Assembly (NCBI RefSeq): GCF_000331105.1
Contig: NC_020054.1
Location: 2,698,813-2,762,812, forward strand
Length of the DNA stretch: 64,000 nt
Direction of reading: 5' to 3'
Origin: Fibrella aestuarina BUZ 2
GTDB taxonomy: Bacteria > Bacteroidota > Bacteroidia > Cytophagales > Spirosomataceae
Shown here: positions 1 through 64,000 of the stretch, one piece after another
How the letters are laid out: every line of letters begins with the position of its first letter
Numbering within the stretch: the stretch's first letter is position 1
Translations under genes and position numbers: made by a program
Notes under the pieces: model-generated
Told to the model about the DNA's origin: nothing
Databases searched by the model: none
The model's input: only the letters and a program-made list of their open reading frames with translations

Positions 1-1189
1 GCGTGCCTTCGATGTCGAGTTGGGCCAGCTTGATCTGCGTTTCGAGCGTCGAAAACTCAATCCGGCTGCTGTACTGGAACGTCGGGTCGGGCGCAATCAA
101 TTGCCGCAGTTCGTCGAGGTTCCGTTCCTGAAGCTGTTCCGTCAGGGCGATATCGTCATTGACACTCAGGCCCATCTGAAACTTCAGCAGCGCGTAGCTT
201 AGCTGAATCAGGTTCTGCACGTTCTGCCGCTCGGCCCGCAGGTTGTTAGCCTGCACTTCAAGGCGTTGCACGTCGAGCTTTTCCACGAACCCCTGTTTGT
301 TCAGGGCGTTGGTTTCGCGCAGTAGCGTGTCGAGCCGCCCAATGTTCAGATCGAGCAGTTTGGCCCGTTCCTGAGCCACCAATACGCCATAATAGGCTTT
401 TGATACCTGTTCCGCCACGGTAATCTTGGTGGCCTGAATGGTCCGTTGAGCCAGTTCACGATAGGTGGCGGCAGCCCGCAGGCCTACGTTCAGGCTGGCG
501 CTGTAGAGCAACTGATTCAGCGTCGCCGAGGCGTTGGCCGAATACGGCACCCCAAACTCAACGGCAATGTCGGGGGCATCGGCCGGTGCTGTTGGGTTGA
601 ACGTCTTGGCTGGTAAAAAGGCCCGCTGAATGATCAGGTTGTCGGTAAACGAACCGCTGATGCTGATCTGCGGCAGGGCCGAGGACTTCACCTCGCGAAT
701 GCGCGCTTCAGAGCTGACCGCGTCGAGCTGGCTGTTCCGCACATTGACGTTTTGCTTAACGGCAAAGTCGATGGCTTCCTGCAAGGTAAACGGCTGTCCC
801 GAACCTGACTGCCCGTTGGGGTTAAGGCCCGTTGGTGCCGGGGCCAGGCCCGAGTTGATCGTTGCGGGTACGTTGGCCGGTTGTAGATTGACCGGCGTGT
901 TCGACACGCCCGGTTGAGGGGTGCCGGGTAGAGTCGAGGGCTGCGACGGCACCACGGCCCCCGTACCGGGTGTGCCGGGTTGCACGATAACGGCCCCCGT
1001 GCCGGCAGGCTGTTGGGCACTGGGTTGTTGGCCACTAGGGGCGCCGCCGGTAGGCTGTTGCCCCACCGATGGCTGCGTGGGCACCGTACCCGCAGGTACC
1101 TGTGCCATAGCGATGCCCAGCGTCGAGGCGCTCAACCAACCCGCCAGCAGCCAACCCGGTAGCAAGCGAATGGTATTATTTGTTTTCAT
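1..1189 (-). CDS. TolC-family outer membrane efflux protein (partial, C-terminus outside window)
   Basis: About 396 N-terminal residues are visible; the gene runs off the window start. It begins with a signal peptide (MKTNNTIRLL, then a hydrophobic stretch ending in AMAQ). An unusually long linker of about 115 residues rich in Pro, Gln, Gly and Thr follows. The TolC/OEP domain then starts with FTLQEAIDFA and continues with coiled-coil helices such as EQVSKAYYGVLVAQERAKLL. The family forms trimeric outer membrane channels for RND or ABC efflux. The ATG overlaps the last 14 bases of the upstream tetR-type gene, so the two are probably co-transcribed and translationally coupled. Adaptor and pump genes would be expected beyond the window edge. 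The linker is not typical of TolC proteins. Confidence 0.9.
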   Translation of the reverse strand, partial: MKTNNTIRLLPGWLLAGWLSASTLGIAMAQVPAGTVPTQPSVGQQPTGGAPSGQQPSAQQPAGTGAVIVQPGTPGTGAVVPSQPSTLPGTPQPGVSNTPVNLQPANVPATINSGLAPAPTGLNPNGQSGSGQPFTLQEAIDFAVKQNVNVRNSQLDAVSSEARIREVKSSALPQISISGSFTDNLIIQRAFLPAKTFNPTAPADAPDIAVEFGVPYSANASATLNQLLYSASLNVGLRAAATYRELAQRTIQATKITVAEQVSKAYYGVLVAQERAKLLDLNIGRLDTLLRETNALNKQGFVEKLDVQRLEVQANNLRAERQNVQNLIQLSYALLKFQMGLSVNDDIALTEQLQERNLDELRQLIAPDPTFQYSSRIEFSTLETQIKLAQLDIEGT

Positions 1190-1805
1190 AGATACTCAGG
1201 TTGTACTCGTTCACTTTTGTTTTTAATGCCTCATAACTAGCCAGCCCGCTCGCCGACAGAATGCCCCGGATGTAGTGGTCGAGGAGCTGATCCTGGGTGG
1301 TGTACACATCCCGCTGGTGGGGAAAAACGCGCTCATCGAAGCCAAGCTGTATCAACTCAATCCGTAGCCGGGCCATCGTCTCAATGTCGAAATCGGACCG
1401 GTAAAGTCCCTGCTCCACGCCGCGTTGCAGGTTGTCGATCAGGTCTTTGGTGATGTGGTTTTCCTTGTGTTTCAGAAAGACCTCCCAGGCTTTGGGGAAG
1501 TAGCGTTGTACATCCAGCAGTAAACTCGGGTTGACTTTGTCTGCGTGCTGACGCATCATGTTGGAGGCCAGCACAATTTCTTCGATGGGATTTAACTCTT
1601 TTTCTTTCAGCCGACAGTAGTCGTTTTGCTCATGGGTCATGTGCCATTCAACGACTTGATAGACAATGTCTTCCTTGTCGGTAAAATGCTGATAGATCGT
1701 CTTCTTGGAGATGGCCAGCCGCCGGGCGATGTCGTCCATCGTAATCGTCCGAACGCCATATTTCCAGAAGAGCCGTTCTGCTTCAGCCAATATCTTTTCT
1801 TTCAT
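1176..1805 (-). CDS. TetR/AcrR family transcriptional regulator
   Basis: A 209-residue protein with an N-terminal TetR helix-turn-helix at about residues 3-50 (key stretch IARRLAISKKTIYQHF, then TDKEDIVYQ). A variable all-helical ligand-binding and dimerisation domain follows. I chose the ATG at 1805 (MKEKILAEAERLF); the frame stays open to a TTG 15 bases upstream, which is less likely. Its stop overlaps the start of the TolC-family gene, so it is probably the operon's own repressor, the usual arrangement in Bacteroidota efflux operons. It is divergent from the sodium:solute symporter at 2005. The ligand cannot be inferred. Confidence 0.9.
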   Translation of the reverse strand: MKEKILAEAERLFWKYGVRTITMDDIARRLAISKKTIYQHFTDKEDIVYQVVEWHMTHEQNDYCRLKEKELNPIEEIVLASNMMRQHADKVNPSLLLDVQRYFPKAWEVFLKHKENHITKDLIDNLQRGVEQGLYRSDFDIETMARLRIELIQLGFDERVFPHQRDVYTTQDQLLDHYIRGILSASGLASYEALKTKVNEYNLSIYENK

Positions 1806-2004
1806 TGCATGGGTAATCAACTTGGGTGTCGTTACGCATGGAACGGGGGAAACTATCGGATGGTTCGCAGCTTCCTCCGTTTTTTAGGGCATCTTTGAAA
1901 GATTAAGGAAGAACTATGAATTGTAACATCTGGGCCGTTAGCTGGCCGGTGCGGCAGCCCCTTTTTAACTCAACATGTCTGATGCCTAACTGCCATCTAT
2001 ACCC

Positions 2005-3429
2005 ATGATTCTCATCGTCTGCATCAGCCTCTATCTGCTGTCCAACATTGCCATTGGCGCCTGGGCGGCGCGGCGCGTCACCACCACGCAGGACTTTGTG
2101 CTGGCGGGGCGGGGACTATCGCTGGCGCTGGCTACGTCGGTCACGTTTGCGACCTGGTTCGGCTCGGAAAGCATCATGGGAGCCCCGGCCAAGTTTGTCG
2201 AGGGAGCGCCGGGGGGCGGGGTGTTGAGCATCATCGAAGAACCGTTTGGATCGGCGTTGTGCCTGTTTCTGGTCGGTGCTTTTTTTGCCCGACCTTTATA
2301 CAACGAAGGTATTACCACCTTTTCCGACTACTTCCGGGTTCGGTATGGGCGGTCGGCTGAGTTGATGAGCGCCCTCATCGTGATCCCGTCGTATTTCAGC
2401 TGGATTGCCGCGCAGTACATCGCCATCGGCATCGTGCTCAACGTCGTGATTGGGATTCCGATGGCGTGGGGCATTGTGGTAAGTGCCTCGATCGTGATGA
2501 TTTATACCTTGCTGGGTGGTATGTGGTCCATCTCTATCACTGACTTTCTGCACAACCTGATCATCATTCTGGCGCTGGTGGTGCTGGCCGTGGTGCTGTA
2601 TCCGCAGGTGGGCGGTATTGGGGGCGTGGTGGCCCGGATGCCCGCCGGGTTCTTTCAGTTTCTGCCCAGCAGCAATGTACCGGCGGCGCACGAACACGGC
2701 TGGGCAACGTACCTGGCCGCCTGGATGACGATCGGGCTGGGCAGCATTCCCCAGCAGGATATTTTCCAGCGGGTGATGTCGGCCAAATCGGCGTCGGTGT
2801 CGGTGCGGGCGTCGTATCTGGCCTCAGGGCTCTACCTGACGGTAGCGGCCCTGCCCCTTTTCATCGCCGTGGCAGCCCGCCTGCTTCACCCCGACCTGGC
2901 CGGTGCCGATGAACAAAGCCGACAACTGATCATCCCGAATATGGTGATGCGGCACGGTAGCCTGCCCTTGCAAATTCTGTTTTTCGGCGCACTCACGTCG
3001 GCTATCCTGAGCGTATCGAGCGGCGCGATTCTGGCCCCCGCCACGGTCTTTGGCGAAAACATCGTGAAGTTTTTCCGACCCAACCTGACCGACGTTCGCC
3101 TGTTGCGCACCATACGCTGGGCGATCGTAGTTATCTCGGTCATTTGCGTAGGCATGACGCTGGGTCGCTCCACCAGCATTTTCGATCTGGTGGGCGAGTC
3201 GTCGGCGTTTAGTCTGGTATCGCTGTTTATCCCACTGGCGGCAGGTATCTATTGGAAACGGGCCAACCTGCCCGGCTGCCTCTGGTCGATTATGCTGGGG
3301 TTCGGCGTGTGGCTGCTCTGTCTTTGGCTGGGTACGTCCTTCCCGCCGATGCTCTGGGGCCTGATCGCCAGCACGGTGGGGATGGCAGTGGGAAGTTTAT
3401 TCATGGGTGAAAAGCCAAGGGAAAGCTGA
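2005..3429 (+). CDS. Sodium:solute symporter (SSS/SLC5 family)
   Basis: A 474-residue polytopic inner membrane protein with about 12-13 hydrophobic helices. SSS-type features are the N-terminal stretch DFVLAGRGLSLALATSVTFA followed by TWFGSES, and the sequence LLGGMWSISITDFLHN in the middle. The family couples sodium influx to uptake of sugars, amino acids, carboxylates or similar solutes. The substrate cannot be told from sequence alone. It starts with ATG and is transcribed away from the tetR-type gene; 198 bases separate the two starts and probably carry both promoters. The ABC exporter follows 139 bases downstream on the same strand. Confidence 0.88.
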   Translation: MILIVCISLYLLSNIAIGAWAARRVTTTQDFVLAGRGLSLALATSVTFATWFGSESIMGAPAKFVEGAPGGGVLSIIEEPFGSALCLFLVGAFFARPLYNEGITTFSDYFRVRYGRSAELMSALIVIPSYFSWIAAQYIAIGIVLNVVIGIPMAWGIVVSASIVMIYTLLGGMWSISITDFLHNLIIILALVVLAVVLYPQVGGIGGVVARMPAGFFQFLPSSNVPAAHEHGWATYLAAWMTIGLGSIPQQDIFQRVMSAKSASVSVRASYLASGLYLTVAALPLFIAVAARLLHPDLAGADEQSRQLIIPNMVMRHGSLPLQILFFGALTSAILSVSSGAILAPATVFGENIVKFFRPNLTDVRLLRTIRWAIVVISVICVGMTLGRSTSIFDLVGESSAFSLVSLFIPLAAGIYWKRANLPGCLWSIMLGFGVWLLCLWLGTSFPPMLWGLIASTVGMAVGSLFMGEKPRES

Positions 3430-3568
3430 ACTCCTTTGGGCTGCGTCCGCGTTCAGCAATGGGTTCGCCTGACCGGCCAATTCTTGGCTCGGTCCGTATA
3501 TGGGTTGCCTGGGATAATGCCAGGGCACCTTTCGCGGAGAAACTACCAACAAATACACACTCTTTTTC

Positions 3569-5380
3569 ATGAAACTACTCTACTCGTATTTGCGCCGCTA
3601 TTGGGGCCTGCTGATTCTGGCGCTGGTGCTGGCGGCGGTCAATCAGGTATTCTCGCTGCTTGACCCGTACATTTTTCGCAAAATCATTGACCAGTACGTG
3701 GTGAAGCCTGGTGGTTCGCTACGGGACGTCAATTTCTGGGGCTTCCTCGAAGCAGGGGCGGGCTTGCTGATTTTGCAGGCACTGGGCGTGGCAATGGTCA
3801 GCCGGATTGCCAAGAATTTTCAGGACTACTACGTCAACGTGATCACGCAGCGGCTGGGTGCCCAACTCTACACCGACGGCCTGCGGCACTCGCTCGATTT
3901 GCCCTATCAGGTGTTTGAAGACCAGCGGTCGGGCGAAACGCTGGGTAAACTCCAGAAGGTCCGCACCGACGTGGAGAAGCTCATCCAGTCGTTTGTCAAC
4001 GTGCTCTTTACGTCCATCGTGGGCATCATCTTCGTGATGTGGTACGCCGCCACGGTCTACTGGCCCATCGCCCCGGCCTACTTCCTGACCATTCCGCTGC
4101 TGGGCTTTGTGAGTTCGTTGCTGAGCAAAAAAATCAAGAAAGTACAGCAGACGATTGTAGCCGAAACCACCGCGCTGGCCGGATCAACCACCGAAAGCCT
4201 GCGGAACATCGAACTGGTGAAGAGCCTCGGGCTGGCGCAGCAGGAAACCGAACGGCTCAACAGCACGACGGGCAAGATTCTGAAGCTCGAACTGAAAAAG
4301 GTGCGCTACATCCGGTCGCTGTCGTTTATTCAGGGCACGTTCGTCAACCTGCTCCGCAACGCCATCATGCTGTTGATGCTGTTCCTGGTGGTGCAGGGCG
4401 ACATCACGGTGGGTGAATTCTTCTCGTTGTTCATCTACTCGTTTGCCATCTTCGGGCCACTGCAGGAGCTGGGTAACATCATCAATATCTACCGCGAAAC
4501 GGAAGCCTCGCTGGCCAATTACCAGCAGATCCTCGACACGCCCCGCGACGTACGCCCCGCCCACCCGAAAAACATCGGTACGCTGCAAAAACTGGCCTTC
4601 GCCGACGTGCATTTCAAACACCTGACGGCCAGCAACCCCGCCCTCGACGGCATCACGTTCGACGCCGAAGTGGGCGAAACCATCGCGTTTGTCGGGCCGA
4701 GCGGTAGCGGAAAAACCACGCTGGTGAAGCTACTGGTGGGCCTGTACCCGCCGCTGAGCGGTCAGATTCTGTACAACGACGTACCTGGCGCCGAGATCGA
4801 CCTTGACCAACTGCGCGAACAGATCGGTTTCGTCACGCAGGATACTCAGCTTTTTGCCGGCACCATCCGCGAAAACCTGCGCTTCGTGGCACCCAACGCG
4901 ACGGACGAACAGTGTCTTAACGCCCTGCATCAGGCCGCGGCCGACTCGCTGCTGGCCCGTGCGCCACAGGGGCTCGACACGGTCATTGGTGAAGGTGGCG
5001 TGAAGGTATCGGGCGGCGAAAAACAGCGCCTGAGCATTGCCCGTGCGTTGTTGCGGAACCCGTCGCTGCTGGTCTTCGATGAGGCCACGTCGGCCCTCGA
5101 CTCGCTCACGGAAGAAGAAATTACCAACACCGTCCGGAAGCTGTCGGGCCTGCACCAGCACATTACCATCCTGATCGCGCACCGCCTCAGCACCATCCTG
5201 CACGCCGACCGCATTTTCGTGCTCGAACGCGGCCATATTGCCGAGCAGGGACGCCACGAGGAATTGCTGGCGCAGAAAGGCCTGTATTACGCCATGTGGC
5301 GGCAGCAGATCGGCGAGCGCAAGGGCGGTACGGCTACCCCAATACCCCAACCGAAAGACGGCGTGCTCACACAGGCATAG
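3569..5380 (+). CDS. ABC transporter, fused permease and ATPase (exporter type)
   Basis: A 603-residue half-transporter. Residues about 1-320 form the six-helix exporter membrane domain, with the coupling region SGETLGKLQKVRTDVEKL. The C-terminal ATPase has Walker A GPSGSGKTT near residue 376, a Q-loop in VTQDTQLF, the signature VSGGEKQR near residue 480, Walker B LLVFDEATSALD near residue 504 and the switch histidine in IAHRLS. It should act as a homodimer or heterodimer in the inner membrane and resembles MsbA and MDR-type exporters; the cargo is unknown. It stands alone and its last 14 bases overlap the convergent tatD end. Confidence 0.93.
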   Translation: MKLLYSYLRRYWGLLILALVLAAVNQVFSLLDPYIFRKIIDQYVVKPGGSLRDVNFWGFLEAGAGLLILQALGVAMVSRIAKNFQDYYVNVITQRLGAQLYTDGLRHSLDLPYQVFEDQRSGETLGKLQKVRTDVEKLIQSFVNVLFTSIVGIIFVMWYAATVYWPIAPAYFLTIPLLGFVSSLLSKKIKKVQQTIVAETTALAGSTTESLRNIELVKSLGLAQQETERLNSTTGKILKLELKKVRYIRSLSFIQGTFVNLLRNAIMLLMLFLVVQGDITVGEFFSLFIYSFAIFGPLQELGNIINIYRETEASLANYQQILDTPRDVRPAHPKNIGTLQKLAFADVHFKHLTASNPALDGITFDAEVGETIAFVGPSGSGKTTLVKLLVGLYPPLSGQILYNDVPGAEIDLDQLREQIGFVTQDTQLFAGTIRENLRFVAPNATDEQCLNALHQAAADSLLARAPQGLDTVIGEGGVKVSGGEKQRLSIARALLRNPSLLVFDEATSALDSLTEEEITNTVRKLSGLHQHITILIAHRLSTILHADRIFVLERGHIAEQGRHEELLAQKGLYYAMWRQQIGERKGGTATPIPQPKDGVLTQA

Positions 5381-6200
5381 GCCGGTTGCTGTTCTTCAGG
5401 CGAAGCGCATTGTCCGTCGTTGCCTGGGCTACCTCTTCGACCGACGTACCCAGCAACTCGGCCACGCGCCCGGCCACGTAACGTGTGTAGGCGGGTTCGT
5501 TGCGTTTGCCCCGGAACGGGATGGGGGCGAGGTAAGGCGCGTCGGTTTCGAGCACCAGATGCTCGAGGCCAATGTGCGGAATCACCTTGTCGAGCCCACC
5601 ATTCTTGAAGGTAGCAACGCCGCCAATACCGAGCAGAAAGCCCATCTCGATGGCACGGTGGGCTTCGTCGAGCGTACCGACGAAACAATGGAAAATGCCC
5701 CGCAGGCCCGGCAGCGCCAGTTTGTCAATCAGATCGGCGGCTTCCAGCATGGCATTGCGGTCGTGCCCCGACCGCGTGTGCAGCGACACAAACAGGCCGC
5801 GCTCGGCGGCCCAGCGGAGTTGCGTTTCAAACGCCATGAACTGCTGCGGTACGAAGGTCATATCCCAATAGAAATCCAGCCCGATCTCGCCGACGGCCAG
5901 GAAGTTGGTCTGCGCCAGTTGTTGCTCCACAAAGGCCAATTCCGTTTCGACCGTCTCGCTCACGTAGGTCGGGTGCAGGCCCATCATGGGCAGGCAGCGG
6001 TTGGGATATTGGTGGGCGAGGGCCATCATGCCAGATACGGTCTCGGCGGCGCAGTTGGGCATCCATATTTCCGAAATGCCCTCCGCAAAAGCGCGTTGCA
6101 ACATATCGTCGCGGGTGCCCTGCGGTTGGCCATCCACCATCCGGTCGGCGTCAAATTTCTCGTCGTAACTGTGCGCGTGTGTATCAATCAGCGAAATCAT
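5367..6200 (-). CDS. tatD: TatD family deoxyribonuclease / metal-dependent hydrolase
   Basis: A 277-residue protein covering the whole TatD TIM-barrel. The metal-binding HxH is in LIDTHAHSYDE. Other family signatures are GEIGLDFYWD, HTRSGHDR, GIFHCF and LVLETDAPYLAP. TatD enzymes are cytoplasmic metal-dependent nucleases acting on DNA with 3' ends and implicated in DNA quality control. It is convergent with the ABC exporter, overlapping it by 14 bases. The start codon lies just 4 bases behind a TACCTTTG element, so the mRNA may be leaderless. Confidence 0.94.
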   Translation of the reverse strand: MISLIDTHAHSYDEKFDADRMVDGQPQGTRDDMLQRAFAEGISEIWMPNCAAETVSGMMALAHQYPNRCLPMMGLHPTYVSETVETELAFVEQQLAQTNFLAVGEIGLDFYWDMTFVPQQFMAFETQLRWAAERGLFVSLHTRSGHDRNAMLEAADLIDKLALPGLRGIFHCFVGTLDEAHRAIEMGFLLGIGGVATFKNGGLDKVIPHIGLEHLVLETDAPYLAPIPFRGKRNEPAYTRYVAGRVAELLGTSVEEVAQATTDNALRLKNSNRPMPV

Positions 6201-6204
6201 ACTG

Positions 6205-6212
6205 CAAAGGTA
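6205..6212 (-). promoter_or_regulatory. Putative -7 promoter element of tatD
   Basis: On the minus strand the bases read TACCTTTG, an exact match to the Bacteroidota -7 consensus TAnnTTTG, followed by CAGT and the ATG. Transcription would start at or within a few bases of the start codon. No convincing -33 TTG was assigned. Confidence 0.5.
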
Positions 6213-6255
6213 GGGGTGGTGAGTGTTGTTTGACGGTTAAGGTTTAACCTCAAAC

Positions 6256-7269
6256 TCAACTATACGCTCTCCCTTTCCAGCGTATGGGGATGGGGAGGAG
6301 GTAGTAGAGAAACGACAACGTACCCAGCCCGATCTGGCAGGGCTCGTAGAGGAACAAGTCGGGCCAGCGGTGGCCTTGCCCGGTACGGTGTAGGGTCCAG
6401 AAAGCCACGCCTGTCTGGAACAGCCACTTCGCCCCATAAATGCACAGGGCTGTTTTGGGGGCAAATAAGGCGACAGCCAGCAGGATCGGCACGAGCAGGT
6501 ATTGAAACAGGACGCCACCCAGCAGCGGGATCGGCAACGAAAAAGCGCCCTGCATCCAGCGTTTGCGCTGTTGCAGGTACGTACCCAGCGTGGGCGTCGG
6601 CAGCGTTTCGGCCAGCACGTCGGGGCGGAGGCGATGGGCATGCCTGTAGCCTTTGGCCACAATGGCCTGAAAAAGCGTGTAATCTTCCACCACCGAAAAC
6701 GGAGGCCCCGCAAACCCACCCACAGCGTCGTAGGCTACCCGCCGCACGGCCATGTTGTTGCCCGACCCGGTGAGGGGTAGGCGCAGGTACGTGGCCAGTT
6801 GGATAAGGCCAAACGCCAGCAGCCAGTCGATGGCTTGTAGTCGAGCCCAAAAGCTTGTTCCCTGCACCAGCGTCGTGCCCGTGACGATGCCTGTATCCGG
6901 GCCAAACTCGGCCAGCAGGCCCGTCAGCCAGGAGGGCGGCACCCGCACGTCGGCATCGGTGATGCACAGCAGCTCGCCCCGCGCCTGTTGGGCCAGTTGG
7001 GCCAGCACGTTGGCTTTGCCGTTGAGCCGGGCCGGAACGTCCGTTGGCTGGGGCCGGACGTCGATCAGGTGAACGTGTGGGTGGCCCGCGACGAAACGAA
7101 GAGCCACGAACGCCGTTTCGTCGGTCGATTGGTCGTTGCCAACCAGCACTTCGTAGCGGTCGGTGGGGTAGTCGAGGCGGGTCAGGGCCGTCAGGCAGTC
7201 GCCCAGTGTATCGGCTTCGTTGCGAGCTGCCACCAGTACCGACACAAACGGCAGGGCAGGCTCAGACAT
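6256..7269 (-). CDS. Glycosyltransferase family 2, membrane-associated
   Basis: A 337-residue protein. The N-terminal GT-A domain has VSVLVAARNEADTLGDCL, the nucleotide-binding acidic motif QSTDET, the DxD-type motif TDADVRVPPSW, the acceptor-site motif VVEDYTLFQ and the processive-type QRKRWMQG. Two or three hydrophobic segments follow in the last third, as in polymerising enzymes of the cellulose synthase or N-acetylglucosaminyltransferase type. Its ATG overlaps the deacetylase stop by 8 bases. A glycosyltransferase paired with a polysaccharide deacetylase suggests synthesis and trimming of a surface or capsular glycan; this is inference from context. Confidence 0.9.
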   Translation of the reverse strand: MSEPALPFVSVLVAARNEADTLGDCLTALTRLDYPTDRYEVLVGNDQSTDETAFVALRFVAGHPHVHLIDVRPQPTDVPARLNGKANVLAQLAQQARGELLCITDADVRVPPSWLTGLLAEFGPDTGIVTGTTLVQGTSFWARLQAIDWLLAFGLIQLATYLRLPLTGSGNNMAVRRVAYDAVGGFAGPPFSVVEDYTLFQAIVAKGYRHAHRLRPDVLAETLPTPTLGTYLQQRKRWMQGAFSLPIPLLGGVLFQYLLVPILLAVALFAPKTALCIYGAKWLFQTGVAFWTLHRTGQGHRWPDLFLYEPCQIGLGTLSFLYYLLPIPIRWKGRAYS

Positions 7270-7939
7270 AAGCCGGTGGGCGGGTCGGCAGCGGCGTGAT
7301 GGGCAGGTCGATGGGCAGCGCCTTGAATTGATACCCTAAACGGGCAAATTCATCCAGGTAGCGGGGCAAAACGTAGTGCAGGTTCGGCCACGCCTTTATG
7401 CTGTCGTGAAACACCACGATCGACCCCGGCTCGGTGTACTGGATGCTCTTTTGCAGCACCGTTTCTTTCGCCAGCGTACGGTCGAAATCGCCGGTGAGCA
7501 CGTCCCACATCACCACCGTCAGGTCGGCCCGGATACCTGCCGCTTGGCTTTTTTTGATCTTTCCGTAGGGAGGGCGGAAGAGGGGCGTCGGAATACCCAG
7601 TTGCCGCTGGCACTTACGGATGTTGGCCCAATACACGTCATCGTGGGTTTTCCAGCCGTTGAGGTGGTTAAACGTGTGATTGCCGATGAGGTGGCCCGCT
7701 TCGATGATTTTGTAAAACACGTCCCGGTGCTTACCCACATTGTCGCCGATGCAGAAAAACGTAGCCTGCGCCGCATACTGCTCCAACTGATCGAGCACAA
7801 ACTCCGTTACGCCCGGAATGGGGCCATCGTCGAACGTCAGATAAATCGTCGGTTCGGCCGGGTCCGCGTCGAGCCGCCACCAGAAATCGGGGTAGACTGT
7901 GCGAAACAGGAAGTTCGATTTATGCAGAAACAGGGACAT
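7262..7939 (-). CDS. Polysaccharide deacetylase (NodB-type, CE4)
   Basis: A 225-residue protein with the NodB homology domain. It has the TFDDGP motif with the catalytic base and first metal ligand, the HxxxH-type metal site in GNHTFNHL, the RPPYGK motif, and VVFHDS near the end. The family removes acetyl groups from chitin-like or peptidoglycan-like polymers. I chose the ATG at 7939 (MSLFLHKSNF); the longer reading frame to 8029 runs through a simple-repeat hairpin arm and is not protein-like. It overlaps the downstream glycosyltransferase by 8 bases, indicating one operon. Confidence 0.9.
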   Translation of the reverse strand: MSLFLHKSNFLFRTVYPDFWWRLDADPAEPTIYLTFDDGPIPGVTEFVLDQLEQYAAQATFFCIGDNVGKHRDVFYKIIEAGHLIGNHTFNHLNGWKTHDDVYWANIRKCQRQLGIPTPLFRPPYGKIKKSQAAGIRADLTVVMWDVLTGDFDRTLAKETVLQKSIQYTEPGSIVVFHDSIKAWPNLHYVLPRYLDEFARLGYQFKALPIDLPITPLPTRPPAYV

Positions 7940-7957
7940 GGGGAGTGAAGAATGAAT

Positions 7958-8124
7958 AATGTATAATGAATGATGTACAATGAATGATGTCCGATGCCTC
8001 AGCATGGAGGCACAATGGCTGAATGTCAACGGTTGTGGCTAATTATCGGCCAGTCAATGTACCGCAGCGGCTAGGTGCCCCCGGCGGACCGCATTATTCA
8101 TCATACATTATTCATTATACATTA
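7958..8124. repeat. Intergenic hairpin repeat, AATGATAATG-type words
   Basis: The left arm (about 7958-7990) and right arm (about 8092-8124) are complementary over about 33 bases with four or five mismatches. Both arms are made of permuted words such as TAATG, GAATG and GATG. They enclose about 100 bases of GC-richer sequence with no gene. The element separates two minus-strand glycosyltransferase units, and the right arm reaches the stop codon of the upstream gene. It may act as terminator or insulator and belongs to a family seen many times in the window. Confidence 0.75.
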
Positions 8125-9249
8125 CTGTAGCCGTCTGCCTTTCCAGATAACGCCGGGTTGCTGGGCGGCGAGGCCGAAAAAGACGACGTAAAACGGGTAA
8201 ATCAATTGCGTGGCGGGTATCCACCACAGGGCCGATCGTTTCCGCAAAAAGAGTAGGACCGACACCAGAAACAACCATTCGGGGACAATCTTCAGCAGAA
8301 TAACAGCCAACGCCGCGTCTGCTGAAACAGTCCCCAACGCCCAGCCGGCCAGTGCCAACAGCGGCGTGAGATTACACAAAAAAACAACTACCGCCAGCAT
8401 CGTCGGGAACAGCGAGGTATACGTGCGCCACTTGCCCGCCCATCGTTTGCGCTGCCGGTAGAAGGCAATGAGTGACGCATGCGCCGCCGTCTCGACGATC
8501 GCGTCCCGGTCTTTCAGGAACCGCACGCCACCGGGATACTGCGCTGCGATCTTGTGCATCAGCAGTTCATCATCGCCTGACGCCACCTGATCGATGCCCG
8601 AAAACCCACCCACGTCCCGAAAAACCGCTTTCTGGTAGCAAAGGTTAGCGCCGTTGCACATGGTGGGCCGGGCGTGGGCCATCGTGGCCGCGCCAGCCCC
8701 AATCAGCGAGGCAAATTCCACCGTTTGTAAAGAGCCAAAAACGGAGCGATCGGTTGTAAACGTGACGGGCCCGCTCACGAGTTTGGCCCCGCTCCGTGCC
8801 TGAAACCGGGCGATTGTGTTGAGCCAGCGCGGGCCTACCCGGCAGTCGCCGTCGGTCGTGACGATCAACGTACCCGTGGCCCGCTCGATGCTCTGGGCGA
8901 TGGCCCGTTTTTTGGGCGAGGCTACCGTGGGGTCGTCGGCCAGTGCCAATACCGTGAGCGGGTAAGGAGCCGTTTGAGCAAAGGTCTGGGCGAGGGTAAC
9001 GGTCGCGTCGGTCGAGGCATCGTCGGCAACGATGACCTCAAAGTTTCGGTAGGTCTGCTGGTTCAGGTCGGCCAGCAGATTGGGCAGGTTGGCCGCTTCG
9101 TTCCGCACCGGAATCACCACCGTCAGTGATGGAAGTGAGGCGGGGTCGTTGGATGCCGCCGTTGGCATGGGCAGCCATTGCCAACCCCAAAACAACCACA
9201 ATGTACCAAGCGCATACGTACCCGCCAACGCCCACAGAAACCAGATCAT
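8122..9249 (-). CDS. Glycosyltransferase family 2 with C-terminal membrane helices
   Basis: A 375-residue protein. One N-terminal hydrophobic helix is followed by a GT-A domain: LTVVIPVRNEAANLPNLL, VADDASTDAT, VTTDGDCRVGPRW as the DxD region, and RQRKRWAGKW near the acceptor site. Two or three membrane segments follow. The family transfers sugars from activated donors to lipid or glycan acceptors at the inner face of the cytoplasmic membrane. It lies upstream of the deacetylase-glycosyltransferase pair, separated by the simple-word hairpin, so it may be a separate transcription unit. A TACCTTTA sequence five bases before the ATG suggests a leaderless start. Confidence 0.9.
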   Translation of the reverse strand: MIWFLWALAGTYALGTLWLFWGWQWLPMPTAASNDPASLPSLTVVIPVRNEAANLPNLLADLNQQTYRNFEVIVADDASTDATVTLAQTFAQTAPYPLTVLALADDPTVASPKKRAIAQSIERATGTLIVTTDGDCRVGPRWLNTIARFQARSGAKLVSGPVTFTTDRSVFGSLQTVEFASLIGAGAATMAHARPTMCNGANLCYQKAVFRDVGGFSGIDQVASGDDELLMHKIAAQYPGGVRFLKDRDAIVETAAHASLIAFYRQRKRWAGKWRTYTSLFPTMLAVVVFLCNLTPLLALAGWALGTVSADAALAVILLKIVPEWLFLVSVLLFLRKRSALWWIPATQLIYPFYVVFFGLAAQQPGVIWKGRRLQ

Positions 9250-9383
9250 GGGGTAAAGGTAAGCAGGTGCGAAAAAGAAGAAGGCGGGGTGGCCGCGTCA
9301 GCAGGTTCTTTTCCCATTCAATAGGTCGGGATGGCGGGGATTGTCTCTCTAGTGTTTCGGTAGAGTACTAACACAACAAGACC

Positions 9384-9902
9384 ATGCAGGCACAGGCAGC
9401 TCCCCAACTGAAGGCTCACGAACTGGATACCCTTCGGGAAAAAATCAACGACATCCGCATTACGATGATGACCACGCAGGAGCCCAACGGTGATTTTCAC
9501 ACGCGCCCCATGGCGACCCACGAAATGGACCCCGACGGCTCGCTGTGGTTTTTCGCCTACGACGACAGCAACAAAGTTCGGGAGATCGGTCGGAACAGCC
9601 GGGTGGCCCTTGGCTATTCCGACCCCGGCCCTGAAACCTACGTATCGCTATCAGGCCGGGCCGAAGTCTCGAAAGACAGGGCCAAGATCGACGAACTCTG
9701 GAACGATGGCCTTAAAACGTGGTTCCCGAATGGCAAAGACGACCCCCGCATTTGCCTGATCAAAGTAAACGCGCACGCTGGCGAATACTGGGACCGTCCC
9801 GGCGGAAAGATGATGACCCTGTTTGAGATGGCCAAAGGCGCACTGACGGGCCAACCCGATTCGTCGGGACGGAATGAAAAGCTGGGCGACGAGCCTCGAT
9901 AA
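9384..9902 (+). CDS. Pyridoxamine 5'-phosphate oxidase family / general stress protein 26-like flavoprotein
   Basis: A 172-residue protein with the split beta-barrel fold of FMN-binding stress proteins. Typical stretches are IRITMMTT, HTRPMATHEMDPDGSLWFFA and a core containing VALGYSDP and YVSLSGRAEV. Its C-terminal part, LIKVNAHAGEYWD, matches the general stress protein 26 subgroup rather than the biosynthetic PdxH. It is probably a cytoplasmic flavin- or F420-type oxidoreductase, with the substrate unknown. It is convergent with the GAF-domain gene, only 9 bases away. Confidence 0.87.
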   Translation: MQAQAAPQLKAHELDTLREKINDIRITMMTTQEPNGDFHTRPMATHEMDPDGSLWFFAYDDSNKVREIGRNSRVALGYSDPGPETYVSLSGRAEVSKDRAKIDELWNDGLKTWFPNGKDDPRICLIKVNAHAGEYWDRPGGKMMTLFEMAKGALTGQPDSSGRNEKLGDEPR

Positions 9903-9911
9903 CCGACTCGG

Positions 9912-10382
9912 TTAGGCGAGGGCGCGGCTCATGGCATCGCCAATCTGTTCCAAAGCAGCTATCTCCTCCGCGGGGAAGTCATACGGAACGGGTTTGGCGA
10001 TGCCGAGTGTGCCATACAGCGTGCCGTCGAGCAGCAGGGGCAGGGCAATGGAGCCTTCCACTTTAGTGTCGCGGGCGGCGGGCCGAGCCACACCCGATTC
10101 GTCGGTTTGCAGGTTGCAGAGCTGCACAGCTTCGCGGCGTTCGGCGGCAATACCGGCCATGCCTTTGCCAATCGGAATCTGGCTGATTTTGGGCAGTAAA
10201 AACTCGGGCATCCCGGCGTAGGCCACCAGCGTGAGCAGCCCCGTTTCGGGGTCGAGGCGGTGGATGGTGCCGGTGGTGCAATCGAACGCCTGGAGAATCT
10301 GATTGAGGGTAGCCGTCCAGTCGGGGGCGGTGCCGGTCGATGTCAGCGCGTCGAGTATGGGCTGAATGTTCGTGGTTGTCAT
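9912..10382 (-). CDS. GAF domain-containing protein
   Basis: A 156-residue single-domain protein. The GAF fold is recognised from FDCTTGTIHRLD, LLTLVAYAGMPEFLL, IPIGKGMAGIAAERREAVQLCNL and the C-terminal strand and helix GTLGIAKPVPYDF. GAF domains bind small molecules or form redox sensors. No output domain is attached, and the cysteine pattern of free methionine-R-sulfoxide reductase was not clearly seen. It starts with ATG, and a TACCTTTA element lies about 50 bases upstream on the minus strand. Role unknown. Confidence 0.82.
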   Translation of the reverse strand: MTTTNIQPILDALTSTGTAPDWTATLNQILQAFDCTTGTIHRLDPETGLLTLVAYAGMPEFLLPKISQIPIGKGMAGIAAERREAVQLCNLQTDESGVARPAARDTKVEGSIALPLLLDGTLYGTLGIAKPVPYDFPAEEIAALEQIGDAMSRALA

Positions 10383-10554
10383 CAGGTACGTTGGCTCACC
10401 CGTTGGGCAAGCATTTGGGTGTTTACGTAGCGAGTAAAGGTACGAACGGCCGTTTAACTACCGGTCCAATCGGGGCGGGTTACGCTATGGGCGACGCAAC
10501 CGATCGTTGCTGGTTTTCGTATGGACGGCTAAATCGACGAAACCCCGTACGACC

Positions 10555-11013
10555 ATGAAAACCCTCCTCCTCGCCGCCTCGCTGATCCTGACGACGGCCC
10601 TTGCTTCGTGCAAAAAAAGCGACGATGCTGCTCCTGCAACCACGACGACAACCGCCGACGATGTGAAACCGGTGTTGACGACAGGTACGTGGTCGGTAAG
10701 CCTGTATCGGCAACGCACCGAAATAAAGACCGCCGATTATTCGGGCATCACCTTTACGTTTTTGGCCGATGGTACGCTGACAGCCACCGAGAAAGGGAAG
10801 ACTATCCGGGGTACGTGGACCTCGACGCCCGGCGGCGTAACGTACTACGGCGCGGCCCCGTCGGTTGCTACGCTGACCATCAACCTGGGCAAGGACAAAC
10901 CCTACGACCGCATCAGCCAAAGCTGGAACGTCAACGCTGCCACCGTGGCGAGCAACATTAAACTTGATTACAAAGAGCCGGCCGACGACGAACACCTCGA
11001 ATTGGTGCGATGA
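10555..11013 (+). CDS. Small lipoprotein, lipocalin-like (function unknown)
   Basis: A 152-residue protein starting at the ATG at 10555. The first 20 residues are a lipoprotein signal (MKTLLLAASLILTTALASC) with lipobox LASC, so Cys20 should be acylated. A short Thr-rich tether follows. The mature domain has LTTGTWSVSLYRQ, ITFTFLADGTLTATEKGKTI and RGTWTST, which resemble the beta-strands of lipocalin-like or META-type domains of Bacteroidota lipoproteins. It lies alone between the GAF gene and moaA. The fold assignment is tentative. Confidence 0.75.
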   Translation: MKTLLLAASLILTTALASCKKSDDAAPATTTTTADDVKPVLTTGTWSVSLYRQRTEIKTADYSGITFTFLADGTLTATEKGKTIRGTWTSTPGGVTYYGAAPSVATLTINLGKDKPYDRISQSWNVNAATVASNIKLDYKEPADDEHLELVR

Positions 11014-11100
11014 GGGGTCGCAAACCGGGTTCCGAAGCCAGCTGTAAATGAGTTATCTTGCATCAGCAACATTCCGGCGCTCGCTGCTGTTGTTTCGCTG

Positions 11101-12081
11101 ATGCTCTTCGATAATCACAATCGCCCAATTACGTACCTGCGGCTGGCCGTCACCGACCGCTGCAACCTGCGCTGTTTCTATTGCATGCCCGAGTCGGGGA
11201 TTAAGTACCTGCCTAAACACCAGGTGCTGACCTACGAGGAGATGGAACGGATTGTGGCGGTGCTGGCCCGGATGGGCGTGTCGAAGGTGCGGCTGACGGG
11301 TGGCGAACCGTTTGTGCGGGCTGGCCTGATGCCGTTTATGGAGCGCCTCGCCGCCACGCCCGGTCTGAGCGAGCTGCACATGACTACCAACGGCGTGCTG
11401 ACGGCACCGCACGTGGCCGAGATGGCCCGCCTGGGTATGAAATCGGTGAATCTGAGCCTCGACAGCCTCGACCGGGCGCGTTTCCACGAGATCACCCGCC
11501 GTGATGAGTTGCCCGCCGTGCTGGGTACGTTGGCTAAGCTGCTGGATCATAACATCCGGGTGAAGATCAACGCCGTGGTGATGGATGGCAAAAACATCGA
11601 TGACTTGTACCCGCTGGCCGAACTGGCCCGCACGCAGCCGATCGACGTTCGGTTTATCGAAGAAATGCCGTTCAATGGGGAGGGTAACCACTACCCCAAA
11701 CTGACCTGGACGCATCAGCGCATTTTACAGGAACTGCGCACGTTTTACCCGGACTTACAAGCGCTACCCGCCGAACCCCACGCGACGGCAGCGGTGTATC
11801 AGGCACCGGGCCATGTGGGTACGTTGGGCGTGATTGCCGCTTACACGCGTACCTTCTGCGGCTCCTGCAACCGCATCCGCCTGACGGCACAGGGTACCCT
11901 CAAAACTTGCCTGTACGACAACGGCGTACTCGACGTACGGGCCTTACTCCGCTCCGGCGCAACCGACGCCGACCTGACAGCGACCTTCCTGAAAGCCTTT
12001 GCGCACCGCCCCAAAAACGGCTTCGAAGCCGAAGCCAACCGCCCTGAAGTGAGCGAATCCATGGCTACGATTGGAGGTTAA
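11101..12081 (+). CDS. moaA: GTP 3',8-cyclase MoaA
   Basis: A 326-residue radical SAM enzyme of molybdenum cofactor biosynthesis. It converts GTP to 3',8-cyclo-GTP together with MoaC. The N-terminal cluster motif is CNLRCFYC (CxxxCxxC). The SAM-binding GGEP is in VRLTGGEPFVR. The C-terminal second cluster has CGSCNRIRLTAQGTLKTC. The protein ends in a Gly-Gly dipeptide (ATIGG), as MoaA needs. No other moa genes lie in this window. A simple-word hairpin directly follows the stop. Confidence 0.97.
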   Translation: MLFDNHNRPITYLRLAVTDRCNLRCFYCMPESGIKYLPKHQVLTYEEMERIVAVLARMGVSKVRLTGGEPFVRAGLMPFMERLAATPGLSELHMTTNGVLTAPHVAEMARLGMKSVNLSLDSLDRARFHEITRRDELPAVLGTLAKLLDHNIRVKINAVVMDGKNIDDLYPLAELARTQPIDVRFIEEMPFNGEGNHYPKLTWTHQRILQELRTFYPDLQALPAEPHATAAVYQAPGHVGTLGVIAAYTRTFCGSCNRIRLTAQGTLKTCLYDNGVLDVRALLRSGATDADLTATFLKAFAHRPKNGFEAEANRPEVSESMATIGG

Positions 12082-12178
12082 GAATTGATAATGGATAATG
12101 AACAATGTACAATGGCTTGCGCAGGCTCACTCCTCAGTCATTGTACATTGTTCATTATCCATTATTCATTATCAGTTC
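12082..12178. repeat. Intergenic hairpin repeat with 27-base perfect arms
   Basis: The arms at 12088-12114 and 12139-12165 are exact reverse complements over 27 bases, with a 24-base loop. The complementarity extends outward to about 12082 and 12178, but the right arm carries one extra AATAATG-type unit. The words are GATAATG, AACAATG and TACAATG. The hairpin fills the whole gap between the convergent moaA and DJ-1/PfpI genes. It could end transcription from both sides. Confidence 0.9.
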
Positions 12179-12760
12179 TTAACTCATCTCGCCTACGCCG
12201 GCGCGTTTGCCTTCTTTCAGGACGTTGATGAAGGCCTGGTTGAAGGCCGGGATGTCGTGGGGGTTACGGCTGGTGATCAGGTTGCCATCCGTCACCACTT
12301 CGCGGTCGACCCAGTTAGCACCGGCGTTGCGCAGGTCGGTTTTGATGCTGGGGAATGACGTAATTTCTTTCCCGCGCACCACGTCGGCTTCGATCAGCAT
12401 AATGGGCGCGTGGCAAATGGCGGCTACGGGCTTCTTCGCCTCGAAGAAATGCTGCACAAACTTCACCGCTTTGGGCTCCTGCCGCAGGCTGTCGGGGTTG
12501 ATGACGCCACCGGGGAGCAGCAGCGCATCGTATTGAGCCGGGTCAGCACCGTCGAGGGGCAGGTCGGTCGGGAAGGTGTCGCCCCATTCGGTTTCATCCC
12601 AGCCCTTTACCTCGCCCTGTTTGGGCGAGATCAGGTGCGTCTGAAAGCCAGCGGCTTCCAGGGCTTTGCGGGGTTCGGTCATTTCGACCTGCTCGAACCC
12701 GTCGGTGAGCAGAATCGCAATCTTTTTTTCAACGCTTCCGTCGTCTTGTCGATTTTCCAT
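12179..12760 (-). CDS. DJ-1/PfpI family protein (class I glutamine amidotransferase-like)
   Basis: A 193-residue protein with the full DJ-1/PfpI fold: KIAILLTDGFEQVEMTEP with the conserved glutamate, LLLPGGVINPD, and the nucleophile elbow AAICHAP with the reactive cysteine. ITSRNPHDIPAF is typical of the YhbO/PfpI subgroup. Proteins of this group act as proteases, deglycases or stress-protective hydrolases; the exact reaction is disputed. I chose the ATG at 12760 (MENRQDD) instead of the earlier in-frame codon at 12793. It is separated from moaA by a long hairpin. Confidence 0.92.
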   Translation of the reverse strand: MENRQDDGSVEKKIAILLTDGFEQVEMTEPRKALEAAGFQTHLISPKQGEVKGWDETEWGDTFPTDLPLDGADPAQYDALLLPGGVINPDSLRQEPKAVKFVQHFFEAKKPVAAICHAPIMLIEADVVRGKEITSFPSIKTDLRNAGANWVDREVVTDGNLITSRNPHDIPAFNQAFINVLKEGKRAGVGEMS

Positions 12761-12977
12761 GATGTTGAGTTTTATTTTTCTCCATATAACCAAAGCCCCA
12801 TCGAAGAGTTGGAAAATACTAGCGGGTAGCCAGGATATTGGGTTGGCTATCTTTAAAAAACTCAGGCAGCTAGGGAAACCTCTGATAAGGGTAAATCCGA
12901 CGTTGCTATGCGAATGTGGGTTGGCGGCATCCCGCGAGACCCCATTATGGGTGTGGAAGTGAATCTGGGCTACCTGT

Positions 12978-15911
12978 TCAGGTGAGTTCAGCCGCTAAAA
13001 CGTCTTTCAACACCGGCAAATATTCTTCCCAAACCGAACTTTGCCCAAATCGCTGAATCAATTCGGCCAGTCGGTCAACGAGGGCGGCACGGTTTTCAAT
13101 AATGGCTGGTGCCTCTTGGGTGAAAGCTAAAAAGGCACCCATTGCTTTGGCTGCTTCGTAACCAATCGCTTCATCGCTGCTAAATAGTTCGGCCAGTTGG
13201 CGTGCATCGTCAACCTTCGCCCCGGCTTGCTGCCAGTATTCATTCCGACAATACGTTAAGGTCAGATTATATGCCGCCATCGCTCTTTGTAACGCGATGG
13301 GGGGATCGTGGGCAAAGGCTTCTGACTCGTTGAGGGCTTTGAGGTCCTCGTACTTGCGCTCGGCGGCAGGCAGGTTCTTGTCGTCCCCGTAGTATTTGGT
13401 CAGATTATATGCCGCCATCGCTCTGTGTAACGCGATGGGGGGATCGTGGGCAAAGGCTTCTGACTCGTTGAGGGCTTTGAGGTCCTCGTACTTGCGCTCG
13501 GCAGCAGGCAGGTTCTTGTCGTCCCCGTAGTATTTGGTCAGATTGACTGCCGCCCTCGCTCTTCGTAACGCGATGGGGGGATCGTGGGCAAAGGCTTCTG
13601 ACTCGTTGAGGGCTTTGAGGTCCTCGTACTTGCGCTCGGCAGCAGGCAGGTTCTTGTCGTCCCCGTAGTATTTGGTCAGATTATATGCCGCCATCGCTCT
13701 TTGTAACGCGATGGGGGCATCGTGGACAAAGGCTTCTGACTCGTTGAGGGTTTTTACTTTCTGGTAATGCCGTTCTTTGTCAGGTACTTGAGAGTCTGTA
13801 TGTGCCAGATTGTATTGCCACTGCGACCAATACAGAGCATCCTCAGCCGATGCCGATTGAGGAAGGTCAGTCAGCGTCAGGCTGGGGATAGCCGTTGTGG
13901 CAAAGTAGGGGTAAAAGTCCTCCACGGCCATCCAGCACATCCACCATACGTCACTGGCCTTCACGCTCCACGCAGCTTGTAGTAATGATTCGGCTTTTTG
14001 GCGGCCATTTGGCTGCCTCAATAACTCGGTAAGCTGTTTTAAAACAAAGTACTCGCCGACCAGATCGGGCTGTAGACCTGCGTATTCGACGGGGCTGTTT
14101 ACGGCATCACGTACTACTGTGGCCATTCGCTCGTAAAGGTCTGAGTCAATCTGTTCCGGGAGTCCAGCGATTGCCGTCGCGTATAAATCATCTATCTTCT
14201 CGGCTGGAATTCCCCGCGCCAGCGTAGCCAACATGAGCAGGTTTTTGTGTGCCTGTCCATTGTGTTGGTAGCTAGGATGTTTTTTCCAAAACTTATCTTC
14301 GTATCGCTTGAGCAGGTTAGTCAATAATTGCTCAACATTCCAATGCCGTATATCCCCGTCGGCGGCCAGAGCCAACCCGACCAGAAAGGCGAAGAGAGGG
14401 CGGCGCTCAGGGTCCAGATCGGCCAGTTTAGCTAGCGTCTCATCTTTGTCGGCGTGCAGCGGTCCTTTCCCCTCTTTCTGGTACACTTCGGTAATAATAT
14501 TCCAGATGCGTTCATCATCAAACGGAGGTAAGTCGAGAAGGGGATGATCAATACCGCCATACCGGCTTTGGTGTATGGCCGGGTCATTCTCAAAACCAGC
14601 CCACCAGTCTTCACGAGTTTCCCGTTCCAGCAACAAAACCCGAACTCGATGAGGCAACTGTCTGGCGCAGCGTTGCAGGATACCCAGCATATCCTGTACA
14701 GAAGACGCATAGGCCGCCACGTAGTCGATGACAATAAGCGTGGGGCGAGTAGGTCGCCATCGGCTCCAGCCTACAGCCTGCGCGAAACCACCTTCCAGAT
14801 CACTCTTTTCCAGAAAACCGATGTGATAGCTTAGCCCACTCATGGTCTGGCAAAACTCAAATGCCAGCCGACTTTTGCCCATACCCCCCGGCCCCGTCAC
14901 CATCCACCATTGAAAAGGCTTGTCTGGCTGGCTATTCATAAACTGCAACAGGGCTTCCATCTCCGGCTCGCGACCCAGAAAGGTGGTATGTTGCAGGTGG
15001 TAGTCGAGTAACTGATTGCGCGGCTGTTTGCTGAGATCATAAACCGGCAGGGTTAGGACAGGCTCCTGACGTTCATTAAGCTGACCAAGCAAGGCCTCAA
15101 AATCGCGCCGGTATGCACGAAAGTCGATCCCCTGCTTTCGGTGGTATTCCTGCATCAGTTGCAGGCTGTGCAGCACCTGTCGAAGTAAGTCGAGGCCTGT
15201 TTGCTGATGACTGGCAATATCGCCCAGCGCATCGGCTAGCTGATCGAGCTGTTCGCGCGTTCGGCGGCTGTCGAGGGCGCACTGCTCTAACAACGCTATC
15301 GAGTACCCTACCTCCGTATTATGGTCGCGTTTAAGCTCTTCCAGAAAGTACAACCCCAGTTTCTTTTCCAGGTGAATGACCAGCCAGGCAAGCAAATGCT
15401 GGCTCCGGTCGGTTGATAAGTCGGGGGTATAGGCCTGTTCGCTCCGTTCGTTCAGTAGTTGCTCTACGAAAGCGGCCCTGTCATGCACGTACCTATCGAT
15501 CAGATTATCTGGTAAGTCGGCACGAGAAAGTTGGTAGGCTAACGAAGTGAAGTATCGCCCAATTTCTACACGCTCCTTTTTAGAAATCGCCTCTGGCTGC
15601 GAGCCTATATAATCAGCAGCCAATTGCTCCGGCGCGCCCTCCAACGCGGCCCGGAAGGCTTTCTCAACGTTGTGATTAATGCCAAAGCCCGACAAAGCCC
15701 GCACATCTTTCCAATAATCGCTGGTGCGGTTTCCTGCCAGGCTTTGCAATTGAGCGCAGATGCTGTCAAGGTTATCGCTGCGGAGGCCACACGTTGCCAA
15801 AAAACCAGCCAGTTCCGGGCTGTGGGTCAGGTGTTGTGCCGTGGCATATACGCCAAGCCAGGCGGCCAACTTACCCAGAGGCAGAGTCATTTTTTTGGCA
15901 ACCGTACTCAT
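12978..15911 (-). CDS. STAND-type NTPase with C-terminal tandem repeats (candidate sensor/defence protein)
   Basis: A 977-residue protein starting at the ATG at 15911 (MSTVAKKM). Residues 1 to about 300 are helical and unassigned. A STAND/NB-ARC-like NTPase begins at FLGREPEMEAL (about 311). Walker A is GPGGMGKS (340-347) and Walker B is TLIVIDY (391-397), followed by a sensor-like LLLERETREDWW. A helical winged-helix-type region follows. About residues 715-890 hold four 46-residue TPR-like repeats (NESEAFAHDPPIAL, AAYNLTKYYGDDKN, LPAAERKYEDLKAL). STAND ATPases act as ligand-triggered switches, many in bacterial immunity or signalling. No recognisable effector enzyme is attached. It is monocistronic, with a terminator before it and no other defence genes nearby. 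Confidence 0.85.
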   Translation of the reverse strand: MSTVAKKMTLPLGKLAAWLGVYATAQHLTHSPELAGFLATCGLRSDNLDSICAQLQSLAGNRTSDYWKDVRALSGFGINHNVEKAFRAALEGAPEQLAADYIGSQPEAISKKERVEIGRYFTSLAYQLSRADLPDNLIDRYVHDRAAFVEQLLNERSEQAYTPDLSTDRSQHLLAWLVIHLEKKLGLYFLEELKRDHNTEVGYSIALLEQCALDSRRTREQLDQLADALGDIASHQQTGLDLLRQVLHSLQLMQEYHRKQGIDFRAYRRDFEALLGQLNERQEPVLTLPVYDLSKQPRNQLLDYHLQHTTFLGREPEMEALLQFMNSQPDKPFQWWMVTGPGGMGKSRLAFEFCQTMSGLSYHIGFLEKSDLEGGFAQAVGWSRWRPTRPTLIVIDYVAAYASSVQDMLGILQRCARQLPHRVRVLLLERETREDWWAGFENDPAIHQSRYGGIDHPLLDLPPFDDERIWNIITEVYQKEGKGPLHADKDETLAKLADLDPERRPLFAFLVGLALAADGDIRHWNVEQLLTNLLKRYEDKFWKKHPSYQHNGQAHKNLLMLATLARGIPAEKIDDLYATAIAGLPEQIDSDLYERMATVVRDAVNSPVEYAGLQPDLVGEYFVLKQLTELLRQPNGRQKAESLLQAAWSVKASDVWWMCWMAVEDFYPYFATTAIPSLTLTDLPQSASAEDALYWSQWQYNLAHTDSQVPDKERHYQKVKTLNESEAFVHDAPIALQRAMAAYNLTKYYGDDKNLPAAERKYEDLKALNESEAFAHDPPIALRRARAAVNLTKYYGDDKNLPAAERKYEDLKALNESEAFAHDPPIALHRAMAAYNLTKYYGDDKNLPAAERKYEDLKALNESEAFAHDPPIALQRAMAAYNLTLTYCRNEYWQQAGAKVDDARQLAELFSSDEAIGYEAAKAMGAFLAFTQEAPAIIENRAALVDRLAELIQRFGQSSVWEEYLPVLKDVLAAELT
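13261..13757 (-). repeat. Tandem array of four 138-bp coding repeats
   Basis: The phase marker AACGCGATGGGG recurs at 13291, 13429, 13567 and 13705, giving a strict 138-base period (46 codons). The inner copies differ at only a few positions. The outer copy near 13700 has drifted more. The array encodes the TPR-like repeats of the STAND protein. Near identity at silent sites points to recent duplication or ongoing homogenisation, and copy number probably varies between strains. Confidence 0.95.
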
Positions 15912-15972
15912 GGTGGGACAGGGAAACAGGGTTAGGCCGTTTACCCTTCCAAAATACAAAAAAAGTACACAA

Positions 15973-15998
15973 AAAAACGGGCGATGTTGCCCGTTTTT
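15973..15998 (-). terminator. Rho-independent terminator of the Gfo/Idh/MocA gene
   Basis: Arms AAAAACGGGC (15973-15982) and GCCCGTTTTT (15989-15998) are perfect complements around a 6-base loop. On the minus strand the stem is followed by a run of T. It lies 5 bases after the oxidoreductase stop and before the STAND start. Confidence 0.85.
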
Positions 15999-16002
15999 GC
16001 TG

Positions 16003-17196
16003 TTACGATACTTCCCGCTCGATAATCTGGCCCGTGGCTTTCTCTTTCAGGATGAGCTTCTTCTTGCCGTAATGGGTCATTTCTTCTTTGATCAGGTAAT
16101 GGTCGGCGTCGTAGTCGACGAGGTTGCTGGCCTGCTCCACGCCTTCCTGCCCGCGCCACACGGGTAGCTGCACCGGCTCCCATTGCTTCGTTTCGGCCGA
16201 TTTATAGGCCGCGTCGAGAATGGCGTTCACCACGTATCCATCGTAGAAGGTTTCGGCGGGTTCGCGACCGGCCTCGCAGGCGCTGAACATGTCGGTAAAC
16301 ATGTGGTTGTAGCCCAGGTCGTTCACTTCATCGCCGACGGGGAAGAGCCAGCCCGCGTTGCTTTCGGCTTTTTCGGCTACGTAGTCGCTTGCTTTGCCGG
16401 TCGTGAACATCTCGAAGCCGGTGCGCAGGAAGTTGTTGATCCAGATGGTGCCTTCGGTGCCCATCACTTCGTCGCGCAGGTCCATACCGCCCCGGAACGT
16501 CCAGCTCACTTCAAACTGACCGATAGCGCCGTTTTCATATTTCACCAGCGCGATGGCGTGGTCTTCGGCGTCGATGGGTTTTACCTGCGTGGCCGCCCAG
16601 CACATCACCTCGACGGGCCGGATGTCTTTCCCGATGAAATTGCGGGCGATTTCGACGCAGTGGCAACCCAGATCGAGCATGCAACCGCCGCCCGCCTGCT
16701 CTTTGTCCCAGAACCAGTTGGAGTGAGGGCCGGGGTGGGTCTCGCGCGATTTGGCCCAGAGAATTCGGCCCAACGCCCCATTTTTAACGGTATCGAGGGC
16801 CTTCAGGAACTTAGGCGAGTAGCAGAGATCTTCGAGGTAACCGCCAAAAATGCCCGCTTCTTCGACCAACTGCATCATGTGGAGGGCTTCGGCGGCGGTG
16901 CGGCCCAACGGCTTGGTACAGACGACGTTCTTTTTGTGTTTGGCGCAGAGTTCAACGGCGGGTGCGTGCAGGTTGTTGGGCAGGGCAATGCACACCATCG
17001 TCACGTCGGGATGGGCGATGACGGCCTCCATATCCGTCGACTGGAACGTACAGCCGTAATCGGCGGCAAACTGCTGCGCTGTTTCTTCGCGGCGGGCATA
17101 AATGGCCACCACCTTGTCGCGGCTGCGCTGGCCCTGTAAGGATTCGGCGTAGAAGCGGCCAATGAAGCCGCCGCCGAGCATGGCAATTTGTTGCAT
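16003..17196 (-). CDS. Gfo/Idh/MocA family oxidoreductase
   Basis: A 397-residue NAD(P)-dependent dehydrogenase. The N-terminal Rossmann fold has IAMLGGGFIGRFYAESL and DVTMVCIALPNNLHAP. The family catalytic lysine is in VVCTKPLGRTAAEA. The C-terminal alpha/beta domain has GGCMLDLGCHCVE, with the conserved Asp and His of the substrate pocket, and YENGAIGQFEVSW. Members oxidise or reduce sugars, inositols and related polyols. A partial inositol oxygenase gene lies at the far end of this window, but nothing links the two directly. The gene is monocistronic, with a terminator downstream and a simple-word hairpin upstream. Confidence 0.92.
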   Translation of the reverse strand: MQQIAMLGGGFIGRFYAESLQGQRSRDKVVAIYARREETAQQFAADYGCTFQSTDMEAVIAHPDVTMVCIALPNNLHAPAVELCAKHKKNVVCTKPLGRTAAEALHMMQLVEEAGIFGGYLEDLCYSPKFLKALDTVKNGALGRILWAKSRETHPGPHSNWFWDKEQAGGGCMLDLGCHCVEIARNFIGKDIRPVEVMCWAATQVKPIDAEDHAIALVKYENGAIGQFEVSWTFRGGMDLRDEVMGTEGTIWINNFLRTGFEMFTTGKASDYVAEKAESNAGWLFPVGDEVNDLGYNHMFTDMFSACEAGREPAETFYDGYVVNAILDAAYKSAETKQWEPVQLPVWRGQEGVEQASNLVDYDADHYLIKEEMTHYGKKKLILKEKATGQIIEREVS

Positions 17197-17206
17197 AGGC
17201 TATGGA

Positions 17207-17314
17207 GTTTGACGTTTGATGTCTGATGTTTGGGGTTTAATGGCTACCGCATGGAAGGCGTATGTCCGACAGGGGCGCGAATCAACGTCAAACGGTAGAC
17301 ATCAAACGTCAAAC
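17207..17314. repeat. Intergenic hairpin repeat, GACGTTTGATGTC words
   Basis: Arms 17207-17224 (GTTTGACGTTTGATGTCT) and 17297-17314 are exact reverse complements over 18 bases. Further partial matches lie inward, and about 72 bases are enclosed. It lies between the divergent starts of the oxidoreductase and pnuC, so it cannot be only a terminator. It could hold regulatory sites for both promoters. Confidence 0.8.
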
Positions 17315-17327
17315 CTAACCAGTTCTA

Positions 17328-17984
17328 ATGCCTGCTTTCTTCGACATCAACACCATCTTTTTTACCCTGTGGGGCTACCCCATGAGTTACCTCGAATTTT
17401 TTGGGGTGGTGATTGGCGGTGTGGCCGTCTGGTTGTCGGCGCAGGCCAATGTCTGGAGCTGGCCGGTGGGAGCGGTGAGCGTGGCCCTGTTTTTCTTTCT
17501 TTTCTACCAGATTCAGTTGTACCCCGACATGGGCCTGCAGGTGTTTTTCTTCGTGACGAATATCCAGGGCTGGTGGCGCTGGACGCACCCCAAACCGGGC
17601 GAAGAAAACCGGCAGGACGAACTGCGCGTGACCCGGATGCCACCCCGGCAGGCGCTGACTTGGGTGCTGCTGGGACTACTGGGTACGTTGGCGCTGGGTA
17701 CGTTCGCCCAAAACCTGCACACGCTGTTGCCGGTGGTGTTCAGCCAGCCCAGCGCGTTCCCCTACATCGACTCGTTTACGACGGTGATGAGCGTGGTGGC
17801 CACCTACATGATGGTGCAGAAACGGGTCGAGTGCTGGTATGTCTGGCTGGTGGTCGATATCATCCTGACCTATGTGTATTTTGCCAAGGGCGTGAAGCTG
17901 GTGGCCGCCGAATACGTGATTTTCTGCGGGATTGCTGTGCAGGGCGCGTATTTGTGGACGAAAGAATACCGACAATACCAATGA
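17328..17984 (+). CDS. pnuC: Nicotinamide mononucleotide / riboside transporter PnuC
   Basis: A 218-residue membrane protein with about seven helices. PnuC-type features are EFFGVVIGGVAVWLSAQANVWSWPVG, here split by its length into a helix pair, then NIQGWWRW and a C-terminal VDIILTYVYFAKG. PnuC takes up nicotinamide riboside by facilitated diffusion, and uptake is driven by phosphorylation or adenylylation inside the cell. Its TGA overlaps the ATG of the next gene in ATGA, so the two are translationally coupled. That neighbour is an NMN adenylyltransferase, which supports a role in NAD salvage. Confidence 0.93.
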   Translation: MPAFFDINTIFFTLWGYPMSYLEFFGVVIGGVAVWLSAQANVWSWPVGAVSVALFFFLFYQIQLYPDMGLQVFFFVTNIQGWWRWTHPKPGEENRQDELRVTRMPPRQALTWVLLGLLGTLALGTFAQNLHTLLPVVFSQPSAFPYIDSFTTVMSVVATYMMVQKRVECWYVWLVVDIILTYVYFAKGVKLVAAEYVIFCGIAVQGAYLWTKEYRQYQ

Positions 17985-18457
17985 CGACGGGACTGGTTTT
18001 TGGCAAGTTCATGCCGGTACATAACGGCCATCTGGCCCTGATCGAGTTTGCCCGGCAGCAGTGCGATCATCTGATCGTGTCGATGAGCTACACGCCCGAC
18101 GACCCCATCCCGCCCGATCTGCGGTTGACGTGGCTGAAGAGCCTGCTGGGTACGTACCCAACGATCGAACTGGCCTGCGAAGCCGACGATTTTCACGACC
18201 CGACGCTCCCGCTCTGGGAGGCCACCAAAACGTGGGCCGCGTTCATCAACCGCCGTTTCCCGACGGTATCGGTCTTTTTTGCGTCGGAAGCTTACGGCGA
18301 ACCGTTGGCTCACCATAGCGGACTGCGCTTTGTGGCGTTCGATCCGGCCCGGCAGCGGGTACCGGTGTCGGCTACCCAGATTCGAGCCAATCCGGCTGCG
18401 TACTGGGATTATATTCCGGCCGTTGTGCAGCCGTATTTCGGTCGTCAACCCATATAA
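17981..18457 (+). CDS. NadR-like nicotinamide-nucleotide adenylyltransferase domain protein
   Basis: A 158-residue protein that starts inside the pnuC stop (ATGA overlap). It has the nucleotidyltransferase signature GKFMPVHNGH (HxGH) at residues 8-17 and the second ATP-binding motif VSATQIR near residue 132. These match the NMNAT domain of NadR, which makes NAD from NMN and ATP. Full-length NadR has a C-terminal ribosylnicotinamide kinase domain and often an N-terminal HTH; both are missing here. The protein may therefore depend on a kinase encoded elsewhere or use NMN directly. Confidence 0.88.
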   Translation: MTTGLVFGKFMPVHNGHLALIEFARQQCDHLIVSMSYTPDDPIPPDLRLTWLKSLLGTYPTIELACEADDFHDPTLPLWEATKTWAAFINRRFPTVSVFFASEAYGEPLAHHSGLRFVAFDPARQRVPVSATQIRANPAAYWDYIPAVVQPYFGRQPI

Positions 18458-18544
18458 CCAAATCTCACCGGCCGGTAAGGAATGGGGCCCTTCAGTTGTC
18501 GGGCGATTGGGTAGGTAACTCGTTGGTCGACAGGAAAGATTGGC

Positions 18545-18551
18545 TATCTTG
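18545..18551 (+). promoter_or_regulatory. Possible -7 element (TATCTTG)
   Basis: TATCTTG resembles the Bacteroidota -7 element. A TTG lies at 18523-18525, 19 bases upstream, fitting the -33 position. It is 28 bases before the ATG of a small predicted membrane peptide. The match is imperfect. Confidence 0.3.
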
Positions 18552-18579
18552 TAGGCACGAACGAAACCTCGTTCCGGTC

Positions 18580-18744
18580 ATGAATAAAAACCGACAGGCG
18601 CAGTTCGGCTTTGCCCTGGGCTCGCTACCCTCGCTTTTGCTCTTTCTGAGGGTGGTAACCAGTAGTACGTGGTGGCCGGGCTGTTTTTTGTGGCTGGTAG
18701 GCTGGCTCGGTGGCCCCGATCCCGAAGCCAGCAGATTGGCTTGA
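18580..18744 (+). CDS. Possible small membrane protein (54 aa), unrecognised
   Basis: A 54-residue reading frame beginning MNKNRQAQFGFALGS. It has one or two hydrophobic stretches (LPSLLLFLRVV and WWPGCFLWLVGWLG). It fills part of a 387-base gap between the NMNAT gene and the beta-barrel gene, and a promoter-like TATCTTG precedes it. No homologue is recognised, and the frame could be fortuitous in GC-rich DNA. The rest of the gap shows nothing further. Confidence 0.3.
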   Translation: MNKNRQAQFGFALGSLPSLLLFLRVVTSSTWWPGCFLWLVGWLGGPDPEASRLA

Positions 18745-18844
18745 CTGTGCACGGGGACGACCTAGTGAAAAAGAATTGACTGGCTACACCAGTTGCTGAT
18801 ACACCTACGTTACTTTTCCGATCTTTTCTTAAACCGATCAACGT

Positions 18845-19441
18845 ATGAAGCACCTCTGCTTGCTGATTTGCTGCTTACTGGTTGTGGTGACGGGATACGC
18901 GCAAGGGCCGTATCTGCGGGCCAAGAACGTGATTCAACTTGGGCCCGATTATTTGGGAATCGATCCGGCCAACGGCCTGAAATACCGCTATGCTTTTGAA
19001 TACCGGCGCTATGTAGCCCGCGATCGGGTGAGTATTGGGGCTACGGTCGGGTTTATGAGCAGTCAGCGCCAGACGGTACTGGTGCCCGATCTGGTGAGTG
19101 TCGGGGCCAATTCCCGCCGCCGGGCTACCATCGATCTGACCACGAGCTACAACCTGCTTCAGGCCATCCATCATACCCTTCGGCTGGGCGTAGGACCGTC
19201 CATCTGGTATCTCCGCGACGATCTGTTCGATAAAGTCGACCCGTACCCCATCCCCGGCGGCACCGAACCGTTGGTCAAACGGCGGCATTCGGAAGGCTGG
19301 AACATCGGCGCGCACGGCCTGATCGAATACACCTACGCGCTCTCCCTCGATACACAGGTGAGCCTGCACACGGGGGCCGCCTACGTTGGCCCGTCGGGTC
19401 TGGCTCCCCTTTTCGGCCTCCGGGCTGGCTATCGGTTCTAG
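18845..19441 (+). CDS. Outer membrane beta-barrel protein, unrecognised family
   Basis: A 198-residue protein. A signal peptide (MKHLCLLICCLLVVVTGYAQ) is followed by alternating hydrophobic strands such as DRVSIGATVGFMSS and TLRLGVGPSIWYL. The final strand, LFGLRAGYRF, ends in Phe as outer membrane barrels do. The size fits an 8-stranded barrel. Function cannot be assigned. It is monocistronic, followed by a long inverted repeat. Confidence 0.75.
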   Translation: MKHLCLLICCLLVVVTGYAQGPYLRAKNVIQLGPDYLGIDPANGLKYRYAFEYRRYVARDRVSIGATVGFMSSQRQTVLVPDLVSVGANSRRRATIDLTTSYNLLQAIHHTLRLGVGPSIWYLRDDLFDKVDPYPIPGGTEPLVKRRHSEGWNIGAHGLIEYTYALSLDTQVSLHTGAAYVGPSGLAPLFGLRAGYRF

Positions 19442-19493
19442 GGGTATTCGCCTTCAGCGTTATTGATTTGGTGGTCATTGATAGTCATTCGTG

Positions 19494-19594
19494 GTCATTA
19501 GGCTGCGCCGTCATTGGTAGTCATTCATGGTCATTCATCGTAAGAAGGCAACGAATGACCATGAATGACTACCAATGACGCGCAGCCTAATGAC
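19494..19594. repeat. Intergenic hairpin repeat with 42-43 base arms, GTCATT words
   Basis: The left arm 19494-19536 and right arm 19553-19594 are complementary over their full length with a single one-base bulge (an extra C in the left arm). The loop is 16 bases. The arms consist of repeated GTCATT-N-GTGGTCATT-type words around the insert AGGCTGCG. Extra direct copies of GTCATT precede the left arm from 19472, and CCTAATGAC is repeated after the right arm at 19601. It is the longest near-perfect hairpin of the family here. No gene is present in 19442-19706. Confidence 0.92.
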
Positions 19595-19642
19595 AACAAA
19601 GCCTAATGACCCAACGGGTTGGCTTGGTGTATAGCTGGTATG

Positions 19643-19650
19643 TACCTTTG
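19643..19650 (+). promoter_or_regulatory. Putative promoter of the glycosyltransferase at 19707
   Basis: TACCTTTG is an exact TAnnTTTG -7 match. A TTG at 19619-19621, 21 bases upstream, fits the -33 box. The leader to the TTG start codon would be about 50 bases. Confidence 0.55.
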
Positions 19651-19706
19651 CGGCACAGGTATGCCCCTACTTGGAGCGTGGCAGCCTTTTTTGATAGATT
19701 GTTGCA

Positions 19707-20705
19707 TTGAGTACACCCGCCCATACGCTATCGGTAGCCTTATGTACGTACAATGGCATGCGCTACCTGCCCGAACAGTTAGCCAGCATCATCGCCCAGA
19801 CGCGGTTGCCGGATGAACTGGTGTTGGTCGACGATTGCTCAACCGACGATACCGTTGCTTATCTGCAACATTGGGCGGCTACGGCGCCTTTTCCGGTACA
19901 CATTTACCCGAACGAGCAAAACCTTGGTTCGACGAAAAGCTTCGAGCGGGCCGTAACGCATTGCACGGGTGATATCGTCGTGCTGTCGGATCAGGACGAT
20001 GTCTGGCGGGCCGATCGGCTGCAAAAAACAGCCGACTGGTTTGCGGCGCACCCGGCCATGGACGCCGTCTTTTCGGACGCCGATCTGATCGACGACGACT
20101 CGCGGCAAACGGGCCATCGCATCTGGGAAGTGGTGCAGTTTACGCCCGAAGCGCAGCAGCAGTGGCAGGCCGGGAAAGGCTACGAACTGTTGTTCAGTGG
20201 GTACGTGGTCACGGGCGCAACGATGGCCATTCGCCGGTCGGCACTGGCGTCGCTGCTGCCGTTTCCAACCCATGTTCAATACCTGATTCACGATGCCTGG
20301 ATGTCGTTGGTGCTGGCCCTGAAAGGCCGGATCGGCTTCATCAACGAACCGCTGATCCAGTACCGGCAGCACAGCAGCCAACAGGTCGGTTTCAAGCCCG
20401 CCCGCGCCAAAGTGACGCTGGCCGATCGCCTGCGCCGCGACCGGACCGAACGGATGGAGCCCATTCTAAAACTGGCCGACCGCTACCAGAAACTATACGA
20501 ATTGCTCCGGGCCCGCACCGATATCGACCCGCAACGGCTGGCAAGGCTGGCGCAGATGGCCGACCACCTGAAGCAACGGGTGCAGTTGCCCGTTTTTCGC
20601 GTGTTTCGCTGGCCGTCGGTACTCGCTGAGGCAGCGCGGGGCCGCTACCAATTATTTCCGGGGCATTGGTGGAAAACCGTCCTGGGCGATTTGCTCGAAC
20701 CCTAG
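19707..20705 (+). CDS. Glycosyltransferase family 2 (TTG start)
   Basis: A 332-residue rhamnosyltransferase-like GT2 enzyme. SVALCTYNGMRYLPEQLASI starts right at the N-terminus, then VDDCSTDDT, the DxD-region motif LSDQDDVW, and a C-terminal alpha-helical tail. The only plausible start before the conserved first strand is the TTG at 19707, since an in-frame stop lies at 19695. Members add rhamnose or related sugars to O-antigen or capsule. A DUF5672 gene begins at its stop codon (TAGTG), so the two form an operon. Confidence 0.9.
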   Translation: MSTPAHTLSVALCTYNGMRYLPEQLASIIAQTRLPDELVLVDDCSTDDTVAYLQHWAATAPFPVHIYPNEQNLGSTKSFERAVTHCTGDIVVLSDQDDVWRADRLQKTADWFAAHPAMDAVFSDADLIDDDSRQTGHRIWEVVQFTPEAQQQWQAGKGYELLFSGYVVTGATMAIRRSALASLLPFPTHVQYLIHDAWMSLVLALKGRIGFINEPLIQYRQHSSQQVGFKPARAKVTLADRLRRDRTERMEPILKLADRYQKLYELLRARTDIDPQRLARLAQMADHLKQRVQLPVFRVFRWPSVLAEAARGRYQLFPGHWWKTVLGDLLEP

Positions 20706-21478
20706 TGAACTCACCGTTGAATACCGCTCAGCCTCCTTCTGTTATCGTTGTCATTCCGGCCTACCGGGCGTCGCTCACGCCCCACGAACGGATCTCGTTG
20801 CAGCAATGCGTAACGATGCTGGGCCATTATCCGCTGACGGTGGTGAAACCCGAAGGGCTCGATCTGTCGGGCTGGCTGGCCGACTTCCCCACGTTGCAGT
20901 TCGATTCGTTTGCCGATGCCTATTTTACCAGCATTGCGGGGTACAACGAATTGCTTTGTTCCGAGCTGTTTTATGAGCGGTTTCTGGCGTACGACTATAT
21001 GCTCATCTGCCAGCTCGACGCATTTATCCTGCGCGATACCCTGGCCGACTGGTGCCGACGTGGGTACGATTACATCGGCGCGCCGCAGTTTGCTGACGTT
21101 CGGCCGGTGCGCGACGAGCCGGAAACGCTCCGCACCCGGGTGTCGAAGGTGTTTCAGCGTCCGCTGTTCAATGGTGGGCTGTCGTTGCGCCGAGTACGTG
21201 CCTGCCTGCGATTATTGCGTAGCTACCACCGGTTTCACGGGCGGTGGCCGGGTAACGAAGACGGCTTCTTCTCCCTACATTACCCGCGCCTGATCCCGTA
21301 CCGCCACCTCATCCGGTCGCCCAAGCCAGACGAAGCCCTGCATTTTGCCATTGAACTGGAACCGGCGCGCAGCCTGGCCCTCAACGATGGTCAACTGCCG
21401 ATGGGATGCCACGCCTGGGACAAATACGATCTGGATTTCTGGCGACCGATCCTGCGGCAATTTGGTCATGAGGTGTAG
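20705..21478 (+). CDS. DUF5672 domain protein, glycosyltransferase-like
   Basis: A 257-residue protein beginning with GTG inside the TAG stop of the preceding gene. Typical DUF5672 stretches are VIVVIPAYRASLTPHERISL, YNELLCSELFYERFLAYDYM, LICQLDAFILRD and NEDGFFSLHY. The CQLDAFI region resembles the DxD site of GT-A enzymes, so a role in surface glycan synthesis is likely but unproven. The frame is open to 20666, which would overlap the previous gene by 40 bases, so the GTG is preferred. It belongs with the GT2 gene upstream. Confidence 0.82.
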   Translation: MNSPLNTAQPPSVIVVIPAYRASLTPHERISLQQCVTMLGHYPLTVVKPEGLDLSGWLADFPTLQFDSFADAYFTSIAGYNELLCSELFYERFLAYDYMLICQLDAFILRDTLADWCRRGYDYIGAPQFADVRPVRDEPETLRTRVSKVFQRPLFNGGLSLRRVRACLRLLRSYHRFHGRWPGNEDGFFSLHYPRLIPYRHLIRSPKPDEALHFAIELEPARSLALNDGQLPMGCHAWDKYDLDFWRPILRQFGHEV

Positions 21479-21513
21479 CGGCCTTAGCTTTAGCCCCGAA
21501 CAACACCCATTGC

Positions 21514-22497
21514 ATGAATCCAATAGAGTTAGCGGACGCTTTACAACGCCAATTCGAGCTTACCGAGTACGGCCGGCAACCGGCCGAGCTATACGACCCT
21601 ATTCGCTACATCATGAGTCTTGGCGGCAAGCGCCTGCGCCCGCTGATGACCCTGATGACCACCGCCTTGTTTACCGACAACTGGCAGCTGGCGCTGAAGC
21701 CCGCCGTTGCCGTGGAGGTATTCCATAATTTCACGCTGCTGCACGACGACATCATGGACAAGGCGCCCCTGCGCCGGGGGCAGCCCACCGTTCATGAAAA
21801 ATGGAACGCCAACATCGCTATCCTGTCGGGCGACGTCATGCTGGTGCGGGCGTTTGAGCAACTGCTCGACGTGCAACCGGCCCAACTGCGCACCGTGCTG
21901 AAACGCTTCAGCCAGACCGCTGCCGAGGTCTGCGAAGGGCAGCAGATGGACATGAATTTCGAAACCCGCGACGTGCTGACCAACGCCGTGTCGGAGGTCG
22001 AATACATCGAAATGATCCGGCTGAAAACGTCGGTGCTGCTGGGCTTCGCCATGGAGCTGGGCGGACTCATCGCCGGGGCCGATACCGACAGTACGCACCA
22101 CTTATACGAAGCGGGTGTGAACATTGGCATTGGTTTTCAGCTTAAAGATGACCTGCTCGATGTCTACGGCGACCCGGCCAAATTTGGCAAACAGGTGGGC
22201 GGCGACATCATCGCCAACAAAAAAACCTTTATGCTGATTGAAGCCCTCGAACGGGCCGAAGGCGACACACGTACCCAACTGCTCGGCTGGCTGGCCTGTG
22301 ATACGTTTGACAAGGCCGAGAAAGTAGCCGCCGTAACGCAGATTTATGACCAACTGGGCATTCGGCAACTGGCTGAGCAGCGGGTGGCCGAGTACGTCAA
22401 CAAAGGGTTTGCCAACCTGGAACAGGTCGAAGCCGACCCCGACCGCAAGGCCATTCTCCTTGATTTTGCCCATCAGTTAGTCGAACGCGAATCCTGA
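21514..22497 (+). CDS. Polyprenyl diphosphate synthase (trans-isoprenyl)
   Basis: A 327-residue enzyme of the farnesyl/geranylgeranyl/octaprenyl diphosphate synthase family. The first aspartate-rich motif is in LLHDDIMDKAPLRRG and the second in FQLKDDLLDVYGD. GGKRLRPL holds substrate-binding Lys and Arg residues. It condenses isopentenyl diphosphate with allylic diphosphates in the cytoplasm for quinone side chains or other isoprenoids; chain length cannot be fixed by eye. The rhomboid gene starts 1 base after its stop, so they are co-transcribed. Confidence 0.93.
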   Translation: MNPIELADALQRQFELTEYGRQPAELYDPIRYIMSLGGKRLRPLMTLMTTALFTDNWQLALKPAVAVEVFHNFTLLHDDIMDKAPLRRGQPTVHEKWNANIAILSGDVMLVRAFEQLLDVQPAQLRTVLKRFSQTAAEVCEGQQMDMNFETRDVLTNAVSEVEYIEMIRLKTSVLLGFAMELGGLIAGADTDSTHHLYEAGVNIGIGFQLKDDLLDVYGDPAKFGKQVGGDIIANKKTFMLIEALERAEGDTRTQLLGWLACDTFDKAEKVAAVTQIYDQLGIRQLAEQRVAEYVNKGFANLEQVEADPDRKAILLDFAHQLVERES

Positions 22498-22498
22498 T

Positions 22499-23122
22499 AT
22501 GTCGATCACACTCCTCCTTATCCTTGTCACGGTCGGCATCAGTCTGGCGGCCTGGAACAACCCCGGTCTCATGGATCGTTGGATCATGAACCCGTATGCG
22601 GTGGCGCATCAGGGCCAGTATTACCGGCTGGTGACGTCGGGATTCCTGCATGCCGACCTGAGCCACCTGCTGTTCAATATGCTCAGCTTTTACTTTTTCG
22701 GCGGGACTGTCGAGGCCATTTTTTCGCAGCTTTTCCCGGGTGTCGGGGGTATCGTGCTGGTGGTATTTTACCTGATCGCCATCATCATCTCCGACATCCC
22801 GACGCTGATCAAGCACAAAGACAACAGCCGCTACAATTCACTGGGCGCCTCGGGCGGGGTATCGGCCATCATCTTTGCCACCATCCTGGTCTTCCCGCTG
22901 ACGGGTATTTACTTCTTCTTTATCCCCGTCCCGATTCCGGGGTTCATCTTCGCGATTCTGTATCTGGGCTATTCCTACTACGCCGCGCGGCAGGGTAGTT
23001 CGGGCATCAACCACGATGCCCACTTGTACGGGGCCCTGTTTGGTATCCTGTTTATGGCCGTGGTTTTCCCGCAGGCTATTCCCAGCTTTTTCGAGCAGGT
23101 TGGTAACTGGCGACCCTTTTAA
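22499..23122 (+). CDS. Rhomboid family intramembrane serine protease
   Basis: A 207-residue membrane protein with about six helices. The catalytic serine lies in LGASGGVSAIIF (GxSG) and the catalytic histidine in INHDAHLYGALFG. FLHADLSHLLFNM is the conserved oxyanion-side helix. Rhomboids cleave transmembrane segments of substrate proteins within the membrane. It is tightly spaced with the prenyl synthase upstream and the LytTR regulator downstream, but no functional link is known. Confidence 0.92.
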   Translation: MSITLLLILVTVGISLAAWNNPGLMDRWIMNPYAVAHQGQYYRLVTSGFLHADLSHLLFNMLSFYFFGGTVEAIFSQLFPGVGGIVLVVFYLIAIIISDIPTLIKHKDNSRYNSLGASGGVSAIIFATILVFPLTGIYFFFIPVPIPGFIFAILYLGYSYYAARQGSSGINHDAHLYGALFGILFMAVVFPQAIPSFFEQVGNWRPF

Positions 23123-23134
23123 GCCAACGGTTGG

Positions 23135-24028
23135 GTGAATAAGCTGGTCACATTCCTGCGGCAACCCTATCCCGGTCACGAGTCGACAGGGCAGATGCTA
23201 GGACGAAGTGGGCTGATCGGGGCTTTTGTCGGGCTGTTTCTGCTGGTGTTTCAGCCGTTTGGGATCAACGACTGGCAATTACCCTTTAAGTCGCTCAAAA
23301 TTCTGGGTTTCGGGCTGGTTACCTTCGGGGTGTTGCTGCTCGATTCACTGGTGTTGCCCCGGCTGTTTCCCCGGCCATTTAGTGAAGCGAACTGGACGGT
23401 TGGCCGCGAGATCGCCTACATTCTGACCCACATTCTGCTCATCACGGTGGCCAACCGGCTGTATCTGGGCTGGCTGACGGGCCATTCGCTGGCGGGTGGC
23501 TGGGGCTGGGTGCTGGGTATGACGTTCCTGATCGGTGTGTTCCCGGCGGTGGGCGTTGTCTTGACCAACTACATCATTCAGCTCCGGCGCTACACCCGCG
23601 AGGCCACAACGTTGTCGGACGAACTCGAGACGCAACCCGCCCACACGCCCCCGGCCATCCCGGCTCCCTTGCTGACGCTGCTGGCTGAAAACGGAAAAGA
23701 CGCGCTGACCCTGGCCCCCGACGATCTGCTGGCCATCGAATCGAGCGATAACTATTGCACGGTTTATTACCTGAAGCAGGCGCAAGCGGCCAAAGAGCTA
23801 ATGCGCAGCAGCCTCAGCCGCTTGGAAACGCAGCTCGATGAGCAGCTCCCCGCCGATGGGCGGCCGTTTGTGCGCTGCCACCGTTCCTACGTCGTCAACC
23901 TCGATTACGTCGACCGGGTGTCGGGCAATGCGCAGGGCTACAAACTGCATCTGGCGCACGGGTCGTTGGTGGTGCCGGTAGCCCGTAAATACAACGACAC
24001 GCTGATTCGGCGGCTTCACGCTGGCTAA
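23135..24028 (+). CDS. LytTR family DNA-binding protein with membrane domain (GTG start)
   Basis: A 297-residue protein. Four hydrophobic segments between about residues 25 and 150 (for example LIGAFVGLFLLVFQPFGIN) are followed by a LytTR DNA-binding domain in the last 100 residues. That domain has LLAIESSDNYCTVYYL, RSSLSRLETQL, FVRCHRSYVVNLDYV and the C-terminal VPVARKY. Bacteroidota have many such membrane-tethered LytTR regulators without a receiver domain. The start is GTG; no ATG lies before the first helix. Signal and targets are unknown. It may be co-transcribed with the rhomboid, 12 bases upstream. Confidence 0.9.
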   Translation: MNKLVTFLRQPYPGHESTGQMLGRSGLIGAFVGLFLLVFQPFGINDWQLPFKSLKILGFGLVTFGVLLLDSLVLPRLFPRPFSEANWTVGREIAYILTHILLITVANRLYLGWLTGHSLAGGWGWVLGMTFLIGVFPAVGVVLTNYIIQLRRYTREATTLSDELETQPAHTPPAIPAPLLTLLAENGKDALTLAPDDLLAIESSDNYCTVYYLKQAQAAKELMRSSLSRLETQLDEQLPADGRPFVRCHRSYVVNLDYVDRVSGNAQGYKLHLAHGSLVVPVARKYNDTLIRRLHAG

Positions 24029-24096
24029 GGCCTTTGCCAAACGTCCCAAACCGTGCCGAACGCCCCATTGGGCTGGCGTTGTGCCCATCGAGCCGC

Positions 24097-24104
24097 TACG
24101 TTTG
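24097..24104 (+). promoter_or_regulatory. Putative -7 element of the DUF2306 gene
   Basis: TACGTTTG matches TAnnTTTG exactly and lies 25 bases before the ATG at 24130. TTG triplets occur at 24068 and 24079, but neither has ideal -33 spacing. Confidence 0.4.
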
Positions 24105-24129
24105 TTCAACGCAAACGCACAAGCTGCTT

Positions 24130-24813
24130 ATGAAAACGCTGCTAACCTCTCTGACGATTACCCATATTCTGGCCGGTGTCATTGCCCTGCTCGTCGGTGT
24201 TATCCCGATGCTGGTTCAAAAAGGAAACCGCCTGCACAACCGCGCCGGGCTGGTGTATGTCTGGTGCATGATCGTGGTGGCCGTAACGGCCATACTCCTT
24301 TGTACGCTGCAACCCTTCAGGATGATGCGCCTGTTTCTGTCAGGCATTGCCATGCTCAGCTTTTATTTCTGCATGTCGGGCTGGCGAGCTACCAAACAGA
24401 AAAAGGGGCAGGTAACCCTGTTTGACCGGGCGCTGGTCTATACGGCACTGGGCTGCGGGCTGGCAATGGCGCTGTTCGGCACGTACCTGCTCGCGCGGCA
24501 CGGCTTTCAGTTTCTGCCCATCGTCTTCACTTTTTTTGGGCTGCTGTTAACCCGTTTTGGCGTACAGGATGTACAACAAATGCGGCAGCCCGCCGAAAAG
24601 ATGCACTGGTTTTTTCAGCACTTTACCCGCATGGGCGCCTCGTACATCGCTACGTTTACCGCCGCTGCCGTTACCAACCAGCGCCTGCTGACGCCCGCCG
24701 ACGCGCCCGAATGGGTCGCAACGGCGGTCTGGATTGCGCCGTCGATACTGGGCGGGGTGCTGATCGGGCGGACGGTGGCGTACTACAAACAGAAGTTTGC
24801 GCCCGCCATCTGA
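24130..24813 (+). CDS. DUF2306-like integral membrane protein
   Basis: A 227-residue protein with about six to seven hydrophobic helices, starting at the ATG at 24130 (MKTLLTSLTITHILAG). THILAGVIALLVGVIPM, KGNRLHNRAGLVYVWCM and the late segment MHWFFQHFTRMGASYIATFTA fit the DUF2306 type of heme-like membrane proteins. The conserved histidines in H-N-R and W-F-F-Q-H could be ligands. Function is unknown. It is probably an independent unit. Confidence 0.75.
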   Translation: MKTLLTSLTITHILAGVIALLVGVIPMLVQKGNRLHNRAGLVYVWCMIVVAVTAILLCTLQPFRMMRLFLSGIAMLSFYFCMSGWRATKQKKGQVTLFDRALVYTALGCGLAMALFGTYLLARHGFQFLPIVFTFFGLLLTRFGVQDVQQMRQPAEKMHWFFQHFTRMGASYIATFTAAAVTNQRLLTPADAPEWVATAVWIAPSILGGVLIGRTVAYYKQKFAPAI

Positions 24814-24868
24814 GCGGATAAACCCGGTTGGTTGGCCCAACAACCCGATTAATTACTAATTTGGGTGC

Positions 24869-25597
24869 ATGAAAATTGCATTCATCACCGACATTCACAT
24901 TGGCGCCGAAGGCGAGATGCCGGCGGGCGTCGATGTGCGGGCCAATTTCCTGAAAACACTCGATGCCATCCGGGCCTCCAAGCCTAACTGCCTGGTGCTG
25001 GGCGGCGACCTGTGTTTCGATGTCGGGGTGCGCGAGATTTACCGCTGGATCTACGAGCAGCTTCAGGATTTACCCTGCATGTGGTTCGCCATTCCGGGTA
25101 ATCACGACGACTCGGTGATGCTGGCCGAAGAGCTGCACCTGACGCGCCACCTCAACGGCAACGAACTCTACAGCGCCACTCCGCTCGAAGGCTATCCGGC
25201 GTTGTTTCTCGATTCGTCGCGCGGGGTTTTTTCGGATGCCCAATGGACCTGGCTGGCTGATGAACTGGCCGCGATTCACCATAATGCACTGATCTTCTGT
25301 CACCACCCGGTGCTGCCTGCCGATACCAAGTTCATGGATGTCAAGTACCCGTTCAAACAGCAGGATCTGTGGCTCGAAATCACGGAAGAACTGCCCTGCC
25401 GGATGCAGGTGATTAGCGGGCATTACCACTGCGAGGCGGTGGCGCAGCGGGCCAATACCACGGTGTTTATTACCCCCTCCACCTACATTCAGCTCGACCC
25501 GGATACCGCCGATCTGAAGCTGGACAAAACTCCGCCCTACTACCGCGAAATCACGGTAACCCCCCACGGTCTGACTACCCGGGTTATCAGCGTTTAG
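24869..25597 (+). CDS. Calcineurin-like metallophosphoesterase
   Basis: A 242-residue enzyme carrying the whole dimetal phosphoesterase signature: FITDIHIG (DxH), VLGGDLCFD (GD), IPGNHDDS (GNHD), FCHHPVLP and ISGHYHCE (GHxH). It is similar to the CpdA/Icc cyclic-nucleotide phosphodiesterase group, but the substrate cannot be confirmed. It is cytoplasmic, with no signal peptide. A TAATTTGG sequence ends five bases before the ATG, so the mRNA may be leaderless. Confidence 0.9.
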   Translation: MKIAFITDIHIGAEGEMPAGVDVRANFLKTLDAIRASKPNCLVLGGDLCFDVGVREIYRWIYEQLQDLPCMWFAIPGNHDDSVMLAEELHLTRHLNGNELYSATPLEGYPALFLDSSRGVFSDAQWTWLADELAAIHHNALIFCHHPVLPADTKFMDVKYPFKQQDLWLEITEELPCRMQVISGHYHCEAVAQRANTTVFITPSTYIQLDPDTADLKLDKTPPYYREITVTPHGLTTRVISV

Positions 25598-25747
25598 GAG
25601 AACGTATTGTCGAGGCGATGAAGGAATAGCACAAAACGTGACCAACAGGTAAATAGGGATGGGTTTTCGGGTAAACTGTTGGGTGTCAGTCAAGGAACGA
25701 GTAGCTTAGATTAGCCTAAGCGATCCTGCACCTGTGACTATTCGTTT

Positions 25748-28700
25748 ATGAATCCACCGTTTACCGGACGTACCCCGTTTGCTGCTATACTGCTGACGCT
25801 ACTCTGCCTGGCGGGTTATGGGGCCTACGCCCAGTCTGACATCGAAACGGCGAAGCAGTATGTGCGCCAGTATGGGCAAGCCCAGGCAATCAGCCCGGCC
25901 GATGTCGACGAACTGATTGTATCGAGCGCTTACCTGTCGCCGACCACGGGTTGGTACCACGTTTATTTCAATCAGGGCTATCGGTCGATTGAGGTCTACA
26001 ACCGGTTAATGAACGTGGTGCTAACGGGCGGGCAGGTAACGTACCTGACGCATAATTTTGTCCCTATTTCGGCCGACTTGCCCACGATTGGCTCAATCAA
26101 AAACACCCTGACGCCCCTCGACGCGCTCCGGAAAGCGACGGCTCATGTAGGGATGCCCGCGCTCGATGCGGGTCCGATTCGGGAACTCAATACGGTCAGG
26201 CTGGGTGATGGCACGCTCACGAAGACGGTGTACGCCGCCGCTGCCGTTTCCCACGACCCCGTCAACGTGAAGCTTTGCTGGCTGCCAATCGACGTGGACC
26301 GGAAGGGTGAGAGCGTGGTCGATAAACTACAACTCACCTGGAACGTAACGTTTCTGACCCCCGACGGCAAAAACCGCTGGAACATCCACCTAGACGCCAA
26401 TACGGGGGTGGTGGTGCGGCAGTTCGATGAACTCATTCACTGCGAGTTCGGTACGCCCGCCCATGCGCATACTCCGCTGGTGAGCCCTGGTAAAGTACCT
26501 GATCGTGCGGTTGGCTTGCCCGCCAGGCCTTTGGCTGCCAACAGCTACACGGTGTTTGATCATCCGCTGGAAAGTCCCAGTTTCGGCGCGCGCACTGTTT
26601 CAACTAATCCGTATACCCGTTTCGTACCCAGTGGTACGGGGCCGGGCGCTACCAACGGCTGGCACACGGATGGCAGTACGAGCTACACCATCACCCGGGG
26701 CAACAATGTCTGGGCGCAGGAAGATACCAATGCCAACGATGGGGTAGGGGCCAGCCCTGCATCGGCCACGCTGGACTTCGACTACCCGTATACGCAGGGG
26801 CTAAACACCGCCGCGGCCAACCAGAATGCCGCTATAACCAACCTGTTTTACTGGAGCAACGTGATCCACGATGTGCTCTGGCGGTATGGCTTCGACGAGC
26901 CCAGCGGGAATTTTCAGCAGACCAACCTGGACCGGGGCGGAGCCGGTAACGACCACGTACTGGCCGACGCCCAGGATGGCGCAGGCACCAACAATGCCAA
27001 TTTTTCGATCCCACCCGATGGGGGCAACGGCCGGATGCAGATGTATCTGTGGACGGGAAACAGCTACCAGCCCGACGGTTCGTTCGACAATGGCATTGTT
27101 TCGCACGAATACGGCCACGGCTGGTCGGTTCGCCTGACGGGTGGCCCGGCCAACTCGTCGTGCCTGCAAAACGTGGAGCAGCCGGGCGAGGGCTGGAGCG
27201 ATTACTTGGCCTTGATGCTGACAACCAACTGGTCGTCGCTGAGTGCCAACGTCGCCAGTGCGAACGTGCCCCGCGGCATCGGCACCTACGTGCTGGGCCA
27301 GCCAACCACCGGGTCAGGCATCCGGCTGTATCGCTATTCGTACGATAAGGCAACCGTCAACAACCCGGTCACGTATGCGAAGGTGGGCGACGTCAGTTTT
27401 TCGCGGCCCCACGGTATCGGCTCGATCTGGGCGACGATGCTGTGGGATATGACCTGGGAAATCATCTTGCAGGATGGGCAGATCGAAGCGACCATCTACA
27501 GCACCCCAGCCAACGTAACGGCGATGCGCGGCAACGTGGCGGCGCTGAAGCTGGTCAACGAAGGGCTGCGCCTGCAACCATGTAGCCCCAGTTTTGTGCA
27601 GTCGCGGGATGCCATCCTGCAGGCCGATCAGCTGCTGTTCAATGGCCGCTACCGCTGCGCCATCGGTCGGGCGTTTGCGCGGCGCGGGCTGGGGGCCAAC
27701 GCCTCAACGGGCAATTCGTCGAACGACCGGATCGTGATTGAAGATTTTACGCCCATCGATGGAGCCAACCTGAGCTCGCCCACCACCGCCACGATCTGCA
27801 CGGGAACGGTTTTTGCCTACACGGCTACCTCCGGCACGGCGGGCCTGACCTACGCCTGGTCGCGGCCTGCGGTGTCGGGTATCAGCAACACCAGCGCCAC
27901 GGGCAGTTCGGCCACCGTCAATGAAACGCTCGTCAATACCACCAATTCACCCATCACCGTCACCTACAGCTTTTCGATCAGCCCGAATGCGTGCGGCGCC
28001 GTATCGGTCGTGCCGGTCAATGTACTGGTCAGCCCCATCGTGACGCCGACGGTAGGTACCTATTCGATTTGCCAGAATGCCACCGTGCCCGCCGGTCAGG
28101 GGCTGGTGGTACCGATCAGCCTGCTGGGTACGTTGAGCGGAACCCTAACTACCAGTTCACCCACCTATGCCCATGCTACCGGCGACAATGTAACGGTATA
28201 CAGCCCCGGTTCGACGGTATACTACCGCTCATACACGTTTACGGCTCCGGCCAGTGGTACCCAAACGTTTGAGATCACCGCCGCTGCCCTAAGCGACGGG
28301 GGGAACAACGACACGTACCTGGCGCTGTATCAGACGACGTTTAACCCGGCGAGCCCCGGCATTAATTTTCTGCGGGGCGACGATGACAGCGGCGTCGACC
28401 GGTTGTCGAAACTAACGCATTCGCTGGTGCAGGGGACCACCTATGTCATCGTGGTGTCGGCGTATAACAATGGCGTAACGGGCAGTTATACCATGCAGGC
28501 AAGCACCCCCCTGTTTGTGGGCGGCACGCCAAACTGGTTCACCAGCGCCAGTGGTGGGTCGGCTATCTTCACCGGCACCGTCTTCAATCCGGTGGGCGTT
28601 GCAGGGGCGGGGGTACCCAATACGGCAACGCCGGGAACTACCACCTTCTACGTCTCGACGGCCGAGTCGGTAGCTTGCCGTCGCGCTACCACGTTTACCA

Positions 28701-29161
28701 TCCTGACTACCGCCCCGCCTACGGTGACCAGCACCACCCTCACGCAGGGGAACTCGGTGGTGCTGAGCGCCAGCGGGTGTACAGGCACAACGGCCCTACT
28801 CCGATGGTACCAGACGGTTGGCGATGGTGAGGTGAGTATGCCCGTCTCCCCCACCGTTACCACCCAGTACTACGCCCGCTGCCAGCGAACAACGGGTAGC
28901 CTGACCTGCCTGAGCGACAAGAGCCTCAATAGCACCGTTATGGTTGTGCCCGGTACGTCCGTTGAGTCGGTGACCTCGGGCCTTTGGAACGCGCCGTCGA
29001 CCTGGAGCTGCAACTGCGTTCCCAATGGTACCCTGCCCGTCCGGATCTTGCATACCGTGACGGTACCCGATGCCTACACGGGGCAGGCCAAAGGCATTCG
29101 GTTCAGCGGGAATGGAAAACTATCGGTGCAGGGGTCGGGGCAGGTAGCGACGCTCAACTAA
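25748..29161 (+). CDS. Secreted M36 (fungalysin) metallopeptidase with PPC and Ig-like C-terminal domains
   Basis: A 1137-residue exported protease. A signal peptide (ending in AYAQ at about residue 29) is followed by an FTP-type propeptide. The M36 catalytic domain has the zinc site HEYGH (453-457) and the third ligand Glu481 in GEGWSDY. From about residue 690 there are adhesin-type beta domains: an Ig/PKD-like module, a PPC-type module (FEITAAALSDGGNNDTYLAL, then DDDSGVDRLSKL) and another Ig-like module. A short tail follows with CNCVPNGTLP. It degrades proteins outside the cell or at the surface. No clear type IX sorting domain was seen. A strong bidirectional hairpin follows. Confidence 0.92.
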   Translation: MNPPFTGRTPFAAILLTLLCLAGYGAYAQSDIETAKQYVRQYGQAQAISPADVDELIVSSAYLSPTTGWYHVYFNQGYRSIEVYNRLMNVVLTGGQVTYLTHNFVPISADLPTIGSIKNTLTPLDALRKATAHVGMPALDAGPIRELNTVRLGDGTLTKTVYAAAAVSHDPVNVKLCWLPIDVDRKGESVVDKLQLTWNVTFLTPDGKNRWNIHLDANTGVVVRQFDELIHCEFGTPAHAHTPLVSPGKVPDRAVGLPARPLAANSYTVFDHPLESPSFGARTVSTNPYTRFVPSGTGPGATNGWHTDGSTSYTITRGNNVWAQEDTNANDGVGASPASATLDFDYPYTQGLNTAAANQNAAITNLFYWSNVIHDVLWRYGFDEPSGNFQQTNLDRGGAGNDHVLADAQDGAGTNNANFSIPPDGGNGRMQMYLWTGNSYQPDGSFDNGIVSHEYGHGWSVRLTGGPANSSCLQNVEQPGEGWSDYLALMLTTNWSSLSANVASANVPRGIGTYVLGQPTTGSGIRLYRYSYDKATVNNPVTYAKVGDVSFSRPHGIGSIWATMLWDMTWEIILQDGQIEATIYSTPANVTAMRGNVAALKLVNEGLRLQPCSPSFVQSRDAILQADQLLFNGRYRCAIGRAFARRGLGANASTGNSSNDRIVIEDFTPIDGANLSSPTTATICTGTVFAYTATSGTAGLTYAWSRPAVSGISNTSATGSSATVNETLVNTTNSPITVTYSFSISPNACGAVSVVPVNVLVSPIVTPTVGTYSICQNATVPAGQGLVVPISLLGTLSGTLTTSSPTYAHATGDNVTVYSPGSTVYYRSYTFTAPASGTQTFEITAAALSDGGNNDTYLALYQTTFNPASPGINFLRGDDDSGVDRLSKLTHSLVQGTTYVIVVSAYNNGVTGSYTMQASTPLFVGGTPNWFTSASGGSAIFTGTVFNPVGVAGAGVPNTATPGTTTFYVSTAESVACRRATTFTILTTAPPTVTSTTLTQGNSVVLSASGCTGTTALLRWYQTVGDGEVSMPVSPTVTTQYYARCQRTTGSLTCLSDKSLNSTVMVVPGTSVESVTSGLWNAPSTWSCNCVPNGTLPVRILHTVTVPDAYTGQAKGIRFSGNGKLSVQGSGQVATLN

Positions 29162-29179
29162 ACCCGAACCCGTAGAAGC

Positions 29180-29216
29180 CACGAAGGGGAAACGGCCAGG
29201 CCGTTTCCCCTTCGTG
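29180..29216. terminator. Bidirectional terminator hairpin
   Basis: Two 18-base arms (29180-29197 and 29199-29216) are perfect complements around one central base, so the real loop opens a few pairs. It lies between the convergent M36 protease gene and guaB. No T-run follows on the plus strand. Confidence 0.75.
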
Positions 29217-29233
29217 ATCATGAACAGCAGCGA

Positions 29234-30745
<1,512 letters not shown>

Positions 30746-30778
30746 CGAAGAATCTTTGGAAGTTAAGTCATGGAATTG

Positions 30779-31009
30779 TTAAGACTGCGTTTGTCGCCTC
30801 AGCTTCAGGTACAAGCCTTCCACGCGCTCCCGGGCCCAGGGCGTCTTCCGCAGGAACGTCAGGCTCGATTTCAGGCTGGGGTTACTGCGAAAACAGTTGA
30901 TCGGAATGCGTTCGGCCAGTTCCTGCCAGCCATAATGCTGCACCAACTGCTCAAGAATCTGGGCGAGTGTGATACCGTGCAGCGGGTTATTGGGTTGCTC
31001 CTGAGGCAT
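30779..31009 (-). CDS. DUF2132 / VF530-family small protein
   Basis: A 76-residue protein that is almost entirely the VF530 fold: [51 protein letters not shown] and a C-terminal LYLKLRR. The family is thought to bind DNA on structural grounds; its cellular role is unknown. The gene lies upstream of guaB on the same strand, but the guaB promoter lies between them, so the two are probably separate units. Confidence 0.93.
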
Positions 31010-31281
31010 TGAGTACAGTTTCTTACTTGGATAAAAGGATTAGATGCACCGTTCGGGCGTAACAACGGAGCGCTAAAAACGCCCTGACTCAGGTGCCCGT
31101 TTACCGCTCCATTTCCCCGAAACCCTGCAAACCTACGGAAGGAACGCCAAATCGGAACGTACCCAGCCCATCGGTGACGATCTGAGCAAAGTCAGCCGGG
31201 GGCCTGATCCGGGCGCATAGCCAGGTACGTTGTCTGCCCGTACGTTTGGTGGCTAAACGCAAGTGGCTACCCCCGATCGAT

Positions 31282-32055
31282 ATGGCTGTTTCTGCACCGC
31301 CCCCAACCGTCAGCGACGCTGTTTCGTCGAAAACGCCCCCGCTGCTCGACGCGCTGACGCAAGCCCTGGAGGGGCCCAAAAGCCGCCAGTCGGAGTTGCG
31401 GTTTATCGTTCAGGTTGGCTGGCAATTTCTGAAAGGCCTGCGGACGCTGCACTTCGTGGGGTCCTGCGTGACGGTATTTGGCTCGGCCCGGTTCGGCGAA
31501 GGGCACCCCTATTATGAACTGGCGCGGCAGATGGGAGGGCGGATTCAGGCGCTCGGCTTCACGGTGATGACGGGCGGTGGCCCCGGCCTGATGGAAGCCG
31601 CCAACCGGGGTGCCTACGAAGCGGGTGGTCGTTCGGTAGGCTGTAACATTCGCCTGCCGTTTGAACAACTCCCCAACCCGTATTTGCACACCAGCGTCAC
31701 CATCGATTTTTTCTTTGTCAGAAAAGTACTGTTGCTGAAATATTCATACGCCTTTGTGGTGATGCCCGGCGGCTGGGGCACGATGGACGAACTGTTTGAA
31801 ACCCTGACGCTGGTACAAACGGGCGTGGTGCATCAGTTTCCGGTCGTGCTGATGGGCCGCGACTATTACCAGCCGTTGCTCGACTACATGCAGCAAATGA
31901 TCCGGGCGGGCACCATCAGCGAAACGGACCTGAAACTCGTTTGCCTGACCGACGATGTGGACCAGGCTCAGGCCCATATTCAGGCGTATGTGCAACAGCA
32001 TTATACGATTGTCCGGCGGCAGAAACCGCTGTGGTGGTTGCTGGAACGCGTCTGA
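31282..32055 (+). CDS. LOG family / TIGR00730-type nucleotide phosphoribohydrolase
   Basis: A 257-residue Rossmann-like protein. Family motifs are TVFGSARFGEGHPYYELAR, MTGGGPGLMEAANRGA and PGGWGTMDELFE, the PGGxGTxxE catalytic motif. Homologues cleave AMP or cytokinin nucleotides to base and ribose 5-phosphate. I chose the ATG at 31282 (MAVSAPPP); the open frame to a TTG at 31246 is less likely. The N-terminus has an extra helical region of about 50 residues before the core. It is a single-gene unit between DUF2132 and the efflux operon. Confidence 0.88.
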   Translation: MAVSAPPPTVSDAVSSKTPPLLDALTQALEGPKSRQSELRFIVQVGWQFLKGLRTLHFVGSCVTVFGSARFGEGHPYYELARQMGGRIQALGFTVMTGGGPGLMEAANRGAYEAGGRSVGCNIRLPFEQLPNPYLHTSVTIDFFFVRKVLLLKYSYAFVVMPGGWGTMDELFETLTLVQTGVVHQFPVVLMGRDYYQPLLDYMQQMIRAGTISETDLKLVCLTDDVDQAQAHIQAYVQQHYTIVRRQKPLWWLLERV

Positions 32056-32076
32056 TGAATAAGGGTGAGTCGCCGA

Positions 32077-32106
32077 TTTGTTTTTCGCCGAACTGTTGTT
32101 GCTTTG
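32077..32106 (+). promoter_or_regulatory. Possible promoter of the efflux operon
   Basis: TTTG at 32077-32080, an 18-base spacer and TTGCTTTG at 32099-32106 (one mismatch to TAnnTTTG) precede the ATG at 32123. Spacing fits Bacteroidota promoters, but the -7 box is imperfect. Confidence 0.35.
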
Positions 32107-32122
32107 AGTAAAAAATCGCGCT

Positions 32123-33442
32123 ATGAGTAGAAACGGTACACTCTTGTTGCTCACGACCTTATGGATGGGGACGGCTTGGGGACAAACCGTGGTGCCGACG
32201 GTGCAGGAGGCGCTGGCATTGGCCCGGCGCAACAACCCTGAACTCATCAACGCCCGCCAAAACCGGCTGGTGCAGGAGCAGCAACGGGTGGCTAGCCGGG
32301 CCGCCCTGCGCCCACAAGCCCGGCTCTACAGCAACCTCGATTACAACTACGCGCTGCCTGTGCAACTGATTCCGCTCAGCCTGTTTGGCGGTGGCAGTGA
32401 TGAGTACCGGAGCGTGCGGTTTGGGCTGCCTTTTGTGCTGCTGGCAACGGGCGAAATCACGGCGCCACTCGTCAACCGGGCCGCCCGGGCTGACCTGGCG
32501 CTGGCCGAGCAAAACCTGCGCATCATCGACGATCAGACGCTGGTCTTGCAGGATGAAATCTCGACGCAGACAGCGCGGGTGTACCACGCGGCGCTGCTGA
32601 CGCGCGCCGCCATTGCCCTGACCCGGCGTAACCTGCTGGCCGCCGATACACTCGTGCAGATTGCCCGCGCCCGGCTCGACAAAGGCCAAATCGAACCCCT
32701 CGAATACAACCGCATCCGGCAGGTGCAGCTCACGACCGCCGACGTGCTGTCACAGAATCAGTTAAGCTATGGTCGTAATCTGGCGCAGTTAAAGCTGCTG
32801 CTGGGTCTGGCCCCGACCGACAGCCTGCTGTTAACCGACGACTTGTTGAAAGCTTCCCAAGCGCCTGGCCCACTCCCCGACGCTACCTCCCTCGACCGAC
32901 CGCAGCTCAGCATGCGCCGCGCTCAACTCGACCTGGCCCGGAGGCAGATCGGCCGGGAACAACTGGCGTTCTGGCCTACACTGGCTGCCTACGGGCGCTA
33001 CTCGCAGCAGGCGCAGCGCGATCAGTTCAATTTTCTGAATGTGTCGCAGCGGTGGTTCGAGATTGGCGTGGTGGGTGTGCAGTTCAATCTGCCGCTCTAC
33101 ACGGGTGGCCTGCGACAGGGTAACCTGGCTCGGGCGCGGCTGCTAGTGCAACTGGCCGAATCGCAATTGGCCTACGAGCAGCACCGTCAGCAAACCGATA
33201 CCGACGATATCCGGCAGGCGTATGATCAGGCCTTGCGCTCGCTCGAACTGAACCGGCAAAATGACGAACTAAGCCGCCAGAATGTACAGATCGCCCTTGT
33301 CAAATACCGGTCGGGGCTGTTTGCCTATGACCAGTATCTGAACGTGTTTAACGAAACCTTGACGGCACAAAATCGCTACCTGAATGCGCTCTCGACCCTG
33401 TTTATTAACCAGACCCTCTGGCAGATTCGGTTTGGGCAGTAA
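32123..33442 (+). CDS. TolC-family outer membrane efflux protein
   Basis: A 439-residue protein with signal peptide (MSRNGTLLLLTTLWMGTAWG) and two OEP repeats. It begins with VPTVQEALALARRNNPEL and has coiled-coil helices such as NLLAADTLVQIARARLDKGQ. The second half has FNLPLYTGGLRQGNLARAR, a typical TolC strand and turn. It should form the outer membrane channel for the adaptor, permease and ATPase encoded downstream. The stop is overlapped by the adaptor start, indicating one operon. Confidence 0.92.
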   Translation: MSRNGTLLLLTTLWMGTAWGQTVVPTVQEALALARRNNPELINARQNRLVQEQQRVASRAALRPQARLYSNLDYNYALPVQLIPLSLFGGGSDEYRSVRFGLPFVLLATGEITAPLVNRAARADLALAEQNLRIIDDQTLVLQDEISTQTARVYHAALLTRAAIALTRRNLLAADTLVQIARARLDKGQIEPLEYNRIRQVQLTTADVLSQNQLSYGRNLAQLKLLLGLAPTDSLLLTDDLLKASQAPGPLPDATSLDRPQLSMRRAQLDLARRQIGREQLAFWPTLAAYGRYSQQAQRDQFNFLNVSQRWFEIGVVGVQFNLPLYTGGLRQGNLARARLLVQLAESQLAYEQHRQQTDTDDIRQAYDQALRSLELNRQNDELSRQNVQIALVKYRSGLFAYDQYLNVFNETLTAQNRYLNALSTLFINQTLWQIRFGQ

Positions 33443-34538
33443 GCCCCACCTGATCACGCATGGGTTTGTCTTTTTGGCGTTGTTGTCCGGCTGTCAACCT
33501 CGTCAGGAAACCACCCGCCCGGCCTACAACGACCTTACCGAAGCGGTGTATGCTTCGGGTAATGTGTTGCCCCGCGATGAATACATCCTGCGGGCCGACG
33601 CCGACGGGACGCTGCAACAGCGGCTGGTGAACGAAGGGGATACCGTGCGGAAAGGCCAGCTCCTGTTTGTGCTCGAAAGCGCCACCGAAGAAGCCCGTCG
33701 GCAGGCCGCCGCGGCGGTACTGCGGCAGTCGCAGGCCAATTTGCAACGCGATTCACCAGTGCTGGCCGAACTGGAAAATGGGGTACACAACGCCCGTACC
33801 CGGCTGCGTAACGATTCGGTCAACTACGTTCGGTTTCGTGAATTATACGCCCAGAACGCTACCTCCCGCGCCGAACTCGAACGGGCCGAGCTGAACTACA
33901 CGCTGGCGCAAAATACCTTGCGGGCCCAGCAGAATACGCTGCAACGTACCCGGAACCAACTGGGCGTCGACGTGGCCAACAGCCGGAGCCAACTGGTGAC
34001 GACTGAAGTGGCAGGCCAGAATACCCGTATCCGCAGTTTCGTGGACGGCAAGGTATACGAGGTCTACAAAGACCCCGGCGAACTGGTTCGGCCCGGCGAT
34101 CAACTGGCCCTGCTGGGCAGTGGTCGCCGCCTGTATGCCCAATTGTCGGTCGATGAAAGTGATTTCGGACGGCTACGGGCCGGTCAGGAGGTGCTCTTGA
34201 AAACCGATGCCTACGGCGACCGCGTGTTTAAGGCCCGCGTGACGAAGGTGTATCCCAAGCTAAACCGCGCGGATCAATCGTTTCGGGTCGATGCCGAATT
34301 CTCCGACGGGCAGCCCGACGCCTATTACGGACTAACGCTGGAAGCGAATATCATCATCAACCAGCATCGGCGCGTGCTGACCATTCCGAAAACCTACGTG
34401 GTCGGTACCGACAGTGTCTGGATCGACCAGGCCGGAAAACCGCAGAAAATCCGCTTCCGAAAAGGCGCCGAAAACTTTGATCTAGTCGAAGTGAAAGGCG
34501 GCCTGACGGAGAACACGACACTGATTAGTAAAGAGTGA
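33432..34538 (+). CDS. HlyD/MacA-like periplasmic adaptor lipoprotein
   Basis: A membrane fusion protein of about 368 residues. I chose the TTG at 33432 because it gives a compact lipoprotein signal (MGSKPHLITH then FVFLALLSGC, Cys21 acylated). An ATG at 33384 is in frame but would add 16 unlikely residues and overlap tolC by 59 bases. A biotinyl-lipoyl half (EYILRADADGTLQQRLVNEG) is followed by a long coiled-coil hairpin, the second lipoyl half (TRIRSFVDGKVYEVYKDPGE) and the beta-barrel domain. It links the MacB-like permease to TolC. A simple-word hairpin spans its stop codon. Confidence 0.9.
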   Translation: MGSKPHLITHGFVFLALLSGCQPRQETTRPAYNDLTEAVYASGNVLPRDEYILRADADGTLQQRLVNEGDTVRKGQLLFVLESATEEARRQAAAAVLRQSQANLQRDSPVLAELENGVHNARTRLRNDSVNYVRFRELYAQNATSRAELERAELNYTLAQNTLRAQQNTLQRTRNQLGVDVANSRSQLVTTEVAGQNTRIRSFVDGKVYEVYKDPGELVRPGDQLALLGSGRRLYAQLSVDESDFGRLRAGQEVLLKTDAYGDRVFKARVTKVYPKLNRADQSFRVDAEFSDGQPDAYYGLTLEANIIINQHRRVLTIPKTYVVGTDSVWIDQAGKPQKIRFRKGAENFDLVEVKGGLTENTTLISKE

Positions 34539-34627
34539 AAGAGCGAATGAGTGCAAAGGCCTCCGCAGGTACGTTCCGGGTATTGCTATCACTCATTCAC
34601 TCTTCCGCCCATTCACTCATTCGCTCC
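34531..34627. repeat. Intergenic hairpin repeat, GAGTGAAAG words
   Basis: The left arm (34531-34553) and right arm (34590-34627) share complementary words such as GAGTGAAAG, GCGAATGAGTG and CACTCATTC, with the right arm longer by one internal duplication. The loop contains GGTACGTT. It fills the gap between the adaptor and the permease, inside a presumed operon, so it probably acts at the RNA level (partial termination, stability) rather than as a complete stop. Confidence 0.7.
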
Positions 34628-34629
34628 CT

Positions 34630-35880
34630 ATGAATCTTCGCATTGCTGCTCAAATCGCCCAAACGCATCTGCTGGCCAAAAAACGGCAGACGCTCATCGC
34701 CATGCTGGGCGTGACGTTTGGCATTGCCATGTTCATCACCATGATTTCGTTCATGCAGGGCGTCAACCAGTTTCTGGAAGACTCGGCCCTCGACGCCAGC
34801 CCGCACATTCGGCTATACAACGAAGTCAATACCCAGCGACCCAGCCTGATCGATCAGCTGCGCCCCGGTGGCTTCAACGTCACCCACCACCAGAAACCAA
34901 AAAACGAACTGGCACGCATCAAAAACGGGCTGACCATCGCCAACCGCATCGAGCGCCAAAGCGGGGTGCTGGGTGTTTCGCCGCAGGTGGCGACGCAGGC
35001 CTTCTACAACAATGGCCCCATCCAGCTATCGGGCACGATTTCGGGCGTCGACATTGCGCGCGAAGACCGGCTGTATGGCCTGAAAAGCCGACTGAAATCG
35101 GGGAGCGTCAACGCCCTGCGCAGTAACCCCGACGGGCTGATTATGGGCACCACGCTGGCCCGCAAGCTGAATGTCGTGACCGGCGATAAGGTGACCGTGA
35201 CAACGCCTACCGGCACCACGCGGGTGTTGCGGGTGGTGGGTACGTTCGGCTTTGGCATTGGTACCATCGACAACACGAAAAGCTACGCCAACCTGCCCAC
35301 TGTGCAGGAACTGCTCGGCAAAGATCCCAGCTACATCACCGATATCCACGTGAAGATGCTCGATCCCATGCAGGCCATTCCGCTCGGTCGGCGGCTGCAA
35401 ACGCAGTATGGGTATCACGCCGAAGACTGGGCTACAGCCAACGCCGCCATTCTGGCGGGCGAAAAAATCAGGAACATGCTCACCTACGTGGTGTCGATCA
35501 CCCTGCTGGTGGTGGCGGGTTTCGGCATCTACAACATCATGAACATGACCGTCGTCAACAAAATCAAAGACATTGCGATTCTAAAGGCGACCGGCTTCGA
35601 GGGACACGATATTGTGGCTATTTTTCTGCTTCAGGCCCTGTTTATTGGGCTGTCGGGCGGGCTGCTGGGGCTGGGTATCGGCTTTTGCCTCAGCTACCTG
35701 CTGTCGATTACGCCGTTCGACGCGGGCGATTTTCTAAGCATGAAAACGTTCCCGGTTATTTTCGAGCCGAAGTACTACATCAACGGCCTGCTGTTTGGTA
35801 TCATCACCACCGTGCTGGCAGGTTATTTCCCCTCCCGCAAAGCCGCCAAAGTAGACCCGGTGGCAATTCTCCGCGGATAG
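34630..35880 (+). CDS. MacB-like ABC transporter permease (FtsX domain)
   Basis: A 416-residue permease: one N-terminal helix (LIAMLGVTFGIAMFITMIS), a large periplasmic domain of about 230 residues, and three C-terminal helices of the FtsX domain (VSITLLVVAGFGIYNIMNM, then KIKDIAILKATGF). MacB-type systems move substrates from the periplasm or outer leaflet through TolC using ATP hydrolysed in the cytoplasm. Its ATPase is encoded separately at 36368, but a foreign-looking gene with flanking inverted repeats lies between them. The protein ends in the usual basic SRKAAKVDPVAILRG. Confidence 0.93.
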   Translation: MNLRIAAQIAQTHLLAKKRQTLIAMLGVTFGIAMFITMISFMQGVNQFLEDSALDASPHIRLYNEVNTQRPSLIDQLRPGGFNVTHHQKPKNELARIKNGLTIANRIERQSGVLGVSPQVATQAFYNNGPIQLSGTISGVDIAREDRLYGLKSRLKSGSVNALRSNPDGLIMGTTLARKLNVVTGDKVTVTTPTGTTRVLRVVGTFGFGIGTIDNTKSYANLPTVQELLGKDPSYITDIHVKMLDPMQAIPLGRRLQTQYGYHAEDWATANAAILAGEKIRNMLTYVVSITLLVVAGFGIYNIMNMTVVNKIKDIAILKATGFEGHDIVAIFLLQALFIGLSGGLLGLGIGFCLSYLLSITPFDAGDFLSMKTFPVIFEPKYYINGLLFGIITTVLAGYFPSRKAAKVDPVAILRG

Positions 35881-35892
35881 AAATGGGGAATT

Positions 35893-36351
35893 GATGAATG
35901 ATAAGTGATGAATGAGGAATAAACGGATGAGTAATGAAAAAGGAACAGCGTGATCCACTCCGAGAGAAGACAATGAACATGGCTATCCGTGTTGTCAATT
36001 TAGCTCGGTATCTCAAAGAGACAAAGGCTGAACATGTGCTGAGTAAGCAAGTGTTGCGAGCTGGTACGAATCCGGGGGCGATGGTTTGTGAAGCAGCCAA
36101 CGCTGAGACCGGACAGGATTTTGTGCATAAGCTAGGGGTTGCGCAAAAAGAAACAGCCGAAACGTTGTATTGGCTCGAACTCTTGTTTCGGACGAGCTAC
36201 CTGTCAGCAAGTGAGTATGAGTCGATTCGCAGTGATGCGGAAGAGGTGATGCGGTTGCTCCGAAGCTCTATACTTACCAAAAAGAAGCGTATGGCTACAG
36301 GAAAGCCGTGATGTCGCCACGAAAGCCAGCATTCATCATTTATCATTCATC
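35893..36351. mobile_element. Inverted-repeat-bounded unit carrying the four-helix-bundle gene (candidate IVS-like element)
   Basis: Arms at 35893-35914 and 36330-36351 are reverse complements over 22 bases with one mismatch (words GATGAATGATAA, GTGATGAATG). They enclose exactly one gene, of the S23/23S rRNA-intervening-sequence protein family. The unit sits in the junction between permease and ATPase genes of one transporter. In 23S rRNA, intervening sequences also form a stem whose loop encodes this protein family. No transposase or target duplication was seen, so mobility is an inference. Confidence 0.5.
35934..36311 (+). CDS. Four-helix-bundle protein (S23 / 23S rRNA-intervening sequence protein family)
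   Basis: A 125-residue all-helical protein. Family features are an N-terminal NMAIRVVNLARYLKE, then LSKQVLRAGTNPGAMVCEA, the AETGQDFVHKLGVAQKETAET helix (kept short here: KETAETLYWLELL) and a C-terminal EEVMRLLRSSI. S23-family proteins are encoded in intervening sequences of bacterial 23S rRNA and are related to the Avd accessory proteins of diversity-generating retroelements. They form pentamers that bind nucleic acid, but their cellular role is unclear. This gene is not in rRNA; it interrupts an efflux operon and is bracketed by inverted repeats. Its basic tail (KKKR) may contact nucleic acid. Confidence 0.85.
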   Translation: MKKEQRDPLREKTMNMAIRVVNLARYLKETKAEHVLSKQVLRAGTNPGAMVCEAANAETGQDFVHKLGVAQKETAETLYWLELLFRTSYLSASEYESIRSDAEEVMRLLRSSILTKKKRMATGKP

Positions 36352-36367
36352 GCTCATCATTTTAAAG

Positions 36368-37036
36368 ATGGTTCTCTCGGCCCGGCATCTGAATAAGTAC
36401 TTCTATGATCCCGAGAAGTTTCGGGTGTTGAACGACATTACGTTTGATATACAACAGGGTGAGTTTGTCTCGATCGTAGGCAAATCGGGTTGTGGCAAAT
36501 CGACGCTGCTGTACCTGCTCTCAACGATGGATACCGACTACGAGGGGCAGATTGAATTGGCCGGTACGTTGCTGACCGGCCGTAGCCAGGATTTTCTGGC
36601 GCATTTCCGGAACGAACACCTGGGCTTCGTGTTTCAATTTCATTTTCTACTACCCGAATTCACCGCCCTGCAAAACGTGATGCTGCCCGCCCTGAAACTG
36701 GGCAAATACACGGCAGGTGAGATCGAAGAACGGGCTATGCAGAAACTCCGGCTGGTGGGCATGGCTGATTACGCCCGTAAACCAACCAGCAAGCTATCGG
36801 GTGGGCAGCAGCAGCGGGTGGCTATTGCCCGCGCGATGGTCAACGACCCTACCATCATCATGGGCGACGAACCCACCGGTAACCTGGACAAGGCTAATAC
36901 GAATAATGTATTCGGTATTTTTCGTGATCTGGCCGCCCAGGGGCAGACCATCATTGCCGTTACGCACGACCCCGACTTTGCGGCCGGCACAGACCGGATT
37001 ATCGAGATGTCAGACGGGCAGATTGTAAAAGCATAG
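36368..37036 (+). CDS. ABC transporter ATP-binding protein (MacB/LolD type)
   Basis: A 222-residue ATPase starting at the ATG at 36368 (MVLSARHLNKYF). It has Walker A VGKSGCGKSTLL, the signature LSGGQQQRVAIARA, Walker B IIMGDEPTGNLD and the switch histidine in VTHDPDF. The QFHFLLPEFTALQNV Q-loop region is typical of the LolD/MacB subgroup. It should power the FtsX-type permease encoded upstream. The open frame extends to 36308, but that part is hairpin-arm sequence, not protein. It is the last gene of the efflux operon. Confidence 0.94.
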   Translation: MVLSARHLNKYFYDPEKFRVLNDITFDIQQGEFVSIVGKSGCGKSTLLYLLSTMDTDYEGQIELAGTLLTGRSQDFLAHFRNEHLGFVFQFHFLLPEFTALQNVMLPALKLGKYTAGEIEERAMQKLRLVGMADYARKPTSKLSGGQQQRVAIARAMVNDPTIIMGDEPTGNLDKANTNNVFGIFRDLAAQGQTIIAVTHDPDFAAGTDRIIEMSDGQIVKA

Positions 37037-37277
37037 GCCGATTGAGTTACCGAATTTATTTGATCGATAAAATATTTTTTACAAATAGTTATAAATACAA
37101 ACATCCGTACTGCGCGCAACACCGTTAGTATAGTCAACTGCACGTCGTAAGTACGTGGTTACAAAAGACTTACTTAAAAGTCCCTATAAAAAAGTAAGTA
37201 AAAAGCGATGAAGATGTGACCATGTGTTAGGGGCAAAGTCTAAGGATTATCACTACGTATAATGCGCTAAAATTACC
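37037..37277. other. AT-rich intergenic region with a small dyad
   Basis: No protein-coding gene is seen. An 8-base dyad, ACTTACTT (37168-37175) and AAGTAAGT (37192-37199), with a 16-base spacer could be an operator or a weak terminator. Base composition is clearly AT-richer than the surrounding genes. It leads into a short reading frame at 37278. Confidence 0.4.
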
Positions 37278-37424
37278 ATGAAACTCACGCGTTCTTATCC
37301 TGCTAACACCTTTACGCACTCGTTTGATTGGGTAAATACACTTACCTGGAGTGTCGTTGCACTGATCGCCACAGTTCTAAGCAGTTCACTCATCCTTTTG
37401 GTCACTAGCGTCATCTTTGGCTGA
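37278..37424 (+). CDS. Possible small single-span membrane protein (48 aa)
   Basis: A short frame from ATG (MKLTRSYPANTFTHSF) to TGA. The second half is one long hydrophobic helix (VVALIATVLSSSLILLV) after a polar, aromatic N-terminal part with DWVNTLTW. It stands alone in a 424-base gap between the efflux operon and the convergent mnmE gene. No family is recognised. The composition looks like a genuine small membrane protein, but only conservation could prove it. Confidence 0.4.
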   Translation: MKLTRSYPANTFTHSFDWVNTLTWSVVALIATVLSSSLILLVTSVIFG

Positions 37425-37460
37425 TCGGTGCTGAGTGTAAAGTGAGTCGCTGATTAATTG

Positions 37461-38831
37461 CTACTTGCCAATGCAAAACCGGCTGAAAATTGAGTCGAGC
37501 AGATCGTCGGTAGTCACTTCGCCGGTGAGCTCGCCCAACTCGCGCAGGGCCACGCGCAGATCCATCGCCAGCCAATCGGCCGACGTACCTGCGTCGAGTG
37601 CGCTCAGGGCGCGGGCAATGGCTTCATCGGTGGCCAGCAAGTGCTGCAAATGACGTGCGTTCGTCACGACCGCGCTACCCGTCTGCATGGCGGTATTGCC
37701 CCGTGCCTGTGCCGATAGAGCCACTTTCAGCGCGTCGATCTGTGCATCTTTGGCCGATATCCACAAAACAGGCTGATTGTCGCTCAACGCCTGCCGGTTG
37801 GCATCCGACGTTGCGTCGGCTTTGTTGCCAACCAGCACATACGGTTTGCCCGACCTGTTCAGCTCGGCTACCATGTCCTGTAATTCATCGGGTGTGGTGG
37901 TGCTACCATCGAACAGGTAGACGACCAGCGCGGCTTTCTCGATCTGCTGCCGGGTACGTTCCACGCCAATTGCTTCGATCGTATCGGTGGTGTCGCGGAG
38001 GCCCGCCGTGTCGATCAGCCGGAACCGGATGCCGTCGATGAAAAGTTCGTCCTCGATGACGTCGCGGGTGGTGCCGGGAATGTCGGAAACAATCGCCTTT
38101 TCTTCGTTCAACAACGCGTTGAGCAGCGTCGATTTGCCCGCGTTGGGTTTGCCGACGATCACCGTCGGAACGCCGTTCTTGATGACGTTACCCGCCGAGA
38201 ACGACTCGATCAGCGGCTGAACAACTGCCCGGATAGCCTGCATCAGTTGCCGGAGCTGATCGCGCTTGGCAAACTCGACGTCTTCTTCGCCGAAATCCAG
38301 TTCCAGCTCAACCAGCGCTACAAAGTCGATCAGTTGCTGGCGCAGGTCTTTCAACTGCTTTGAAAAACCACCCCGTAGCTGACTCAGCGCCGCCCGATGG
38401 CTCGCCGCCGAGTCGGCCGCAATCACGTCGGCTACGGCTTCGGCCTGCACCAGGTCGAACTGCCCATTCAGGAAGGCGCGTTGGGTAAACTCGCCGGGTT
38501 TGGCCAGCCGGGCGCCCGCCTGCGTGAGCTCGGTCAGGATCTGCCGGATGATGTATTCCGAGCCGTGGCACGAAATCTCGACCACATCTTCTTTGGTAAA
38601 GGAACTTGGGCTGCGGAACACCGTGACGAGCACTTCGTCGATCAGTAGGCCGGCTGCCGTACGAAACGTGCCGAAATGGGCCGTATGGCTTGGTTGCTGC
38701 GTGAGGTCTTTGCCCCGAAACAGCCGGGCCGTCAGGTCAATAGCGCCGTCGCCCGACACGCGCACGACGGCGATAGCCCCAATGCCGGGGGCCGTAGCCA
38801 GCGCCGCAATAGGTTCGAGTTGGTGGATCAA
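37461..38831 (-). CDS. mnmE: tRNA uridine-5-carboxymethylaminomethyl modification GTPase MnmE
   Basis: A protein of about 456 residues with an N-terminal formyl-folate-binding domain (APGIGAIAVVRVSG, then SCHGSEYIIRQIL), a helical domain and a Ras-like G domain: G1 GKPNAGKST, G2 region with IPGTTRD, G3 DTAGLRDT, and G4 GNKAD. The C-terminus CIGK carries the conserved cysteine. With MnmG it modifies the wobble uridine of several tRNAs. I chose the TTG at 38831 (MIHQLEPIAAL); upstream in-frame codons lie in a simple-word hairpin that is not protein-like. A TTG start or a start inside the hairpin needs testing. Confidence 0.95.
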   Translation of the reverse strand: MIHQLEPIAALATAPGIGAIAVVRVSGDGAIDLTARLFRGKDLTQQPSHTAHFGTFRTAAGLLIDEVLVTVFRSPSSFTKEDVVEISCHGSEYIIRQILTELTQAGARLAKPGEFTQRAFLNGQFDLVQAEAVADVIAADSAASHRAALSQLRGGFSKQLKDLRQQLIDFVALVELELDFGEEDVEFAKRDQLRQLMQAIRAVVQPLIESFSAGNVIKNGVPTVIVGKPNAGKSTLLNALLNEEKAIVSDIPGTTRDVIEDELFIDGIRFRLIDTAGLRDTTDTIEAIGVERTRQQIEKAALVVYLFDGSTTTPDELQDMVAELNRSGKPYVLVGNKADATSDANRQALSDNQPVLWISAKDAQIDALKVALSAQARGNTAMQTGSAVVTNARHLQHLLATDEAIARALSALDAGTSADWLAMDLRVALRELGELTGEVTTDDLLDSIFSRFCIGK

Positions 38832-38841
38832 AATAAGTTTT

Positions 38842-38911
38842 AGGTTCAACGTCCAATGTCCAAGGTTGTACGTCACGTCATAGTAGACGTTGCACATTGG
38901 ACGTTGGACCT
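38842..38911. repeat. Intergenic hairpin repeat, AACGTCCAATGTCC words
   Basis: Arms 38842-38863 and 38890-38911 are complementary over 22 bases with two mismatches, with a 26-base loop. The words are AACGTCCAATG and variants. It fills the gap between a DUF2236 gene stop and the mnmE start, both on the minus strand, and overlaps the likely leader of mnmE. Confidence 0.85.
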
Positions 38912-39948
38912 CACACTGTTTTTGGTATCAGTTTGGGGAAGATAGGAAGTCGGTTGACCACTCCCACCAGCGACTCTTCGACCGGTACGTTGGGGATGCC
39001 CAGCGCGTCGGCATGATCGGAGCCGAGGAAAAAACGCATTTGAGCGGCCGCGAGGTTCCGCGTCGACGGGTTACCGCTGATTGTTGCGATGGCATCGAGC
39101 AGCGCTTTGGTCAGGCCCCGCCCCGCCTCTGAGGCGGCAAACTGCCGCCGCGCAATGAGCTTGTCGAGGTGAAAGGCCTCGCGCAAGTTGCGGGGGAGGA
39201 GTTCGTCAGATACCCCGTTGATAAAGCCGATTACGTTGATGTGGTGCAAATAATCTTCCTCGTCGGCCTCGGTCATGGGTACGCCCATTTTGCGCAGCCC
39301 CCGCAGCACGATGTAGCTGAAGGCGCCCATCGTGCCGACCATGTCTTCCTGGCAGACCGGTACGCCCCAGGCCTCGTTCCAGCGCGGCACGCCGTTGGTA
39401 TTAGCCTGATAGGCGTACCAGCGGGCAGCGGCGTGGATTAGTCTGATTTTCAGGGTGTAGGCCACGGCTTTGGGGGGCGCATTGTGGGTTGAAGGGCGCA
39501 GCCAGTTTTTGGGTTCATTGACCGCAAAAACCCACTCGCCCGTTTCCTGAAGGCGGCGCGGTGTGTCGGTCTTGATGCGTTCGGTGAGCCAGAGCAACTG
39601 AATGCCGTTGGCACCCAGGTACGTGTAGGGTAGCGACAACGTACCCAGCGCAAGGCCAATGGCACCGGCATGTCGCTGAAAAAACGCCATGCCCCGCTGC
39701 ATGCGCTTCCCGTCGGCCCAAGCGGGCAGGTGTGCGTAATCGACAAAAAATTGCCGCACGGCCTCGGGTTGATCAGCTGTGTCAACGGTATCAGTATTAG
39801 CCAGCCAGCGCATCAACTGCCCCACGGCCGGGTGGTGCCCCTGCGCGGCTACGGCGGCAATAACGGCATCGGCGGGTGGGTCGCCCTGCAACCGGGCATT
39901 AGCCAGTTGGGCATCCGTAAAAACGCGGGTCGGTTTGATGGCGATCAT
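38911..39948 (-). CDS. DUF2236 / MpaB-like oxygenase family protein
   Basis: A 345-residue protein. DUF2236-type stretches are GAIGLALGTLSLPYTYLGAN, RLQETGEWVFAV, KIRLIHAAARWYAYQ, PVCQEDMVGTMGAFSYIVL and LHHINVIGFINGVS. The conserved histidines (in LIHAA and YLHHIN) could bind heme or iron as in the fungal MpaB oxygenase and latex clearing protein Lcp. Substrate unknown. The hairpin at its 3' end separates it from mnmE. The start at 39948 is an ATG, 39 bases from the stop of the upstream MBL gene on the same strand. Confidence 0.82.
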   Translation of the reverse strand: MIAIKPTRVFTDAQLANARLQGDPPADAVIAAVAAQGHHPAVGQLMRWLANTDTVDTADQPEAVRQFFVDYAHLPAWADGKRMQRGMAFFQRHAGAIGLALGTLSLPYTYLGANGIQLLWLTERIKTDTPRRLQETGEWVFAVNEPKNWLRPSTHNAPPKAVAYTLKIRLIHAAARWYAYQANTNGVPRWNEAWGVPVCQEDMVGTMGAFSYIVLRGLRKMGVPMTEADEEDYLHHINVIGFINGVSDELLPRNLREAFHLDKLIARRQFAASEAGRGLTKALLDAIATISGNPSTRNLAAAQMRFFLGSDHADALGIPNVPVEESLVGVVNRLPIFPKLIPKTV

Positions 39949-39987
39949 ACCGGTACAACAACGCGAACGGTGGATGGGTTGCCGTTC

Positions 39988-40749
39988 CTACAGGTTGATT
40001 TGCAGGCCATCGTAGCCGAGCCGCACGCCCTCGGGGAGGGTCTGGTTGACCTCGCGGTGCAGGCCCATCTGATGGCTGATGTGTGTCAGGTACGTTCGTT
40101 CGGGCTGTATCCGTTCCACCAGAGCCAGCGCCTCGGCCAGCGTGAAATGCGACAGGTGTGGTTCGAGCCGAAGGGCGTCGAGCATCAGCACCCGAGTGCC
40201 GCGCACTTTCTCCAGCTCGCTGTCGCTGATGTAATTAAGGTCAGTCAGGTACGTAAAATCGCCGATGCGGAAACCGAAAACCGGCAGTTTGTGGTGCATC
40301 ACCTCGATGGGTAGAATCGGGACACCCTGCACCTCGAACGGCTCATTGCGGATCACGTGGGTAGTGATGCGGGGAACGCCGGGATACCTGAATTCGGCAA
40401 AGATGTAGGCAAACTCGCGCTCCAGCTGCTGCAACACACTCTCCCGGGCATAGATGGGCATATCCTGCCCCGACCGGAAGTTGTAGGCCCGCACCTCGTC
40501 GAGACCGGCGGTGTGGTCTTTGTGTTCGTGCGTGAAAAGAACGGCGTCGAGGGTCAGCAGGCCCAGGCGCAGCACCTGCTGCCGAAAATCAGGCCCGGTA
40601 TCGATCACGAAGCTTTTCCCTGCTACGGCAATATGAACCGACGTGCGGAGTCGTTTGTCGCGAAAGTCGACCGACCGACACACGGGACACTGACAGCCGA
40701 TCAGCGGAACACCCGATGACGTGCCCGTGCCGAGGAGGGTGATGCGCAT
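39988..40749 (-). CDS. MBL-fold metallohydrolase (PhnP-like)
   Basis: A 253-residue hydrolase. MRITLLGTGTSSGVPLIGC is typical of the PhnP/RNase Z-like branch. A CxxC-type zinc knuckle is seen in GCQCPVC. The metal-binding HxHxDH is in FTHEHKDHTAG. Further ligands are in EVMHHKL and YLTHISHQMG. Enzymes of this group hydrolyse phosphodiesters, for example cyclic nucleotides. It lies between a response regulator gene upstream and a DUF2236 gene downstream, all minus strand, with a hairpin repeat at its start codon. Confidence 0.92.
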   Translation of the reverse strand: MRITLLGTGTSSGVPLIGCQCPVCRSVDFRDKRLRTSVHIAVAGKSFVIDTGPDFRQQVLRLGLLTLDAVLFTHEHKDHTAGLDEVRAYNFRSGQDMPIYARESVLQQLEREFAYIFAEFRYPGVPRITTHVIRNEPFEVQGVPILPIEVMHHKLPVFGFRIGDFTYLTDLNYISDSELEKVRGTRVLMLDALRLEPHLSHFTLAEALALVERIQPERTYLTHISHQMGLHREVNQTLPEGVRLGYDGLQINL

Positions 40750-40831
40750 AAAGAGTGAAAGTGTGAAAGAGCGAAAGAGCGAAAGACGTCAGGCAGCACT
40801 CTTTCACTCTTTCTTCTTTCACTCTTTATTT
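40748..40831. repeat. Intergenic hairpin repeat, AGAGTGAAAG words
   Basis: The left arm from 40748 (ATAAAGAGTGAAAG and further GAAAGAGCG words) and the right arm 40799-40831 are complementary over about 30 bases with several mismatches. The right arm overlaps the last bases of the response regulator gene. The same word set occurs in the 34531 hairpin, so the two are close relatives. Confidence 0.75.
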
Positions 40832-41206
40832 ATCAGTTAGGTGGTTGACGACTTCAACAAGGCGGTCAAAATTGAGCGGTTTCACCAGCACATCGTTGAA
40901 ACCGGCTGCCTTGAACTCTTCCTCGGTGTAGTTGCGGGCGTTGCCAGTGATGGCGACAACGGGGATATTCGCCTTCGTTTGGTCGCTAAGGGCACGTACC
41001 TGCCGAACGCACTCCATGCCATCCATAACGGGCATGTTGATGTCGAGCAGCAGAATCGAGAAGTCCTCTTTGTCAAGAATTTGCATGACCTGCTCCCCAT
41101 TCTTTACCGCCGTGATGTCGTAGTTCTGAAACTCCAGAATTTTGCGGGCCAGGTTTTGAATAACGGAACTGTCTTCGGCGATCAGGACGCGCTTCGAGGA
41201 TGCCAT
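40826..41206 (-). CDS. Single-domain response regulator (CheY-like)
   Basis: A 126-residue receiver domain alone. The acidic pair is in VLIAEDSSV, the phospho-acceptor Asp in ILLLDINMPVMDGME, the switch Thr in VVAITGNA and the Lys in DVLVKPLN. It has no output domain, so it likely passes phosphate or binds a partner protein. The large hybrid kinase at 43369-47034 on the same strand is a plausible but unproven partner. Confidence 0.94.
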   Translation of the reverse strand: MASSKRVLIAEDSSVIQNLARKILEFQNYDITAVKNGEQVMQILDKEDFSILLLDINMPVMDGMECVRQVRALSDQTKANIPVVAITGNARNYTEEEFKAAGFNDVLVKPLNFDRLVEVVNHLTDK

Positions 41207-41422
41207 ACGGGTAAAAAGGTCTGTTTTAGGTCGGTGAAATTAACGCAAAAAGACCAACCACCGCCACCCCAGTTTAAAATCAGCGGGATAAATTTTCGCT
41301 ACACGGGTAGCTATTGCGGCGTGCTTTGGCTAACTTTATCTGGCTTGCCTATCGTATTTATCGGTTTTATCTGTGGGCAACAAACAACGGGTGAAACCGG
41401 CCTCTTTGTGTAATCAACGACT

Positions 41423-41863
41423 ATGAAACTAACTGGGCCTCAGGGTAATTTTGAACTGAATATACTCGACTATGAGTATAGTGATTCGGCTGATTTTCTG
41501 GATCGTAATTGGTTAATCGTCAGTTTGGTAACAAAGGAGGGCGAGCAGCAATCGACCCGTACGCTAACGTTTCTGTCGACCTGGGAATTGGAAATGCTCC
41601 ACGACTGGATGCAATCGGTGATCGACAACGCCGAACTGGCTCCCAAGTTGACCTTCATTGAACCTACGCTAAGTTTTTGCAATCTGTCGGACGGGAAGGA
41701 ACATTACGTGTTCCGCATTCGCATGAGCGACAACGCCACCCCTGCCTGGCACGACGACGATACCCGGCCCTATTGGCTTCCCGTGACGCCCAACAAAGAC
41801 GAACTGCGGCAGGCCATCGGCGATCTGGCCCGTCAGCTCGACAAGTTTCCCGTGCGGGCCTGA
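41423..41863 (+). CDS. Hypothetical protein, resembles WapI-type immunity proteins
   Basis: A 146-residue cytoplasmic protein. The pattern GNFELNILDYEY, FLDRNWLIVSL, TFLSTWELEMLHDWM and a late FIEPTLSF resembles, by eye, the small family annotated as WapI family immunity proteins. No toxin gene lies next to it, so a role in immunity is not supported by context. It is convergent with the GH30 gene, 9 bases away. It could equally be a housekeeping protein with the same fold. Confidence 0.6.
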   Translation: MKLTGPQGNFELNILDYEYSDSADFLDRNWLIVSLVTKEGEQQSTRTLTFLSTWELEMLHDWMQSVIDNAELAPKLTFIEPTLSFCNLSDGKEHYVFRIRMSDNATPAWHDDDTRPYWLPVTPNKDELRQAIGDLARQLDKFPVRA

Positions 41864-41872
41864 TTCGCCTCT

Positions 41873-43312
41873 TTACCAGACATACGTACCGACACTTCCG
41901 CCCGGCAGGGTTGCGATGATGGATCGCCGACCTTGCCGGATCGTGACTGTTTGCGGGGTATCCCGTTCATTCTGTACGATCAGCACCTTTTTTCCGTCGG
42001 GCGTTTTGAACGCCACAGAAGGCAGGGCGCCCAACTCGGTCGATCCAATCCTGACCGAACCCGGCCTGACAACTTTCGACGCGTGGGCGATGATGTAATA
42101 CGCTACGTTGCGGGTTATCCGGTTGCCGTCGATGGTCAGTGCCCCCAGGCATTCGGTACAGCCCCCGTCGGTATGCGGATTCAGGGCCGGATCGGCGGCC
42201 AGGTTCCACTCCAGCACCGTCCGGCACCAGTTGCGGGGTGCCCCGATGATCAGGTTCCTAACGTGCCAGTTCAGGTCGCCCTGAAAGGTGCCTTTAGCGC
42301 CCGTCCACTGCTCGGTGAAATACAGATTTTTGGTTGGAAACTGGTCGTGTACCTTGCCTAAAGCGCTGATCGGGCCGTTGTAGAGGTGAAAGGCGCTTCC
42401 GTCGGCATACTGCGCCGCTTCCCGATCGGCCAGAATGTCGGTGACGTATTCGGGGTGGTCGGCGTTGTGGTCGTAGAGAATAATTTTGGTCGACAGCCCC
42501 GCCTTTCGGAAAGCTGGTCCCAGGCTTTTCTTTAGAAAATCGGCCTGCTCGGCGCTGGTCATCAGCAAGCTCGGGTTGTTGCCGGGATGCAGCGGCTCGT
42601 TCTGGATCGTGACGGCGTCGATGGGAATGCCTTCAGCCTGCATCGCCTGAACGTACCTGACGAAATACTGGGCATACACGTCGTAACAAGCCGGTTTGAG
42701 GCTGCCTCCCTTCGAACTGCCGTTCGTTTTCATCCAGACGGGCGGTGTCCAGGGCGTGGCCAGAATCGTCAGCCTGGGGTTGATGGCGAGCATTTGCTTC
42801 AGGACCGGCAGCAGATCGGCTCGTTCGGGTTCCAGGCTAAACCGGCTCAGCGTGAGATCGGTTTCACCCGCCGGTACGTCGTCATAGGTGAACACGCGGT
42901 CACTCAGGTCCGACGCCCCGATGCTGATGCGCAGGTAACTGATGCCGATGCCATCGGGGCTGATCAACTCCCGCAATAGGGCAGCGCGGTCGTCTGGTTT
43001 CAGCCGGTTGATCAGCATGGCGCTGCCGCCCGTGAGCGTGTAGCCGAATCCGTCCATCGACTGAAACGTCTGCGTCGTGTCGACTTCGATAACGGCCCCC
43101 TGACTGGCTGTCGGGCTAAAAGCGAATCCCTTTTGTTGTTGAAAAAACAGGTTTAGGGCCGGCGCCGTTAGCCAGCAGGCCACATCCGCTCGGGCAGATG
43201 TAGTCGGGGCGGTCGAAGGGGTTTGGCAGGGGGCGATCGAGCCGCCCAGCGTTACCCAAACTGGTAACGCCAGCCAGCGGCGCCAATGCCTAAAACGGGC
43301 TAATGTTGTCAT
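41873..43312 (-). CDS. Glycoside hydrolase family 30 (glucosylceramidase-like)
   Basis: A 479-residue exported enzyme beginning at the ATG at 43312, with a basic N-terminus and signal-like stretch (WLALPVWVTLGGSIAPC). The (beta/alpha)8 barrel starts with FQSMDGFGYTLTGGSAML. The acid/base Glu is in IQNEPLHPG, and the nucleophile Glu in YFTEQWTG. VLEWNLAADP and the small C-terminal beta domain ending in TYVW complete the family. GH30 enzymes hydrolyse beta-linked glucans, xylans or glucosylceramides in the periplasm or outside; this one is closest to the glucosylceramidase/beta-1,6-glucanase type. Confidence 0.92.
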   Translation of the reverse strand: MTTLARFRHWRRWLALPVWVTLGGSIAPCQTPSTAPTTSARADVACWLTAPALNLFFQQQKGFAFSPTASQGAVIEVDTTQTFQSMDGFGYTLTGGSAMLINRLKPDDRAALLRELISPDGIGISYLRISIGASDLSDRVFTYDDVPAGETDLTLSRFSLEPERADLLPVLKQMLAINPRLTILATPWTPPVWMKTNGSSKGGSLKPACYDVYAQYFVRYVQAMQAEGIPIDAVTIQNEPLHPGNNPSLLMTSAEQADFLKKSLGPAFRKAGLSTKIILYDHNADHPEYVTDILADREAAQYADGSAFHLYNGPISALGKVHDQFPTKNLYFTEQWTGAKGTFQGDLNWHVRNLIIGAPRNWCRTVLEWNLAADPALNPHTDGGCTECLGALTIDGNRITRNVAYYIIAHASKVVRPGSVRIGSTELGALPSVAFKTPDGKKVLIVQNERDTPQTVTIRQGRRSIIATLPGGSVGTYVW

Positions 43313-43368
43313 GCGGGAAAGCAGGTACGTTGGCAAATAGGTAGGTTCGGTTGAGCAACGTACCTGGG

Positions 43369-46300
43369 TTAGGGTCTGGGCGTGGCTAGAAACTCGGCGA
43401 AGGCGGCTTCGAGGGCCTTTAACTCCTGCGCCAATTGGCTCGTATCCTGTACTTTAAGCTTACCCTCGGCTTCGCGGGCAATACGGGCCAGCCGGGCAAC
43501 GCCCACTGTGCCCGCGCTGCCTTTCAGCGTGTGCAGGTGGCCCTTGACGGTGGCAATGTCGCCCGCCGCAAAGGCCGACAGCGACTCGGTGACCAGTTCG
43601 GTAGCCTCGGTAACGAAGTCATCAAACACACTCTCGACCAGTTCGGCCCCGCCAATGTCGCGGAGCTGCCCCAGAATGTCATGGTCGATGATCGGTTCAG
43701 CCTGGTAGGGAAGCAGCAGGGGAGAGGGCGCAAGGGGCTCGGGACTGGGGGCTGGGGGCGTCGTTGGGGGCGCTTCATTTCGTGGCGTTTCGCCTGGCAC
43801 GCCCTTCCCCTGGCTCTTGATCAGGTCATTGACTTTAGCAATCAGGCCCTGCGCCCGGATGGGCTTGGGAATGTAGTCGTCGAGGCCCTGGCTGAGAAAC
43901 CGCTCGCGGTCTTCGCGCATCGAATAGGCCGTCATCGCCACAATGGGCGGTAGCTGATTGTCGAATTGCTGCCGGAGGAACCGCGTCGTTTCAACCCCAT
44001 CCATGTCGGGCATCTGAATGTCCATAAAGATGATGTCGAACGGGAGCATGGGAGAGAGGCCGGCCTCCCGTTCCTCCATCCTCCTTTTATACGCGTCGAT
44101 TGCTTCGGGGCCGCTTGAAGCCGTCGTGACCTCGCAGCCGGCTTTACGCAGGATTTCGCTGGCGACTTTTCGGTTTACGGCGTTATCGTCGACCAGCAGA
44201 ATCACGGGGTGATAATCGGTGAAGAAATCGGTCACCTTCATGTCGGCGGCGGCTTCCTGCGGGCTTTGGGTAGGGCTGATGGCCGTTTCTTTTAGTTCAA
44301 CCGTGAACCAGAACGTACTACCCATCCCCACCGTCGATTCGACGCCCACTTCGCCTTTCATCAGGTGGGCCAGTTCTTTCGAAATCGAGAGTCCCAGCCC
44401 GGTACCGCCAAAGGTTTTCCGCGACGACGTATCGACCTGGCTGAACGAATTGAACAGCAGCCCGATGTTCTCCGGCGAAATACCGATGCCTGAGTCGCGC
44501 ACTTCCACCCGGATCCGGTTGAATTTACCCCGCTTGCTCACCAGCGACGCCGCCACCTCGACAGTGCCCTGCTCCGTGAATTTCAAGGCGTTGGACGTTA
44601 GGTTCGACAGAATCTGCAACAGCCGGGTCTGGTCGGCAATGACGTACTGAGGCAACTCGGGCGTCAGCGTGTAGAATAGCCGGTTTTGCTTGGCGTTGGC
44701 CTGCTGCCCGAAGAGGGCGATCAGCTTCTCGAAAATTTCGGAGAGCGTAACCGGTGCTTCGTGGAGTACCATCTTCCCCGCCTCAATTTTCGACAGGTCG
44801 AGAATGTCGTTGAGGATGTTGAGCAGTGTTTCCGACGACCGGCGGATGGTGCGGACATAGTCGCGCTGTTCGTCGTTGAGGACGGTGTCGTTGAGCAGAT
44901 CCACCATGCCGATCACGCCGTTCATGGGGGTACGTATCTCGTGGCTCATGTTGGCCAAAAACCGCTCTTTCACCTTCAGTGAGCGTTCGGCTTCTTCTTT
45001 GGCCTTCACCAGTTCGGCCGATTGCCGCTTCAGTTCGGTGATGTCGCGGGCCAGCGCCGCCACCACCGAGTAGCGCCCGTCTTCGTCTTTGAGCAGCAGC
45101 ATGTTGAACATAAACTGCCGTTCGGTCCCGTCTTTGCGGCGGAGGGTGGCCTCGAAATTCCGTACCGACCGGGTACGTACCAGCTTGAACAGCGCCCGCC
45201 GGATGACACCGGGGTCAACGAAGTAGTTGAGCGCGTTTTCGCCCAGCACTTCGTCGGGGGTATAACCGCTGCGTTTGAAGACCGAGGGGCTGACCATCGT
45301 GACGTGGCCATGCCGGTCGACCCGCACGTAGATGTCCTGTAGGTTTTCAAAAATGCCCCTGAATTTCTCTTCGCTGCGTTCGAGGTTGAGCTGGGCGACC
45401 TTCCGGTTCGTGATGTCGCGCGCGATACCCGACACTTCCTCGATGACGCCGCCCGTGAGCAGAATGGGGTTCAGGTGAAGTTCAAGCCAGCTTTCTTTAC
45501 CCGCCACCTCGAAACGCATCTCAAAGTTCTGCCGCTGCCCGCGGAACGCCTGCTTATAGCGCTCGTCGAGCAGCCGCCGATTGTCGTCGCCCACGCCGCG
45601 CCAGCCTTGCTTTTCGGCGCTGAGAAACAACCGGGGTTTTTCGTTGGTCAACTGCTCGATCAGTTGGGCGTAGTTCTGGTTGAAGGTCGTCAGCTGCATT
45701 GCCTTGTTGACCGACCAGATCAGGTACGTACTGCTGTCGAAAATGGCGTTGAGCCGGGCCGTTTGCTTGTTCAGGGCGGCTTCGGCCTGTTTGCGGGCGA
45801 TGGCCAGCGCCACCTGCCCCGAAATGAATTCGAGCAGTTCAAGGTCGCGCGGGCCGTAGCGGTTGGGGTCATTGTATGACTTCACGCCGATGATGCCCGT
45901 GATTTCATCCCCGATCCGCAGCGGGGCCGTCAGCATGAGCTTGGGCTGCTGTTGGCCGTACAGATCGATCTGGTGTTCCTGCGCGAGCCGGTAGATGTCG
46001 GTATCGTGCAGGAAAAGCGGTTTGTTGGCCCGGATCGTGTATTCGGTCAGGCCGCTGCCGAGGCGCTTTTTGGTGAAGCGCATGTTGCCCTGAAACGACT
46101 CATCGACGTAGTAAGGGAAGATGAGGTAGCGTTTGCTTTGGTCGTAAAGGGCGATAAAAAAGTTGCTGGCATCGATGATGTTGCCCAGCTCGCGGTGAAC
46201 GCGCTGGTAAAAATCATCGAGGTTGGGCGTGTTGAGCGTCCAGCTGGCAATGCTGTAATAGAGTCGTTGCGCTTTTTCGGCCCTGATTTTCTGCGTGATG

Positions 46301-47034
46301 TCGCGCAGAATGCACCGGAAGGCAGTGGGTTTTCCCTGATCATACCGACAGTTGACGCTGCCCGACAGAAACAACGTCCGGCCTTCTTTGGTCTTGAACA
46401 CGGTTTCGAACGATGGGTTCGGCTCGCCTTCCTGCACCCGCTGTAGCCGGTCGAGGGTGCTCTTCACGAAGTCGGGGTGCAGCACGTCGAGCAAAGAGAG
46501 CGAGGCAATCTGGTCGGCGCTGTAACCCAGAACCTCACGCCAGGCCCGGTTTACGAAAATGAACTTGCCATCGAGGGTGATCAGTTGAATCAGGTCGCTG
46601 GTGTTGTCGACCAGGTCCTGCAACTGCGCGTTGGTGTTGCTCAGCGCCGAGGCGACCCGCCGTTTGTTGGTTAGGTCTTCGCCGATGAGCGTAAAGGCGT
46701 CGGTGCGGCCACCGGTGCCGCTGGGAATGAAGGAGTTGAGGTGAACGTTACGGGTCGATCCTGAGCGGGTCAGGATATGGATTTCGCGTTGCTCGGGGAA
46801 GCTACCCCGCAGCAAGGCTTCCTGAAAGAGTTTTTTCAGCGTGGTTCGGTCGGCGGCGGGCACCAGCACCTCGAAGAAATTCCGGCCAATAATTTCGTCC
46901 ATCGACCAGGCCGTCACCCGTAATGTGTACGGGTTTACGTACGACACCGAGCCATCGTGTTCGACGGTTAACCCAATCAGATTCAGCTGATCGACGGTTT
47001 TTCGTACATCAAAAGGTTGGGTGGTGATCGTCAT
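43369..47034 (-). CDS. Hybrid sensor histidine kinase with PAS, GAF, receiver and Hpt domains
   Basis: A 1221-residue phosphorelay protein with no signal peptide or obvious membrane helix. Apparent order: PAS (about 10-125), PAS (130-255), GAF (265-430), PAS (435-555), PAS (565-690), HisKA with phospho-His698 in MSHEIRTPMNG, HATPase (DSGIGISPENIG and FGGTGLGLSI), a receiver with Asp in IIFMDIQMPDMDG, a Pro-rich linker and a C-terminal Hpt with the His in LHTLKGSAG. It runs a complete His-Asp-His relay in one chain and likely passes phosphate to a separate regulator. It is cytoplasmic, so redox, light or metabolite signals are likely. No output gene is adjacent. Confidence 0.95.
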   Translation of the reverse strand: MTITTQPFDVRKTVDQLNLIGLTVEHDGSVSYVNPYTLRVTAWSMDEIIGRNFFEVLVPAADRTTLKKLFQEALLRGSFPEQREIHILTRSGSTRNVHLNSFIPSGTGGRTDAFTLIGEDLTNKRRVASALSNTNAQLQDLVDNTSDLIQLITLDGKFIFVNRAWREVLGYSADQIASLSLLDVLHPDFVKSTLDRLQRVQEGEPNPSFETVFKTKEGRTLFLSGSVNCRYDQGKPTAFRCILRDITQKIRAEKAQRLYYSIASWTLNTPNLDDFYQRVHRELGNIIDASNFFIALYDQSKRYLIFPYYVDESFQGNMRFTKKRLGSGLTEYTIRANKPLFLHDTDIYRLAQEHQIDLYGQQQPKLMLTAPLRIGDEITGIIGVKSYNDPNRYGPRDLELLEFISGQVALAIARKQAEAALNKQTARLNAIFDSSTYLIWSVNKAMQLTTFNQNYAQLIEQLTNEKPRLFLSAEKQGWRGVGDDNRRLLDERYKQAFRGQRQNFEMRFEVAGKESWLELHLNPILLTGGVIEEVSGIARDITNRKVAQLNLERSEEKFRGIFENLQDIYVRVDRHGHVTMVSPSVFKRSGYTPDEVLGENALNYFVDPGVIRRALFKLVRTRSVRNFEATLRRKDGTERQFMFNMLLLKDEDGRYSVVAALARDITELKRQSAELVKAKEEAERSLKVKERFLANMSHEIRTPMNGVIGMVDLLNDTVLNDEQRDYVRTIRRSSETLLNILNDILDLSKIEAGKMVLHEAPVTLSEIFEKLIALFGQQANAKQNRLFYTLTPELPQYVIADQTRLLQILSNLTSNALKFTEQGTVEVAASLVSKRGKFNRIRVEVRDSGIGISPENIGLLFNSFSQVDTSSRKTFGGTGLGLSISKELAHLMKGEVGVESTVGMGSTFWFTVELKETAISPTQSPQEAAADMKVTDFFTDYHPVILLVDDNAVNRKVASEILRKAGCEVTTASSGPEAIDAYKRRMEEREAGLSPMLPFDIIFMDIQMPDMDGVETTRFLRQQFDNQLPPIVAMTAYSMREDRERFLSQGLDDYIPKPIRAQGLIAKVNDLIKSQGKGVPGETPRNEAPPTTPPAPSPEPLAPSPLLLPYQAEPIIDHDILGQLRDIGGAELVESVFDDFVTEATELVTESLSAFAAGDIATVKGHLHTLKGSAGTVGVARLARIAREAEGKLKVQDTSQLAQELKALEAAFAEFLATPRP

Positions 47035-47068
47035 CAGAAACAGAGGGGCTCGTTTGTGGTCATTGGTG

Positions 47069-47100
47069 GTTACTCATCGCTACTCCTGGCAATGAGTAAC
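47069..47100. repeat. Short hairpin, GTTACTCAT words
   Basis: GTTACTCAT (47069-47077) and ATGAGTAAC (47092-47100) are exact complements with a 14-base loop, 35 bases upstream of the hybrid kinase start. It resembles the longer simple-word hairpins but has short arms. Confidence 0.6.
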
Positions 47101-47992
47101 TAAATTACTTCAAGACAAACGGATTAGCCAGCAAAAGGACGAATGCATTGAAAAAAGGCGGGAATAAATAGAACGGACCAAAGCCGGAAAGCGCCCCGAT
47201 GCCTGATCGTCCACGGCCACTGGTAGCAAGGGGCGTAGGTACGTTGCCTGTCGCCATTGGAAGGAATCAGGCCGTTAATAGATACGGACAGTGTGCGCAA
47301 AAAAAGCGTAAACAGAGACAGCCTAATCGATTAATTCCGGTTTAACTGTTGATGTGTTCGCGTGATCAAAAAGAGAAAACGAGTTGACTCATCTTTGTGC
47401 GTTTTTGGTTTTCAATTACCAAAACAAACCCGTTAGTAAGCTGGCTTTCAGGAAACGTAGATAAACGTATCATTTAGACAAATAGCCGCCGATAAAGACA
47501 GCATTGAAACGCATTTGTATATATTAAATCTCGATTAATTGCTACACCAGAAAGTAGGTACTTACTGAACACATAATTTTGTTTGTTGTGATGGTATTGT
47601 GTTGTAAATCAGCTGATTGATTAGGGGGTTTTAGATTAAAAACAGTTTGCTGGTTCGCTAGAATTGCGAAACAATAAACGATAGGGTGGGTATATGTACT
47701 ACGCAGAGCCGATGAGCGAATTGTACCCACGTCGGGCATTTAGACCACCCTGTATCGGTTCGTCTTAACAGGAAGTATCGTCATTAATTTCAACTCAACG
47801 TCATCATAAGTTGCTGGTTATAAATGAGAAAAGTTGCTGCCGCGTGCGTTTTTTTGATGCCTCATTTTACGCACCTAGTCGCGTTTTCTCGCTGAAGGCG
47901 TCAAACCCAATCAGCTAAGCCCGCGAAACAACCCCAACACTGTCGGCTGGCCGCAGCGACTTTGCCCCATTCACATCATCACATTCGTCTAC
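47101..47992. other. Large AT-rich intergenic region without recognised gene
   Basis: About 890 bases between the divergent starts of the hybrid kinase and the ArsB-like permease. It is clearly AT-richer than its surroundings, and all frames are broken into pieces of under 70 codons with no recognisable protein. A dyad of about 11 bases (CGATAGGGTGG at 47679 and CCACCCTGTATCG at 47745) could be part of a structured RNA or a regulator site. A CATCTTTG near 47392 is one mismatch from the -7 consensus. No tRNA, known riboswitch or insertion sequence was recognised. Confidence 0.6.
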
Positions 47993-49252
47993 ATGGTCAT
48001 TAGTAGTATCTGGATTATTGCGTTGCTTGCCATTGCCGGCATTATTATCCGTCCGTTTAACGTACCTGAGTTTGTCTGGGCCGTGGCTGGTGCCGTGTTG
48101 CTCCTCCTACTGGGCCTGATCACGCCGACCGACGCGCTGGCGGGCATCGGAAAAGGAACCGATGTGTATCTGTTTCTGACGGGTATGATGCTGCTGGCTG
48201 AAACGGCCCGTGATCAGCAACTCTTCAACTGGCTGGCGGCGCTGGCGACCAACCGGGCCGATGGGTCGGCCGGGCGACTGTTTACGCTGGTCTATCTGGT
48301 CGGGATCGTGGTCACGACGTTTCTATCGAACGATGCGACGGCGGTCGTGCTGACGCCGGCGGTGGCAGCGGCGGTGAGGGCTGCCAACGTGGAGCGGCCA
48401 TTGCCTTACCTGTTCATCTGCGCGTTCATTGCCAACGCCGCATCGTTCGTGCTGCCCATCTCCAACCCGGCCAATCTGGTTATCTACGGCACTCATATGC
48501 CTTCGTTGGGGCACTGGCTGGCGCAATATGGGCCGCCCTCGCTCGTGTCGATTGCGGTTACCTATGCCGTGTTGCGCTACACCCAGCGGGCGAGTTTGCA
48601 GGGAAGCGTAGCCCGGGCCATTCCGGTGCCTGCGCTGCCTGCGGGGGGAAAGCTGGCGCTTGGCGGTATTGCCCTGACGGCGCTGGTGCTGCTGGGGGCG
48701 TCGGCGCTGGATGCCGAACTCGGCCTGCCGACAGCCGTGGCGGGTGTGCTGACCTCACTGGTCGTATTGGCTAAAGCCAGAACGAATCCGTGGCGGGTAG
48801 TCAGGCAGGTGTCGTGGTCGGTGTTGCCGCTGGTGGCCGGTCTGTTCGTGCTGGTGGAAGGACTCAATAAAACGGGCCTTGTTGGCTATCTGGCGGCATT
48901 GTTGCAGCAGGAGGCCGCGCAATCGATAACCCAAACGGCCTGGCTGAGTGGGGGCGGTCTGGCCCTGGCCTGTAACCTGATGAACAACCTCCCGGCGGGC
49001 CTGATCGTGGGGTCGGTTATTCAGGCTGGCGCCGTGCCTGACATGATCAAAAGCTTTCTGCTGATTGGCATCGACCTGGGGCCGAACCTGTCGGTAACGG
49101 GGTCGCTGGCGACGATTCTGTGGCTGGTGGCGCTACGGCGCGAGGGCCTACACGTCAGTGCTTGGGCGTTTCTCAAACTAGGTATTCCGGTGATGCTGCT
49201 GGCCCTGTTGGCCAGTCTGGCGACCGTATGGGCTTATTACCAACTGCCTTGA
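47993..49252 (+). CDS. ArsB-like anion permease (arsenical pump membrane protein family)
   Basis: A 419-residue membrane protein with about 11-12 helices. Two inverted halves carry the family motifs: FLSNDATAVVLTPAVAAA with ISNPANLVIYGTHMP, and LACNLMNNLPAGLIVGSV with DLGPNLSVTGSLATILW. ArsB pumps export arsenite or antimonite; relatives of the IT superfamily move other anions. No arsR, arsC or arsA gene lies nearby, so arsenic specificity is uncertain. The next gene encodes an exported protein of unknown role. Confidence 0.87.
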   Translation: MVISSIWIIALLAIAGIIIRPFNVPEFVWAVAGAVLLLLLGLITPTDALAGIGKGTDVYLFLTGMMLLAETARDQQLFNWLAALATNRADGSAGRLFTLVYLVGIVVTTFLSNDATAVVLTPAVAAAVRAANVERPLPYLFICAFIANAASFVLPISNPANLVIYGTHMPSLGHWLAQYGPPSLVSIAVTYAVLRYTQRASLQGSVARAIPVPALPAGGKLALGGIALTALVLLGASALDAELGLPTAVAGVLTSLVVLAKARTNPWRVVRQVSWSVLPLVAGLFVLVEGLNKTGLVGYLAALLQQEAAQSITQTAWLSGGGLALACNLMNNLPAGLIVGSVIQAGAVPDMIKSFLLIGIDLGPNLSVTGSLATILWLVALRREGLHVSAWAFLKLGIPVMLLALLASLATVWAYYQLP

Positions 49253-49369
49253 GAGCGTAACCAGCCGTTGCCCAGGCAGCGAGCGGGCTTAAGAAAACTT
49301 AATGCTTTGTTCAGGTTGGCCTCAGTTGGCGCCGATAGGTTTGCCAGCGAAACTAACTCGTTAACGCCC

Positions 49370-50101
49370 ATGCAAACGAACCAGATTGCCCTATATACCG
49401 CCCTGCTGATAGGCACCTGTATGACATCGATTACGCACGCCCAGAGTCCGGCCGCTTCGCCGGCCCCGCCAAGTCAACTGGCCGGTGGTGGACCAACACC
49501 ACCCCGTCCTGGTGGGGGGCACCCGATTCAACCCCAGGCGATTATGTCGCTGACGACGCTGTCGGGAACGGTGGGCCAACTGACGGCCAACGAAGACGGT
49601 ATCCTGAACGGCTTTACGCTGAACACCAACGCTACGCCGCAGCCCGTGCGGTTTAGTACCCACCTCGGTCAGCAGGTCGAGGCGGCAATTAAAGCCGGCA
49701 GCCGGGTCACGGTCATGGGGTACAACAAGGTCAGCCCGCAGGGGGAAACGCTGTTTCAATTGGTAAAACTGGATGCGGGAAAAACGCAGCTGGTGGATGC
49801 GCCTCCGGCCATTCCCCAGCCGCCAACGACGCCCAGCAGACAGACGATCAGCGGTAAGGTGACCGACTTTCAGTTGGACCGTGAGGGCCGGGCCAACGGA
49901 CTGGTTCTGACCGATGGAACGGTGGTGAAAATGCCGCCGCACGTAGCCGGGCAGCTAACGACGCTGGCGCCTAAAGGAAGCACCGTGACCGTGGACGGCT
50001 ACGCCCAGCCGCTGGGCGACGGGCAGGTCCAACTTCAGAAGCATACGATCGTACGCGCCTCCGTGCTGACGGTGGGCGGGCAATCGTACCTGATTCAGTA
50101 A
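49370..50101 (+). CDS. Exported protein with two repeated beta-domains (unrecognised family)
   Basis: A 243-residue protein starting at the ATG at 49370, with a signal peptide (ending in ITHAQ) and a Pro/Gly-rich spacer. Two similar beta-rich domains follow: LSGTVGQLTANEDGILNGFT with GSRVTVMGYNK, and ISGKVTDFQLDREGRANGLV with GSTVTVDGYAQ. This repeat pattern suggests OB-like barrels. A distant relative is encoded at 55715-56368, next to a two-component system. Function unknown; the role may be metal or ligand binding in the periplasm. Confidence 0.8.
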   Translation: MQTNQIALYTALLIGTCMTSITHAQSPAASPAPPSQLAGGGPTPPRPGGGHPIQPQAIMSLTTLSGTVGQLTANEDGILNGFTLNTNATPQPVRFSTHLGQQVEAAIKAGSRVTVMGYNKVSPQGETLFQLVKLDAGKTQLVDAPPAIPQPPTTPSRQTISGKVTDFQLDREGRANGLVLTDGTVVKMPPHVAGQLTTLAPKGSTVTVDGYAQPLGDGQVQLQKHTIVRASVLTVGGQSYLIQ

Positions 50102-50103
50102 TG

Positions 50104-50141
50104 ATCAGGCCGGGGCCGGTCGAGGCTGGCTCCGGCCTGAT
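50104..50141 (+). terminator. Possible terminator hairpin
   Basis: ATCAGGCCGG (50104-50113) and CCGGCCTGAT (50132-50141) are perfect 10-base complements 2 bases after the stop. A second short stem lies in the loop. The following bases are only moderately T-rich. Confidence 0.6.
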
Positions 50142-50239
50142 TGATTAAGTGCCTGTCGCGACGAGGGCACATCGCGAATAGGTTGGCGACCCAGCCGGGG
50201 CATCGTGCCCGATAGATTACCAGTACTCAACGCTATACG

Positions 50240-51484
50240 ATGATCGATACACTACCTGCTTCCCGCACCCGGCAACCGGGGAAGGGCACCCTGCGTGCGC
50301 TCGACGCCGCCAACTTTTTTCTGGCCGACGTCCGCGACGGCCTCGGGCCTTACCTGGCCATCTACCTGCTCACAACCCTGCACTGGGATGCCCAAAGCAT
50401 CGGTATTGCCATGTCGGTCATGGGCATTGCTACCGTGGCGGCCCAAACCCCCGCCGGGGCGCTGGTCGACCGGACGCGCTATAAACGGCTGTTTTCGGTC
50501 GTGGCTTCCCTGCTGATTGCGTCGGCGGCGTTGCTAACCATCTCGTTTCCGGTATACGGTGTCATTATCGGCGGGCAGGTCGCCATGGGCGTAGCGGCAG
50601 CCTGGTTCACGCCCGCCGTGGCGGCCATCACGCTGGGGATCGTCGGCCCGAAGGCGCTGGACGGGCGCGTTGGCCGCAATGAGACGTTCAATCACGCGGG
50701 TAACGTATTTGCCGCCTTGCTGGCCGGTCTGATTGGCTACTACGTCAGCAGCGCCGGTATTTTCGTCTTGCTGTCGGTCATGTCGCTCATCAGTAGTTTC
50801 TCCATCTGGCAGATCCAGGAAAAAGACATCGACCATGAGCTGGCGCGGGGTTGCCCCGACGAATCCGGCGACAACGATGCGGACGATAAGCCTTCGAGCT
50901 GGCGGGCTGTCTTTGGCAACCGCTCCGTTCTGTTTTTTGCGCTGGCCTGCGTGCTGTTTCACTTCGCCAATGCGGCCATGTTGCCGCTATTGGGGCAGCG
51001 ACTGGCGCAGGGTATCGATGCCGGTACGTCGTCGGCCTACATGTCGGCCTGTATCATCGTGGCGCAGGTCGTGATGATTCCCGTTAGTCACTGGGCCGGT
51101 AAGCTGGCGCCATCGGGTCGTAAACGGCTGCTGCTGATCGCCTTTGCCGTACTGCCCATTCGGGGCCTGCTGTACACCCTCACCAACGAACCCACGCTGC
51201 TGGTCGCTATTCAGGTGCTCGACGGGGTGGGGGCGGGCATCTTCGGCGTATTGTCGATACTGGTCGTTTCGGACCTGACGCGGGGTAGTGGCCTGTTCAA
51301 CACCACTCAAGGCGCCATTGCCACCGCCGTGGGGCTGGGGGCGTCATTGAGTAACGCCTTCGCGGGAAGCATCCTGCAACGGAGCAATTACAACACGGCC
51401 TTTCTGGTGTTGGCCGGGATTGCCGTAGCTGCCGTGGCCGTACTCTGGTTTTTTGTGCCGGAAACGGTTGACAAAAGGGCTTGA
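50240..51484 (+). CDS. MFS transporter
   Basis: A 414-residue major facilitator with 12 predicted helices. Helix 1 starts with AANFFLADVRDGLGPYLAIYL. The loop 2-3 motif is GALVDRTRYKRLF. Helix 4-5 contains AAWFTPAVAAITLGIVG, then GRNETFNHAGNVFAALLAGLIGY. The middle loop is acidic (DESGDNDADD). Family members of this kind export drugs or small metabolites with protons; the substrate is unknown. It is transcribed alone, 138 bases after the exported protein gene. Confidence 0.9.
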   Translation: MIDTLPASRTRQPGKGTLRALDAANFFLADVRDGLGPYLAIYLLTTLHWDAQSIGIAMSVMGIATVAAQTPAGALVDRTRYKRLFSVVASLLIASAALLTISFPVYGVIIGGQVAMGVAAAWFTPAVAAITLGIVGPKALDGRVGRNETFNHAGNVFAALLAGLIGYYVSSAGIFVLLSVMSLISSFSIWQIQEKDIDHELARGCPDESGDNDADDKPSSWRAVFGNRSVLFFALACVLFHFANAAMLPLLGQRLAQGIDAGTSSAYMSACIIVAQVVMIPVSHWAGKLAPSGRKRLLLIAFAVLPIRGLLYTLTNEPTLLVAIQVLDGVGAGIFGVLSILVVSDLTRGSGLFNTTQGAIATAVGLGASLSNAFAGSILQRSNYNTAFLVLAGIAVAAVAVLWFFVPETVDKRA

Positions 51485-51520
51485 TACAAGCCACCTGAAC
51501 AACTGAATAAACACGTTTTT

Positions 51521-52561
51521 ATGAACCGATTTTACTGCGTAGCAGCGAGCCACTCGCTGTTGGGAGGGCTACTTATGCTATCGGCAACTAGCTGTATGAC
51601 TGGTCGGCGGGCGTCAGAGGCCCTGCAACGGATGGCGCAGGATCAGTGCGCGATCGATTCGAGCCATACGTCTGGGTACGTGTTCCGGCCGGCCGCGCTC
51701 CTGGCGGGCTCTGCCGACGAAACCCTGTTACGGGGCCGCTACGGACCGCGGGCGCTGCAAATGGCGCAGGCGGTGGGGTTGATCCCGCTGCTGGTGCAAC
51801 TAACCCGGTTGGAGGCCACCGAAAGCAGCGCACTACCGGCTGGGCAACCGGAAGCCGCGCCATCAACCACGTACCTGGCCGTGCGGCAGCGGATTACGGA
51901 TCAACTGCAACTTGCTACCGCCGACATTGCGACGGCCGCGGCGCTGCTCGACTGCGACACCAAGCGGGCTACCCTGACGGCCACGTTGCTGACGCGCCGG
52001 GAGAACGTCCGGGAGAAACGCATGACCATCAGTGCCATTACCATCGGGGCCGTCGCCATTATCGGGGCCAGCCTGCTGAACCTGCACGAGCGGCACGTGG
52101 CCGCAGACTGGTTGCATGTGGCCGGGGGCCTAGGCGAAGGTGGGTTGGGCGTGCTGGCCCTGCGCCAGAAACCACCCCGCATTGCCTATCTGCACGGTCG
52201 CAACCCACTGCGCGACATCTGGGAGCGCCCTGATCAATCGACTCAGTTTGCGCCTTTAGTGTGGTTTTATCTGAACCAGCCCAAAACCGGTGTAACCGGC
52301 ACGCCCCGGTCGGTCGCCGCTGACTTACGCGAACGCTGGGAGATACTGATCGCGCTCGATGCCGTTGGAAAACGCGCCCGCAAGCCTCACCACGAGGTTG
52401 CTTACTTCGGCGAGGGAGGTGACTACGACGCCGAAGCGCTGACGTTGCGCGCCACCATGGTGGGGCAGCTGGAAACCGAAATCAGACTGATGAATAATGA
52501 CTTAACCATTCTGCTTAACGAAATCGTGAGCCCCAAAAAAGGCCAGGCACCGCGTCGTTGA
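51521..52561 (+). CDS. Hypothetical exported or membrane-anchored protein
   Basis: A 346-residue protein with an N-terminal hydrophobic stretch ending in LSATSC, which could be a lipoprotein signal with a poor lipobox. A coiled helical region with many Ala, Arg and Leu residues follows. Then there is one hydrophobic segment (MTISAITIGAVAIIGASLLN) near residue 167, and a C-terminal part with LRDIWERPDQSTQFAPLVWFYL. No family is recognised. It lies 36 bases behind the MFS gene and may share its transcript. Confidence 0.65.
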   Translation: MNRFYCVAASHSLLGGLLMLSATSCMTGRRASEALQRMAQDQCAIDSSHTSGYVFRPAALLAGSADETLLRGRYGPRALQMAQAVGLIPLLVQLTRLEATESSALPAGQPEAAPSTTYLAVRQRITDQLQLATADIATAAALLDCDTKRATLTATLLTRRENVREKRMTISAITIGAVAIIGASLLNLHERHVAADWLHVAGGLGEGGLGVLALRQKPPRIAYLHGRNPLRDIWERPDQSTQFAPLVWFYLNQPKTGVTGTPRSVAADLRERWEILIALDAVGKRARKPHHEVAYFGEGGDYDAEALTLRATMVGQLETEIRLMNNDLTILLNEIVSPKKGQAPRR

Positions 52562-52641
52562 GGCATTGGGTGAATTAATTCTTTCTTAAGCCTTTCTTCA
52601 TACGGGCTGGGGATTTTTGGTTCGTTAAACCGACGAAACCA

Positions 52642-53622
52642 ATGAAACGAATCATCCTCACCGCCTCCGTGCTGGTAACGATGCTGATCACGGGCTGTAG
52701 CCCAACCGCTACGGTCAACCCCGATGAGCCATCGGTAACCAACGCCCGGGCCGGTGCCTCGAGCCAAACCCTTGCCCTGATTACGCCGCTGCCCACCTCG
52801 ACCTTGCCCGGTGGGGTAAAAACATACCTCGACCAGAATTACGCGGGGTATTCGCTCATTAAAGTGGATCGCAGACGGGAGCCCGGCACCACGACGCTGA
52901 CGGGGACAACCGTAAAATTCCTGCAAAACGGGACGGTGATTCGTCTGGATTTCGACGCCAGCAACGCCCTGGTCGCTAAGCCCGCCGGGCCCCAGGGTGG
53001 TCCAACGCCGCCAGCGGCTCCCGCGGGCAATCACTCGGTCAGCTACCTGGCGCGGCCGGAATTGCCGGCAGCCGTGGCCAGCGTCGTTACCAGCAGTACG
53101 TATGCTGCTTATACGTATGGTTGGTCTGAACTGCACGTTCATGATGGCGTGACGCAGTACGATGTTAAACTGTTTAATGACAACCTGCCCGTAACGTTGC
53201 ACTTAAGCGCCAGCGGGGCCACTGTCACCCCGGCACCGCCCGCCGGTCCGGCAGCTCCTGGTTCGGGTACCGCTACGGCACCAGTATCGGGTACGGCCAC
53301 GCCGCCTAAACCGGCTGGTCCGGTGTCAGGTACGGCTACGGCGCCTAAATCACCCGTACCGACTGGTCCCGGTTCATCGACGGCTACGCCACCCGCGCCC
53401 GCTAACCGCACGTTTATCATGGACGCCAGCAAGCTACCGTCGGCAGTGGGAACGTACCTGCAAACGAATTTCAGCGGGTACACCTTCCTTGGGGCTGAAC
53501 TGGCAACGCCACCGACGGGCGCTACTGGCGAGTATACGCTCGACATCGCCGTAGGTAAGCAACTCTACAAGGTCCGCGTTACGGCAACGGGCGAACTGGT
53601 AATGGCCGAAGCCCGCAGCTAG
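52642..53622 (+). CDS. Lipoprotein with three PepSY-like domains
   Basis: A 326-residue lipoprotein: the signal MKRIILTASVLVTMLITGC carries a clear lipobox (ITGC). Three similar domains follow: LPGGVKTYLDQNYAGYSLIK, ELPAAVASVVTSSTYAAYTY and KLPSAVGTYLQTNFSGYTFL each begin a PepSY-like fold with later beta-strands. A Pro/Ala/Gly/Thr-rich linker with repeats of GTATAP joins domains two and three. PepSY-like proteins in Bacteroidota are periplasmic and often sit next to two-component systems, as here. The gene is convergent with the sensor kinase. Confidence 0.85.
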   Translation: MKRIILTASVLVTMLITGCSPTATVNPDEPSVTNARAGASSQTLALITPLPTSTLPGGVKTYLDQNYAGYSLIKVDRRREPGTTTLTGTTVKFLQNGTVIRLDFDASNALVAKPAGPQGGPTPPAAPAGNHSVSYLARPELPAAVASVVTSSTYAAYTYGWSELHVHDGVTQYDVKLFNDNLPVTLHLSASGATVTPAPPAGPAAPGSGTATAPVSGTATPPKPAGPVSGTATAPKSPVPTGPGSSTATPPAPANRTFIMDASKLPSAVGTYLQTNFSGYTFLGAELATPPTGATGEYTLDIAVGKQLYKVRVTATGELVMAEARS

Positions 53623-53651
53623 CCGGTTACCAACCAAACCGTGTCAATTTT

Positions 53652-53686
53652 GCGAGGGGATGTTCGTCAGGCGGGCATCCCCTCGC
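53652..53686. terminator. Terminator hairpin overlapping the sensor kinase end
   Basis: GCGAGGGGATG (53652-53662) and CATCCCCTCGC (53676-53686) are perfect 11-base complements. The right arm is inside the last codons of the minus-strand kinase gene. It lies between convergent genes and may stop both transcripts. Confidence 0.65.
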
Positions 53687-55016
53687 TGCTAGGTAGTCGT
53701 ATCTCGGTCCGGAACCGACCTTCCGCGCCTGAAACGTGCAGCGTGCCTTCCATGAGTCGTGTCACCTGGTGGCTGATCCACAAACCAAGCCCATAGCCAT
53801 CATGGTGCGGGTCAGCCTGGTAGAATTCGCGACTGAGTTTGTCTGGGTCGGGAATCGGGGCGGTGGTCTGGTTGCTCAGCGTCCAGCTCAGCTGATCGGC
53901 CTGCTGGGTCAGGCTGAGGTCGAGGCGGGTACCGGGCGTCGCATATTTCACGGCATTGTCGAGCAGGTTCAGCAAGACGTTGGTCAGCTTATCCAGGTCG
54001 GCCCAGGCGGTCAGGTGGTCAGCGGTTTCGTCAAACGAAATCGCCAGGAACAGGTGACGTTCGTTGAGGGTTCGCTGATAGCGTTCGGCCAGGTGGAGTG
54101 TCAGATCGTCGAGAGCAATGCGCTCGGGGCGAAGACGCAACGTACCTGCCCGCAATTGACTCATCGCCAGCAGATCGTCGACTAGTCGGCTAAGGCGGCG
54201 TAACTCGGTTAGCTGGCTGTGCAGAAAGCCCCGCTCGCGATCAGTAATGGCCTCGCGCAGCGTGACTTCGATCTCCGTGCGAAGGATGCTCAGCGGGGTC
54301 CGAAGCTCGTGTGAAGCGGCCGCAAAGAAAGCGTGTTGCGTATCGACAGCCTGCCCGATTCGGGTCAGCATCTGGTTGATGGTTTCGGCCAGTTCCTGCA
54401 ATTCATCGCCGGAGTTGGGAATGGGGATGGGCGTGGTGTGCTCGGCCCGACTGACCGACTGAGCGGAGGTAATGATGGCCCGCAGTGGCCGCAGGAGCCA
54501 GCCACTCAGCCACCAGGCGCTCAGCCCCGACACCAGTATACTGGCCAGCAACGTGAGCAGGAGCAATAAGCCCATACTGCGTAGCTCGCGGTGAAGCGGT
54601 CGGCTGCTATGGCCCACCAACGTAATGAGCGTGCCGTAGCCGTCGTCGGCGTGGCGCACCGAACGGGCCAGCCGGAACGTGTCGGCTTCAACAACGGCGG
54701 CACTTGTCAGCAAGGATGAATCGGCTGGAAAGCGGGGCGATTGATAGAGCCGTTTGCGGGCGTTGCCACTGATCAGCCACAGGGCCATCACCTCGCCCCG
54801 GTCGGGTAGGGGAATGACCAGCGGGTATACCGAAGTGCGGTCTGAGAGCCGCCCTGCCCGTTCGGCAAGGGTGCGGTTATCCTGCTCAACCAGCACCGCC
54901 CTGACGCGTTTGAACAGGTACCCGGCGGCCCCGGTGAACCCCAGAAAAAACGTAGCCCCGAAAACCAGCCCCATTTTGAAGCGGATGCTGCGGGCCGGGC
55001 GGATGGCGGTCATCAT
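53667..55016 (-). CDS. Sensor histidine kinase with HAMP domain
   Basis: A 449-residue membrane kinase. Two helices (near residues 15-35 and 150-170) bracket a short periplasmic sensor domain of about 115 residues. A HAMP region follows (LRPLRAIITSAQSVSRAEHT), then HisKA with ASHELRTPLSILRTE and an HATPase with LLNLLDNAVKYA, while the G-boxes are in GYGLGLWIS. It resembles the CusS/heavy-metal sensor type in layout. Two ATG codons in a row are possible starts. Its cognate regulator gene is 14 bases upstream. Confidence 0.93.
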   Translation of the reverse strand: MMTAIRPARSIRFKMGLVFGATFFLGFTGAAGYLFKRVRAVLVEQDNRTLAERAGRLSDRTSVYPLVIPLPDRGEVMALWLISGNARKRLYQSPRFPADSSLLTSAAVVEADTFRLARSVRHADDGYGTLITLVGHSSRPLHRELRSMGLLLLLTLLASILVSGLSAWWLSGWLLRPLRAIITSAQSVSRAEHTTPIPIPNSGDELQELAETINQMLTRIGQAVDTQHAFFAAASHELRTPLSILRTEIEVTLREAITDRERGFLHSQLTELRRLSRLVDDLLAMSQLRAGTLRLRPERIALDDLTLHLAERYQRTLNERHLFLAISFDETADHLTAWADLDKLTNVLLNLLDNAVKYATPGTRLDLSLTQQADQLSWTLSNQTTAPIPDPDKLSREFYQADPHHDGYGLGLWISHQVTRLMEGTLHVSGAEGRFRTEIRLPSSEGMPA

Positions 55017-55030
55017 GATTATGGGCCGGG

Positions 55031-55714
55031 TCAGGCAGACGTCAACGTACCCCGCAGCCGGTAGCCAACGCCCACCACCGTTTCGAGCAGGGGTGTCGCG
55101 AAGCCTTTGTCGATTTTTTTGCGAAGCTGATGCATGTGCACTTCCACCACGTTACTACCCCGGTCGAAATCCGAATCCCAGACTTTCTCGGTCAGTTGGG
55201 CCTTGGACAGCACCCGCCCCGGCTGGCGCATAAACTGCTCCAGCAACTGAAACTCGCGGGGTGTCAGCGCGATGGATTTTCCGGCACGGCTCACTTCGCG
55301 GGTTGTCAGGTCCATGGTCAGATCGGCCACGTGCCAGATAGGCAGACGGCTACCGGCCTGCCCCCGCTGCACCGTTCGGATACGCGCCAGCAGTTCGTCG
55401 AGTTCAAAAGGTTTACGCAGGTAATCGACGGCCCCCAGATCGAGCCCCCGCACCACGTGTTGCGACTGGTTGAGCGCACTCAGAATCATAACCGGCGTGT
55501 CGATGCCGAAGTCGCGCAGGTTACGTAGCAAATCGAAACCGGTGGTGCCGGGCAACATCAGGTCGAGGAGAATCAGGTCATGGGTGCCCAGCGCCGCCTG
55601 TTCTAGTCCGGCTGACCCGGATAGGGCCACGTCGACCGAATAACCCGCCTGATTGAGCCCTTTTTGCAAGTGCAGGGCTAGCTTCTCTTCGTCGTCGATC
55701 AGGAGTATTCGCAT
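55031..55714 (-). CDS. OmpR-family response regulator
   Basis: A 227-residue regulator. The receiver has IDDEEKLA, the phosphorylated Asp in LILLDLMLPGTTG and KPFELDEL. The C-terminal winged helix starts with LTMDLTTREVSRAGKSIAL and has VVEVHMHQLRKKID, then VVGVGYRL. It resembles CusR/PhoP-like regulators. It lies between the exported protein gene (no gap) and the sensor kinase gene (14 bases), all in one operon. Likely targets are the operon and neighbouring exported-protein genes. Confidence 0.95.
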   Translation of the reverse strand: MRILLIDDEEKLALHLQKGLNQAGYSVDVALSGSAGLEQAALGTHDLILLDLMLPGTTGFDLLRNLRDFGIDTPVMILSALNQSQHVVRGLDLGAVDYLRKPFELDELLARIRTVQRGQAGSRLPIWHVADLTMDLTTREVSRAGKSIALTPREFQLLEQFMRQPGRVLSKAQLTEKVWDSDFDRGSNVVEVHMHQLRKKIDKGFATPLLETVVGVGYRLRGTLTSA

Positions 55715-56368
55715 TTATAACGCAAACGTTTGTCCGTTGATAGTCAGTGTTGTGGGGTGGAGTAAGGTCCGTCCCGTTTTGTTTACAAACCCCGGTTCGG
55801 TGCGCTCGTAACCCGTCAGTTCCAGTCGACTCACCCCCACCAGTAGCGCCTGAATCGACTCGCCCTGATGGGGTTTGAGTTCGATCACGAACCGGCTGGT
55901 TAGCAGCGCCACCAACCGACCGGCCTCGTCGCGCAACTGACCCGTCAGCGGCTCTTCGGCCTGGGTCAGTCGGCCCCGGGTAGGCAGGGGTGGTGGAACG
56001 TCGGCAATCTGAACGCTCGTTTTTCTGGCCTGCTGCTGAAGGCGCACCAATTGGTAACCAGGACCCGCAGGTGCCTGTGCGCCACCGGGGGGGGCGGGTG
56101 GTTCCGGTGGGTGGGGTGCTCTGACCACTGTGGCGCTGACGGCCTGTCCTACAGGGGCGAGCTTCAGCACCTGCGCGGCCGCGTGGGGCGGAAACCGGAT
56201 CCACAGCACACCGGCAGTGGTACGCAGTTGCAAGCCATCGTAATCGCCAATTCGGTTCGCCATATAACCCTGCACCCGCCCCGACAGCGTCTGGGAAGGC
56301 TGCGCGCTCAGGGCGAATGTCCAGAAAAGTCCGATACAGGTGTAGCGATAGCGTCGGTGCCAGTTCAT
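55715..56368 (-). CDS. Exported protein related to 49370-50101 (first gene of a two-component operon)
   Basis: A 217-residue protein with an N-terminal signal (TCIGLFWTFALSAQ). A first beta-domain follows (LSGRVQGYMANRIGDYDGLQ, FPPHAAAQVLKLAPVGQAVS), then a Pro-rich linker, a second domain (LTGQLRDEAGRLVALLTSRF) and the closing TLTINGQTFAL. The layout parallels the protein at 49370: two related beta-domains with FPPHAAAQ here and MPPHVAGQ there, and similar C-termini. Its stop codon directly abuts the regulator ATG. It may be the periplasmic partner or target of the two-component system; this is inference. Confidence 0.8.
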   Translation of the reverse strand: MNWHRRYRYTCIGLFWTFALSAQPSQTLSGRVQGYMANRIGDYDGLQLRTTAGVLWIRFPPHAAAQVLKLAPVGQAVSATVVRAPHPPEPPAPPGGAQAPAGPGYQLVRLQQQARKTSVQIADVPPPLPTRGRLTQAEEPLTGQLRDEAGRLVALLTSRFVIELKPHQGESIQALLVGVSRLELTGYERTEPGFVNKTGRTLLHPTTLTINGQTFAL

Positions 56369-56438
56369 GAGTGGGAAAGGTAGGCGCCTGCTATGAAGAA
56401 GGGCTTAACCTGCTATTAAGAAAACTTCAGGTACGTGG

Positions 56439-56816
56439 TTAGGAGGCTAATTCGATCGAAGGATCCCACAGGCGGTTCTTGAAGTCGACCACGGTGTCGT
56501 CGTCGACGGCTACGCCTTCGGCTTCGAGCAATTCCTGCATGCGGGTAGGAGAGCCAAAGAAGTTTTTGCCTGATAAAATGCCCAGCCGATTCACCACCCG
56601 GTGTGCCGGTACGTCGTCGCGGCCGTGGGCGGCGGTCATGGCCCAGCCTACCATGCGCGCACCGGCCCGCAGGCTGAGATACTGGGCAATGGAGCCGTAG
56701 GTGGTGACGCGGCCAACGGGCACCTGTTTGACCACCTCATACACATCCTCGAAATAGTCGCGCTGCGGATCGGCCACCGAACCGTCCGCCGTGGTTAGTT
56801 TTCGTTTGTCAGCCAT
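56439..56816 (-). CDS. Alkyltransferase-like protein (MGMT family without active cysteine)
   Basis: A 125-residue protein of the O6-alkylguanine-DNA alkyltransferase C-terminal domain: YEVVKQVPVGRVTTYGSIAQ is the helix-turn-helix with the arginine finger nearby, and GARMVGWAMTAAH follows. The active-site motif PCHRV reads VPAHRVV, so the alkyl-accepting cysteine is alanine. Such ATL proteins bind O6-alkylguanine in DNA and flag it for nucleotide excision repair. I chose the ATG at 56816 (MADKRKLTT). It is a single-gene unit. Confidence 0.92.
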   Translation of the reverse strand: MADKRKLTTADGSVADPQRDYFEDVYEVVKQVPVGRVTTYGSIAQYLSLRAGARMVGWAMTAAHGRDDVPAHRVVNRLGILSGKNFFGSPTRMQELLEAEGVAVDDDTVVDFKNRLWDPSIELAS

Positions 56817-56893
56817 ACACGAAAGTACGACCAAAACGCACCGATCGCGCCGCTTACGCGTTTCAGATCCATACCGCTATCGCCTCGACGACT

Positions 56894-57643
56894 ATGTCTA
56901 CGCAACGCCTCGTGCTGCTCCTGCTGGCGGGTGTCAGCCTGTTTATCTGCAACGCCAACCGGGTGTTTACCAACGCCCCAAAACCCGTGGCGGTCATCGA
57001 ACTCTTTACGTCGCAGGGCTGCTCAAGTTGCCCCGCCGCCGACCGCCTGCTGGGCGAGACCATCCGGCAGGCCAACGCCGAGGGGCAGGCTGTGTATGCG
57101 CTCTCCTTCCACGTCGACTACTGGGATCGGCTGGGCTGGCGCGACCCCTTCAGCGGGCATCAGTACACCGAGCGGCAACGCCGCTACGCGCAGCTGTTCA
57201 AGCTCCAGACGGTCTATACACCGCAGGCCGTGCTGAATGGCAGGCAGGAGTTTGTGGGTTCCAACCGGGCACGGCTTAAAGCTCTGATGGACAATGCGTT
57301 GCAGGACGGCGCGCGCGTGGGTGTCCAACTCGCCACGCAACGGAAAGGCAATACCATCACGGTCGACTATAGCCTCACGGGTAATCTGTCAGGTACGTTG
57401 CTCAACGTCGCCTTAGTGAGTGGGTCGGTCAGTACGGACATAGGGCGGGGCGAAAATGCGGGGCGCAAGCTCGTGAACAACAACGTGGTGCGGGCTTTCG
57501 CTACGGTACCCGGCCGGGAGCACGGGCAGGCTACGCTCGTGGCACCCGCCAACTTCGATCCGGACGACGGGGCGGTAATCGCCTACGTGCAACAGGAAAA
57601 AACGCTGACGACGCTGGGGGCCAGCCAGATTGCGCTGAGGTGA
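56894..57643 (+). CDS. DUF1223 thioredoxin-like exported protein
   Basis: A 249-residue protein. A signal-like helix (LVLLLLAGVSLFIC) is followed by the DUF1223 domain: PVAVIELFTSQGCSSCPAADRLL with the CxxC pair, SFHVDYWDRLGW, YTPQAVLNG and a C-terminal beta part (VIAYVQQEKT). DUF1223 proteins look like periplasmic thioredoxin-fold proteins of unknown substrate. It is divergent from the alkyltransferase-like gene and convergent with the VWA gene. Confidence 0.9.
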   Translation: MSTQRLVLLLLAGVSLFICNANRVFTNAPKPVAVIELFTSQGCSSCPAADRLLGETIRQANAEGQAVYALSFHVDYWDRLGWRDPFSGHQYTERQRRYAQLFKLQTVYTPQAVLNGRQEFVGSNRARLKALMDNALQDGARVGVQLATQRKGNTITVDYSLTGNLSGTLLNVALVSGSVSTDIGRGENAGRKLVNNNVVRAFATVPGREHGQATLVAPANFDPDDGAVIAYVQQEKTLTTLGASQIALR

Positions 57644-57660
57644 AACCGCCCCGCGCTCGG

Positions 57661-60384
57661 TTAGCGCGCCGGTAGTTTTTTGGCCTGTGCTTCCAGAATC
57701 AGTTGCAGGCTGGCGGTTTCGGGCGTGACGTGCGCGAAGGTGCCCTTGCCCCGTTCAGCTAATTGCTTGAGACGCTGCCCCATGATGGGGTTCTTGCCGA
57801 AGGTAAATACCGTCAGGTAGATGTCCTGCCGGGCAAAGTCGCTGATGAGTTGGGTCGTTTCGTCGCTGACGGGGAATTCGCCATCGGTGGCCAGCACAAT
57901 GCGGTTGTTGCCCGCCCGGAGGTAGTTTTTGTTCGCCACTTTATAAGCGAGGCGCAGGCCTTTGTTGCCGTCGGTGTCGCCATCGGATTCCAGCTCGTCG
58001 ATGACGCGGGCAATGTCGCTCGCCCATTTGCCCGACGTTGGTTCCAGCACTACCCGCGCTTTGCCCGAATATACCACCACCGAGATCTGGTCCTCGGGCC
58101 GAAGCAGCTTCAGCAACGATTTGATAGATCGTTTGAGCAGGGGCAGTTTCTCGGGCGCGTCCATCGACCCCGATACATCCAGCAAAAACACCATGTTGTT
58201 GGCCGCGAAGCCAGCCAATGAGGGCACCACTTCTGCCGGGCGACCACGGTCGACGTACACCGTATCGACCCGGGTACGTTCCACATACACCGTATCACGG
58301 CCCGCTACGGTCTTTTGCGGGGCGGAGCCCGGTTGCTTGGCGGGTTTGTCGGCTCGGCCAAGGAGAGGCTGGTCGGCTGGCTGGGTACGTTGCGGCGACG
58401 GAGGTAAACCGCCCGACGCGGCTACCCGCTGGAAAACAAACACGTCGGGTTGGATGACGGCTTTGAGCAGGGGCTCTTTGGCCAGTTCGGTGAATCGGTT
58501 ATAGTCGTCGACCAGGTGATTGAAGCCGTAATAAACCGATTGGTAGGGGTGTTCACCCGTTCGCGCCAAAAGAGGCCGGGCCTTTCTGATCTGCCCGGCC
58601 AATTGAATAGAGGCTTCGGCAATGTCTTCGTAGCGCGAGTAGGGGCACAGGCCGTTGCTGCGGCCCAGCCGGGTTAGGTTGTTCAGGTTGGCATATTCGT
58701 TGGCGATCAGGTGGCGAGCGGCCGAGTCGATCGGGGCGGTTGGCGGCAGTTGCGCGGCGCGTAGGCTGTAGAAGTCCCTGACGCCAAACAGGGCGGCTTT
58801 ATCGTGGTCGAGCAGGGCAAGTAACGCTTTGCCCGATCGGTTCCAGGGGCTGGCTGGCACGGCAACCCGGTAGCGCTCGAACACGCGCCGAACATCGGCG
58901 TACAAGGTTTCTTTACGCTGATCGAACCGCTCGAATAGGTAGGCGTAGCGGTCCAGAATGGCGTCGGCGCGCTGCCACCGATCCTGTTGGTACTGCTTGC
59001 CGGTGGTGTAGCCTGTTAACTCAATACTCAACTGATCCAGCTCGGTCAGCATCGCCAGCAAGACCTCGGCCTGCGTCGTCAGCGACGTACGGTAGGGCTC
59101 GGGAATCGCCTGGCTGTTGCGGAGCAGCAGGCGGTAATCGGCCGTGGGTACGTGGTAGTTGTCGTGTGAATAGGTCAGGTCGGCTCTACGTTGGGGCCGA
59201 TCGCGGTACAGGGCTATCGACGACTGGTAATCGCGGGCGACGACCTGAAGCTGATGCAACTGCCGCAACGATTCGTTGATAACGTCGACGTAAGCGTTCA
59301 GCACCCGGAACGTACCTGAGCTGATGGGTGTAGTCGCGGGCTGGACCGTAAAGGGTGGGGCTGGTTTATCGGTGAACGGCGTCGGCTGGGTACGTGTCGG
59401 CGGCGCATCGGGCTGGGCGGTTAGCCGAAACCTGGGGCAGTAAGTGGGGTAGTTGAGCAGCGGCCTGGCCGACTGACTGTAGCCAACAAAGGCCCGATGG
59501 CTGGCGATGAGGTCGCCGTTGACGTGATTGATCAGGTCCAGGTAAACCTGATTGCCGTACCTGGCCGACTGCCGGGCGGCAAAGGTGTACTCATTGACAG
59601 CCTGCCGTTTTACGGCCTGAATCGCCCGTAGCGCTTCCCGGAAACGACCGACCATGTCGGAAGCCGGATAGGCGAGTTGGGCATTGGTCTTCCCGAAACT
59701 GGCCAGGGCTTCCTCGTCGGCCAGCAGGCTTTGCTGCACCCGCTCTACGGGCCAGGCCGTGGGCTGGTCGTCGGTCAGCACAAAGGAGAGCGAGTCGAGC
59801 AGGCGCTGCTGTTGGTGCAGAATCTGCTCCATCTCGCGCTGCGTCGCCAGATAGGGGTTAGTTGGCTGGTGGGGCACGTACCGGTTTTGGAGCTGCGCCA
59901 ACTCCCGGGCCAACGCATCGCGGTCTTGCCCGCATTGCTCGGTCAGGGTTTGCAACTGGGCCATCAACGCCGCTGACCGGCTCAGGCTGTCGCGCTCATA
60001 GTCCTTCAGGCGCACGTAGGTTTCCAGCGCCTTGCCAGTTTGGTCAAGCTGATTGAGGCGTTGCCACAGGCGTTCGGCAGTGGCAACGAGCGGTTTCTTC
60101 TCCGCGGCGGTCAACCCCGTCCCGGCCAGCGCTTTCTGGTAATAATACGTCTCTAGCGGCCCCGACGACGGCAGCCGGAGCGACCGGTCGGGGTGGCGCT
60201 GGTAGTGCCTCACCTCGTCGTGATAGGCTTTGAGCCCGTTCAGCCGCGCCAGCACCAGCTCAGCCGACTGGTTCAGAAACGCCACAAAGCCGTTTAGCGT
60301 CTGCGTGGGTGTTTCGGGTGGCGGGGCGGCCCAACTGAGGCCAAGACCCAGCACGAACGTAAGGAACAGAAAGAGGGATCGCAT
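57661..60384 (-). CDS. Large exported protein with C-terminal VWA domain
   Basis: A 907-residue protein with a signal peptide (MRSLFLFLTFVLGLGLSWA). About 700 residues of mostly helical sequence of unknown family follow, apparently with two related halves (each with a LNGFVAFLNQSAELV- or LNAYVDVINESLRQL-like start). A Pro-rich linker with repeated VDTVYVDR/VYVERTR words precedes the VWA domain. The VWA domain has the MIDAS signature FLLDVSGSMDAPEKL and later SDGDTDGNKGLRLA and LATDGEFP. VWA domains bind proteins through a metal ion. It may be a periplasmic scaffold. No operon partners are adjacent. Confidence 0.85.
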   Translation of the reverse strand: MRSLFLFLTFVLGLGLSWAAPPPETPTQTLNGFVAFLNQSAELVLARLNGLKAYHDEVRHYQRHPDRSLRLPSSGPLETYYYQKALAGTGLTAAEKKPLVATAERLWQRLNQLDQTGKALETYVRLKDYERDSLSRSAALMAQLQTLTEQCGQDRDALARELAQLQNRYVPHQPTNPYLATQREMEQILHQQQRLLDSLSFVLTDDQPTAWPVERVQQSLLADEEALASFGKTNAQLAYPASDMVGRFREALRAIQAVKRQAVNEYTFAARQSARYGNQVYLDLINHVNGDLIASHRAFVGYSQSARPLLNYPTYCPRFRLTAQPDAPPTRTQPTPFTDKPAPPFTVQPATTPISSGTFRVLNAYVDVINESLRQLHQLQVVARDYQSSIALYRDRPQRRADLTYSHDNYHVPTADYRLLLRNSQAIPEPYRTSLTTQAEVLLAMLTELDQLSIELTGYTTGKQYQQDRWQRADAILDRYAYLFERFDQRKETLYADVRRVFERYRVAVPASPWNRSGKALLALLDHDKAALFGVRDFYSLRAAQLPPTAPIDSAARHLIANEYANLNNLTRLGRSNGLCPYSRYEDIAEASIQLAGQIRKARPLLARTGEHPYQSVYYGFNHLVDDYNRFTELAKEPLLKAVIQPDVFVFQRVAASGGLPPSPQRTQPADQPLLGRADKPAKQPGSAPQKTVAGRDTVYVERTRVDTVYVDRGRPAEVVPSLAGFAANNMVFLLDVSGSMDAPEKLPLLKRSIKSLLKLLRPEDQISVVVYSGKARVVLEPTSGKWASDIARVIDELESDGDTDGNKGLRLAYKVANKNYLRAGNNRIVLATDGEFPVSDETTQLISDFARQDIYLTVFTFGKNPIMGQRLKQLAERGKGTFAHVTPETASLQLILEAQAKKLPAR

Positions 60385-60465
60385 AGGCCAACCAGCCGAT
60401 AGGAGTGAGGCGACAGCCGCCCGTCGCTATCGGGAAAGGTAGCACGCACTGGCGCCGATTTGTGC

Positions 60466-61170
60466 TCAGGCCACGGCCTCGTTGAGCAACTGTTGAGTTA
60501 TCGGCAAAATGGTCTCCTGCTCTTCAAGCACCTGACGGCTCTCAACCCGGAACGCGGCCGGGTTGGGTAGGTCGTAGCGCCGGGCCAGATCGACTTTCAG
60601 GCGCTCGAAGGTAGTGCCCAGGTTACGGCGCAGCCGGTCACGCAACAGCCAGTGCACATGGCGCCCGCCAGGTACGTTGGTGTCATACAGCGTGAGCCGG
60701 TACTGATATACTGACAGATCGGCGGTATGCGTGTAGTGGACGAAGAGGTAGCCTTCATCGCGGTGGAGCGGGAGCAGGCCCACCGGTTCCAGCGTTAGGG
60801 TGGCGGCCAGATCGGCCCAGCGTTGGCGGCCTTCGGTGAGGGTTTCGTGGAAACGGGGCAGGGCAAACGACACAATATCGTCGACTTCCTGCATCAGCGG
60901 GTTGTCCGGTAGCTCGGATTCGTAGTTGATCCGGGGTGGCGGGCCACTGATTCCGGCCACACGCTTGGGAAAGGCGGCAGTCAGTGTACCTTTGCCCCGC
61001 CGAAAACGAAGGGTATCGTCATAATGACGTTGCAGATCGGGGAGGTCAGGGCAGAGCCGGTTTTGGGCAAAGCGCTGCCCAACCCCCTGTAGATACGCCA
61101 AAACGACATATTGTTTGTATTCGGCGTCGAGTCGGTCTTGTGTCAGCCAGTCAGACGGAAGCGAAATCAT
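60466..61170 (-). CDS. Hypothetical cytoplasmic protein
   Basis: A 234-residue protein with no signal or membrane segment. Typical stretches are LDAEYKQYVVLAYLQGVGQRF at the start, DDIVSFALPRFHETL, FVHYTHTADLSVYQYRLTLYD and LLRDRLRRNLGTTF. No family is recognised. It is divergent from groES and shares a 253-base intergenic region with it. The protein is mixed alpha/beta, with highly charged C-terminal helices. Homologues may exist widely in Cytophagales, but I cannot check. Confidence 0.75.
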   Translation of the reverse strand: MISLPSDWLTQDRLDAEYKQYVVLAYLQGVGQRFAQNRLCPDLPDLQRHYDDTLRFRRGKGTLTAAFPKRVAGISGPPPRINYESELPDNPLMQEVDDIVSFALPRFHETLTEGRQRWADLAATLTLEPVGLLPLHRDEGYLFVHYTHTADLSVYQYRLTLYDTNVPGGRHVHWLLRDRLRRNLGTTFERLKVDLARRYDLPNPAAFRVESRQVLEEQETILPITQQLLNEAVA

Positions 61171-61231
61171 AGGCAGTTTCGGTCAGTTTAAGCAAAGCAT
61201 GGCGTTGTGTCAATGTACGTTGAAAACGGAT

Positions 61232-61272
61232 TTTGGCAAAAGAAATGCGCTTATCATGCCGAATTTGCCAAA
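61232..61272. promoter_or_regulatory. Inverted repeat in the groES upstream region (candidate operator)
   Basis: TTTGGCAAA (61232-61240) and TTTGCCAAA (61264-61272) are exact 9-base complements separated by 23 bases. No CIRCE element (TTAGCACTC-N9-GAGTGCTAA) is present. The dyad lies between divergent genes and could bind a regulator of either one. Confidence 0.45.
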
Positions 61273-61423
61273 CAAGTGAGGCGTTTTTCGGCTAAACGGC
61301 CCTAAAAGTTATCATCGACTGAAATTTTGTCAGTGTTCAGCTTTGGCATAGTGCTTGTCCGGCAGGCCGATGTCTGATTCTTCGTAATCAATCATTTAAT
61401 AACCTTAATCATCGCTTTTTGCA

Positions 61424-61714
61424 ATGACTACAGCAATGGAAGACGTAAAAGTGAAACCCCTCGCAGACCGCGTGGTGGTAGAACCCGCACCCGCTGAAGA
61501 GAAAACAGCTTTCGGGATCATCATTCCCGACACGGCCAAAGAAAAGCCCCAGCGTGGCACCGTAGTGGCCATCGGTACGGGTAAAAAAGACGAGCCGCTG
61601 ACGGTTCAGGTGGGCGACACCGTACTCTATGGCAAGTATGCCGGCACCGAGATCACCATCGAAGGCAAAGAGTACCTCATCATGCGCGAATCCGACATCT
61701 TCGCCATTGTGTAA
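61424..61714 (+). CDS. groES: Co-chaperonin GroES
   Basis: A 96-residue protein with the full GroES fold: [32 protein letters not shown] (the mobile loop that binds GroEL) and [18 protein letters not shown] near the end. It forms a heptameric lid on GroEL in the cytoplasm. The start could be the first ATG ([12 protein letters not shown]) or the ATG 12 bases later. groEL follows 111 bases downstream, and a simple-word repeat lies between. Confidence 0.97.
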
Positions 61715-61720
61715 AAATTA

Positions 61721-63460
<1,740 letters not shown>

Positions 63461-63494
63461 GCCACGTACCCAGGTACGTTCGCTACCCGTATAG

Positions 63495-63528
63495 AAACGC
63501 CCCCGGTCGGACGATCGGGGGCGTTTTT
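63495..63528 (+). terminator. Rho-independent terminator of groESL
   Basis: AAACGCCCCCG (63495-63505) and CGGGGGCGTTT (63516-63526) form a perfect 11-base stem with a 10-base loop, followed by a T-run. It lies 35 bases after the groEL stop. Confidence 0.9.
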
Positions 63529-63693
63529 GCGTTTACCTATGTATTCTTCGTTGCGATCCAGCTTATCCGTGCGCAGGCCACAACGACCCGTCGGTCTATA
63601 GAAGAATGCCATTTACGAGCCTGTACGGATTCAGTAGATGCGCTACTGGCCAAATCTTTGTAAGTTTACAACTTGACGCTAAAGTCGCTCAGC

Positions 63694-64000
63694 ATGACCA
63701 CGTTCCCGAATACCGACCAGAATCCGCTCGCCAGCCTGGACGAGTGGGAAGACGACCTGCTCCTCCGCTATCCGGAGCCGGAAGCCAAGGCGAAAGAAGA
63801 GTATCGTAACTACGACGACCCGGCCCGCGATACCGTTCGTGAGTTTTACCGGCTCAACCACACCTACCAGACTTACGACTTCGTCCGGCAGAAAGAGCGC
63901 GAGTTCCTGGCGTTCGATAAGAAAGAGCTGCCGGTGTGGGGGGCAATGGAGTTTCTGAACACGCTCGTCGACGATTCTGACCCCGATACCGACCTCGATC
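63694..64000 (+). CDS. Inositol oxygenase (MIOX), partial
   Basis: The first 102 residues are visible and the gene runs off the window end. The sequence resembles the start of myo-inositol oxygenase: YRNYDDPARDTVREFYRL, NHTYQTYDFVRQKEREFL and the later VWGAMEFLNTLVDDSDPDTD. MIOX is a non-heme di-iron enzyme that cleaves myo-inositol to D-glucuronate with oxygen. The iron ligands lie further on, outside the window. The start is an ATG, with AATCTTTG (one mismatch to the -7 consensus) about 34 bases upstream. Confidence 0.88.
   Translation, partial: MTTFPNTDQNPLASLDEWEDDLLLRYPEPEAKAKEEYRNYDDPARDTVREFYRLNHTYQTYDFVRQKEREFLAFDKKELPVWGAMEFLNTLVDDSDPDTDLD

Follow-up and report, generated by a model that had tools for sequence, protein, structure and literature searches.

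The window, that is, the whole 64,000-nucleotide stretch of Fibrella aestuarina BUZ 2 DNA analysed here, probably contains one copy of a bacteria-wide class of elements that are like the intervening sequences (IVS) of rRNA and lie outside it, each consisting of an S23 gene set between arms of degenerate tandem heptamers. Such an element is, in what seems likely to be the typical case, about 460-560 bp long and lies in the gap that separates an operon gene's stop codon from the start of the gene that follows. Observed directly are the gene, its arms, their period of 7 and their polarity, the operon setting, and the presence or absence of the element between congeners; this suggests a widespread, little-noticed class of genetic insert in the operon gaps of many bacteria. 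The anatomy found outside rRNA (arms, gaps, sense strand, and purifying selection in the tested pairs) turns S23 from a matter of odd rRNA inserts into an element class that can be tested.

The S23 locus of the window

Central to the locus is a gene of the S23, or 23S rRNA-intervening-sequence, family, whose product matches PF05635 (E 1.1e-19; 71.1 bits, against a curated cut-off of 33.8) and TIGR02436 (E 1.9e-22; 79.5 bits, cut-off 24) in profile searches. A profile built from 16 S23 proteins, the window's included, also matched the solved structures 2rld and 2gsc, the latter being XCC0516. The S23 frame is the sole one between the arms with a family match, the remaining frames being shorter and antisense. 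The placement claimed in the earlier note, exactly between a MacB-like permease gene and its ATPase gene, was confirmed, with all three genes on the same strand (Table 1); an OEP-type outer-membrane gene and an HlyD-type gene precede the permease in the operon (family search). The permease is 81-89% identical at the protein level in four congeners, and the ATPase start given in the table agrees with the starts in two of them (L008 and L010), the mechanical ORF beginning at 36308.

The arms are 22 nt long and 95% complementary, and the element measures 459 bp. Their inverted-repeat score of 19 compares with a median of 9 and a maximum of 15 at 408 random spots of the window, so that the framing repeat with one mismatch described earlier holds up. 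A survey of 864 kb of the genome yielded just two inverted repeats that score at least 16 and have their arms 250-600 bases apart: one is that of the window's S23 gene, and the other lies around an unrelated ORF adjoining an empty hairpin. The RNA of positions 35881-36370 is predicted to fold with a minimum free energy of -157.3 kcal/mol (z -4.05) and a 33-pair terminal stem that begins at about 35881. No Rfam match was found at 33400-37200 up to E 0.1, and a known RNA family was thus rejected; a defence role was likewise rejected, there being no PADLOC match for the four S23 proteins tested.

Table 1. The S23 element, its host-operon genes and the empty word hairpins of the window
Feature	Position	Strand	Basis
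S23 / 23S rRNA-intervening-sequence four-helix-bundle protein, 125 aa	35934..36311	+	PF05635, TIGR02436
MacB-type permease, host-operon gene upstream of S23	34630..35880	+	PF02687 (FtsX), PF12704 (MacB_PCD)
ABC transporter ATPase, host-operon gene downstream of S23	36368..37036	+	PF00005, ORF, junction comparison
Left arm, words GATGAAT/GATAAGT/GATGAAT	35893..35914	+	inverted repeat, RNA fold
Right arm, reverse complement of the left arm bar one mismatch	36330..36351	+	inverted repeat; paired in predicted RNA
Empty word hairpin, GAAAGAGCGAATGAGTG class, next operon gap upstream, overlaps HlyD gene end	34530..34626	.	hairpin search
Empty word hairpin, AATGTATAATGAATG	7957..8124	.	hairpin search
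Empty word hairpin, AATGGATAATGAACAATG	12088..12165	.	hairpin search
Empty word hairpin, GTTTGACGTTTGATG	17207..17314	.	hairpin search
Empty word hairpin, GTCATT 10-mer words, class shared with S23 locus L003 of the same genome	19494..19594	.	
Empty word hairpin, GGACGTTGGAC class	38829..38924	.	hairpin search
Empty word hairpin, GAAAGAGTGAAAG class, as at S23 locus L006	40748..40829	.	hairpin search

Arms and setting of S23 genes across bacteria

The genome carries six S23 genes (profile search), and four of the other five have arms of at least 20 nt, each with its own words: by the repeat finder, 20-23 nt (87-90%) at L001, 42 nt (79%) at L003, 25 nt (84%) at L004 and 32 nt (84%) at L006. The fifth, L002, has degenerate tracts only; the repeat finder gave no arms there, and tracts of GGGAGGAAAGG type are visible by eye. 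For a wider view 188 S23 loci were pooled: 29 from the genus, 65 from the family, 77 from a cross-bacterial scan and 17 more from 15 of the genomes of that scan. The scan comprised 80 loci, from which L192, L193 and L200 were dropped for flanks that were too short; the added set is what was kept of 30 loci found, 13 of them already pooled, and L089 and L094, at contig ends, were left out at pooling. Genomes with S23 genes, from many bacterial phyla, have between 1 and 17 copies. The Terriglobia genome of locus L190 (G055) has 17 in 4.4 Mb, three of them within 27 kb on contig C170.

Each locus received the score of the best inverted repeat formed by its two 400-base flanks, one upstream and the other downstream of the gene, and the threshold was set at 13. 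The earlier note had tied its element idea to flanking inverted repeats at other S23 genes as well, and 140 of the 188 loci, from many phyla, have a score of at least 13 with their own pair of flanks (127 of 171, and 13 of the 17 added). In the cross-bacterial set the figure is 57 of 77, against 1.1 expected from shuffled pairs. The genus set separates less cleanly: word classes recur among congeneric loci, which raises the 99% level for shuffled pairs to 17, and only 11 of the 29 loci score higher. Spots away from S23 genes reach 13 in 37 of 2514, 6 of 378, 8 of 241, 1 of 252 and 0 of 252 cases in five genomes, and ORFs of similar size, real and spurious, in 11 of 820. The 48 loci below the threshold include some with heptamer tracts that the scoring missed, L274 for example. 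In G020, seven of nine further S23 loci score at least 13, among them L272, which has no clear period; the tenth, L076, scores 9.

The arms are periodic. Their autocorrelation peaks at lag 7 (0.44-0.50, against 0.25-0.27 in genes) and again at 14, with weaker peaks at lags 8 and 16; the best lag among 110 arms is 7 in 75 and 8 in 24. The words themselves differ between loci, within a single genome too: GATGAAT in the window, TACAATG at L004, GAGTGAAA (8 bases) at L006 and GTCATTNNTN (10) at L003. Eighty period-7 arms nevertheless have a weak common pattern, about W-N-R-G-W-W-(not C), in which part of the G signal comes from the way the words were brought into phase. The left arm is poor in C on the sense strand of S23 (10.6% over 109 loci). 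Its mean GC skew, calculated like the mismatch counts given below from loci at or above the score threshold, is +0.58 at 98 loci where S23 and operon run in the same direction, +0.63 at 20 where S23 opposes the operon, and +0.64 (15 loci) and +0.30 (6 loci) between genes of opposite direction. The sign of the skew thus does not depend on the orientation of the host genes, so that arm polarity is a feature of the element, not of the host transcript.

Neighbours running in the same direction as each other flank 161 of 186 S23 loci (2 of the 188, without usable neighbours, being left out), 133 of these in the direction of S23 and 28 against it, a comparison made by a longest-ORF heuristic without a genome-wide null. 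The distance from the upstream ORF to the outer end of the left arm has a median of 3.5 bases in the genus, 15 in the family and 8 across bacteria, as measured at 110 same-direction loci among the first 149 judged. Among the genus sites recognised by reading the flanks are hisH-hisA, ilvB-ilvN, cysH-cysD, rfb genes and several ABC/HlyD operons.

Such a distribution could also come from selection acting on a passenger: S23 genes would land anywhere by ordinary recombination, the copies in operon gaps and in the sense direction would be transcribed and survive, and the arms would arise generically in non-coding DNA as bacterial 7-nt slippage and the correction of palindromes act on it. In favour of such a process, the introduction of PMC4679880 says that in an earlier survey heptamers were the most frequent class of 5-11 nt tandem repeats in most genomes. 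Yet arms of this kind are seldom found at random spots or around other ORFs of the same genomes, as the counts above show, and we consider this account unlikely. Small GIY-YIG genes from the same family of genomes also count on its side, as they too have inverted-repeat flanks, in 8 of 13 cases (L324, L326, L327, L330, L331, L332, L333 and L349), and the idea that inverted repeats are special to S23 was therefore rejected. (Of 17 UvrC-type loci in this comparison, 16 had short flanks and one was scored.) The GIY-YIG arms, however, belong to a few related, non-periodic sequences common to several genomes, of the CTTCGACAGGCTCAGGGTGACA type or, at L333, the TGTCATCCCGACG...GGAGGGATCTTGA type, the second of which is also present as empty hairpins in the Fibrella genome, and they are not locus-specific heptamers. 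What distinguishes S23 from GIY-YIG is its heptamer words, differing by locus; the GIY-YIG loci look like a second class of gene-in-hairpin element. One contig (G025:C46:91-1937) has five tandem GIY-YIG reading frames, 407 bases apart.

Empty hairpins and empty sites

The earlier note had counted at least seven empty word-built hairpins in the window besides the S23 arms, and seven were located (Table 1); a further hairpin at 29180 is not word-built and was excluded. That these hairpins are built of words was correct; that they are built of one common set was not, the S23 arm being of GATGAAT and the empty hairpins of several other classes (AATGTATAATG, GTTTGACG, GTCATT, GGACGTT and GAAAGAGT). 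Word-built hairpins number 31 in 800 kb of this genome, or 3.9 per 100 kb. Their kinship with S23 arms, proposed in the same note, holds in part. Four of the five testable S23 arms of this genome closely match its empty hairpins, the window's arm having no match, while arms from elsewhere match them in 1 of 16 cases among congeners, 2 of 49 in the family and 1 of 70 in other bacteria (L002, with a score of 8, and all loci below the score threshold were left out). The sharing of words thus stands within this genome, and as a general rule it does not: in G020 and G018, rich in S23 with 10 and 8 genes, no word hairpin was found in 80 kb of each, about three being expected in each at the density of the Fibrella genome. 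For this reason S23 as the source of all empty hairpins is doubted as a general rule. The S23-free genomes G014 (120 kb searched) and G012 (79 kb) had none either, which leaves the comparison of S23 with hairpins weak in both directions. In this small sample the empty hairpins seem to be an outgrowth particular to one lineage; they have words in common with S23 arms but do not seem to be required by the system.

Several of the hairpins have structure of their own. Those of the GTCATT class (19494-19594, L003 and, in region A, 596, 85079, 161566 and 247979) have an internal GGCTKCGC-like block, in several other word classes the end is GGCTGACGC or GGCTTCGCG, and the hairpins look nested or chimeric. 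At G000:C2:471457-471908 (region A 371457-371908) a 135-codon frame with CPQCG and CDREDHCGYH motifs, not S23-like by eye, lies within a perfect 23-nt inverted repeat of AGTGGTGAAAGTGGTAAAAGTGA, next to which stands a hairpin built of these words too.

Hairpins scattered between genes, in some cases on either side of a gene with which they have sequence in common, are reminiscent of REP/BIME elements and their RAYT proteins, and S23 might play the part proposed for RAYT with respect to REP, that of a transposase-like protein spreading the empty hairpins. The words common to S23 arms and empty hairpins of the same genome fit this, as do L031-L033, where by eye the S23 gene lies between two copies of its own hairpin, and the lack of a Y1 transposase in the genome that could do the dispersing (PF01797, no match), a result by which Y1/RAYT itself was rejected as the mover. 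Unlike REP/RAYT, though, words differ between loci and S23 arms are present in G020, where no dispersed word hairpins are seen in the 80 kb; the same zero in G018 counts against S23 as their disperser too, and a four-helix bundle is not known to have a catalytic site. We regard this account as very improbable. The locus does not look like an insertion sequence or MITE either, there being no transposase in the element and the arms differing from locus to locus.

The second prop of the earlier element idea was that relatives should include some with an empty site, and this is the case at the window locus: in 4 of 4 congeners the permease and ATPase genes are adjacent and S23 is absent. By eye, L008 and L010 have a single tract of similar heptamers at the position of the right arm, and L009 and L011 have no tract. 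Among 39 flank-homologous sites for 12 further S23 loci of the genus, S23 is present in 6 and absent from 33 (15 loci were queried; L020 and L023 have no usable congener site, and L034 is the ortholog of L006). At ilvB-ilvN the junctions are clean in 3 of 3 comparisons, with neither hairpin nor tract by eye. Inspection by eye of the junctions at the window locus and at ilvB-ilvN revealed no target-site duplication, though word tracts hamper the test.

These patterns of presence and absence between congeners point to mobility of the element. The best candidate for relocation is the pair L196/L197, whose S23 genes are 82% identical and have the same arm words; the right arm can be aligned, after which the host genes differ, while on the left the alignment ends 31 bases ahead of the gene match and does not reach the left arms, and no flank homology was found. 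Judged by reading the flanks, the two downstream genes are neighbours in a fatty-acid oxidation operon. A second case, L090/L107, is ambiguous, both loci adjoining similar permease-like genes. Recent transposition is not supported, as no near-identical S23 pair at unrelated sites was seen among the 188 loci. In-frame stops in 4 of the 29 genus copies are a sign of decay.

Empty sites bear also on a further account, in which the arms belong to the host and S23 genes enter intergenic hairpins already present, lodging in their loops much as IVS sit in rRNA helices. Many other S23-free slots of the genus do hold hairpins of 60-120 nt by eye, in words different from those of the arms, and the match of four of the five arms of this genome to its empty hairpins would also be expected from such insertions. 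But the S23 loci of G020 are armed as described despite the lack of word hairpins in its 80 kb, the arms keep the polarity of the S23 strand also in operons that run the other way, and by eye there is no hairpin or tract to enter at the three ilvB-ilvN slots or at two of the four slots that correspond to the window locus. There is, in our estimate, only a small chance that this account is correct; arms that belong to the element, as in the class proposed at the outset, are the reading we keep.

Change in the arms, and relation to known systems

Orthologous S23 loci of the genus (the orthology of L002, L017, L018 and L022 being read from their flanks) allow gene and arms to be compared. The five of 14 ortholog pairs with finite dS have dN/dS of 0.02-0.23, so these genes are under purifying selection; the pairs come from other loci, the window gene having no ortholog pair. 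In the remaining 9 of 14, dS is saturated or not computable, and the arms are nevertheless present. At one site (L024/L025, 64% protein identity) both arms have switched words together. At another, L031, L032 and L033 have matched arms of 28, 29 and 134 nt, L033 having the same extra stretch of about 100 nt on both sides (score 125 over 134 nt, with 3 mismatches); the flanks of these three loci are themselves palindromic, and inverted and direct copies are therefore indistinguishable there. Over the 14 pairs, the arms match better within a locus than across orthologs in 8, equally well in 3 and worse in 3, with summed matches of 643 within and 376 across, or 345 and 309 without L033. Copying from arm to arm is thus supported at some loci, most clearly at L024/L025 and L031-L033, and not as a general rule.

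If the arms were selected as an RNA stem, G-U mismatches should exceed A-C; no excess is seen (145 G-U vs 170 A-C, p 0.18, 109 loci), and such selection is not claimed. This argues against maintenance of the arms as an RNA stem, though fast homogenisation at the DNA level would hide the G-U signal too.

A sequence of events that would account for the anatomy runs as follows. The element would be transcribed together with its host operon, and the arms of the transcript would fold into a long stem open to cutting by RNase III, by analogy with rRNA IVS; cutting would release the S23 message and leave the host cistrons usable. At the DNA level the arms may change by 7-nt slippage and arm-to-arm copying, so that the two arms of a locus would stay complementary even as its words drift away from those of other loci. 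The S23 protein, presumably ring-forming and Avd-like, may bind the nucleic acid of its own element, and this binding would promote persistence or copying of the element. From here we put forward, tentatively, the possibility that S23 proteins are the core of bacteria-wide, transposase-free selfish hairpin elements that colonise operon gaps, in which S23-assisted copying rewrites the heptamer arms, each locus keeping its own matched words, and of which the rRNA IVS would be a few copies that landed in rRNA. S23 elements in any case offer a natural system for studying by what means long inverted repeats remain matched as their words change.

The nearest known relative is the IVS of Coxiella burnetii, for which the available text of PMC4990558 describes an S23 gene, a 28-bp terminal stem, a length of 428-444 nt, a folding energy of -143 kcal/mol, excision by RNase III in vitro, and GACAGAT heptamers in tandem ahead of the S23 gene, two to three of them depending on the strain. 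The window element likewise has a gene of this family, a terminal inverted repeat in the range of 20-30 bp, a very stable predicted hairpin, a left arm with heptamer words directly before S23, and a similar size (459 bp). The likeness to rRNA IVS claimed by the earlier note is thus supported by matching anatomy, including the heptamers published for Coxiella (PMC4990558). Unlike a 23S rRNA IVS, the window copy lies in a protein-coding efflux operon, and unlike the Coxiella IVS, S23 elements often occur in several copies per genome, with different words. The genus ortholog pairs under purifying selection differ, too, from the Coxiella gene, which that paper, in the part available, describes as decaying, its protein in the authors' view probably not being made in vivo. 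As no copy in rRNA was found among 171 loci (no exact match of ten 23S motifs), the comparison with rRNA rests on this one paper, which also says of the S23 family that it has no known function and of the Xanthomonas S23 protein that it is a homopentamer (PMC4990558, same text).

Heptamers occur in bacterial intergenic DNA apart from S23. Tracts of TAACTGA are described from Beggiatoaceae, Cyanobacteria and Bacteroidetes (PMC4679880, in part), and these, like S23 arms, are 7-nt tandem words in intergenic DNA, in overlapping taxa; unlike the arms, they are direct repeats of one fixed word (same source). The terms 'S23', 'intervening sequence' and 'four-helix' are absent from the main text of that paper as available. 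S23 elements tie the Coxiella IVS heptamers to these intergenic tracts. The cyanobacterial tRNA-Leu intron also contains heptamer repeats.

As to earlier mentions of the family, a figure legend of PMC10910872 names the 23S rRNA IVP domain among CRISPR-linked domains, and PMC11637426 and PMC5787105 also name the family. Titles and the beginnings of abstracts of open-access papers gave no description of heptamer-built arms around S23 outside rRNA; one may exist in subscription papers or preprints.

Finally, S23 proteins resemble Avd, the accessory protein of diversity-generating retroelements (DGR): PHROG 3206 was matched by two of the four S23 proteins tested, the window's not among them, and a resemblance of PF05635 to Avd is stated in the part of PMC10053308 available. 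Unlike a DGR, the S23 loci of this genome have no reverse transcriptase gene next to them: there are just two RVT_1 genes, at 0.95 and 4.37 Mb, separated by 49 kb or more from all six S23 genes, the window's S23 gene being near 2.73 Mb. Of the two, found by RVT_1 matches, the first (L322, 949931-950587) is a 577-residue reverse transcriptase that looks like that of a group II intron, and the second (L323, G000:C2:4368911-4369540) one of 499 residues that looks retron-like.
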